NCBI GenBank assembly: GCA_023666125.1
Contig: JAMPCN010000027.1
Span: forward strand, 1 to 34,225
DNA: 34,225 bases
Source of the DNA: Bacillus sp. (in: firmicutes)
GTDB lineage: Bacteria; Bacillota; Clostridia; Lachnospirales; Lachnospiraceae
Direction of reading: 5' to 3'
Positions within the stretch are counted from its first letter, which is position 1. Each line of letters opens with the position of its first letter. The notes beneath the pieces are model-generated. The model was not told the origin of the DNA. It made no database searches and saw only the letters and a list, made by a program, of their open reading frames with translations. The position numbers and the translations under genes are program-made. Positions 1 through 34,225 of the stretch are shown one piece after another.

Positions 1-430
1 AATCATAACGGTTATTTCCCTCCTGCTCCGGAAGAATCGGGTGCATAACCAGATTATAATCCGTATCGTCAATCCACATATATCCCGAGGAATCGTCACG
101 GTAACGCATACCGCGGATAACCTCTTTTGCCAGTTCCTTTGCCTCTTCTTCCGTTATTTCGCCTGCCTGAGCGCGGTCGTAATAGTCCTGCAGAATGGCA
201 ATACATGTCTGAATTTCCGACTTGATTTCCAATGCATACCCCTGATACATGGTGTCATCATAAGTCTGTAGATTCTGGTTCATGGAACGATTCAAAAAGG
301 AAATGCCGAGTGCGCCTAAAATCAGAACCGTCGCCGCTATCATACAGAAAACAACTAACACCAGCACTGTTGCAATACTGCTCGAGCGCTTTACTGTACT
401 GCTTTCATCGTTTTTATTTACCTTACCCAA
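1..430 (-). CDS. Chemoreceptor or sensor with Cache domain, N-terminal fragment
   Basis: The gene is cut by the left edge; about 143 N-terminal residues are visible. A short charged N-terminus is followed by one membrane helix at about residues 18-46, then an extracellular helix and a Cache-type ligand-binding motif at residues 116-132 (GYMWIDDTDYNLVMHPI), typical of methyl-accepting chemotaxis proteins and some sensor kinases. The signalling part lies outside the window, so chemoreceptor is the likelier reading but not proven. The start is a TTG at 430: an in-frame TAA lies two codons upstream, an AGGGGG ribosome binding site precedes it by about 8 bases, and the next in-frame starts fall inside or beyond the membrane helix. 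Confidence 0.75.
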   Translation of the reverse strand, partial: MGKVNKNDESSTVKRSSSIATVLVLVVFCMIAATVLILGALGISFLNRSMNQNLQTYDDTMYQGYALEIKSEIQTCIAILQDYYDRAQAGEITEEEAKELAKEVIRGMRYRDDSSGYMWIDDTDYNLVMHPILPEQEGNNRYD

Positions 431-466
431 TTTTTATGCCCCCTTCGTGCAACATTCATATATTTT

Positions 467-494
467 ATTATACTCCTTTCTTTGGGTTTTTCAA
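467..494 (-). promoter_or_regulatory. Sigma-A promoter of the chemoreceptor-like gene
   Basis: TTGAAA (489-494) and TATAAT (467-472) are separated by 16 bases. The -35 box overlaps the stop codon of the upstream membrane glycosyltransferase gene, so the chemoreceptor can be transcribed on its own. The predicted start is near 460, giving a leader of about 30 bases before the TTG start. Confidence 0.7.
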
Positions 495-2269
495 GAAAAG
501 CTTTTCATATCATAAAGTACCAAATATGCACTCTCCACACACGGTTTCTGATACTGCTCTATTTGTTCCCTGTATGCGCTGTCAATATCTATGATTAAGT
601 ACCCGTCTATGTCAACAGCTCCGTCCACGGCGCTGCCGTTTTCTTTCACCGCCGCCCACCAAGCATTAAATTCCTCTTCACCTATTACCACAATTTCCTT
701 ATCCGGCAGATTAAACTGGACATTATCAATATACGTTATCCCATCGCCATATAAATAGGTAATCGGCGCGTTCCTGTCCTTTCGGTCAATATAGTCGCTA
801 ATCTGCAATTCCTTATAGAGCAGGTTATGAAACTTCTCCGTATATTTATGATCCAGTACGCTTCCCATCACGATTTCCGCCAAAACAGCCAACGCCAGAA
901 AAGAGACTGTCAGATTCTTCCTGCCGCTTATCCACACACATAGGGAAAATAATAAAATAATAAGATTACTGAACAAAAAAACAACCGCCATATCCGAGAC
1001 AATGTCAAAATGTAAATCATCCACCAAATAACTGATTCCGGCCATAAAATATCCCTGTATTTCATGACCGCCATATAACCGCTCTGCGTACAACACCGCC
1101 GGAAACATCAGGAACTGCACCGCTATGATACCTGCCGTATTTCGGACAAGGCGTCCGCTTTTCCACATCCGCATAAAACCGATTGCCATACAGAGCGGCA
1201 GCAGGTAATCATTATATCTGCCGTATACTATCTCGTCCAGCCGCCTTGGGTTATTCATATAGAACGCCGCCACCAAAAACTGGCCGAGAAACGACAGGAG
1301 CAAAAACAAGCCTGTCCATTCCGCCGCGGATACGGGCATTTTCCGGCGCAGTTTATAGCATACGCTCCTGCTGCCAGCCGCCGCATAAGCAAGCGCATAA
1401 TACAGCAGTCCGAAAGAAGACGCGCCCAGATAAAAAAATTTACCAACACAACCACAGAAAAATCTGGCGAATCCCTCTTTGGAACAAACTGCCAGCACTC
1501 TCGCAAATTGCCCTGCTATATCTGTCCTTGCAAGCATTTCACTATCTGTATTCGCATAGACCGAGTGCAGCAGCGTAAAACGGATGCCGCCTCCCAGAGC
1601 CAGTCCTGCCAGCAATGCAGCGCATACCATAAGCATCCTGCTCCGATAAGCAGGCTTGCTCCAAAGCTGGCACAGCAATACCAGAACTGCCGCTGCCGCA
1701 ACTCCTACAGTCCTCATATGCACAAAGCAAAGATAAAGCAACATACACATAAGGAGCGCTATCGTTCCCAAGCGCGGCCGACACGCCACACATACCATCA
1801 AATAAACTATCAGAATATATAAAAAAAACAGAAGTCCTTCTGTCAGAGTAGCCTGCCCATAGAAAAGCCATACCGGATAGAACAGGGCAATTCCTACGGC
1901 GCAGGCGCGTTCCTGTTCTTCCGACTCTGTAAACAGCTCCCGCACAATAGCATAAAGAGGGAATACCGCCGCTGCCTGCAATGCCGCATTAAGGGCAATG
2001 GCGGCGCGGTAAGCCGAAACTCCGCCTTGCCATATCCATAAAATCGGCGCCAGAAGAAGACTGTAGCCAAAGGAATAATAGGAATTAAGCGCCGTCAGAT
2101 TACTCCAGTCATAGCCAACCCATTCCGCCGCATTAGCCCAGTATCCAAACTCATCCGGATAATAGACCATTCCGTAAATTCCATGAATATGATATTGAAA
2201 AATACAAAAAATAAGAAATGGAAACAACAGAAAAAGGCTAGGAAAAGTTCTCCTTTTCCTAACCCTCAT
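491..2269 (-). CDS. Polytopic membrane glycosyltransferase, GT-C type (GT39/ArnT-like)
   Basis: A 592-residue membrane protein with many hydrophobic helices. After the first helix an extracytoplasmic loop carries YYPDEFGYW (about residues 36-44); an acidic pair at this place is the hallmark of GT-C enzymes that use lipid-phosphate-linked sugars (GT39, GT83 and relatives). A soluble C-terminal part of about 100 residues faces outside by analogy. I infer transfer of a sugar from a lipid carrier to a protein, lipid or polymer on the outer face; the acceptor is unknown. ATG 2269 is preferred: a weak AAGG lies 11 bases upstream, whereas the alternative TTG at 2290, overlapping the stop of the upstream gene, has no ribosome binding site. 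It forms a two-gene unit with the secreted Ser-rich protein gene 17 bases upstream. An 8-T run (1822-1829) lies within the gene. Confidence 0.7.
   Translation of the reverse strand: MRVRKRRTFPSLFLLFPFLIFCIFQYHIHGIYGMVYYPDEFGYWANAAEWVGYDWSNLTALNSYYSFGYSLLLAPILWIWQGGVSAYRAAIALNAALQAAAVFPLYAIVRELFTESEEQERACAVGIALFYPVWLFYGQATLTEGLLFFLYILIVYLMVCVACRPRLGTIALLMCMLLYLCFVHMRTVGVAAAAVLVLLCQLWSKPAYRSRMLMVCAALLAGLALGGGIRFTLLHSVYANTDSEMLARTDIAGQFARVLAVCSKEGFARFFCGCVGKFFYLGASSFGLLYYALAYAAAGSRSVCYKLRRKMPVSAAEWTGLFLLLSFLGQFLVAAFYMNNPRRLDEIVYGRYNDYLLPLCMAIGFMRMWKSGRLVRNTAGIIAVQFLMFPAVLYAERLYGGHEIQGYFMAGISYLVDDLHFDIVSDMAVVFLFSNLIILLFSLCVWISGRKNLTVSFLALAVLAEIVMGSVLDHKYTEKFHNLLYKELQISDYIDRKDRNAPITYLYGDGITYIDNVQFNLPDKEIVVIGEEEFNAWWAAVKENGSAVDGAVDIDGYLIIDIDSAYREQIEQYQKPCVESAYLVLYDMKSFS
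2239..2261 (-). repeat. 9-bp inverted repeat just inside the start of the GT-C gene
   Basis: Arms TAGGAAAAG and CTTTTCCTA flank a 5-base loop on the minus strand, beginning 8 bases after the ATG at 2269. After the second arm comes GCCTTTTTC. In mRNA this could lower translation initiation or give partial termination, making the membrane protein less abundant than the secreted protein encoded ahead of it. The repeat is seen; the function is inferred. Confidence 0.4.
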
Positions 2270-2286
2270 TCTATCATGCGCCTTAC

Positions 2287-2970
2287 TCAATATTTAATCA
2301 GCGCGTACGCTGCCTGGCCTGCTGTTGTGTCAAAAGTAACCGTGTCAGGGTTTGTATCAGTATCTGTCAGAATTGATACAGCTCCGCCCGGACGAACAGC
2401 AACAATGGCAAATGTCTTACCGTCCTGTGCGAAAGATTTCGGTATACCTACTTTCAAGCTGATTGTTGCTCCGTCTGCAGGAAGTAAGCTGAACTTTCCG
2501 CCCTTTTTCTTGCCGATTTCTACATTGATTGCCGGACCAACCGATGCGCCCATCGCCGCCGCCGCGTCATTGATGCATGCCTGTGCAGCAGGACTCTTCT
2601 TAGCGCTCATGTTGTAGATTCTTGCATAAGGCGTCTCGCCATTAGCAAGTGCGTAACCATCAGCTATTGTTTTAAGACCTGTCGTGATAGCGGTGCCGTT
2701 TACATTCGTTGCAAGATAAACACCTGATAAAGATGTTTTAACACCTGCTACTGAACTTGTCACAGGAACCGGAGCGGATTCGGATGAAGAACCTCCGCCG
2801 CTGCCAGAATTACTGCTACTGCTGACAACTTCACTGCTGCTACTGCTCTTGCTGCTTTCACTGATAGCTTTCGAGCCAGCGCTCGATGCAAATACGCTCG
2901 TAGAAGATGCAACCAAGAGAACGGCTGACAACGTACCAACCAGTACTCGTTTAACAATATTTGCTTTCAT
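2287..2970 (-). CDS. Secreted protein with Ser-rich linker, function unknown
   Basis: A 227-residue exported protein. Residues 1-28 form a signal peptide (basic start, hydrophobic core, VFA before the likely cut). Residues about 29-70 are a low-complexity Ser/Gly segment of the kind that spaces a domain from the cell surface or carries O-glycans. The remaining 155 residues form a domain I do not recognise, rich in Gly, Ala, Val and Thr and probably beta-rich. No LPXTG, SH3b or choline-binding repeats are visible, so its mode of attachment is unclear. Ribosome binding site GAGGAGG precedes the ATG. It is the first gene of a unit with the GT-C glycosyltransferase downstream, which might modify it. 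Confidence 0.7.
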   Translation of the reverse strand: MKANIVKRVLVGTLSAVLLVASSTSVFASSAGSKAISESSKSSSSSEVVSSSSNSGSGGGSSSESAPVPVTSSVAGVKTSLSGVYLATNVNGTAITTGLKTIADGYALANGETPYARIYNMSAKKSPAAQACINDAAAAMGASVGPAINVEIGKKKGGKFSLLPADGATISLKVGIPKSFAQDGKTFAIVAVRPGGAVSILTDTDTNPDTVTFDTTAGQAAYALIKY

Positions 2971-2993
2971 TGTTTTTCCTCCTCTATTGTTTT

Positions 2994-3010
2994 AGCTATT
3001 TTTAATAGCT
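2994..3010. promoter_or_regulatory. Palindromic operator candidate, AGCTATT-N3-AATAGCT
   Basis: A perfect inverted repeat with 7-base arms and a 3-base spacer, lying between the -10 box of the secreted-protein promoter and its ribosome binding site, at about +2 to +18 of the predicted transcript. Bound protein would block transcription. The same core is present at 17413-17427 and 18136-18150. The divergent XRE gene starts about 110 bases away and is the nearest candidate regulator. Confidence 0.55.
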
Positions 3011-3018
3011 TTTATACT

Positions 3019-3047
3019 ATGATACTCTATTATTAATATAATTTCAA
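3019..3047 (-). promoter_or_regulatory. Promoter of the secreted-protein / GT-C unit
   Basis: TTGAAA (3042-3047), 17-base spacer, TATCAT (3019-3024). Transcription would start near 3012, at the edge of the palindrome at 2994-3010. Confidence 0.55.
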
Positions 3048-3118
3048 GTACTATTTTTACTAAAATTTTATATAGAAACAGCTATTGATTGAATACTTTG
3101 CAGAAAGGAGCTGATAAC

Positions 3119-3580
3119 ATGGATAAAACCACCAACCTTCGACTGGCGCAATACCTAAAAGAACTTAGAAAATCGCATGGTTATCAGCAGGAGTTCGTTG
3201 CCTCCCATCTGAATATCACCAGACAGACATACTCCCACTATGAAACCGGACGCATCACGCCGCCCGTCAATTCCCTGTACAATCTTGCGGCGCTCTACGG
3301 CATTCCCGTTGAAAATTTTATGGAATTCCTTGTCACTTATAATATCAACTCGGATTTTGTAAAAAAACCAACGTCTTTACTTTTACAGGAACCGGCGGCC
3401 AATCTGAGCGAATTCATGTCCTATATCAACCGGCCGGAACAAAGCAAAAAGTTCAAACTCCTTGATCACAATGAGAAATTACTTCTCTATTATTATCAGT
3501 TGTTAGACCAACGCGACCGGGAAGATGTACTGACGTTCCTGAAAGTAAAATATGAAAACCGCAGGCAGGAGCGGTCGTAA
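3119..3580 (+). CDS. XRE-family transcriptional regulator
   Basis: A 153-residue protein. A Cro/CI-type helix-turn-helix occupies about residues 8-68, with the hallmark run QEFVASHLNITRQTYSHYET and a following helix NSLYNLAALYGIP. A Pro-rich linker leads to a charged C-terminal helical segment (about 114-153, with EKLLLYYYQLLDQRDREDVL) that probably mediates dimerisation or partner binding. ATG 3119 has AAAGGAG 8 bases upstream; an earlier in-frame TTG at 3089 has none. The upstream region holds one perfect half-site AGCTATT (3080-3086) of the palindrome found elsewhere in the window, which suggests autoregulation. It is divergent from the secreted-protein gene and convergent with a second small XRE gene. 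Confidence 0.85.
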   Translation: MDKTTNLRLAQYLKELRKSHGYQQEFVASHLNITRQTYSHYETGRITPPVNSLYNLAALYGIPVENFMEFLVTYNINSDFVKKPTSLLLQEPAANLSEFMSYINRPEQSKKFKLLDHNEKLLLYYYQLLDQRDREDVLTFLKVKYENRRQERS

Positions 3581-3596
3581 TTCAATTACGGCCGTT
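3570..3596. terminator. Hairpin shared by two convergent XRE genes
   Basis: An 11-pair stem (two G-U pairs) with a 5-base loop contains the stop codons of both convergent genes, TAA at 3578-3580 (plus) and at 3586-3588 (minus). No strong U tract follows on either strand, so it may be a weak bidirectional terminator or a duplex between the overlapping 3' ends. Confidence 0.4.
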
Positions 3597-3825
3597 CTAT
3601 TGTATTGATAACCAGAATATCTTCCATATGTATATTCCAAAGATATCCCAACGCAAGCAGATGGTCCACAGAAGGCAGCGTCCTGGAATGAAACCAGTCA
3701 TATATCGACTGTACCGAAGCCAGCGCAAGATACTCCTTGACTTCCCTTACCGATGTATTCTTTTCCCTGCTTAAATTCCTTATATGTTCTCCCGTTCTCT
3801 GCATATCTACCACCGGATATACCAT
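3586..3825 (-). CDS. Small XRE-like DNA-binding protein
   Basis: A 79-residue protein built almost entirely of a Cro/CI-like helix-turn-helix: GEHIRNLSREKNTSVREVKEY, then SVQSIYDWFHSRTLPSVDHL, with a closing helix LLALGYLWNIHMEDIL. The fold is clear from spacing, although the recognition helix (SVQSIYDW) differs from the typical family. There is no sensor domain. AGGAGG lies 7 bases before the ATG. A palindrome overlaps the -35 box of its predicted promoter (3855-3899), consistent with self-control. Its position opposite the larger XRE gene suggests a regulator pair, but any interaction is inferred. Confidence 0.75.
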   Translation of the reverse strand: MVYPVVDMQRTGEHIRNLSREKNTSVREVKEYLALASVQSIYDWFHSRTLPSVDHLLALGYLWNIHMEDILVINTIERP

Positions 3826-3854
3826 TTTTCATCCTCCTACATCCATTTCTTAGT

Positions 3855-3899
3855 AATATACCAAAAAATACTGCTCCAAATTAAGGCATTACCTTAATT
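3855..3899 (-). promoter_or_regulatory. Promoter with palindromic operator candidate for the small XRE gene
   Basis: TTAATT (3879-3884), 18-base spacer, TATATT (3855-3860). The -35 box is one arm of a perfect inverted repeat, AATTAAGG-N5-CCTTAATT (3879-3899). This sequence differs from the GCTATT palindrome, so a second DNA-binding specificity is implied, most simply that of the small XRE protein itself. Confidence 0.45.
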
Positions 3900-3931
3900 A
3901 CAAAAAGAAAAATGTATCAGATAATATAATT

Positions 3932-4111
3932 ATGCACAAACGAAAACATTGCAAACTACATAAAACAACGCCCCGCGCAGAACGCGGGGCTGCATATGGA
4001 CGCTTATCGGCGGATGAAAAGCTCCTGCTCCAATATTACAGAAAGCTGGATGAACGCGACCGTAAGGATATTCTTTGTTTTCTTTCTGAAAAAATATCCC
4101 ATTTTCGCTAG
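3932..4111 (+). pseudogene. Remnant of an XRE regulator C-terminus
   Basis: In this frame residues about 24-59 (LSADEKLLLQYYRKLDERDR and DILCFL) match the C-terminal helical segment of the XRE protein at 3119-3580, with 16 of 26 aligned residues identical by eye. The helix-turn-helix is absent; upstream codons are unrelated and no ribosome binding site precedes the ATG at 3932. It reads as the decayed 3' end of a duplicated regulator gene. Expression as a 59-residue partner protein that titrates the intact regulator cannot be excluded. Together with the palindrome at 3855-3899 and the half-sites after 4107, it accounts for most of the gap between the small XRE gene and the glycosyltransferase at 4177. 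Confidence 0.6.
3961..3990 (-). terminator. GC-rich hairpin with T-rich tail, minus strand
   Basis: GCCCCGCG (3970-3977) pairs perfectly with CGCGGGGC (3983-3990) around a 5-base loop. On the minus strand it is followed by GTTGTTTTA, the form of an intrinsic terminator. No minus-strand gene lies directly upstream, so it may be a leftover or may stop antisense transcription. Confidence 0.35.
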
Positions 4112-4143
4112 TCAAAATAGTTTTTATTTGCTATTATGCTATT
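4107..4143 (+). promoter_or_regulatory. Degenerate operator and half-sites before the plus-strand glycosyltransferase
   Basis: GCTAGT-CAA-AATAGT (4107-4121) matches 10 of 12 arm positions of the GCTATT-N3-AATAGC palindrome with the same spacing. Two direct half-sites GCTATTAT follow at 4130 and 4138. A weak promoter reading, GTCAAA (4111-4116), 18 bases, TATGCT (4135-4140), would again place the palindrome on the -35 box. Confidence 0.35.
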
Positions 4144-4176
4144 ATTACTATATTTTATGGCGGAGAAAATATACTG

Positions 4177-5163
4177 ATGATAGCATACATAAAAAATAAA
4201 AATGTTCTGTTCATTACAACGAAAAGACTTGATTATATCAGAAACACACAGGAAATCCGACTGTTAAAGCAATATGCCAAAAGCTACCGCATTATCGGCT
4301 CTGATAAAAAAGCCTATGTTTTGCGGCTCATCCAGGTATACCGACAGCTCTTCTTCACTTCCGTCAGACACTGCGATGCCGTGTTGATTGGATTTGCACC
4401 GCAGCTCATTCTTCCCTTTTTCAGGTGGAAATTTTGGAAAAAATACAGAATCATTGACTTTTTTATTTCTCTCTATGATACCTTTTGCTATGATAAACGC
4501 TGGGTCAATCCACACGGAGCGCTGGGCCGCCTGCTCTATCTGCTGGACGCCTGTACCATAAAACATGCGGATGCCATTATCTGTGATACCAAACAGCATG
4601 GCGAATATTTTGCAGAAGAATTTCACGCAGACAGGTCAAAGCTTCACCTACTCTATCTGGAAGCCGATCCTTCCATATATTACCCGATGCGGGTTGCCAA
4701 GCCAAAGGCGGTGAAAAAAAAGAAAGTTGTTTTGTTTTTCGGCAGTATGCTTCCCCTACAGGGCTACGAACTGGTTTTAGACGCTTTTTGTCATTTAAAA
4801 GAGCGTCCGGACTACTGTTTTTATTTTATCGGTCCCCTTCCGGCTTCCTTAAAACATCAGGTGCAGGATATTCCCAATCTCTTCCTGCGCGACTGGCTCA
4901 TGCAGGAAGAATTGGCGCGCCACATTGCTTTTTCAGACCTTTGCATTGCGGGGCATTTTGCCGGCGATATCGAAAAGGCCAAACGTACCATCCCCGGCAA
5001 AGCCTATATCTACCGCGCCATGGAAAAACCTATGCTGCTTGGCGACACGCCTGCTAACCATGAGCTTTTTAGCGCCGATAAAAATACGGTTTTTGTGCCG
5101 TCCGGCAGTTCCAGAGCCATATCAGACGCTATCCTGCGTTTCTTCGGGGATTTACCCTGCTAA
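4177..5163 (+). CDS. Glycosyltransferase, GT4-like (GT-B fold)
   Basis: A 328-residue cytoplasmic protein. The C-terminal half shows a Rossmann-like start (KKVVLFFGSMLPLQGYELVL), and a donor-binding region GKAYIYRAMEKPMLLGDTPANHELF as in GT-B retaining enzymes of family 4, where nucleotide-sugar contacts lie near this loop. The N-terminal half has the matching acceptor-side strands. The donor and acceptor cannot be told. A GGAG lies 11 bases before the ATG. It faces the long polymer operon and overlaps the end of its last gene by 12 bases tail to tail, so it probably belongs to the same surface pathway. An A8 run at 4714-4721 encodes a Lys stretch. Confidence 0.7.
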   Translation: MIAYIKNKNVLFITTKRLDYIRNTQEIRLLKQYAKSYRIIGSDKKAYVLRLIQVYRQLFFTSVRHCDAVLIGFAPQLILPFFRWKFWKKYRIIDFFISLYDTFCYDKRWVNPHGALGRLLYLLDACTIKHADAIICDTKQHGEYFAEEFHADRSKLHLLYLEADPSIYYPMRVAKPKAVKKKKVVLFFGSMLPLQGYELVLDAFCHLKERPDYCFYFIGPLPASLKHQVQDIPNLFLRDWLMQEELARHIAFSDLCIAGHFAGDIEKAKRTIPGKAYIYRAMEKPMLLGDTPANHELFSADKNTVFVPSGSSRAISDAILRFFGDLPC

Positions 5164-6231
5164 ATGATACTGCGCCAGATAAAGCAGATATAATCCCCTA
5201 TACAGCCCGCTTCTGACAAGCAGCGTAACTATCTTAAGCCTCCATTCCAGATGGCGCAGCCTGACTTCTTTAAACGCTGTTTTATAAGGATTGCTGCACA
5301 ATACCTGTTTTACATAACGCTGTTTTTCCTGATGTGATTTTGTATTTTCACGATGATAAAAATACAATCTGCCACAGATTGTAAAAGAGCGTATTACTCT
5401 GCAATAATAGGCCTGTAGAAAAGACTCCTTTTCTTCATGGTTCCACAAGCCCTCTGCCTGCTCCCTCTCATAGTAATCTTCGATGCAGCGCCAAACCCTG
5501 CCATCTTTTGCCACACGGTCCGCCTTATAACTGTTCGTAATCGAGTCCGCAACGCGGCGGTAATGATAAACCTTGCTCGTCTCATAGGAAATTTTCCGCG
5601 CCTTGCCAAAGGCTTCCATATTAAATACCATATCATCCAGAACGGCCAGCTTCTCACAAAACGCTATTCCATGCCGCAACAAAAAAGCCCTGCGGTAGAG
5701 CTTATCCCACGGAGCCGCCAACGGCACTTTCATCCCGGGAAAATCCATAGGATAGTATAAAACCGCCCTCTGCAGCCTGTTAATCTCCGTTTTTTCCCTC
5801 CATTCACAAGCAGAATGGAAATGTTCCCATGGCAGGCTTATTCCATCGCACTCCTGATAAGCGTCCAAAAGAATGATATCCGACTCTTCGCATTTATGCA
5901 GCGCTTCGCACAGCAGCCTTATACCATCCCCTGACAGCCAATCATCCGCATCCATAAAATACAGCCACTCTCCCCGCGCCCTTTCCATGCCCCGATTTCT
6001 CGCCGCAGCCACACCGCTGTTTTTCTGACGGATGAGCTGCACACAAAAGCGGCCGTCTGCAAAACGCTCCGCTATCTGAGCGGAACCGTCCGTGGAGCCG
6101 TCGTCCACCAGGATTATCTCTATCTTATTCCATCCGCTTACATCAAGCTGGCGCGCCACACTCTCCAGGCATTGCTCCAGATAAGAAACGACATTATAAA
6201 TAGGAATGATAATGGACAATTTCGGATTCAT
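5152..6231 (-). CDS. Glycosyltransferase family 2, last gene of the polymer operon
   Basis: A 359-residue GT-A enzyme. SIIIPIYN starts the fold at residue 6, DDG (43-45) binds the nucleotide, and DADD (94-97) is the metal-binding DXD motif. A helical C-terminal part follows with no clear membrane segment. It probably adds one sugar to the repeat unit or side chain on the cytoplasmic face. ATG 6231 is chosen because it overlaps the stop of the preceding gene as ATGA, implying translational coupling; an upstream in-frame GTG at 6270 would lie inside that gene. It is a paralogue of the two GT2 genes just upstream in the operon. Confidence 0.85.
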   Translation of the reverse strand: MNPKLSIIIPIYNVVSYLEQCLESVARQLDVSGWNKIEIILVDDGSTDGSAQIAERFADGRFCVQLIRQKNSGVAAARNRGMERARGEWLYFMDADDWLSGDGIRLLCEALHKCEESDIILLDAYQECDGISLPWEHFHSACEWREKTEINRLQRAVLYYPMDFPGMKVPLAAPWDKLYRRAFLLRHGIAFCEKLAVLDDMVFNMEAFGKARKISYETSKVYHYRRVADSITNSYKADRVAKDGRVWRCIEDYYEREQAEGLWNHEEKESFLQAYYCRVIRSFTICGRLYFYHRENTKSHQEKQRYVKQVLCSNPYKTAFKEVRLRHLEWRLKIVTLLVRSGLYRGLYLLYLAQYHLAG

Positions 6232-7568
6232 CCGTTCAACCACACCTTTCTGCTTTTCAAATACCACCACAGATTGCTCTTTCCGCCATAAAGCAGCATT
6301 AAAACAAGCGTCCGCATGGTTTTCGCCGTTACATCCATCTGCGCGCCTGCCTTTTTTAAATAGTTCCGATAATATTGCCTGTCAATCTTACCCAGCGCAT
6401 ACCCATGCGTATGCAGCTTTATAACCTGCAGATAATCGAGCAGCCGCCGGTCTTTCATGGCAGTTACCCACTCGTCCAGAATATGGAAAATCTCAAAATG
6501 TACAAACAATCTTTCATCTGTACAGGACACATCCTGCCCCTGCCTTCCCAACCGATAGTAATACAAATACTCCGGCACACATACCGCGCTTTTGGCGCAA
6601 AACCCGCTTTCTATCTTAAAAGGAAGGTCGTCAAAACGCGGAAGCGATTCATGGAAAGCAATCTTCTCCCTCTCAAGCAGTTCTTTTTTATAAATGCAAC
6701 GCCAGATAGCAACCCGTGTTTTTATCATGAGCTTCTGCACCTGATCTGCCCTGTAAGTTCCGCTCAGATAGGGCTGCTCCATACAATCGTTTCTGACTTC
6801 CCGTACGCTTCCTGCCGCCTCATCATACTCCTGATAGCCACAGTACGCCAGTTCATAGCCGCCCATAAGGGCTCGTTTCAATAGCTTCTTAAACATCTCC
6901 GGAGCTATAAAATCATCCCCGTCCACAAACCCGATGTATCTCCCTTTGGCCTCACACAGACCGAGATTCCTTGCGGATGCACAGCCGCCGTTTTTTTTGC
7001 GCAGATGTCTGATACGTCCATCTTTTGCCGCATAATCCTCAAGCAGCTGCGTCGAACCGTCCGTAGAACCATCATCCACAAAAAGATATTCCACATAGGG
7101 CGCTTTCCACTCTGTCAGAGATTCCAGACACTGCCCCAAATACCCACATACATTATATACGGGAATGATGACCGACAGTTCCAGCGGAGCATCTGTCCGC
7201 TCCCACTCCAATACTTCATATCTGTCCATATCCCGCATCAGCCTGCCTGTGCGATTTCTGAGGATATAGATATGTTCCGCCTGCATACGGTACCGCTCCC
7301 ACAGCCCGAAATAATCCTCTTCTTCTCCAGTCTGTCCAATCAGATACCGTATGGGAATATCTGCAATCTGTTTCACGGTTTCCGTCCATCCCTCCATGAA
7401 CAGAATGGAATCTATATGCGCCGTTTTTATGATACTGCGCAGCTTTTCCGGCTCTTTTTCCTGCGTCAGGGTAACGCTGGAAGCCCTCTGCATATGCACT
7501 GCGGCTCCCAAAATAAGCACATTCCCTATTCGGTTTTGCCTGTCAAGATAACTTTGCAACTGTCTCAT
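6228..7568 (-). CDS. Glycosyltransferase family 2 with N-terminal extension
   Basis: A 446-residue protein. The GT2 domain starts only at about residue 130 (LSVIIPVYN), with DDG at 165-167 and GDD at 217-219. The first 128 residues form a separate unit (NVLILGAAVH, later IIKTAHIDSILFMEG) that looks like a small alpha/beta domain and that I do not recognise. Both ends overlap neighbours by ATGA (4 bases), so three GT2 genes are translated as a coupled set. An A8 run (6991-6998, minus strand) lies next to the conserved NGG motif. The sugar it transfers is unknown. Confidence 0.8.
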   Translation of the reverse strand: MRQLQSYLDRQNRIGNVLILGAAVHMQRASSVTLTQEKEPEKLRSIIKTAHIDSILFMEGWTETVKQIADIPIRYLIGQTGEEEDYFGLWERYRMQAEHIYILRNRTGRLMRDMDRYEVLEWERTDAPLELSVIIPVYNVCGYLGQCLESLTEWKAPYVEYLFVDDGSTDGSTQLLEDYAAKDGRIRHLRKKNGGCASARNLGLCEAKGRYIGFVDGDDFIAPEMFKKLLKRALMGGYELAYCGYQEYDEAAGSVREVRNDCMEQPYLSGTYRADQVQKLMIKTRVAIWRCIYKKELLEREKIAFHESLPRFDDLPFKIESGFCAKSAVCVPEYLYYYRLGRQGQDVSCTDERLFVHFEIFHILDEWVTAMKDRRLLDYLQVIKLHTHGYALGKIDRQYYRNYLKKAGAQMDVTAKTMRTLVLMLLYGGKSNLWWYLKSRKVWLNG

Positions 7569-8644
7569 GCCACTTTATTCTCCGCTTTCAACGCTTTCTT
7601 AATTATTTTTTCACAAACTTCCTGAAACAGATAATCGTAAAATACGATACTGCCTATCCGAGAGCGCAGCGCCATGGACAATAGCATATACTGTAAGGCG
7701 TCCTTTAGCGCATACTGCTTTATGCTCTCCCTTGCCAAAATACGAATATATTTTTTCGGTATTCTCCTAAAAAAGCGCTGTATCTTATACACCAGCGTTT
7801 TTCTCGTATCTACATCCGCCATACGGATACACCAAAAGGAAAAGCGCAATATGATGCGCATGATGGGAAAAACCAACTCATCCCTATCCTGCCGCTTCAT
7901 AAAATGCAATAAATCCTCAAAAACAGGAAGAATATCCAAACGTTCACGTCCCGTAGCGGCTGTCGTCTGCGTGCTTTCTCCGATACGGTAATAGAAACCG
8001 ACATAAACGCCCATACAGCTATGGCACTCTGACAGCAGATAAAAATGCGGATAAACATCTTCCCATTTAATTTCTTCCCGAAAGGCAAACTTTGTCCTGC
8101 GCACAAACTCCATACTAAGGACTTTACGACAGGCATTCACTTCAAACTGATACAGACGCTTCTCACGCTGCGGTTCAACTATCACTCCGCTCCGGGAAAA
8201 CACCTGTTCAAACAGTTTTTTATCGTACCAATCTCTGACGATATGGCTCTGTTCATGATAGATGACCGGAAGCGTCATAATCATTTCCGGAGGCTGAAGC
8301 GCCTTTTCAATCTCTCCCAGTATCTGCTCCACATAGTCCGGCATCAGCCAGTCGTCGCTGTCCAGAAAAGACACATATGCCGTTTCCGTCATCCGCAGCC
8401 CCGTGTTTCTGGCGCCGCCGCACTGTTTCTTATTCTTCTGATAAATATACCGTATCTTCTCAGGATATTGCCCGGCATAACTATGTCCAATCTCCGCCGT
8501 CCTGTCCATAGAGCCATCATCCACTATGATGATGCAGTATCTGTCATCCGTCTGCCACAGGATGCTCTCAAGCGTCCTGACAAGTGTTTTCTCTGCATTA
8601 TAGGCAGGAATGATAAATGTAAGGGCAAGTTTCGTATCTCTCAT
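7565..8644 (-). CDS. Glycosyltransferase family 2
   Basis: A 359-residue GT-A enzyme with FIIPAYN at residues 10-16, DDG at 42-44, the CGGARNTGL segment near 75-83, and DSDD at 95-98 as the metal site. The C-terminal part is helical and basic. The start codon overlaps the stop of the ABC ATPase gene (ATGA), and its own stop overlaps the next GT2 gene the same way. By context it builds the glycan part of the exported polymer. Substrates are not readable from sequence. Confidence 0.85.
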   Translation of the reverse strand: MRDTKLALTFIIPAYNAEKTLVRTLESILWQTDDRYCIIIVDDGSMDRTAEIGHSYAGQYPEKIRYIYQKNKKQCGGARNTGLRMTETAYVSFLDSDDWLMPDYVEQILGEIEKALQPPEMIMTLPVIYHEQSHIVRDWYDKKLFEQVFSRSGVIVEPQREKRLYQFEVNACRKVLSMEFVRRTKFAFREEIKWEDVYPHFYLLSECHSCMGVYVGFYYRIGESTQTTAATGRERLDILPVFEDLLHFMKRQDRDELVFPIMRIILRFSFWCIRMADVDTRKTLVYKIQRFFRRIPKKYIRILARESIKQYALKDALQYMLLSMALRSRIGSIVFYDYLFQEVCEKIIKKALKAENKVA

Positions 8645-9369
8645 TTCATAAACTCCACATAATGCGCCAGCACCTCGTCCGGCTTGCCGATTTCTTTCAT
8701 TTCACCATCATGAATCCATAACACCCGGTCGCAAAGTTCCTGCAGCGTATCTTTATTGTGCGAGACAATAATAACCGTCCGTTTCTTGTCTAAAATTAAC
8801 GACTTCATCTTCTCCAGGCTTTTCTTCTTGAAGCGTTCATCTCCAACGCTTAACACCTCATCCACCAACATGATATCCGTCTCCAACATCGCCGTGATGG
8901 CAAAGGCGAGTTTCGAGTGCATACCGCTGGAATAGGTGCGTACCGGGCGGTCAATAAACTCTCCGAGTTCAGCGAAAGCAATAATTTCATCCAGTTTTTC
9001 TCTAATCTGCCTCTCAGTAAAGCCCAAAAGCATTCCTGAAAGCATAATATTCTCCCTGCCTGTCAATGTGTTCTTAAACCCGACTCCTAAAGCCATCAAC
9101 GATACGGAATGCCCTTTCAAATCTATTTCGCCTGCATTGGGTGAAAACACGCCTGCGATAGAACGCAATAACGTTGATTTTCCACTTCCATTTCTGCCAA
9201 TAATCCCCAGGATTCCGCCCTCATCCACAGAGAACGAGATATGTTTGACCGCCTCAAATATGATTTCTCTCTGCTTTTTATGAAATAAACTTTTCTGCAC
9301 ACTGGTGGTATTCAAGATACGATAGTTAATGCAAACATCTTTTAATTCAACAGCTTTGCTTTTCTCCAT
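8641..9369 (-). CDS. ABC transporter ATPase for polysaccharide/teichoic acid export (TagH-like)
   Basis: A 242-residue nucleotide-binding protein. Walker A is GRNGSGKST (58-66), the signature is the divergent YSSGM (146-150) typical of TagH/RfbB/Wzt-type polymer exporters, Walker B is DIMLVDE (165-171), and an H-loop His lies in VIIVSHNKD. It ends soon after the core fold, so it has no C-terminal polymer-binding domain like Wzt; TagH of Bacillus carries a different extension. It pairs with the permease gene directly upstream. ATG 9369 or GTG 9372 could start it (AAGGAG lies 10 and 7 bases upstream); the difference is one residue. Confidence 0.9.
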   Translation of the reverse strand: MEKSKAVELKDVCINYRILNTTSVQKSLFHKKQREIIFEAVKHISFSVDEGGILGIIGRNGSGKSTLLRSIAGVFSPNAGEIDLKGHSVSLMALGVGFKNTLTGRENIMLSGMLLGFTERQIREKLDEIIAFAELGEFIDRPVRTYSSGMHSKLAFAITAMLETDIMLVDEVLSVGDERFKKKSLEKMKSLILDKKRTVIIVSHNKDTLQELCDRVLWIHDGEMKEIGKPDEVLAHYVEFMK

Positions 9370-9383
9370 CACTTCCCTGCTCC

Positions 9384-10472
9384 TTAAATCATTTTTACAT
9401 ACGCATTTTCATTTCGGTAAATCGTAGATACGCCTATGATAATCAGCAATACCGATAGTAATGTCCACATTCCAAGCATCATCCAGTCAGGCGTCCGCCC
9501 GTATAAAAGCGCGCCGCGCATGGAGGAAACCAGAAAGGCAATGGGATTATACCGCTCCATCAATTCTCCAAACGGCGCGGGAATCCGCTTCCCCACGTCA
9601 TAAAACACCCCTGTCAGATACATCAGCATCCTCAACACGATTCCCACGATATAGGACAAATCGTTTACATAGACGCCATAGTGCATGAAAATATTGCACA
9701 ATCCGAAGGTAAACAAAAAAAGCACTGCCAACACCGGTATCAAGCCCAAAATATTGACTGTAAGCCGCACCTTGAAGATAATCATCATAACCGCCACAAC
9801 GCCAAAAGAAACCATCATCTTAAAACCGCACACCAGCATTCTGGAAAACAAAAGGATAAACTTTGGCATATAAATCTTGGTAACGATAGAACGGTTAGTT
9901 CGAATCAGATTCACACTGCTGGACACGCATCGGGAAAAAAAATTCCACATTGTCAGTCCGATAAAAATAAAAACGGGAAAATACGGTTCTGATGCCTTAA
10001 ATACTATGCCAAACATGACCGCATAAATCAGCATCATGCAAACCGGTTCTATCAACCACCAAAGCCAGTCCAGATAGGCATTGGACACTTCGGCGCGAAG
10101 GTCAGCCTTAGCTGACCAGAACGCATAATGCGTATAATTTTTAATATCATGCAAAAACTTACCCATGACATTCCCAATGCCCTGCCCGCTTTCTCTTCTC
10201 CCACTAAAAAGACCGACCAAAAAGGGCAGGATGAGCGCCCACGCGCAGCCCATACACAGATATTTAAACTTATAGGTCATAGTCATCCCCTGAAAACGGA
10301 ACCCTCTGACGCCGCGTATACTGGATACCGCATAGGTAAAAACATTGACCAGGACAAAATAGAATAAACCAAAGACCGCTTTCCGCTTACCGCTCATGGT
10401 TCCCCGATGCAAAAAAATATGTATCGCCCATGCCAATATGGGCGGCAAAAAGAGAATAGCGAAATTAAACAT
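9384..10472 (-). CDS. ABC-2 type permease for polymer export (TagG-like) with N-terminal membrane extension
   Basis: A 362-residue membrane protein. From about residue 107 it follows the TagG/RfbA pattern: an amphipathic lead FLHDIKNYTHYAFWSAKADL, then six membrane helices ending in the C-terminal VSTIYRNENAYVKMI. The first 90 residues add roughly three further hydrophobic helices not present in typical TagG permeases of about 260-275 residues. Their role is unknown; they may bind a lipid-linked polymer or a partner. AAAGGAG precedes the ATG. It forms the export pair with the ATPase encoded about 15 bases downstream. Confidence 0.85.
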   Translation of the reverse strand: MFNFAILFLPPILAWAIHIFLHRGTMSGKRKAVFGLFYFVLVNVFTYAVSSIRGVRGFRFQGMTMTYKFKYLCMGCAWALILPFLVGLFSGRRESGQGIGNVMGKFLHDIKNYTHYAFWSAKADLRAEVSNAYLDWLWWLIEPVCMMLIYAVMFGIVFKASEPYFPVFIFIGLTMWNFFSRCVSSSVNLIRTNRSIVTKIYMPKFILLFSRMLVCGFKMMVSFGVVAVMMIIFKVRLTVNILGLIPVLAVLFLFTFGLCNIFMHYGVYVNDLSYIVGIVLRMLMYLTGVFYDVGKRIPAPFGELMERYNPIAFLVSSMRGALLYGRTPDWMMLGMWTLLSVLLIIIGVSTIYRNENAYVKMI

Positions 10473-10497
10473 AACGTCGCTCCTTTTATAAAATAAT

Positions 10498-11589
10498 TTA
10501 TGTTTTTATGAAAAGTCTGCGTACCCACGGCCCCTGCTTTGTCAGAACATCCACAAGACGCATGACGATAAAGGCAAGAATAAACGCAGAACAGATATAT
10601 GGTATCAGTTTAAAGACATATGTCTTTTCGGTAAATATTTCTTCTACTGCCACCCAGCATACCACATGATTCAAATACAGATAAAAACTGTATTTTCCTA
10701 AAAAATTCGCCACGGATGGTATACGGCCGGCCAAATCCGCCAGATACGTTTTCTGTGTCATGCTGCATAAAACCGCAATGGCGATTAAAATGATGACTGC
10801 AAAATCCATCCCGGATATATGCCCAAAATGCATAAACAATATCACTGACAGATAAATGCCGCCCTCCAAAACCGTGAGAAGCCCTTTCCCTAATTTCGTC
10901 AATTCTATGCCATCAAGGCATTTTTTTAATCCGTATAGAAAAATCCCCAGATTGATTTCCGCTATCGCCCTAATCTGGCATTTATACATGACGCCGTCCC
11001 ACTTCGTGACATTCCTGCATGAATTATATTTATGGCTCAGATATCCCAAACAGAAAACTGCGATAACCGGCGCAATGATATAAATATACTTTTCCTTATA
11101 TCTGTAAAGCGGTATAATAATCAGCCCCATCGTTAATAACATCGCGGAAATATACCATACCACGCCATTATAATCTTTACCTACAAAACCGCCGTTTCTA
11201 ATCAAAAGAGGTTCATATATGCCTTTCATCATATCTTTGACAATTTCCGTTACGCCGGGATTTCCTTTTACGATATGCGTTCCGACAAAGGCAATTATCC
11301 AGGAACACCAGACCGGCAGCAGGAACGCTTTGATTTTATGCGCCATAAGTTGCTGCGGCGTTTTACCCCCCCCCAGACAGGAATTGGCAAAATAATACCC
11401 CGATACAATAAAAAAGAATTCTACCGCAATGTTGCCATTATAAAAAAGAATCACTTCATTGCTCCGCAGTTCTTTTGGGAAAAAGTATTGGGAATGAAAT
11501 AATAATATGATGATGGCAAAAATAAATTTTGCTATGTTTATTTCATGGTTTGTTTTTTCTTTGTTCTTACCTGTATTCATTTTCCCCAT
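10498..11589 (-). CDS. Acyltransferase family 3 membrane protein (OafA-like), phase-variable candidate
   Basis: A 363-residue protein with about ten membrane helices. The N-terminal FHSQYF (31-36, catalytic-type His) and VEFFFIVSGYYFANS (57-71) are family-3 acyltransferase marks. It would O-acetylate or succinylate a sugar of the surface polymer, moving the acyl group across the membrane. A run of nine G (11366-11374 on the plus strand reads C9) encodes the Gly triplet at residues 73-75; loss or gain of one base would stop the protein near residue 75. The start overlaps the upstream SDR gene by 23 bases; ATG 11589 or ATG 11580 are both possible, and spacing to GGAAGGAG does not settle it. Confidence 0.85.
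   Translation of the reverse strand: MGKMNTGKNKEKTNHEINIAKFIFAIIILLFHSQYFFPKELRSNEVILFYNGNIAVEFFFIVSGYYFANSCLGGGKTPQQLMAHKIKAFLLPVWCSWIIAFVGTHIVKGNPGVTEIVKDMMKGIYEPLLIRNGGFVGKDYNGVVWYISAMLLTMGLIIIPLYRYKEKYIYIIAPVIAVFCLGYLSHKYNSCRNVTKWDGVMYKCQIRAIAEINLGIFLYGLKKCLDGIELTKLGKGLLTVLEGGIYLSVILFMHFGHISGMDFAVIILIAIAVLCSMTQKTYLADLAGRIPSVANFLGKYSFYLYLNHVVCWVAVEEIFTEKTYVFKLIPYICSAFILAFIVMRLVDVLTKQGPWVRRLFIKT
11366..11374. repeat. C9/G9 homopolymer in the acyltransferase gene
   Basis: Nine consecutive C on the plus strand, within codons 72-75 of the acyltransferase. The gene is in frame in this assembly. Slipped-strand change of one base would frameshift it. Confidence 0.85.
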
Positions 11590-12658
11590 TTTCTCCTTCC
11601 ATTGTACACATCATGTTTTGGTACATTTCCAGTAAATTTTTGGTTGGTTTCCAACCTAATTTTAATAATTCATCGATATCCAGATTATAAAAATGTGGGG
11701 GGGGAAATTTCAGACTTCTTTCTTTATTGTCGGCAAATTTTACGGCAATTTTTTCTTTCGACAATTCCTGCGCCACTTTGTCCGCCATCTCTAAGACGGA
11801 ACAATACGTTTCCGGATTGGCGGCGTTATATGCCTTTCCTTTTTCCCCTTTCAGAAGAACGGTCAGTATTGCGCTGACCGCGTCAAATGTATAAAGATAA
11901 CACCTTTTGCTGCCCCCATCCGTCAACAGTACAATATCCTTTCCCTCCCGTGCGCATCTGGCAAATTCTGCAAATACCCGGACATCCTCCCTGCCCACTC
12001 CCGGGCCAAAGGTCTGTGCAAGCCGTATACTCATGCAGCGGACATCAAACTCGTCCGCATAAGAAGCGCATAATGATTCGCACTGCCTTTTGGCCTCCGG
12101 ATAGCAGTTTCTTACTATCAGGGGATTGATATAACCCAAATCCTGTTCCGTTAATTTATCCTCGCTTCTGGGAGCGCCGTAGATTTCCATGCTTGATAAA
12201 TAAACAAAGCTCTCCACTTTCTTCTCTTTGGCAAGCTCCAATAAATTAATTGTGCCGATAACCGCCGTCTTTATCGTTTCCACAGGTTTTGTGATAAAAT
12301 ACTCGCTTGCAGTCGGGCTTGCCCCATGTATGATATAATGAACCGGATATGCTATTGTCGGAAGACGCTCCACAGTTCCCTCCATGAAAATGAGTTCATC
12401 CGTATCTTGCAGCAGTTGTGCAAACTGCGTTCCCGCCCTCTCCAAAGAGCGTACCGGCGCCAAAATTTTTATATCTAACTGCCTGGTGCGATTTACATAC
12501 GCCAATGCCTTAATCATGGTCGAGCCAATCAGTCCTGTTGCGCCGGTAACCAGTATATTTTTATTTCTCAGCAATTCCCATGGTATGTATTCCTGTTGAC
12601 AGAGCAATTCCAAATCCCGTTGCCATACATCCAAGTTTTTTCTCATTTTAATAACCAT
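11567..12658 (-). CDS. Extended SDR, NAD-dependent epimerase/dehydratase family
   Basis: A 363-residue enzyme. The NAD-binding motif GATGLIG is at 39-45, the catalytic pair YxxxK is Y186/K190 (CYPEAK), and the supporting Ser lies in YLSSMEIYG (153-161). HGASPTASEY resembles nucleotide-sugar decarboxylases and dehydratases. It could make a nucleotide sugar, or, paired with the cytidylyltransferase, reduce a sugar phosphate to an alditol phosphate, as SDR partners do in some streptococcal capsule loci; the sequence alone does not decide. GGGAG lies 6 bases before the ATG. A G8 run (11697-11704; C8 in the coding strand) sits at about residues 318-321, so a slip would replace only the last 45 residues. 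Confidence 0.8.
   Translation of the reverse strand: MVIKMRKNLDVWQRDLELLCQQEYIPWELLRNKNILVTGATGLIGSTMIKALAYVNRTRQLDIKILAPVRSLERAGTQFAQLLQDTDELIFMEGTVERLPTIAYPVHYIIHGASPTASEYFITKPVETIKTAVIGTINLLELAKEKKVESFVYLSSMEIYGAPRSEDKLTEQDLGYINPLIVRNCYPEAKRQCESLCASYADEFDVRCMSIRLAQTFGPGVGREDVRVFAEFARCAREGKDIVLLTDGGSKRCYLYTFDAVSAILTVLLKGEKGKAYNAANPETYCSVLEMADKVAQELSKEKIAVKFADNKERSLKFPPPHFYNLDIDELLKLGWKPTKNLLEMYQNMMCTMEGENGENEYR
11697..11704. repeat. G8/C8 homopolymer in the SDR gene
   Basis: Eight consecutive G on the plus strand, encoding a Pro run near residue 320 of the SDR. Currently in frame. Confidence 0.85.
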
Positions 12659-12698
12659 GCCTTTCTCCCGGTCTGCGGTATCTGTGTGTCAAAGCGCT

Positions 12699-14072
12699 TT
12701 ATTCCATGGTAAAGACGCCCTTATTATTAATAATCTGTTCGATTTTGTCTACAATCCGTCCTGCGGCATGTCCGTCTTCCATACACCCTTTGTCCTCCAG
12801 AAACAGCCTGCGCTTCTCCTCGTATTTCTGCATATCAAAATGTATAATGCTTTCATTTAATTCGTCATTATTGCGTGATATCGGAAACGGGGTTGTCTCC
12901 AAGGGATAATAAAATCCCCTGTCATGTCCATAGGAGTCAAAATCCACCGCATAAATAAACGCGGGTTTTGCAGTCAGCGCATAATCGCACAGCCAACTGG
13001 AATAATCAGACAATCCCGCATCGGCTATACATAATAACTCCTGCATATCCGGATACGCCGTGGCATTGATGAGATAGGAACTCTCCATCATATTCTTCCC
13101 TGCTTTTCTATTATGCAAATGAAACCGCATAAGCACTTTCCAGTTTCCTCCGAATCTCATAGCCAAAGAATCCACTAACCGCTTAAAATCGACATTGAAA
13201 TATTCCAATGAACCGTCTATCCGATATGTCGGTGCATACAGGATATATTTTGTGTTTAAGGCTTTGTTTCTTTTTTTCATAATGGCATTTTTTTCATTCT
13301 CAGCCAGTTTTTCAAAATCATCCGGCAGCCTTTTTATGACTTCTAAATCCGTCAGCACGGCTTCTTTTAATTTCCTATATTGTTCCGCGTCATGCAAAAA
13401 AAGAACGTCATTTCTGGCATGTCCATATTCCAATATTGGCGTATCATTCCAATATGCTTCCCTGAAAACATTTGTTTCAAAGACGCTATTAGATATACAG
13501 ATATCTGTCACCCTGTTACATTTTTCAGCAACTTTGTTAATATAACGTTTCTTCTTTCCCGACTGGTTATGCTGATTCGCTTTCCCTATCCGCTTAAAGC
13601 CTAACGAACCGTGCCATGTCTGGATGTAGACCTGCCCCTCTTTTTTCAACAGCGCATATGGCTTTAAATATTTTAATTCATTTTCAATCCAAATCCGCGC
13701 CGTCGCCATTGCCTGATATGCTTCATATGTTCCCTTTTTGATAAGCGTCAGCTCTTTGGGAAAATTCCCATTAGTCATCTCCTTATCATCTTTTACAAGC
13801 CAGACTAACTCATACGGCAAACCCCTGTTCAGGATTTCCTGCACAATATACTTCGGATTGCAGTCATACCTTCCATCAACCGCCGTCAATACGATTTTAT
13901 TATCTGTTATCTTTTGACGATTGGACCAGATTGTCCTGACTATCTTGCCTATCGCATAATCCATTTTATAAACAGGCGTCAAAAATATAAGCTTTATTTT
14001 TCTTTTGATATAATCTGCCGTTGTACATAGAAACCTGCCTTCCATTACCGCATATACAATATCATTCCACAT
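12699..14072 (-). CDS. CDP-glycerol glycerophosphotransferase family protein (first listed of three)
   Basis: A 457-residue peripheral membrane enzyme of the TagF/TarL class. Family landmarks appear in order: CNPKYIVQEI, YIQTWHGSLGFKRIG (catalytic-type His in WHG), YGHARNDV, LYAPTYR, RFHLHN, and SDYSSWLCDYAL near the C-terminus. Such enzymes transfer glycerol- or ribitol-phosphate from a CDP-alditol to a growing polymer on the cytoplasmic face. AGG lies 9 bases before the ATG. It is the fourth gene of the operon, after two paralogues. It resembles the 432-residue paralogue more than the 375-residue one, so the two may do consecutive steps on similar substrates. Primase and polymerase roles cannot be assigned. 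Confidence 0.85.
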   Translation of the reverse strand: MWNDIVYAVMEGRFLCTTADYIKRKIKLIFLTPVYKMDYAIGKIVRTIWSNRQKITDNKIVLTAVDGRYDCNPKYIVQEILNRGLPYELVWLVKDDKEMTNGNFPKELTLIKKGTYEAYQAMATARIWIENELKYLKPYALLKKEGQVYIQTWHGSLGFKRIGKANQHNQSGKKKRYINKVAEKCNRVTDICISNSVFETNVFREAYWNDTPILEYGHARNDVLFLHDAEQYRKLKEAVLTDLEVIKRLPDDFEKLAENEKNAIMKKRNKALNTKYILYAPTYRIDGSLEYFNVDFKRLVDSLAMRFGGNWKVLMRFHLHNRKAGKNMMESSYLINATAYPDMQELLCIADAGLSDYSSWLCDYALTAKPAFIYAVDFDSYGHDRGFYYPLETTPFPISRNNDELNESIIHFDMQKYEEKRRLFLEDKGCMEDGHAAGRIVDKIEQIINNKGVFTME

Positions 14073-14171
14073 ATTTACTTACCTGCCCTCACAACATATC
14101 CATGGCATGATTTTCCATATGCTGTCTTAAATGATATCTGCGATTATCTTCAGGAAAATTCAGACCATGGA

Positions 14172-15470
14172 TTATGTATTTTCTATTATAAATTCCGTTA
14201 AGCGTTCGCTTGCATTTCCTGTTTCATAACACCCTCTTTCTTTCAAAAATAAATCAACTTTCCGTAAATAAGTTTTTTCATCAAAATTGATAATATTATG
14301 GTTTAACGCCTCATTACTGTCAGCTATCAAAAACGGCGTTTCCTGTAAGGAATAATAAAAACCTCTGGAGTGGATATATTTATTGATATCCTCTGCATAA
14401 ATAAACGCAGGACGCCTTGTCAGCATAAAATCAAATATCCAGCTTGAATAATCCGTTATCCCTATATCAGACGCCGCCATTAACTCCTGCATATCCGCAT
14501 ATTCGCTTACATCTATGACAGAATCCTTATTGGCGAACAGATTTTTGGCATTCCTGTTATTTTTATTATGAAAATGAAAGCGCGCCAAAACAACCCACTT
14601 TACCCCCCCCGATACGCTTTTTAACGAATTTATTAATGTTTTACAGTTTATTTTAATGGCGCTTATGTCCTTTTTGTCATCACGGAATGTCGGGGCATAT
14701 AATACCGTTTTGACATTTTCATCTATTCCATAATGCGCATAGACTTTCCGTTTCATTTCCAGCATCCTTTCTGCATCAAAAAACATATCGTTTCTCGGAT
14801 GTCCATATTTTAAACAGCTTACATCAGGAAAGAAAGAATTTTTTAATACATCTTCTTCAAACTCGCTGTTAGTAATAAAAAAATCAATTAACTTATTTCC
14901 TTTTCCGGCTATTTTCTTCCACTTAGCGTCTCCATCCAGTTTTTTGATTCCCAAAGAACCATGCCAGGTATTCAAATATATCTGTCCACGTTTCTTAGGC
15001 ATGGCTTTCCAGATGCAGTTTAACGCATTATCCACCCAGAAACGGGCTGTCGCCAATGCAAAAAAACTCTCAAAAGAATCTCTCTTTACCAGCTTTACTC
15101 CTTCAGGAACTGTAGATAAATCCTTATTGTCAAAACTTATCTTATCGACAATAAATATAATTTCATAATCCAATTTCCTCTTTAGCAGCTCTTGTGCAAT
15201 ATACTTACAATTACAGGTATAGGTATTCTGAAAAGTAGCGAATACAATCCTTTTCTTATTAATTTCCGCCCTGGAAAATAAGATAAACCTTAACACGGTT
15301 CCCATAAACTCATCCATATTTTGTATCATTGTCCTTAATGACGTCCGAAAATGGCTGCCTGTTTTGCGCAAGGCGTTTCCCTCTGCCAATCCAATAAATA
15401 CCTTTCCCCGGTATCCGTCTTTTTCAATTTTTATCTGTTGCGTCTCATCATCATATACCTGTCTGTACAT
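14172..15470 (-). CDS. CDP-glycerol glycerophosphotransferase family protein (second)
   Basis: A 432-residue TagF/TarL-class enzyme. It shows the same ordered landmarks: CNCKYIAQEL, YLNTWHGSLGIKKLDGD, YGHPRNDMFF, LYAPTFRDD, RFHFHN and TDYSSWIFDFML. The first 70 residues, before FATFQNTYTC, lack family motifs and may bind membrane or a partner. AAGG lies 8 bases upstream of the ATG. A C8 run on the plus strand (14603-14610) encodes part of VSGGVKW near residue 287; a one-base slip would remove the C-terminal third including the SDYSS-type motif, so this gene is an on/off candidate. About 100 bases separate it from the next gene, the largest gap in the operon; I see no promoter or terminator in it. 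Confidence 0.85.
   Translation of the reverse strand: MYRQVYDDETQQIKIEKDGYRGKVFIGLAEGNALRKTGSHFRTSLRTMIQNMDEFMGTVLRFILFSRAEINKKRIVFATFQNTYTCNCKYIAQELLKRKLDYEIIFIVDKISFDNKDLSTVPEGVKLVKRDSFESFFALATARFWVDNALNCIWKAMPKKRGQIYLNTWHGSLGIKKLDGDAKWKKIAGKGNKLIDFFITNSEFEEDVLKNSFFPDVSCLKYGHPRNDMFFDAERMLEMKRKVYAHYGIDENVKTVLYAPTFRDDKKDISAIKINCKTLINSLKSVSGGVKWVVLARFHFHNKNNRNAKNLFANKDSVIDVSEYADMQELMAASDIGITDYSSWIFDFMLTRRPAFIYAEDINKYIHSRGFYYSLQETPFLIADSNEALNHNIINFDEKTYLRKVDLFLKERGCYETGNASERLTEFIIENT
14603..14610. repeat. C8/G8 homopolymer in a CDP-glycerol transferase gene
   Basis: Eight consecutive C on the plus strand near codon 287 of 432. Currently in frame; a slip would truncate the enzyme before its last conserved motifs. 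Confidence 0.85.
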
Positions 15471-15523
15471 ACTAACGACCTTACCTTTCCTACAGCCTGC
15501 GGTACTTATTTTTCATGATATTG

Positions 15524-16651
15524 TCAAATGTTTTCCAAAAAGGCAAGAACCCTTTGCGTTGACTGTCCATCTTCATAAGTTCCTAAAAAACGATTAAACT
15601 CTTCCATATCGCTTATATGTTTTTTATCATCAAGACGCGCAATTTCTTGCAGCAATTCGTCTATATTTTTCACTTTTATATAGGGCCATTTTTCATATGG
15701 CATATAAAACGGTCTTTCTTTATCTGCGTACTGTCTGGGGGATTTCGCATAACTGATAACGGGTTTCCGGCATAATGAAAATTCCCATAAAAGCGACGAA
15801 TAATCCGATATCAATAAATCTGCCGCACACAATAATTCCTGCACGTCTATGTAATCGCTGCAGTTTAGTATCCGCTTATCCGAGTCCTTTAAGTTGTTCT
15901 GCCTGTCAAACTGATGCGCCCTGAACAGACATACCCAATCCTCTCCTGTCTTATCCTTAAGCGCATCCAGCGCTTTTTCTATTTCCTCACTGTCCAAAAG
16001 TTCATATTGTTCATAGCGGTATGTCGGCGCGTATAACAGTATCTTTACTTTCATGTCTAAGCGGTAGCGTTCCCTTATTTCCCTATAGAAAGAATTTTGA
16101 CTAAAAAATATATCGCATCTTGGCATTCCCGTTTTTAAAATCCGGCTTTCCTGTATGCGAAACGCTTTCATGAATATATGCGCCAAATATTCACTGGACG
16201 CTATCATGTAATCCGTTCTTCCATACCATTTATCCAGAAGTTCTTTACGCGCATCCGCTTCCGGCAGGTCATATCCCGCTTTTTTAAAAGCTCCTCCGCC
16301 ATGCCATGTATTAATAATAATCTGTCCCTCTTTTTTAATAAGAAGCTCGTCCAGCATATCGTTGGTTATAAAGATTCTGGTTCTGGCAAAAATATAATAA
16401 TATAAGAAACTGCGTCTTTTTATCACCTTGTAGTCTTTACTTACAGGTACAGTTTTGGGATAATCGCTTACCCAGTATAAGCGGTATTTTTTATTTTGAC
16501 TCCTAATCAATCCATACATAATATACTTGGGATTACAACATATCCCTTTCCTGTCATGCGCATAAAACATCATGATACGGGGATTTATCGGCAGGCATAG
16601 GAGTGCATGTTTGATAAATCCCCTTATCATTTTTTCTACTTTTCTAATCAT
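15524..16651 (-). CDS. CDP-glycerol glycerophosphotransferase family protein (third, short form)
   Basis: A 375-residue enzyme, close in size to TagB-like primases, which are the shorter members of the family. Landmarks: CCNPKYIMYGL, INTWHGGGAFKKAG, GMPRCDIFF, LYAPTYRYE, RAHQFDRQ, SDYSSLLWEFSL. It differs from the two longer paralogues at each motif (WHGGG rather than WHGSL), consistent with a different acceptor, for example adding the first alditol phosphate to a lipid-linked sugar. That role is inferred. Its ATG overlaps the end of the cytidylyltransferase gene by 8 bases, so the two are coupled. Confidence 0.85.
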   Translation of the reverse strand: MIRKVEKMIRGFIKHALLCLPINPRIMMFYAHDRKGICCNPKYIMYGLIRSQNKKYRLYWVSDYPKTVPVSKDYKVIKRRSFLYYYIFARTRIFITNDMLDELLIKKEGQIIINTWHGGGAFKKAGYDLPEADARKELLDKWYGRTDYMIASSEYLAHIFMKAFRIQESRILKTGMPRCDIFFSQNSFYREIRERYRLDMKVKILLYAPTYRYEQYELLDSEEIEKALDALKDKTGEDWVCLFRAHQFDRQNNLKDSDKRILNCSDYIDVQELLCAADLLISDYSSLLWEFSLCRKPVISYAKSPRQYADKERPFYMPYEKWPYIKVKNIDELLQEIARLDDKKHISDMEEFNRFLGTYEDGQSTQRVLAFLENI

Positions 16652-17369
16652 ATTTACCCTGCATATTCAATATTTCTTTGGATTCCAGGACAGCCCGCAT
16701 TGTGAATATATCCTCCGGAGTCGTAACTTTGATATTTTCTACCGGTCCGTCTATCAAATACAGTTGATGCCCATAATACTGCATCATGGTACAGGAATCT
16801 ATAAAATCTAATTTATTTTCTTTGATGGACTTTTCATGCGCCTTTAAAATATCTTCCAGCCAGAAACTCTGCGGCGCTTTCGCTATTCTGGAGCAGCTCC
16901 TGTCCGGCACTTCCCGAATCAGGTTATTATCTTCCACTACCAAAATTGTCTCTGTCACTTTAGAAGTTGTAATGGCGGAACCATATTTTTTTACACTGTT
17001 GATATTGTCATCAATGACATGGTGGTCAATAAACGGCCTTACGCCATCATGTATCAAAACAATCGCCTCTTCATAGGCAATCGCCTTGGCCGCCATCAGC
17101 GCATTGTAGATGGATTCCTGCCCCGTTGCGCCTCCGGTTACTATTGTCCTGACTTTCCGCAGATTATACTGCTCTGTCAATTCATTCAGGTATGAAATCC
17201 ATTCTTTTACACAGGAAACTACAACCGCATCTATATCGGGATGTGTATCAAATATCTGCAATGTATGTATAATAATAGGCTTACCATAGACTTGCAAAAA
17301 TTGTTTGGGCAATTCTTTTGTATGCATTCGTTTTCCCACTCCGCCTGCAAAGATAACACCTATATTCAT
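16644..17369 (-). CDS. Alditol-phosphate cytidylyltransferase, TarI/IspD family
   Basis: A 241-residue enzyme with FAGGVGKRM (7-15) and PKQF (21-24) for CTP binding, HDGVRPF (107-113), and a C-terminal NIKVTTPEDIF. The KEWISYLNELTEQYN region and the neighbourhood of CDP-alditol-using transferases favour TarI (ribitol 5-phosphate) or a related alditol phosphate over the isoprenoid enzyme IspD. It would make the CDP-alditol used by the three transferases downstream. ATG 17369 has AGGAGG 5 bases upstream; an in-frame extension to 17423 would run into the promoter and is rejected. It is the first gene of the operon of eleven genes ending at 5152. Confidence 0.85.
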   Translation of the reverse strand: MNIGVIFAGGVGKRMHTKELPKQFLQVYGKPIIIHTLQIFDTHPDIDAVVVSCVKEWISYLNELTEQYNLRKVRTIVTGGATGQESIYNALMAAKAIAYEEAIVLIHDGVRPFIDHHVIDDNINSVKKYGSAITTSKVTETILVVEDNNLIREVPDRSCSRIAKAPQSFWLEDILKAHEKSIKENKLDFIDSCTMMQYYGHQLYLIDGPVENIKVTTPEDIFTMRAVLESKEILNMQGKYD

Positions 17370-17394
17370 CCTGTCCTCCTGCATTTTTAATAGT

Positions 17395-17427
17395 ATTATA
17401 CTCACTTTGTATGCTATTTTCAATAGC
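17395..17427 (-). promoter_or_regulatory. Promoter and operator of the polymer operon
   Basis: TTGAAA (17418-17423), 17-base spacer, TATAAT (17395-17400): a near-consensus sigma-A promoter. The palindrome GCTATT-N3-AATAGC (17413-17427) is centred on the -35 box, so a bound protein would compete with RNA polymerase. This single site probably controls all eleven genes down to 5152. Confidence 0.75.
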
Positions 17428-17465
17428 GTTTTTATGCCGGTTTGACATTTATCACTTGCACTATG

Positions 17466-18017
17466 CTATCTTTTTCCCCCATTTTTCACGGTAGAGATAA
17501 TTCCTGTTGCAAAAATGCCCACTATCAGTAGAATAATAACTGCTCCCCATATTTTGGAACTTTTTGCTTTCGTCCTCTGGCGTTCCACCTCTTCTACGAC
17601 CAGCGCCCCTTCCATCTCTTCCACCGCAAACTCTTCGTCCAGTGCCTCCACATCCCTCTCTATCTCCGCAGTCCGTTCTATCGGAATGTAGGCGACAATA
17701 TCCTGATACCTGACCTGATACCAGCCTTCCGCTGTCTGTCCGGTCACAAAAATAGTATCACCACTATGATAGGTATGCAGTATCTCTGATTCATCATCTG
17801 GTAATACCCTCGCATCAGTCTCTTCTGTGGCCTCCATAATCTGATTCATCTGTGTAAGCTCACTGCTTCCGACCGCCGTTTTTTCTTCCTGCGCCCGCGC
17901 CTGCAACATGCCGGGCAGGCTCAACAAAACGCCTGCACTCATCATCACCGTGAGCAATGCTTTGACCGCCAAATTCTTTATGGGCTTTCTTGTTTTCGAT
18001 TTTCTTATTGTCAGCAT
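17466..18017 (-). CDS. Exported SH3b-domain protein with C-terminal membrane anchor
   Basis: A 183-residue envelope protein. A long signal peptide or signal anchor spans about residues 15-43 (ending LQARAQ). A bacterial SH3 domain covers about 62-117 (ARVLPDDESEILHTYHSGDT, then GWYQVRYQDIVAYIP), a fold that usually binds peptidoglycan. An acidic Glu-rich helix (118-145) and one C-terminal membrane helix (about 153-173) follow, with a basic tail. It may hold a wall-bound domain near the membrane. AAAGGAG precedes the ATG by 6 bases. It is transcribed from its own promoter with the same palindrome as the polymer operon and lies directly upstream of it. Confidence 0.75.
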   Translation of the reverse strand: MLTIRKSKTRKPIKNLAVKALLTVMMSAGVLLSLPGMLQARAQEEKTAVGSSELTQMNQIMEATEETDARVLPDDESEILHTYHSGDTIFVTGQTAEGWYQVRYQDIVAYIPIERTAEIERDVEALDEEFAVEEMEGALVVEEVERQRTKAKSSKIWGAVIILLIVGIFATGIISTVKNGGKR

Positions 18018-18117
18018 GTCTTACTCCTTTTCCTGATTTTACAAACGCTTCTTCTGCAAAATCACTATATCCATATTGTTTTCCGGATTTTGACTGGCTT
18101 TTGTATATTATCAATAC

Positions 18118-18150
18118 ATTTTATACCTATATATAGCTATTTTCAATAGC
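18118..18150 (-). promoter_or_regulatory. Promoter and operator of the SH3b gene
   Basis: TTGAAA (18141-18146), 17-base spacer, TAAAAT (18118-18123). The palindrome GCTATT-N3-AATAGC (18136-18150) again covers the -35 box in the same register as at 17413-17427. A leader of about 95 bases separates the promoter from the ATG; I see no strong hairpin in it. Confidence 0.65.
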
Positions 18151-18210
18151 ATTTTGAGCAAAAAATATCCTCATAAAACCCTCCTCATGTTGCATAGTTT
18201 TATCTGCTTG

Positions 18211-19029
18211 TCACATTCCAATCTTTTTATCACTATTTAAAATATGATTCACCAGCCACTCTGTCAAAAACTCCATAATCTCTTCAAGGGTCTCCTGCTG
18301 GTGCGTATCAATATGTTCCAAATCCATTTCCTCAAGCCTTGCCACAAAAGCGTCATGCGCTCTTTTCTGCGCCTCCAGCCCGCTGTAATGAATCTTTTCC
18401 ATGTAAAGTTCCTCGTCCTGAAAATGAAATTTCGTATAATCTTTTAATTCTTCCAGCAGCCGGATAATTTCATCATATTTATCCGTAATAAATTCATCCT
18501 CGATAACATGATGCACGTCTCCTATAATGCGGAATAATTCTTTATGTTCCTTATCGATAAGCGCAATCCCCGTCAGGTACTCTTCCGTAAACACAGGCGC
18601 CCCGTTTATTTCATCTGCATGTTTTAACTTGCCAATCATAAGGTCTGAACTGATAATATGTCTGTAGAGCCATGTAACAAGATATTTCAACAAATCCTCC
18701 AAAACGGCCTGCTGCTCATTATCCGAAGTAAAGGAATTGGTGATGCCGTTTATTTTATCGCAAAAGAAAAGATGCTGGCGTTTTTGCAATTCCAGTTCCG
18801 GATGCCGGATACGCGCCATATACTCTTCCTCATGCCGGAAATGCTCTTCCGCATAATTTCCCAAACGTTCCACCATCTCCCGGATACGGTCATATTTATC
18901 ATTCAAAATCTGGTTTTCCAATAACTCCTGTGTTTCATTTATGATACGAAACAGCTCCCTGTGTTCGTTATCAATTTCTTCCACTCCTATTAAGCAATCG
19001 TCAGTAAAATGATACATTTTAATACCCAT
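18211..19029 (-). CDS. Bacteriohemerythrin with two tandem hemerythrin domains
   Basis: A 272-residue soluble protein. Each half carries a full di-iron ligand set. Domain 1: H23 (DNEHRELF), H63 and E67 (HFRHEE), H86, H124 and D129. Domain 2: H162, H202 and E206 (HFQDEE), H225, H262 and D267. Single-domain bacterial hemerythrins are about 130-150 residues, so this is an internal duplication. The family reversibly binds oxygen and in anaerobes may buffer or sense oxygen or nitric oxide. ATG 19029 directly follows AAAGGA, too close to be ideal; the next ATG (19017) is 12 bases from it, so the start may be there. It stands alone, divergent from the Rpn nuclease gene. Confidence 0.9.
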   Translation of the reverse strand: MGIKMYHFTDDCLIGVEEIDNEHRELFRIINETQELLENQILNDKYDRIREMVERLGNYAEEHFRHEEEYMARIRHPELELQKRQHLFFCDKINGITNSFTSDNEQQAVLEDLLKYLVTWLYRHIISSDLMIGKLKHADEINGAPVFTEEYLTGIALIDKEHKELFRIIGDVHHVIEDEFITDKYDEIIRLLEELKDYTKFHFQDEELYMEKIHYSGLEAQKRAHDAFVARLEEMDLEHIDTHQQETLEEIMEFLTEWLVNHILNSDKKIGM

Positions 19030-19183
19030 TCCTTTCTCTCAGCCTGCGATATTTGACCGTAAGGTGTAAATTCATTCCGCTTTGCTGCTTGTTCCCATAC
19101 GGCGAATACGTTATATAGTATAGCACAAAATAATCTTGGATTCCATATGTTTATCAAGTTTGAGGCAATATAAAAAGAAATAA

Positions 19184-19212
19184 TTGCATTTTTCTTTTAA
19201 ATATGATATAAG
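19184..19212 (+). promoter_or_regulatory. Promoter of the Rpn-type nuclease gene
   Basis: TTGCAT (19184-19189), 17-base spacer, TATAAG (19207-19212), about 90 bases before the start codon. The rest of the 270-base divergent gap to the hemerythrin gene shows nothing else I can support. Confidence 0.5.
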
Positions 19213-19301
19213 TAATCCATATCCGGTCATTCGACCAATTCATTTGATGGAAAGCCGCCTGTGCGCTTTCTGTTATCTTACACCACGAAGGAGACATGTC
19301 T

Positions 19302-20291
19302 ATGAATCAAAAAACAACAAATCTTAAAAATGCAGCCTCAATTTTCAATCCAAATACTCTGCTTCCAAACGCCCACGGCAACCTCCCTTACGGCATGACG
19401 AACGACTACATGTTTCGGGCGGTTTTCCAGACCAACAACAAGGCTTTACGCGGTCTTATCCGTTCACTTCTGCATCTTCATGAAGAAGATATCTCATCCG
19501 TGGAAATCACAAATCCTATCATCTTAGGAGAATCCATTAAAAATAAGGAGTTTCGTCTGGACATTAATGTTAAACTAAATAACCGCTCCCGTATTAATCT
19601 TGAAATGCAGGTAACGGGCAGGCTTATCTGGTCCAACCGCTCCGTCAGCTATCTCTGCCGCTCTTTTGATATGCTCAATCACGGTCAGGATTATGCAGAG
19701 GTCAAACCCGTCATACATATCGGCTTTCTGGATTATACGCTGTTTCATGACTATCCTGAATTTTATGCCACTTATAAACTTCTTAACGTAAAAAATCATC
19801 ATCTTTATAGTGACAACCTGACCTTAAGTGTGGTAGACTTATCTCATATAGAGTTAGCAACTGATGACGACAAGGAATATCATATTGATTGCTGGGCTAA
19901 ACTTTTTAAAGCCACCACATGGGAGGAAATCAAGATGTTAGCAGCGAAGGACCAATACATTAACGAAGCGTCTAAAACCATCTTTCAGTTAAGCGCCGAA
20001 GACCAGATTCTCAAGCGCTGCCGCGACCGTGAAGAGTATTATCTGGATTTACGGGCGTATGAGAGAGAAGTTGCGGAGAATAAGAAGATGCTTGAGGAAG
20101 ATAGGAAGATACTTGAGGAAAAAGAGAAGATTATCAGTGAAAAGGATAAAATCATTGCCGGAGATAAAAAGGCTCTTTCCGAAAGTAAACAAATGATTGC
20201 CGAACAAGGCGCAAAACTGGCTGATAATGAAAAACTGATTAAAGCACTTCTCGATGAAATTGAAATGCTGAAATCAAATACAGGCAAATAG
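19302..20291 (+). CDS. Rpn-family PD-(D/E)XK nuclease (putative transposase-like)
   Basis: A 329-residue protein. The N-terminal GMTNDYMFRAVF is typical of Rpn/transposase_31-type proteins. The nuclease core is LDINV with D87 and NLEMQV with E101 and Q103, matching the D...ExQ pattern of these PD-(D/E)XK enzymes. The last 90 residues form a Lys/Glu-rich coiled coil with repeated EKEKIISEKDKII-like units. Family members promote RecA-independent recombination or cleave DNA; many copies occur in Clostridia, and some act in phage defence. ATG 19302 is 8 bases after AAGGAG; the ATG at 19296 would be only 2 bases away. No flanking inverted repeats show it is part of a transposon. Confidence 0.8.
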   Translation: MNQKTTNLKNAASIFNPNTLLPNAHGNLPYGMTNDYMFRAVFQTNNKALRGLIRSLLHLHEEDISSVEITNPIILGESIKNKEFRLDINVKLNNRSRINLEMQVTGRLIWSNRSVSYLCRSFDMLNHGQDYAEVKPVIHIGFLDYTLFHDYPEFYATYKLLNVKNHHLYSDNLTLSVVDLSHIELATDDDKEYHIDCWAKLFKATTWEEIKMLAAKDQYINEASKTIFQLSAEDQILKRCRDREEYYLDLRAYEREVAENKKMLEEDRKILEEKEKIISEKDKIIAGDKKALSESKQMIAEQGAKLADNEKLIKALLDEIEMLKSNTGK

Positions 20292-20430
20292 GACGGCGGG
20301 ATAAGAGGCATTCAAGCGGCTTTTCATAAAAATGCGCCGCTAAACTCTACCCTCATTGGATAGTTGTGTCTTTATATTCCCAATCACATGCGCATTATTT
20401 AAAAAACCAATATGATACGGTAAAAAAAGA

Positions 20431-20460
20431 TTGACTTTTAAAAAATATATTTGCTATAAT
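20431..20460 (+). promoter_or_regulatory. Promoter upstream of the MATE gene
   Basis: TTGACT (20431-20436), 18-base spacer, TATAAT (20455-20460). The predicted start is near 20467, only about 13 bases before the hairpin at 20480-20518. Confidence 0.7.
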
Positions 20461-20479
20461 ACATCCGTCGAGTGGCGAT

Positions 20480-20518
20480 AAGCGTAAATCCAGATTATGG
20501 GTTTACGCTTCTTTTTTT
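20480..20518 (+). terminator. Intrinsic terminator between promoter and MATE gene (attenuator or small RNA end)
   Basis: A 12-pair stem (one G-U), AAGCGTAAATCC with GGGTTTACGCTT around a 7-base loop, followed by CTTTTTTTG. It lies after the promoter and 38 bases before the MATE start codon. Most transcripts should stop here at about 50 nucleotides, so either MATE expression needs antitermination or the site makes a short RNA. Confidence 0.75.
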
Positions 20519-20556
20519 GCCCCGGACAATAGATTTGAGAAAGCGAGTGAAGAAAA

Positions 20557-21951
20557 ATGAATGAAAAAGAAAATAAAATGTCCTATATGCCTGTAAACAA
20601 ACTCATGATAACCATGGGCATCCCCATGATATTGTCCATGATGCTGCAAGCCGTTTATAATATTGTAGACAGCATTTTCGTCGGCGGCATAAGCGGCAGT
20701 GGCGAGCAGGCTCTAAATGCTCTGACCCTGGCATTCCCGGTACAGATGTTAATGGTAGCAATCGGAATCGGCACCGGCGTCGGCATGGGCGCAGTTATCT
20801 CTATGCGGCTGGGCGCACAAAATTATGAGCAGGCGGGTAAAACGGCAGGAAACGCTTTTTTTCTTGCTGTTATTATCTATGTTTTGTTTTTGTTCTTTGG
20901 CATATTCGGCGTGACGGCATATATCCAAAGCCAGACGCAAAACGGCCTGATAGCCGGTATGGCAGTCGGATATCTTAGAATATGCTGCACGCTTTCCTTT
21001 GGCATTGTATTTTTTTCCATATTTGAAAAATTACTGCAGGCAGCCGGCAAATCCATCTATTCTACGATTGCCCAGGTTACCGGTGCGGTTGTCAATATGA
21101 TTTTTGACCCGATATTCATATACGGCTGGCTGGGAATGCCGGCTCTCGGCGTCCGCGGCGCCGCCTATGCAACGGTTCTTGGACAAATTGTTTCTCTTAT
21201 AATTGCCGCCATCTTTCACTTTAAGAAAAATACGGAAATTAAAAACAGCTTGTCCTATCTGAAGCCCTCCATTCACCTGATAAGGGAAATATATGCCATA
21301 GGACTTCCGGCTATTATTGCACAGGCGCTTATGTCTGTTATGACCTATGGACTCAACCGGATTCTTGTTACAATAGATGAATCTGTCGTGACAGCCTATG
21401 GTCTGTTTTATAAAATCCAACAGTTTATCCTATTCGCCGCTTTTGGGCTTCGGGATGCCATCACGCCTATCGTTTCTTTCAATTACGGAAAACGGGATAA
21501 AACGCGTATTCAAAACGGTATCAAATATGGCTTGCTGGATACTCTGGTTATTATGTTGATTGGAACCTTTCTTTTGGAAATACTTGCAAAACCTTTCCCC
21601 GCACTGTTCGGATTAACCGGAAACACGAAAGAAATCTGCAGCGGCGCTATGCGCATTATCTCTCTCAGCTTTGTATTTGCAGGAGCGAATGTAGCCTTTC
21701 AGGGGATATTCCAAGCCTTGGAAGCCGGTCTGGAATCTCTTATTATTTCCATATGCAGACAATTTTTATTTGTACTGCCCACCGCATGGCTGTTTTCCAA
21801 AATAGCTGCCAATAATACAGCGATGACATGGGTTGTCTGGCTGACTTTTATCATTGCTGAAAGCATAAGCTGCCTTATTTCCGTTCTTTTTATGAAACGA
21901 ATTAAAAAACAAAAAATTAACCCTTTGACTTTGTCCGAAAAAATATGCTAA
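20557..21951 (+). CDS. MATE-family multidrug/cation efflux transporter
   Basis: A 464-residue membrane protein with about 12 helices in two homologous halves, the family norm. The start PVNKLMITMGIPMILSMMLQ and the following NIVDSIFVGGISG are strongly conserved in NorM/DinF-type MATE exporters, which expel cationic drugs or metabolites by Na+ or H+ antiport. The second half begins around residue 230 (LIREIYAIGLPAIIAQALMS). The substrate is unknown. The ribosome binding site is weak (GAGTGAAG region). A strong terminator between promoter and start codon suggests the gene is off by default. The promoter of the next gene overlaps its stop codon. Confidence 0.9.
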   Translation: MNEKENKMSYMPVNKLMITMGIPMILSMMLQAVYNIVDSIFVGGISGSGEQALNALTLAFPVQMLMVAIGIGTGVGMGAVISMRLGAQNYEQAGKTAGNAFFLAVIIYVLFLFFGIFGVTAYIQSQTQNGLIAGMAVGYLRICCTLSFGIVFFSIFEKLLQAAGKSIYSTIAQVTGAVVNMIFDPIFIYGWLGMPALGVRGAAYATVLGQIVSLIIAAIFHFKKNTEIKNSLSYLKPSIHLIREIYAIGLPAIIAQALMSVMTYGLNRILVTIDESVVTAYGLFYKIQQFILFAAFGLRDAITPIVSFNYGKRDKTRIQNGIKYGLLDTLVIMLIGTFLLEILAKPFPALFGLTGNTKEICSGAMRIISLSFVFAGANVAFQGIFQALEAGLESLIISICRQFLFVLPTAWLFSKIAANNTAMTWVVWLTFIIAESISCLISVLFMKRIKKQKINPLTLSEKIC

Positions 21952-21954
21952 ACT
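21925..21954 (+). promoter_or_regulatory. Promoter of the DUF2798-like gene
   Basis: TTGACT (21925-21930), 18-base spacer, TAAACT (21949-21954), the -10 box overlapping the MATE stop codon. The leader to the next start codon is about 150 bases. Confidence 0.5.
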
Positions 21955-21990
21955 ACAAAAGCAATAAAAATAACAGACATAAAGTGACAT

Positions 21991-22104
21991 AAACGACACA
22001 AGTAGTGCATTGCACATAAATCTGATTACGGTACATATGTTTTTATCTGTGATATCAGAATATGCAGCGGCTCGCTTGTGTCTTTTGTTTTGTCCAAAAG
22101 GAGG
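21991..22104 (+). promoter_or_regulatory. Structured 5' leader before the DUF2798-like gene, possible riboswitch
   Basis: GACACAAG (21995-22002) is perfectly complementary to CTTGTGTC (22075-22082) and can close a 72-base domain. Inside are a short GTGC/GCAC hairpin (22005-22015) and TCTGAT/ATCAGA (22021-22059), giving a three-way junction. Right after, CTTTTG (22082-22087) can pair with CAAAAG (22095-22100), which overlaps the AAAAGGAGG ribosome binding site. I see no match to a riboswitch consensus I know. Pairings are by eye. Confidence 0.35.
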
Positions 22105-22113
22105 AAATTTATT

Positions 22114-22686
22114 ATGCCCAGAAATCAAGCACAAAGAATGTTTTTTGCATTCGTAACCGTAGTCATTACCGTTCATGCCTATGTATTTTACAGTCTGTAT
22201 GTCATCAACGGAAACACTTTCCTAACATATGCCGGCCTTGCCTCCGGAACGCAGGTATCGCACGTTCTGGACGCTATCCGCATTCTGGGAGGCGTTGAAG
22301 TCTTTGGACACCGCATCCCCATCTGGGGCGTTGTTCTCATTGAATTTTGTCTGGCTTATCTGCTGGAGATTGTAATGGGAAGCCCTTGTTCCTTTAAACT
22401 TGCCTGCAAATGTTTTAATCCGAAAGAAACGCATCCCGTTCATTTTGAGTCCGCCATTATATGTGCGACCGTCGGTCTTATGTGTCCGGCTATGAGCTTT
22501 CTCGCGGCTATTTTGTACTATCCCTACAATGCAATGGATTTTAACATTTTCACACTCTTAGCAAACTGGCTGAAATTAGTATGCTTTAACTTTCCGTTTG
22601 CATTCTTTACACAGTTATTCTTCATCCAGCCGCTTGTACGGACGATATTCAAAATCGTGTTCCGCAAGGATATTGAGGCACGATAA
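22114..22686 (+). CDS. DUF2798-like membrane protein
   Basis: A 190-residue protein with four hydrophobic helices arranged as two similar halves. Each half has an N-terminal helix rich in aromatic residues and a second helix ending in an FPFAFFTQLFFIQPLVRTIF-like run, the recognisable DUF2798 pattern. The family is uncharacterised; members are small integral membrane proteins often encoded near transporters. AAGGAGG lies 9 bases before ATG 22114. It follows the MATE gene but has its own promoter and a long structured leader, so its control may differ from MATE. Its function is not known. Confidence 0.65.
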   Translation: MPRNQAQRMFFAFVTVVITVHAYVFYSLYVINGNTFLTYAGLASGTQVSHVLDAIRILGGVEVFGHRIPIWGVVLIEFCLAYLLEIVMGSPCSFKLACKCFNPKETHPVHFESAIICATVGLMCPAMSFLAAILYYPYNAMDFNIFTLLANWLKLVCFNFPFAFFTQLFFIQPLVRTIFKIVFRKDIEAR

Positions 22687-22721
22687 AAAAGTGCAGTTCC
22701 AGCGGCTTGCGCTCAAGTAAA

Positions 22722-22765
22722 ATACCTGCCGCTCTCACGAATGAATTTCCGTGGACGGCAGGTAT
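22722..22765. terminator. Bidirectional terminator between convergent genes
   Basis: ATACCTGCCG (22722-22731) and CGGCAGGTAT (22756-22765) form a perfect 10-bp stem, with an inner CACG/CGTG stem. T-rich sequence follows on both strands (weak on plus). It separates the DUF2798-like gene from the convergent kinase gene. Confidence 0.65.
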
Positions 22766-22770
22766 ATCAT

Positions 22771-23325
22771 TTATTGTTGCATAAAAGAATCAATTTTCCC
22801 TAACACTACAGAGTCTTTTTGATAGAAAAAGTCTGTAGCCTCCACTACCAATGTTTCTCCTATGACTTTTTCATTCCGAATCTTTTCCGCTGACTTAAGA
22901 AAATCTTCTTTTATATCAAGCGTAGTTGACAAATGGACGGGGTGGCGATTCTCTTCTTTCATGCGGTGAAGATATCTCTGGTACAACACTTCCGCATCTC
23001 CCTGCAAAACAAGCGTCAAAACAGCGTATTGATGTTCCGCGGCAATGGTATGTAACTTTTGCAGTTCTGATTCATGGAAATTCGCTTCCAGAATCACATC
23101 ATTGCCTGTCAGGGCAGTTTGTGAAAATATATGGCACATAATTTCTATCGTCGTATTGGAAAGCACCTTATTTTCCTCACGATTATGAAATCCAATATAA
23201 TCGCCTAAAATCTCTTTTATTGTATCTTTCTGAAATGCGGCGGTATGATATCTTTCTGATAATATTTTAGAAAATGTTGATTTTCCTGCGGCTATGTCAC
23301 CTGTAAGCAATAACAGTTTTTTCAT
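22771..23325 (-). CDS. P-loop kinase, AAA_33 / zeta-toxin-like family
   Basis: A 184-residue soluble protein. Walker A GDIAAGKST is at residues 9-17; QKDTIKE follows at about 32, and a second acidic motif VILEANFHE at about 77, as in small P-loop kinases that phosphorylate nucleosides, sugars or antibiotics. A lid-like region with R and H residues (YQRYLHRMKEENRHPVH) lies near 115-130. The substrate cannot be told. AGGAGG precedes the ATG by 6 bases. It stands alone between two terminators and has no partner gene resembling an epsilon antitoxin, so a housekeeping kinase is likelier than a toxin. Confidence 0.7.
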   Translation of the reverse strand: MKKLLLLTGDIAAGKSTFSKILSERYHTAAFQKDTIKEILGDYIGFHNREENKVLSNTTIEIMCHIFSQTALTGNDVILEANFHESELQKLHTIAAEHQYAVLTLVLQGDAEVLYQRYLHRMKEENRHPVHLSTTLDIKEDFLKSAEKIRNEKVIGETLVVEATDFFYQKDSVVLGKIDSFMQQ

Positions 23326-23350
23326 AGATAACCTCCTGATGATATATTGT

Positions 23351-23382
23351 AAAAACCCCCAATTTTTTTTAAAATTTGGGGG
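23351..23382 (-). terminator. Terminator of the first toxin-antitoxin operon
   Basis: CCCCC (23356-23360) pairs with GGGGG (23378-23382), extended by an A/T stem with one bulge. On the minus strand GGGGG is followed directly by TTTTT, a typical intrinsic terminator after the toxin gene. Confidence 0.75.
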
Positions 23383-23404
23383 TATTATTCAAATTACTGC
23401 ATAT

Positions 23405-23719
23405 TTACCTTTTAAGAATACTCTGCCAATCAGCCTTATTATACAAAATTCTGATTATGTACACTATGCCGTTTTGCATATCATAATAATAAAATATATT
23501 GTAGTTATCAAAGTATGCTATCCGTATGCCCATACGCCCTAATAGCTCCTCGCCAACCAACGGATGTCCTTCCGGATATTCTGCCAGTTTATCTACAATG
23601 CCCAAGATACCATCAGTTATCCGCCGTGCTGCCTGTGGATTACATAAATCAACAAAAATATAGTATTCTATGTCCAGCAAGTCATACTCTGCCGGTTCCG
23701 TAAATACTACTTTAGCCAC
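23405..23719 (-). CDS. RelE/ParE-family toxin
   Basis: A 104-residue basic protein. FTEPAEYDLLDIEYYI at the N-terminus, the central helix pair ending KLAEYPEGHPLVG, and the C-terminal strands RIAYFDNYNIFYYY and IVYIIRILYNKADW follow the ParE/RelE toxin fold. RelE members cut mRNA on ribosomes, and ParE members poison gyrase. The Tyr-rich core and DW ending look ParE-like, but activity is not certain. It starts with GTG at 23719, 8 bases after AAGGAG, and overlaps the antitoxin gene by 8 bases, so the pair is coupled. Confidence 0.8.
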   Translation of the reverse strand: MAKVVFTEPAEYDLLDIEYYIFVDLCNPQAARRITDGILGIVDKLAEYPEGHPLVGEELLGRMGIRIAYFDNYNIFYYYDMQNGIVYIIRILYNKADWQSILKR

Positions 23720-23876
23720 GTTCTTTTCTCCTTATTTCCATTTTCTCCCTTACTTCATCAATCGTGCTGGTTCTTCCCTCCTGCATAGCTTTATAGCCTT
23801 CGCCAATTAATCTATACAATTCCAATTTTGCAGTATCCGATGTGTCCGCAGTTATTTGTGGCTTAATTGCTATCAT
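23712..23876 (-). CDS. Antitoxin of the RelE/ParE module
   Basis: A 54-residue protein lying before the toxin gene and overlapping it, the standard antitoxin-first order. The C-terminal half (YKAMQEGRTSTIDEVREKME) is a helix of the kind that wraps a ParE-type toxin. The N-terminal half is too short for a classical DNA-binding domain, so autoregulation may be weak. ATG 23876 with AAAGGGTG upstream is preferred over an in-frame ATG at 23963, which would lie above the promoter. Confidence 0.7.
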   Translation of the reverse strand: MIAIKPQITADTSDTAKLELYRLIGEGYKAMQEGRTSTIDEVREKMEIRRKERG

Positions 23877-23903
23877 ATAATCACACCCTTTCCTATCAGT
23901 TAC

Positions 23904-23932
23904 AGTATAACATATATCTTTTTTCTCAACAA
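23904..23932 (-). promoter_or_regulatory. Promoter of the first toxin-antitoxin operon
   Basis: TTGTTG (23927-23932), 17-base spacer, TATACT (23904-23909), about 28 bases before the antitoxin ATG. It makes the module independent of the upstream permease gene. Confidence 0.55.
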
Positions 23933-23959
23933 CCCAATATATAACTGCCAAAAAAATCC

Positions 23960-25999
23960 TCACATCATTGTATCATCTCTAAGAACTTCCGCCAAACTGA
24001 TTTTACGCACATTCCGCCAGCCCAGATAATAGGCAAACGCCACACAGGCTAATACAGCCAGCATAAAAATTGCAATCGGGACAAGCGGCGCCTCGGCAAG
24101 AAATTCTCCCATGTCAAGATAACTCATGCGCAGCATAGCCCATACGACAATCACCGCTAACGGAAGGGTTCGTAAAATAGGGCGTCCTGCAATGACTAAC
24201 GCCTCAATGCAAAACATCTTTCTGAATTTTTCCGGCGTCAGTCCGACGGACATATATCTGGCAAACTCCCTTTTTCTCTGGCGCACAAACCCTAATGTAT
24301 TAGAAAATACATTGCTGACGCCGATAATTGCCAAAAGAATGCAAAAAACAGCGAATATCGCCATCATTCCCTGAATCTGTTTATCATTGGCGGTCTGCTT
24401 TTGTATACGGTTTTCGCTTTCCGTTACATATTCCCTGCTGACAATCTCTGTAATCTCATACTGCAGCGCGCTTACTTCTTCTAACGCAGCGTCCTCCCCG
24501 CAAAGGACGCGGATATAAACCTCATCTTCTTTGCCGCCTATCCGGTCTTTTATTTCTTTCCATAAAGACTCCGGCATAAAATGCACCAGTTCATAATAAT
24601 CCAGTCTGGCGTATTCCTCCCGTAAAACAGGCTCTTTTTCCGCATAAGCCAAAATGGGAACTTCAACCGTCATCTGCTCATTTCCCGACTGTCTTAACGT
24701 ACTTACGGTATTTTCCATGGCGTTGATATACGGCACATCCTGACGATGCCTGAAATCGGGATTTGTCACATCGCAAATCCGATTCCGTATGACTGCTCCG
24801 TCAAGCCGCGGCGCAATGCCAATCTGTTCACAATACTCTATAAAACTATTATCATCCATAATGATAAGCGGCGCGTTTACCAGCCAGCCATCCTCCGTCT
24901 GCGTCACATACTCATCCAAGGCATGGGAAAATCCGCCAAGCGATTTTATCTCTTCACTTAGTTCATCCTCCGTAATAAGCCTTTTCGCCCCTGCCTTTTG
25001 ATATACCACGGCGCTTCTTACGCCGGAGAGTTTTTGTATGATTGCCACCTCTTCTACGGTATCGACCTCTGCATTTTTCAGCGTAACCATAATATCCCAC
25101 TTATCTCTGTAACGTTCAAAATAAGTCTCTCTTGTACTAATTTTTGACATGGTAAAAAAACACTGCATCATAACAAACGCCATAAAGGAAAGCGTCAAAG
25201 ACAAGGACGCCGTCCTCAGGCTCTTTTTTTGTGCTTTCAAGGCATTGCCCGCCAATTCTCCCTCCACACCGAAAATACAAGCAAGCACACGGGAATTTTT
25301 CTTACGCTTTAACTGTAACTCTTCGGTATTTCTAATCGCTTCAAGCGGCGTTAATCTGCTCAATTTTCCGGCCGGCAGCCATGCGGAAATCCATATGGTG
25401 ATTACCGTTACCAGTAACGTTACCGCAAATACCAGCGGGTGATAGCCAAAAACCGCCTCGTGCCGTTCCGGAACAAGATTCTCTAATAAAACATTCGACA
25501 TTTTCAAAATCCACTTACTAATCATGATGCCGGATAAATTACCAACAACGATTGGCACGGCGCATAATGCAGCCGCCTCCTGCAACAGACATATCCGAAT
25601 CTGTTTCGGTGTAGCCCCAATGCTGGCAAGAATGCCAAACTGATGGATTCTCGCATTCATAGACGCCGCAAAAGAATTGTGGATAATCATAATCAGGGAA
25701 AACGACGCCAGCGCCGTTATCAACAGAAATAACGGAAATACCAGCCTCGGCGCGCTATCCTGCGGGTCGCGCATCAGATACATTGCCTGAAGTTCATAGC
25801 TATATTCAGCCGCCTCCAGCGAATTTTTCAAAAGCTCAATTCTTTCCACTTCATATTTCCACATATTATAAAATAATCCGCATAGTAACGATAAAAGCAA
25901 AGCGGAAATAAATGCCGCTGTCATAACGGACAGGCTCGACGAGCGGTTATTTTTTATATAGCCTGATGAATAATCTTTCCACATAGTAGGCGCTGCCAT
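23960..25999 (-). CDS. ABC transporter permease, FtsX domain, BceB-like
   Basis: A 679-residue membrane protein. One N-terminal helix (about 27-46), then a first FtsX block (about 88-210) with the typical FGILASIGATPKQIR, a further helix (266-284), a large extracytoplasmic domain of about 255 residues (288-543), and a second FtsX block with YMSVGLTPEKFRKM and three helices. This ten-helix plan with one large outside domain is that of BceB-type permeases, which sense and detach peptide antibiotics from lipid II precursors. It begins 5 bases after the ATPase gene; no clear ribosome binding site is seen, so coupling is likely. Substrate unknown. Confidence 0.85.
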   Translation of the reverse strand: MAAPTMWKDYSSGYIKNNRSSSLSVMTAAFISALLLSLLCGLFYNMWKYEVERIELLKNSLEAAEYSYELQAMYLMRDPQDSAPRLVFPLFLLITALASFSLIMIIHNSFAASMNARIHQFGILASIGATPKQIRICLLQEAAALCAVPIVVGNLSGIMISKWILKMSNVLLENLVPERHEAVFGYHPLVFAVTLLVTVITIWISAWLPAGKLSRLTPLEAIRNTEELQLKRKKNSRVLACIFGVEGELAGNALKAQKKSLRTASLSLTLSFMAFVMMQCFFTMSKISTRETYFERYRDKWDIMVTLKNAEVDTVEEVAIIQKLSGVRSAVVYQKAGAKRLITEDELSEEIKSLGGFSHALDEYVTQTEDGWLVNAPLIIMDDNSFIEYCEQIGIAPRLDGAVIRNRICDVTNPDFRHRQDVPYINAMENTVSTLRQSGNEQMTVEVPILAYAEKEPVLREEYARLDYYELVHFMPESLWKEIKDRIGGKEDEVYIRVLCGEDAALEEVSALQYEITEIVSREYVTESENRIQKQTANDKQIQGMMAIFAVFCILLAIIGVSNVFSNTLGFVRQRKREFARYMSVGLTPEKFRKMFCIEALVIAGRPILRTLPLAVIVVWAMLRMSYLDMGEFLAEAPLVPIAIFMLAVLACVAFAYYLGWRNVRKISLAEVLRDDTMM

Positions 26000-26004
26000 A
26001 TTCT

Positions 26005-26700
26005 TTATGACAGCTTTGTCACCTCCCGTCTTTCATCGCTGATAATACGTCCATCCTCTATTGTGACGATACGGTCCGCCTCCAAAGCCACTTTTTCATC
26101 ATGGGTAATCAATAAAATAGTCTGCTTCAGATTCCGGTTGGAAAGTTTCAACATATCCATAATCTCTTTGGTGTTCTCCCGGTCGAGATTGCCGGTCAGC
26201 TCATCCGCTAAAAGCAGCGCCGGACGGTAAATTAAAGAGCGCGCAATGGCTGTCCTTTGCTGCTGTCCGCCCGAAAGCTGATTGGGTAAAGCTTCCAGTT
26301 TATCCGCAATGCCAAGCGCTAAGACCACCTGCTCAAAGTATTCTTTATTGGGCTTCTTTTTATCAAGCGCTAACGGCAGTAATATATTTTTCCTGACGGT
26401 CAGCGTAGGAATCAAATTATAGAACTGATACACCAGCCCTACCTTTCTGCGCCTGAAAACCGCCGCCTGTGCCTGACTTAAGCCGGAAATATCCGTTCCC
26501 TCTATCATAACTTTTCCCTCTGTCGGTTTATCCACACCTCCTAAAATATGCAAAAGTGTGGATTTCCCTGAACCGGACGCCCCCACAATCGCTGTAAACT
26601 CCCCTTTTTCCACCGATAAATCAATGCCGTTCAGTGCCAATACCCGGTTTTCCCCCGAATCGTATACTTTCCGCACGCCCTCACACCTTACTATCTCCAC
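26005..26700 (-). CDS. ABC transporter ATPase, BceA/LolD-like
   Basis: A 231-residue ATPase. Walker A GASGSGKST (40-48), Q-loop in YQFYNLIP (91-98), signature LSGGQQQR (142-149), Walker B ALLLADE (161-167), then LTGNLD and the switch His in LLITHDE. These are the marks of the MacB/LolD/BceA group that pairs with FtsX permeases. The start is GTG 26700, preceded by AAAGGAG at 8 bases; an ATG at 26742 lacks a ribosome binding site. Its promoter lies in the 3' end of the kinase gene and carries the same repeats as the regulator promoter. Confidence 0.9.
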   Translation of the reverse strand: MEIVRCEGVRKVYDSGENRVLALNGIDLSVEKGEFTAIVGASGSGKSTLLHILGGVDKPTEGKVMIEGTDISGLSQAQAAVFRRRKVGLVYQFYNLIPTLTVRKNILLPLALDKKKPNKEYFEQVVLALGIADKLEALPNQLSGGQQQRTAIARSLIYRPALLLADELTGNLDRENTKEIMDMLKLSNRNLKQTILLITHDEKVALEADRIVTIEDGRIISDERREVTKLS

Positions 26701-26769
26701 TTTACCCGCTCCTTTCCCACCGCATATGATAGATTTGCCCATGCAGACATTAACATATGCTTTCTTTAC

Positions 26770-26802
26770 ATTTTAGCAGACGAAAGTGACAACTCAGTGA
26801 CG
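26770..26802 (-). promoter_or_regulatory. Response-regulator-type promoter of the ABC transporter genes
   Basis: TAAAAT (26770-26775) is preceded, 11 bases upstream, by TGTCA (26787-26791) and, one helical turn further, CGTCA (26798-26802). There is no -35 consensus, as expected for an activated promoter. The repeats run into the last codons of the kinase gene. Spacing matches the site at 28339-28371. Confidence 0.6.
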
Positions 26803-27636
26803 ATAAAAACGAATTTCAAAAAAGGCGCCGCCCTCCGGCATATTTCCTGCCCGAATGGTTCCGTTCTGACGCTCAATAATCTCTTTTGCTAAAGCCATCC
26901 CAATTCCGATTCCGCCCTCTTTCGCATTTTTCCCCCGATAAAAACGCTCAAAAAGATGCGGGATATCTTCTTTGGCAAATCCCTCTCCCTCATCCCGGAT
27001 AAGAATTTCCGTATATAACGGGTTCTGCCCATAAGCACAATGAATCCGTCCTCCCACATTATGCTCCATGCAGTTTTTCATGATATTCATAACCGCTTCC
27101 ATCGTCCAATCCAAATCGGCTCTCACCATCATCTCCCCCGATTCCGGAATGTCAACGGAAGTTCCTGAGTCGGCAAATAATTCCTGTAAATTGTCCGCCG
27201 CCAGAACAAGCACGGTAAAAACATCGACCTCCTCTTTTTGCAATAATAACGTTCCCGCGTCCAGACGGGATAAAACAAGTAAGGCTTCCTCCAAACGGGT
27301 AAGCCTGCCCAACTGTTTCTGTATCTGTTCCAGTCTGCTCTTTTCCTCCTCCGTCTGCGCCGACATATCGGACAGCGTCTGTAAGGATAAAGAAATTGCC
27401 GTGATAGGCGTTTTTATCTGGTGGGCAATATTGGACAGATTTTTAGCAAAATCATTTTTTGCCTGCACCGCCGCATCTTTTGTCTGATAAAGGAAAGTCA
27501 CAGTTTTATATATTTCATCTTCCAGCTTGGAAAAATCATCTTCCCCATAAGAAGAAAGAACAGGCGCTTTTCCGATATTCGCCTGTTCCAGATAGTCTAT
27601 CAACGCCTGAATGCGCTTAGATTTCTTTTTCCTCAT
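26794..27636 (-). CDS. Sensor histidine kinase without membrane segments
   Basis: A 280-residue kinase. The phosphoacceptor H-box is NIAHQIKTPITAI with H72; the N-box NIMKNCMEHN, G1 DEGEGF and G2 GIGIGMALAKEI follow in order. The first 60 residues are charged and helical; no hydrophobic helix is present anywhere, whereas BceS-type kinases have two. It may be recruited to the membrane by the permease, which in Bce systems supplies the sensing. ATG 27636 overlaps the regulator stop as ATGA and has GGAGG 7 bases upstream. It phosphorylates the regulator encoded just before it. Confidence 0.9.
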   Translation of the reverse strand: MRKKKSKRIQALIDYLEQANIGKAPVLSSYGEDDFSKLEDEIYKTVTFLYQTKDAAVQAKNDFAKNLSNIAHQIKTPITAISLSLQTLSDMSAQTEEEKSRLEQIQKQLGRLTRLEEALLVLSRLDAGTLLLQKEEVDVFTVLVLAADNLQELFADSGTSVDIPESGEMMVRADLDWTMEAVMNIMKNCMEHNVGGRIHCAYGQNPLYTEILIRDEGEGFAKEDIPHLFERFYRGKNAKEGGIGIGMALAKEIIERQNGTIRAGNMPEGGAFFEIRFYRH

Positions 27637-28304
27637 ATCGTATCCTCCATACGGTAGCCCACGCTCCTGACCGTTTTGATACAAGACGGCTGCTGCAGTT
27701 TGTCCCGCAGTCTTTTCATCGTAACCGTGAGGGTATTATCGTTTACATAACTTCCTTTTACATCCCACACCTGTTCGAGAATTTTTTCTCTGGTAAGAGT
27801 CCTGCCCTTATTCTGCATCAGATACAAAAGAAGCTGATACTCCGCCGCGCTTAAACTTACCTCTTCCGAATCACAGGACACTGTCCGGCGGTTTACATCC
27901 ATCATAATCCCATTACAGGAAAGGTACTGTCCGGACACATTTCCGGTGCGGCGAAGCAGCGCCGCAATCCGCGAATACAATACCTCCAGTGCAAACGGCT
28001 TTACCACATAGTCATCCGCGCCGTTTTGAAAACCGGAAACAATATCCGCGGTATCTCCCCGAACCGTCAGAAAAATCACCGGCAGTTCTTTTCGGCTGTC
28101 ACGAATCCATTTGCACAAACTGTCGCCGCGCCCATCCGGCATATTCCAGTCCAATAACACAAGCGCGGGTACATGAGACTCTAGCGCCTGTTTTGCCTGC
28201 GCCAGCGTAGCGCACAATGTCACGCGAAAGCCTTTTGGCTCCAGATATTCCTTCACCGTCTGCGCAATCTGCGGGTCATCCTCTACATAATATAAATCAA
28301 TCAT
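27633..28304 (-). CDS. OmpR-family response regulator
   Basis: A 223-residue regulator. Receiver domain: acidic patch E8/D9/D10, phosphorylation site D52 (LLDWNMP), T80, K102 (VVKPF). A C-terminal winged helix follows (about 128-223) with EVSLSAAEYQLLLYLMQNKG and the recognition-helix region NTLTVTMKRLRDKL. It probably activates the ABC transporter genes and its own gene, since both promoters bear tandem TGTCA repeats. ATG 28304 is preceded by GGCGG; an in-frame extension upstream would cross the promoter. Confidence 0.9.
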   Translation of the reverse strand: MIDLYYVEDDPQIAQTVKEYLEPKGFRVTLCATLAQAKQALESHVPALVLLDWNMPDGRGDSLCKWIRDSRKELPVIFLTVRGDTADIVSGFQNGADDYVVKPFALEVLYSRIAALLRRTGNVSGQYLSCNGIMMDVNRRTVSCDSEEVSLSAAEYQLLLYLMQNKGRTLTREKILEQVWDVKGSYVNDNTLTVTMKRLRDKLQQPSCIKTVRSVGYRMEDTI

Positions 28305-28338
28305 CAGCAGTTTCCGCCTTTTTCTTTTCTTGATTCTC

Positions 28339-28371
28339 ATTATAGCAGAAAAATATGACAGGTAGGTGACA
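28339..28371 (-). promoter_or_regulatory. Autoregulated promoter of the response regulator gene
   Basis: TATAAT (28339-28344), with TGTCA at 28356-28360 and 28367-28371, 11 bases apart centre to centre, the first 11 bases above the -10 box. Tandem direct repeats at one-turn spacing are the usual OmpR-family binding site. Confidence 0.65.
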
Positions 28372-28378
28372 GGTTGAT

Positions 28379-28405
28379 AAAAAACGCCAGTCAAAACTGA
28401 CTGGC
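28379..28405 (-). terminator. Terminator of the second toxin-antitoxin operon
   Basis: GCCAGTCA and TGACTGGC form a perfect 8-bp stem with a 4-base loop, followed on the minus strand by GTTTTTT. It lies between the toxin gene and the response regulator promoter and isolates the two units. Confidence 0.8.
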
Positions 28406-28417
28406 AGCAACAGCACA

Positions 28418-28774
28418 TTAAAATTCTTCAAATACATCATTAAAAATATCGTCACCATATTTATCATACAACTTTGCCGCCAAATCATAGCAGTAATTGT
28501 CGTCTCTTTGTGAAATGACCATAATATTCATTATCATTTTATCAATGACCAAAGTATATACTACCCTTATTCCAATTCCCCGGTATTTTATTTTAAAAAA
28601 ACCGGTTAAATCATTTCCTTTTTTATTTCCTAACGGTTTCCCATAACCATTAGGACTCGGCAGGGGTGCCTGTGATACTTTGAGAATACCCGCCAACACT
28701 TGTTTTCGGACACTTCTGTCAATTTTGCCATAATCTTTCCTGGCTTCATCAGTTATTCGTATCTTCCATGCCAT
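28418..28774 (-). CDS. RelE-family mRNA interferase toxin
   Basis: A 118-residue basic protein with the RelE plan: WKIRITDEARKDYGKIDRSV, then GKPLGNKKGNDLTGFFKIKYRGIGIRVVYTL and the strand MNIMVISQRDDN. The FKIKYRGIGIRVVY segment holds basic residues that contact RNA in RelE/YoeB enzymes; the tail is longer than usual. It would cut mRNA in the ribosomal A site when free. Its ATG overlaps the antitoxin stop by one base (TAATG). Confidence 0.85.
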   Translation of the reverse strand: MAWKIRITDEARKDYGKIDRSVRKQVLAGILKVSQAPLPSPNGYGKPLGNKKGNDLTGFFKIKYRGIGIRVVYTLVIDKMIMNIMVISQRDDNYCYDLAAKLYDKYGDDIFNDVFEEF

Positions 28775-29124
28775 TACTCAAATTCCACACTTTCAGACAA
28801 CTCGCTCAATTCCTCTATGGATAAACCCTGCTCATTTATAAACTCTTCAAAGGAAGATGTATTGCTGTTTAACCTGCTTTCTGCAAGTTTTAGTAATCTG
28901 ATATTTTCAATCTTTTCCAGCAGTTTTTCCAGTTTAGAAACTTTTTCCTGCGTATCTCTATATTCCTTTACAGATAATAACACTGCAGCCGGTTGATTAT
29001 TTTTCAAGATAATATATTCATTATTGTTTTCCGCCACATCACGAAAAATTTTTCCAGCCTTACCCTGACTGAAATCCGATATGGGAACCAGCCTTTCCGT
29101 CAAATCTAATAATGCTGCGTTCAT
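28774..29124 (-). CDS. Phd/YefM-family antitoxin
   Basis: A 116-residue protein. Residues about 5-60 form the Phd/YefM DNA-binding dimer domain (PISDFSQGKAGKIFRDVAEN, then YIILKNNQPAAVLLSVKEY). The long helical C-terminus, ending in an acidic stretch, would wrap and neutralise the toxin. AGGAGG lies 8 bases before ATG 29124, which rules out an in-frame start at 29163. It probably represses its own promoter at 29150-29178. Confidence 0.9.
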   Translation of the reverse strand: MNAALLDLTERLVPISDFSQGKAGKIFRDVAENNNEYIILKNNQPAAVLLSVKEYRDTQEKVSKLEKLLEKIENIRLLKLAESRLNSNTSSFEEFINEQGLSIEELSELSESVEFE

Positions 29125-29149
29125 ATCATCAACCTCCTTTACTAGCTTA

Positions 29150-29178
29150 ATTATATATCTCATTTATATTATATGCAA
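29150..29178 (-). promoter_or_regulatory. Promoter of the Phd/RelE operon
   Basis: TTGCAT (29173-29178), 17-base spacer, TATAAT (29150-29155), about 25 bases before the antitoxin start. Confidence 0.65.
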
Positions 29179-29209
29179 TATTTTCATTAAAATTTATATT
29201 ATCCAATTA

Positions 29210-29884
29210 TTACATTAATAAAGTCAGCTTTGTAAACTCCCTGATATGATAATCAGCATATTCCATAATACGATTTCTTTCTTCGATGCATTTTACGTCA
29301 AGCGCTTCCGTAAAGACCGTTTTCATGCCCGCCATTTTTGCCCCATATAACTCATCAGAGCCGCCGTCCCCGACAAACAGGCACTCGTCAGGGGAAACGT
29401 TCAGGTTGCGCATTGCCAGTTCATAAATACGTCTGTCAGGTTTCAGAAGTCCTGCATAACAGGAAAAAACGGCGTCGTCAAAATAAGGATAGAGTGTTGA
29501 CTGCTCCCAATGCTTGCAGTCAATCACATCCGCATTACTGATAAGCCCCAGCCTGACGTTTTGGGATTTGAGCGTTTTTAAAGTATCTATGATATCGCCG
29601 GATACATTCTGCAGCGCCGCTTTCATTCTATTTTCACGCGCCGCTAAAACCTTTTTCTTCTGCGCATCGCTGACCGCAAACGGCATACCGACTGTAATCT
29701 TATCGATTATTTCCATTTCGGATTTGACTAATCCCAACGCTCTTTCATGATATAAGGAATCTTTTTCCGCATACTTTTCCCATTCATCCATGGACAGACC
29801 CAGTATGGTAAATTCGTTATTTTCCTTATCGTAAGCAGGGATAATTAATGTAAAAAATAAGTCAAAATATACGGCTTTTATCAT
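29210..29884 (-). CDS. HAD-superfamily hydrolase
   Basis: A 224-residue Rossmann-like enzyme with a helical cap (about 25-95). Motif I is FDLFFTL (nucleophile D8), motif II LISNAD, motif III K in LKPDRRIYE, motif IV FVGDGGSDELYGA. In motif I the second Asp of DxDxT phosphatases is Phe, as in haloacid-dehalogenase-type members, and the usual Gly is also Phe; substrate may therefore not be a phosphate ester. GGAGG precedes the ATG. It follows the FUSC-like gene by 23 bases, probably in one operon. Confidence 0.85.
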   Translation of the reverse strand: MIKAVYFDLFFTLIIPAYDKENNEFTILGLSMDEWEKYAEKDSLYHERALGLVKSEMEIIDKITVGMPFAVSDAQKKKVLAARENRMKAALQNVSGDIIDTLKTLKSQNVRLGLISNADVIDCKHWEQSTLYPYFDDAVFSCYAGLLKPDRRIYELAMRNLNVSPDECLFVGDGGSDELYGAKMAGMKTVFTEALDVKCIEERNRIMEYADYHIREFTKLTLLM

Positions 29885-29907
29885 TTTTTGCCTCCGGATT
29901 TTTCTTA

Positions 29908-30471
29908 CTACGCATCCTCTTCTCCCGTCTCCGGCTTTTTCTCAACACTCTTCATATGTAATAACCGTTCTACCCGCCCTCTGGAAAACACATAGTTTAC
30001 CAATAGGGCGATAGATACGCCAATACCCGTATCTATCATGCGGTAAATCGCATAGTTGATATAGTTGGCTGGCGTGTTAAAAAGAATAATGCACAGCACT
30101 ACCCCGCCCGGCTGTACGCCGCCCGGCCAGTGAAAGCGCACACACAACGCAATCAATATAATAATTCCCAAAAAGACTAACAACAGCCTCACCCAATACG
30201 AGCCGCTTGGATAAATCTGATGTTCCAGCCAGAAAAGTCCCAGACCGATAAAACCGCCGATAATCGTACCAAAGAAACGGTTCCCGCCGCTGCGTCTGGA
30301 GTCCTCCATGTCCACTCCCATGCCAAAGATTGCGCCGATACAGGCAAAAGTAGGATTCGCGCCCGGAAACGGCGCGTAAAAAAATGCCGTCAGCATCGTT
30401 GCCAATGCCGTTTTTAAACTTCTAAGCCCCAATCCGGGAATGGGCGCATGTACCGGATGATGTTCTTCCAT
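29908..30471 (-). CDS. FUSC/aromatic acid exporter-like membrane protein
   Basis: A 187-residue membrane protein with five or six helices. GLRSLKTALATMLTAFF, the ATP-independent exporter mark NPTFACIGAIFGMG, and GNRFFGTIIGGFIGLG match the N-terminal membrane half of FUSC and ArAE-type proteins (YgaE/DUF939-like). Such proteins are linked to efflux of aromatic acids. The soluble C-terminal half of longer relatives is missing; the short form is common in Firmicutes. AAAGGAG precedes the ATG. Confidence 0.75.
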   Translation of the reverse strand: MEEHHPVHAPIPGLGLRSLKTALATMLTAFFYAPFPGANPTFACIGAIFGMGVDMEDSRRSGGNRFFGTIIGGFIGLGLFWLEHQIYPSGSYWVRLLLVFLGIIILIALCVRFHWPGGVQPGGVVLCIILFNTPANYINYAIYRMIDTGIGVSIALLVNYVFSRGRVERLLHMKSVEKKPETGEEDA

Positions 30472-30592
30472 ATCAATTCTCCTTTACTTGTTCCAATTTT
30501 GAAAGCTGCTTTGCAGCCGCTATTTTTCTTTATTCATCTATCCCTCGATTGCAATTAGTTTTAATAGAAAATTCGACTCTGGGAGGATTACC

Positions 30593-30721
30593 ATGGTAAT
30601 CACCGGATATGAAGATATCTATAAAAAAGAAGTGATTGGCACAATCGCCCTTATGCGGAAAGAAAACGGCGTCGGCATCCTCAAGAAATTTTTTGTCCGC
30701 AAAGACTACCGAAACGGCTGA
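30593..30721 (+). pseudogene. Fragment of a GNAT acetyltransferase
   Basis: This frame reads 42 residues ending EVIGTIALM, GVGILKKFFVRKDYRNG and stop. It is the middle of a GNAT N-acetyltransferase, broken just where the acetyl-CoA loop (RxxGxG/A) should begin. Neither the N-terminal part nor the C-terminal half could be found in nearby frames. A GGGAGG 7 bases before the ATG is probably chance. The rest of the 330-base gap (30472-30802) holds only a doubtful 24-codon minus-strand frame (30724-30798). Confidence 0.65.
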
Positions 30722-30802
30722 CGTCATAACCCTTTACAGGCTTGTATAAATTCGACGCTGTATTTTTGTAAGAAAGCCTCCAACGCCTTTTCTTTCATCT
30801 CA

Positions 30803-31666
30803 TTATCCGCAATCTCCGCTTTCCGGCAGTTTCATTATCGCATATCCCATAAATACCACCGTAATAACCGCCCTAAGGGCAAACGGCACTGATAAAAACG
30901 CAAAGGGAACCATATTCAAAAGCGTTTCCACCACATACATCAAAACCTTGGAATATACTGCCGTTCTAAAAAGCGTTCCCATCTCATATTGTTTTTTCAG
31001 CATGTATGCAATAAGCATCGCAAACAGCAGATAAACCGCCGCGCATATGAAATACCAGAACGTTCTTCCCACAAAGAAAATAATACACACTATTATAATC
31101 CCAAACGTCATAATGGGCGCCAGCGCGTCTATGAGCGCGCTTTTATTGATTGCCAGTGAACTAAAATCCGCAAAATTCAACTGCTGATACTGCCCGTTCT
31201 GCATAACCGACATACCGTTTTGCCCTACCAGCATAATGTTTCGATATCCCTCCAACGCTAATTGATATGCGTCGTCATATGAAAAGCTTTCCGTATCGTC
31301 CGTTATCTGGATAAAGTTCATACCATCATCATACATAAACTCCTCCTCTACGGAGAGCTTTCCCCCTTGTATTGTAAAATCCGGTATCTCATTTATCCAA
31401 TCCGACATATGCATGGGCAAAAAGAGACCGATAAATAAAAGAATGGTTGAAACCAGAACCAAAAGCGTTACAAACCCAATCATACTTCCGGTTTTTACTT
31501 TTATGAGTCTGTCATACTTAGTCGGTACGAAAGAAAGCACGAACTGCTGAAAAATATTCGGCGCTTTCTGCGGCTCCTGGTTACCGCCGTATTGATACGG
31601 TCCGCCATAATTTCCATAGTCGTTATTCATGTGGGGATTGTTCTGTTGATTGTAATTGTTGTCCAT
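30803..31666 (-). CDS. DUF1189-like membrane protein
   Basis: A 287-residue protein. The first 38 residues are rich in Asn, Gln, Gly and Tyr. QFVLSFVPTKYDRL leads into a first membrane helix (about 63-84), then an outside domain of about 100 residues starting IPDFTIQGGKLSVEEEF, and four more helices. This layout fits the DUF1189 family of unknown function found in Firmicutes. AAGGAG lies 5 bases before the ATG. It shares direction with the gene upstream (methyltransferase-like) with a gap of about 50 bases. Confidence 0.65.
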   Translation of the reverse strand: MDNNYNQQNNPHMNNDYGNYGGPYQYGGNQEPQKAPNIFQQFVLSFVPTKYDRLIKVKTGSMIGFVTLLVLVSTILLFIGLFLPMHMSDWINEIPDFTIQGGKLSVEEEFMYDDGMNFIQITDDTESFSYDDAYQLALEGYRNIMLVGQNGMSVMQNGQYQQLNFADFSSLAINKSALIDALAPIMTFGIIIVCIIFFVGRTFWYFICAAVYLLFAMLIAYMLKKQYEMGTLFRTAVYSKVLMYVVETLLNMVPFAFLSVPFALRAVITVVFMGYAIMKLPESGDCG

Positions 31667-31715
31667 TTCTTCTCCTTTTCCTTTTTCATTTATTTCATTA
31701 TTTATGTAAAAAATA

Positions 31716-32294
31716 TCAATGCTTCCCCAAATATCGATTCACCCGCTTTTGATAAGCAAGATATTCCGCGCCAAAAACTTCCTGCAAAAACGGCTCCTCA
31801 TTATTGACAATCTGTAAATGCAGCATCAAGCAAGCCGCTATGCTTATCACCAGCAAGGGAACATTAAAAAACATACAGACAATGCCGATATAAACCAAAT
31901 CAAAACCTAAAAATGCCGGATTTCTGCTGATTTGAAAAATCCCTGAAGTCACAAACGCCGTCTTATCCGTATGAGATACGCCTGCGCGCCAGCTGTCCTT
32001 CATGGTATACACAGCCACCGTAAAAAACAGCACTCCCACAGCCGCTAAAATGAGTCCAACCGCTCTTGCCCAAACCGGAAAATTCCCCGTATTCAGTATA
32101 ATAGAGACAACTTCCATCGCAACCGTAAGATATGTTGCTGCTTTCATAATCACTTCAATCCATTTCGTAAAGCCGGTTTTTCCTTTTCCCATCTGGTCGG
32201 TCTGTATGCCGGATTTTTTCTGCATAAACATTTTATATAGATAACATCCGTAAAATAATACAAGTATAATAATTGCTGCAATCTGAAATAGCAT
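31716..32294 (-). CDS. Isoprenylcysteine carboxyl methyltransferase-family membrane protein
   Basis: A 192-residue protein with about five helices. The C-terminal SGIFQISRNPAFLGFDLVYIG and EEPFLQEVFGAEYLAYQKRV segments are the SAM- and substrate-binding marks of the ICMT/PEMT family; in bacteria substrates are mostly unknown lipids or small isoprenoid-like molecules. ATG 32294 is preferred, with GGAG 6 bases upstream; an ATG at 32306 has no ribosome binding site. Confidence 0.8.
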   Translation of the reverse strand: MLFQIAAIIILVLFYGCYLYKMFMQKKSGIQTDQMGKGKTGFTKWIEVIMKAATYLTVAMEVVSIILNTGNFPVWARAVGLILAAVGVLFFTVAVYTMKDSWRAGVSHTDKTAFVTSGIFQISRNPAFLGFDLVYIGIVCMFFNVPLLVISIAACLMLHLQIVNNEEPFLQEVFGAEYLAYQKRVNRYLGKH

Positions 32295-32310
32295 TTTATT
32301 CTCCATTGCT

Positions 32311-32353
32311 TAAAATTAAAAATAAGGAAACCTGAATATTATCGAAGTTTCCT
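32311..32353 (-). terminator. Terminator after the small coiled-coil gene
   Basis: AGGAAAC (32325-32331) pairs with GTTTCCT (32347-32353) around a 15-base loop, followed on the minus strand by TATTTTTAATTTT. Confidence 0.55.
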
Positions 32354-32412
32354 CGCTCTGACTCTGCTTACCATAAGAAATATAGATTTCCCAAAAGCAA
32401 CCTGAAAAATAT

Positions 32413-32631
32413 TTACGATACTTTCTTTTCTAATTCAGTCATTCTTTTCTCTAATTGATTATACAGTGCATATAAATCAAGATAATCATTCCGAGCTTTT
32501 AACAAATTCATATCTTTTTGCACAGTTTCTAATTTATTATTGACTTCATCAAGTTTACCGTATAATCTTTGTTCCACTCTGTCAAGTTCCCCGATTATGG
32601 CATTAAGAAGTTCCTTGGTTTCATTATCCAT
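32413..32631 (-). CDS. Small coiled-coil protein
   Basis: A 72-residue protein predicted as one long amphipathic helix with heptad spacing of Leu/Ile/Val (LLNAIIGELDRVEQRLYGKL, then VNNKLETVQKDMNLL and LEKRMTELEKKV). It resembles small proteins often found in Clostridia next to unrelated genes; no catalytic motif is present. GGGAGG precedes the ATG. It may be a partner or scaffold, but nothing in the context says of what. Confidence 0.65.
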   Translation of the reverse strand: MDNETKELLNAIIGELDRVEQRLYGKLDEVNNKLETVQKDMNLLKARNDYLDLYALYNQLEKRMTELEKKVS

Positions 32632-32700
32632 ATATTCTTACCTCCCGCACCAATAAGTATATCACTATTGGGGCATAAAGTCTATTGCTAATCTACCTAT

Positions 32701-33234
32701 CTACGGCGCAGTGCTTCTTTTAGGAACAAAAAATGTCTCCTTATATCCTTTTTCCAATTTTAACAGGGCAATCTTTTTGTCGATGCCCCCTGCATATCCG
32801 GTGAGGCTTCCATTTGCGCCGACTACTCTGTGACATGGCACAATAATAGATATTTCATTGTGCGCTACTGCTCCGCCGACCGCCTGCGCCGACATTCTGG
32901 CGAGTCCTTTCTTTTCCGCAAGCTTCTCGGCAATCGCCCCATACGTCGTTGTCTGTCCGTAAGGAATCCGGGCAAGGATTTCCCATACCTCATTTTGAAA
33001 CGCGCTTCCGGTAAAATGCAGTGGCAGCTTAAAATTCGGTTCATTTCCGGAAAAATATATATCGAGCCACTTCTTGGTCCGTCCAAATACCGGCAATTCT
33101 TTTTCCTCATTTTCCTTATCAAGATAAAGCGCAAAATATTTCTGCCCCTCAAACCATAATCCTGTCAGACCGATTTCATCCGCTGCCAGTACAATACCGC
33201 CAAGCGGTGATTCATATTTACTTGTATATTGCAT
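32701..33234 (-). CDS. ogt: Methylated-DNA--protein-cysteine methyltransferase
   Basis: A 177-residue DNA-repair protein. The active site is IVPCHRVVG with C134, which accepts the methyl group from O6-methylguanine once and is then spent. The DNA-binding helix-turn-helix (FQNEVWEILARIPYGQTTTYG) precedes it, and an N-terminal ribonuclease-like domain spans about 1-75. Length and motifs match Ogt. GAGGG lies 8 bases before the ATG. It stands alone; no Ada-type regulator is present nearby. Confidence 0.95.
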   Translation of the reverse strand: MQYTSKYESPLGGIVLAADEIGLTGLWFEGQKYFALYLDKENEEKELPVFGRTKKWLDIYFSGNEPNFKLPLHFTGSAFQNEVWEILARIPYGQTTTYGAIAEKLAEKKGLARMSAQAVGGAVAHNEISIIVPCHRVVGANGSLTGYAGGIDKKIALLKLEKGYKETFFVPKRSTAP

Positions 33235-33314
33235 TTCATATTCCCTCTGTTTTTGATATCTTCTCGTATTTACTCTCTCAATTTCTAATTTTTTAATCCA
33301 CCAAACAGGTCTTT

Positions 33315-34082
33315 TTATATTGCAAAATCCCGGTTCCCATCCATCGGTTTTCTTGCTTTTATTAACAAAAAATCAGGTTTATGACATAAATCCTTATATT
33401 GCGGATATTTTTCCAGCAATTCATCAGTTGGTAACGGCTCAATCATCTTTTCAATCATAAAACCTGTTTCAATCAATGTATTCACAATCGTGGAAAAAGT
33501 CCGATGATACTTTTTTACATTATCCACAAACCATACGGACTCCCGTTCTCCCTCTATGCCATAGTTTGCCAGATTCAAATAAAGCTTGTTTCCGTTGGCA
33601 TCCCTTGTCCATCTGTCGCCTCCGGAATGGCAAGTACATAAAGGATTCTCCTGCGAAAAAATAAACAGTCCGTCTTCACACAACATTTTATATATATTTT
33701 TCACAACACCGGAAAAATCTTCCACATAATGAAATGCTAACGAACTTATCACCATATCAAACCGTTCATGCAACTGTGCAATATCCTCCATCGGCATATT
33801 GATATATGATATCTTTGAATCGCTATTCTCTTTTCTTGCAATTTCCAGCATCTTCTCTGAAATATCGATTCCTATCACCCGCTCCGCGCCATCACGAATA
33901 AACCGTATACAATGCTCCCCGAAACCACACCCTAAATCCAGCACTTTTTTACCATGTAAATCCGGCATCATGGAAAACAGCGCCGGTATCTCAAACAAAT
34001 TATTGGCATTCAGCTCGTTATCTCTAATTTTCTTATATCCTTCAAAAAAAATTTCATTATCATATATATTCTGTTTTGCCAC
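33315..34082 (-). CDS. Class I SAM-dependent methyltransferase
   Basis: A 255-residue enzyme. VLDLGCGFGEH (47-57) is the SAM-binding motif I, the acidic end of strand 2 is VIGIDIS, and MVISSLAFHYVED is motif IV-like. The insert with PLCTCHSGGDRW and the C-terminal part resemble methyltransferase_11/25 enzymes for small molecules; the substrate is unknown. The start is GTG 34082, 10 bases after AGGAG. The 143 bases to the right edge of the window show no gene I can support. Confidence 0.85.
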   Translation of the reverse strand: MAKQNIYDNEIFFEGYKKIRDNELNANNLFEIPALFSMMPDLHGKKVLDLGCGFGEHCIRFIRDGAERVIGIDISEKMLEIARKENSDSKISYINMPMEDIAQLHERFDMVISSLAFHYVEDFSGVVKNIYKMLCEDGLFIFSQENPLCTCHSGGDRWTRDANGNKLYLNLANYGIEGERESVWFVDNVKKYHRTFSTIVNTLIETGFMIEKMIEPLPTDELLEKYPQYKDLCHKPDFLLIKARKPMDGNRDFAI

Positions 34083-34225
34083 TTATCAACATCTCCTAGT
34101 ATCATACTTTTTCAATCATAGTCTATACCTTATCCAACTTCATGTTTGTCTTACTGCATTATTCTACTTGATATAGAGCAGTCTTGCAACACAAAATATT
34201 CCAATGAAAATGGTTGATTATCTCA

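Follow-up and report, generated by a model that had tools for sequence, protein, structure and literature searches.

Three G/C tracts in one operon

Homopolymer phase variation has been studied mostly in Gram-negative pathogens, and the locus described here raises the question of whether long G/C runs switch surface-polymer genes in a genus of flagellated Clostridia-type bacteria. A recount of the window (the whole stretch of DNA analyzed, 34,225 bases) placed three such runs exactly where a sequence-only reading had reported them: a C9 run at 11366-11374, a G8 run at 11697-11704, and a C8 run at 14603-14610. All three genes are encoded on the minus strand, and the runs read as G9, C8, and G8, respectively, on the coding strand. 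The next longest G/C runs have five bases (two G runs and ten C runs), and a run-length count found none of six or seven across the 34,225 bases, in agreement with the reading's remark that no other run exceeds five. The three tracts also lie within minus-strand open frames, so that the acyltransferase, SDR, and CDP-glycerol-type transferase genes are in frame as had been claimed.

The G9 tract is located in a gene (10498-11589) encoding a membrane acyltransferase of family 3 (PF01757, 68.5 bits, cut-off 31) that has no NCBIfam match. The C8 tract falls in a gene (11567-12658) for an SDR, a NAD-dependent epimerase-dehydratase family protein (PF01370, 129.1 bits, cut-off 20.9), for which no listed NCBIfam match is at or above its cut-off. 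The G8 tract belongs to a CDP-glycerol-type glycerophosphotransferase (14172-15470; PF04464, 235.6 bits, gathering score 22.1), which scores 134.7 bits with the TarF equivalog model (NF041712) against a curated cut-off of 550. A second and a third transferase of this type, at 12699-14072 (PF04464, 219.7 bits) and 15524-16651 (PF04464, 255.8 bits), are free of tracts. The same strand also encodes, as first gene of the series, an IspD-family cytidylyltransferase (16644-17423; PF01128, 159.2 bits, cut-off 27) that may have a TarI-like role, an ABC-2 type exporter permease (9384-10472; PF01061, 32.3 bits, cut-off 26.9), an ABC exporter ATPase (8641-9372) whose top NCBIfam match, a teichoic acid export ATPase, is below its cut-off, and three family-2 glycosyltransferases (PF00535) that occupy 5152-8644 (5152-6270, 6228-7568, and 7565-8644).

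Computed frames indicate that a one-base slip alters the frame in all three genes and would be expected to alter their expression, as in a phase-variable locus. Loss of one base from the acyltransferase tract leads to a stop after 68 nt, and gain of one base to an immediate stop. In the SDR gene a slip leads to a stop after 32 or 9 nt; this tract lies about 42 codons from the end of the gene, and the predicted cost is roughly those last 42 codons. The sequence-only reading counted up to eight surface states, a figure that is arithmetic from three runs in a genome that has 35 of this kind.

That reading also put the chance expectation at well under one run of eight or more in 34 kb. Resampling of synonymous codons in the 31 window genes gave a mean of 0.32 such runs, with three reached in 2 of 300 resamplings, and a first-order Markov model gave 0.62; on these two values "under one" stands, and "well under one" is somewhat strong. 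Judged by count alone, three runs have a p-value of about 0.004-0.025, and 400 of 20,000 random placements put three of the 35 runs within 3,245 bp. The window count by itself is indecisive, and the stronger argument against chance is the run-length distribution of the genome.

Tract lengths in the sister species

The reading had proposed comparing run lengths in related strains. A sister species aligns with the window's genome at 94.7% identity across 16.96 kb, and there the transferase tract is G9 instead of G8, whereas the other two runs have the same length in both genomes (acyltransferase, G9, sister locus L009; SDR, C8). The change from G8 to G9 places a stop 34 nt downstream in the sister and is the sole frame-breaking indel within a gene in the entire alignment. 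Past the tract, the sister transferase is free of stops, with a dN/dS of 0.079, a species-level ratio that cannot date the OFF state. The two species thus differ ON/OFF at one gene, which apart from the frameshift is intact and under constraint. Among 28 more distant loci with SDR homologues (L012-L039, 30-48% identity), which may belong to other operons, none has a tract at the window site, and only two (L026 and L030) have any G/C run of at least 7.

Other tracts of both genomes behave likewise. Twenty-eight tracts of the window's genome were located in the sister, the remaining 7 of 35 runs having no sister match; the first sister loci were chosen for holding a run of at least 8, which favors retention, and further loci were added as a correction. 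Length was the same for 13 tracts and changed for 11, while four tracts were broken, including those at L070 (synonymous changes) and L060 (a promoter spacer). The sister was longer in five of the 11 changes and shorter in six. For seven of the 11, the tract is in a gene whose frame is clear, and each of these seven changes alters that frame; this ON/OFF count omits L063, with further indels next to its tract, and L065, for which the true start codon is uncertain. The tracts at L042 and L053 are intergenic. The RgpF gene at L049 is ON only to the contig end, 90 nt past the tract, and the tract at L052 was scored as unchanged in length, with an adjoining one-base insertion that shifts the frame.

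Control runs in the same alignments were far more stable. With runs defined on the window's genome, a length change was seen in 2/443 of the unbroken A/T runs of 5-8, in 0/55 of the A/T runs of 7-8, and in 0/32 of the G/C runs of 5-6; definition on the sister gave 5/440 for A/T runs of 5-8 and 0/30 for G/C runs of 5-6. Against substitution, tracts were not clearly better retained (24 of 28) than G/C runs of 5-6 (20 of 32; p 0.077). Two properties of a contingency locus are found here: a tract length that differs between related genomes (G8/G9 in the transferase, 11/28 genome-wide), and constraint kept in the OFF state, seen downstream of the tract in the cut transferase and in three other clear pairs (dN/dS 0.03, 0.29, and 0.09). 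On a between-species comparison with one close relative, the description of the window's runs as phase variation candidates is thus supported, by a G9 in the sister that frameshifts an otherwise intact, constrained transferase and by the length variability of the tract class.

Tracts across the genome and the genus

A further such property, a homopolymer tract of at least 8 beyond chance, is apparent genome-wide. Counted by exact length, the window's genome contains 132 G/C runs of 6 and 10 of 7, alongside 35 of at least 8, and the sister 133, 12, and 45; geometric decay from 6 to 7 predicts about 0.8 runs of at least 8 in the window's genome. Both assemblies are draft-like (138 contigs and 87.96% completeness for the window's genome; about 80 contigs and 5% contamination for the sister). 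Tracts of exactly 8 account for 23 of the 35 and 30 of the 45 long runs, and in G004 the commonest length is 10 (28/44). Runs of at least 8 are more numerous than runs of 7 in 68 of the 77 genomes from the genus and in 43 of the 248 from other genera, with a median of 20 such tracts per species genome and a maximum of 95 in the genus. Loss of mismatch repair was considered as a cause and rejected: the repair gene examined, MutS1, is intact in the window's genome and the sister and scores over its cut-off in 74 of the 77 genomes from the genus, the other three (G021, G052, and G063) being assemblies of 64-68% completeness.

Tracts are found in genes of the surface-glycan, lipoprotein, flagellin, regulator, and adhesin-like classes, according to a descriptive gene listing from scanned protein pieces of a subset of run genes (38 from the window's genome, 20 from G036, and 30 from G004). 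Several lipoprotein tracts follow shortly after the lipobox Cys, a position where Gly is common, and some tracts are in genes with no nameable surface role. Others lie outside genes, some directly ahead of flagellin starts and some in apparent promoter spacers. A search for the pattern TTGACA-tract-TATAAT found at least 9 of 12 promoter matches for 9 of 25 tracts, versus 3.5% of 5,000 random placements at the same loci, a lenient control because the 25 runs were hand-picked upstream of genes and the placements include coding DNA. The reversed pattern gave 0/77. One of the 25 upstream runs adjoins an N gap, and two others (L060 and L147) also figure in the pattern search for which the reversed pattern was the control. 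Tract length may thus set promoter spacing at some of these sites.

Proposed mechanism and alternatives

These comparisons make it very probable that the three window runs are poly-G/C contingency loci switching surface-polymer genes. Polymerase slippage would add or remove one base in a tract of 8-9 G, and translation in the shifted frame would end shortly past the tract. In this way the membrane acyltransferase and the CDP-glycerol-type transferase would each alternate between ON and OFF, while the SDR would lose or regain a terminal stretch of about 42 codons; sister cells could then have surface polymers that are unlike in chain and acylation. Several parts of this model are inferred: that slippage causes the length changes, that a strain can switch back, what the polymer is, and that host, phage, or competitors exert selection. 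More broadly, it is likely that the genus has a poly-G phasome on the scale of Campylobacter with an intact MutS, and the tracts probably act in at least three ways: by intragenic frameshift (glycan, lipoprotein, and regulator genes), in promoter spacers of secreted proteins, and as poly-G a few bases ahead of flagellin start codons.

Replication or repair in this lineage might instead let G runs pass seven, making the tracts hypermutable scars and not switches. The excess across the whole genus, the turnover that broke 4 of 28 tracts, and the tracts in genes with no evident surface role would fit such a by-product, but MutS1 is intact, purifying selection persists downstream of the tract in genes cut in the sister (four clear pairs, dN/dS 0.03-0.29), promoter-spacer placement is above controls, and many tract genes belong to the listed surface-glycan, lipoprotein, or flagellin classes; we consider this account unlikely. 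Somewhat less likely still is that transcriptional slippage or ribosomal frameshifting, which G-tracts this long permit, yields mixed products from either length, so that DNA length matters less. Mixed products would account for constraint past the tract in "cut" copies but leave both the DNA length changes between species and the promoter-spacer tracts unexplained.

Consensus errors in the draft assemblies are an improbable source of the length differences. A tract adjoining an N gap in G004 and runs of 15 and 18 close to a contig end do invite this suspicion, but none of the 55 A/T runs of 7-8 or the 32 G/C runs of 5-6 differs in length, changes occur in both directions, and the genome-wide excess of runs of at least 8 is independent of exact lengths. 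Chance or coding need, with GGG or CCC codons at Gly-Gly or Pro-Pro, is the least probable account. GGG makes up 108 of 596 Gly codons in the window genes, resampling does occasionally yield three runs, and the lipoprotein tracts sit where Gly is common; yet 35 runs stand against about 0.8 from decay, their lengths are hypermutable, and tracts also occur outside genes. Composition was rejected on the 6/7/8+ distribution.

If contingency switching is correct, clonal populations would be surface-mixed through tens of tracts in genes for surface polymers, lipoproteins, adhesin-like proteins, flagellins, and regulators, and heritable surface heterogeneity would be a core trait of the lineage. Such mixing would matter for resistance to phage, for coating by antibodies, for the tracking of strains in metagenomes, and for the "pseudogenes" called in assemblies of this kind.

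Comparison with known systems

The Campylobacter poly-G phasome, as outlined in PMC6321876, comprises many G-tracts per genome, intragenic and intergenic, mostly in genes for surface structures, with switching mediated by tracts of at least 8 and lengths that peak at 9 and 10; C. jejuni cgtB has 8 or 9 G within one culture (PMC6437147). The present genus likewise has many G-tracts per genome within and between genes, but the common lengths are 8 and 9 in the window's genome and its sister and 10 in G004, and the genus is of Gram-positive type and carries CDP-glycerol-type polymer genes, with switching predicted here from comparison of sequences. In promoter-spacer homopolymer switches such as the Neisseria examples (PMC2791445 and PMC6389960), the length of the tract reportedly determines how far apart the promoter elements lie, whereas here a similar role is suggested by TTGACA-tract-TATAAT patterns.

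Homopolymeric tracts have been proposed as a general switch in prokaryotic genes, with Clostridia among the groups sampled (PMC2831843); the relevant passages of that paper name no G-tract repertoire of a Lachnospiraceae-like genus. The literature searched, which covered few subscription papers or bioRxiv preprints, yielded no report of phase variation by G-tracts in Lachnospiraceae-like bacteria. The mechanism of homopolymer switching is already known, and its scale in the present genus appears to be unreported in that literature. In Bifidobacterium breve, G-tract slippage switches sortase pili, as reported for two pilus clusters (PMC9187656). That case is experimental, whereas ours is a genome-wide set that rests on sequence comparison alone; in both, slippage at an intragenic G-tract turns a surface structure ON or OFF, or here probably does so, and B. 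breve is a Gram-positive gut commensal.

Homopolymeric tracts in a polymer gene series

The sequence-only reading had placed three G/C runs in the window, at 11366-11374, 11697-11704 and 14603-14610, with no other G/C run longer than five bases; a run count over the whole window confirmed both points, the runs being C9, G8 and C8. The runs lie in minus-strand genes for an acyltransferase, an SDR and a CDP-glycerol-type transferase, all of which were found open when their frames were checked, as had been claimed. On that strand, the gene series consists, in order, of an IspD-family cytidylyltransferase, three CDP-glycerol-type transferases (the middle one carrying the tract), the SDR, the membrane acyltransferase, an ABC exporter, and three family-2 glycosyltransferases. 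None of the matches listed for these proteins reached a curated NCBIfam cut-off; gene order and families suggest one operon for an exported alditol-phosphate-containing polymer. Beyond the start of the series are a PD-(D/E)XK-type transposase-family gene (19296-20291) and a zeta-toxin/AAA kinase-like gene (22771-23325).

The computed frames agree with the anticipated effects of slippage on the transferase, which is predicted to be truncated at once (loss of one base) or 34 nt on (gain of one), and on the SDR, whose tail would end 32 nt (loss) or 9 nt (gain) past the tract rather than at the in-frame 127 nt. In the acyltransferase, the predicted stops fall 68 nt on after loss and at 0 nt after gain of one base.

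Chance occurrence of runs of eight or more had been put at well under one in 34 kb. Resampling of synonymous codons in 31 window genes gave a mean of 0.32 such runs and reached three runs in 2 of 300 trials, and a Markov chain gave an expectation of 0.62 for the window; the estimate is below one, as stated, but "well" was somewhat strong. Given these values, the window by itself is only moderately unusual in run count. The genome it comes from contains 132 G/C runs of six bases exactly, 10 of seven exactly, and 35 of at least eight (hereafter tracts), where the decay from six to seven predicts about one tract; the sister species has 133, 12 and 45, respectively. Three of 35 runs fell inside 3,245 bp in 400 of 20,000 random placements. 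The three runs are real and, together with the genome data, beyond chance.

Tract length changes between two species

The acyltransferase contig scan yielded a sole relative, the sister contig JAMPFF010000001.1 ("MAG: Clostridium sp. isolate NALB_7861_15"), which is 94.7% identical to the window across 16.96 kb aligned. The alignment contains five indels: two in intergenic regions (22 bases and 1 base), two intragenic ones of 3 bases each, and an additional G in the transferase tract, which is G8 in the window and G9 in the sister (coding strand). Tract length does not differ between the two in the SDR (C8) or the acyltransferase (G9). The G9 tract results in a stop 34 nt downstream in the sister transferase. 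Because the original frame past the tract is stop-free, with a dN/dS of 0.079 (0.096 before the tract), the gene looks more like one recently switched off than one decaying, although a between-species dN/dS does not tell when the change took place.

Flanking sequence was then retrieved for the remaining 32 runs of the window's genome and for those of the sister. Sister sites were located for 28 of the 35 runs (23, plus 5 in a second round; 7 were not found), of which 13 have the same length, 11 have changed (the sister's being longer in 5 and shorter in 6), and 4 are broken by other changes. As a control, unbroken runs were compared in 20 alignments (81,493 columns). When the window's genome served to define the runs, length changes affected 2/443 A/T runs of 5-8 (0/55 of 7-8), 0/32 G/C runs of 5-6, and 8/22 of at least eight; when the sister did, the values were 5/440 for A/T 5-8, 0/30 for G/C 5-6, 1/1 for G/C 7, and 7/22 for G/C of at least eight.

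Two of the 11 changed tracts are intergenic and two have an unclear frame; the remaining seven all change the frame. Five of these genes are cut in the sister (the transferase, a family-5 solute-binding lipoprotein, RgpF, and two methyltransferases), a large protein without a Pfam match (L054) shows the opposite pattern (open in the sister, OFF in the window's genome), and an AraC-type regulator differs only in the tail past its HTH. Measurement of four clear ON/OFF pairs gave dN/dS of 0.03-0.29 past the tract, where the frame is stop-free. Within the window's genome, a sugar/cation transporter (L067 1281-2715, G000:C124) is split at a G8 tract into halves matching successive parts of one Pfam profile, and a LytTR-type regulator (L041) has a receiver domain lacking its start. 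A single sister ORF (L084 419-2488, G036) joins a 60KD_IMP (YidC-like) domain to a CDP-glycerol-type transferase domain; its G8 tract, near the end, is interrupted in the window's genome.

The proposal that the window's runs are phase-variation candidates is thus supported between species, by the G8/G9 transferase and, more widely, by the 11 of 28 tracts (the transferase tract among them) that changed length. Phase variation through tract slippage is the best explanation, and we infer that it also operates within species.

Tract genes and breadth across the family

Among the products of tract genes in the window's genome are glycosyltransferases, RgpF, methyltransferases, four solute-binding proteins, two flagellins, AraC and LytTR regulators, a histidine kinase (tract upstream), transporters, and several proteins without a Pfam match. 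The sister adds pyruvyl transferases, GT61, CotH, hexapeptide transferases, and leucine-rich-repeat proteins. In G004, a distant third species of the genus, 30 proteins were scanned, and among their families are ATP-grasp sugar-transfer, MBOAT, sulfatase, WcbI, FkbM, flagellin, and leucine-rich-repeat; 28 of its 44 tracts are ten bases long.

In 68 of 77 genomes of the genus, which is probably Lachnospiraceae-like and gut-dwelling, tracts are more numerous than runs of exactly seven (medians over the genus 20 versus 5, maximum 95 tracts). Among 248 comparison genomes with a completeness of at least 90%, each from another genus of the family (the genus set carried no completeness filter), the medians are 3 versus 9 and the excess occurs in 43. 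A stricter criterion (at least 10 tracts and at least twice as many tracts as runs of seven) retained 47/77 and 9/248 genomes, respectively. MutS1 scored above cut-off in 74 of the 77. Since a few other genera share the excess (G098, 33 versus 5; G136, 17 versus 4; G220, 24 versus 7; G305, 30 versus 8), it may have arisen more than once. One outlier from another genus (G323), with 121 tracts and 511 runs of seven, shows the usual decay, at a very high overall level.

Tracts outside reading frames

Judged from their placement, the tracts have three apparent architectures: frameshift, promoter spacer, and tract shortly before a flagellin start. Exact TTGACA-tract-TATAAT arrangements with spacers of 16-19 occur in 8/77 genus genomes (L060 2046-2054, G000:C94, and L111-L118), compared with 0/77 for a reversed-pattern control. 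An ORF follows seven of the eight matches, and all seven proteins start with an apparent signal peptide or lipobox, as judged by eye; L113 and L118 are evidently two species' copies of one gene. A -35/-10 pair matching at least 9 of 12 positions flanks 9 of the 25 runs that we judged to be upstream of genes, versus 3.5% of random placements. The L060 tract, which is the promoter tract identified in the window's genome, is broken in the sister.

Flagellin-leader tracts (L042 2047-2055 and its sister counterpart L093 2035-2042; L069 1977-1985; L134, G004:C9:72327) end 4-6 nt before the start codon. At the L042/L093 site, the sister's run (8 G) is one base shorter than that of the window's genome (9 G). 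As a guess, this poly-G may be, or space, the ribosome-binding site.

Relation to known systems

No report of G-tract phase variation in Lachnospiraceae-like bacteria was found in the literature searched, which was mostly open-access, and "Lachnospir" is absent from the main text of a 2025 review (PMC11868660). Elsewhere, the Campylobacter poly-G phasome has been described (PMC6321876), the C. jejuni cgtB tract has been shown with 8 or 9 G (PMC6437147), Bifidobacterium breve pili are switched by G-tract slippage (PMC9187656), and homopolymeric tracts in prokaryotes have been generally surveyed (PMC2831843). Systems of this kind are already known; what appears to be new is the scale reached in this lineage and the occurrence in a teichoic-acid-like gene series.
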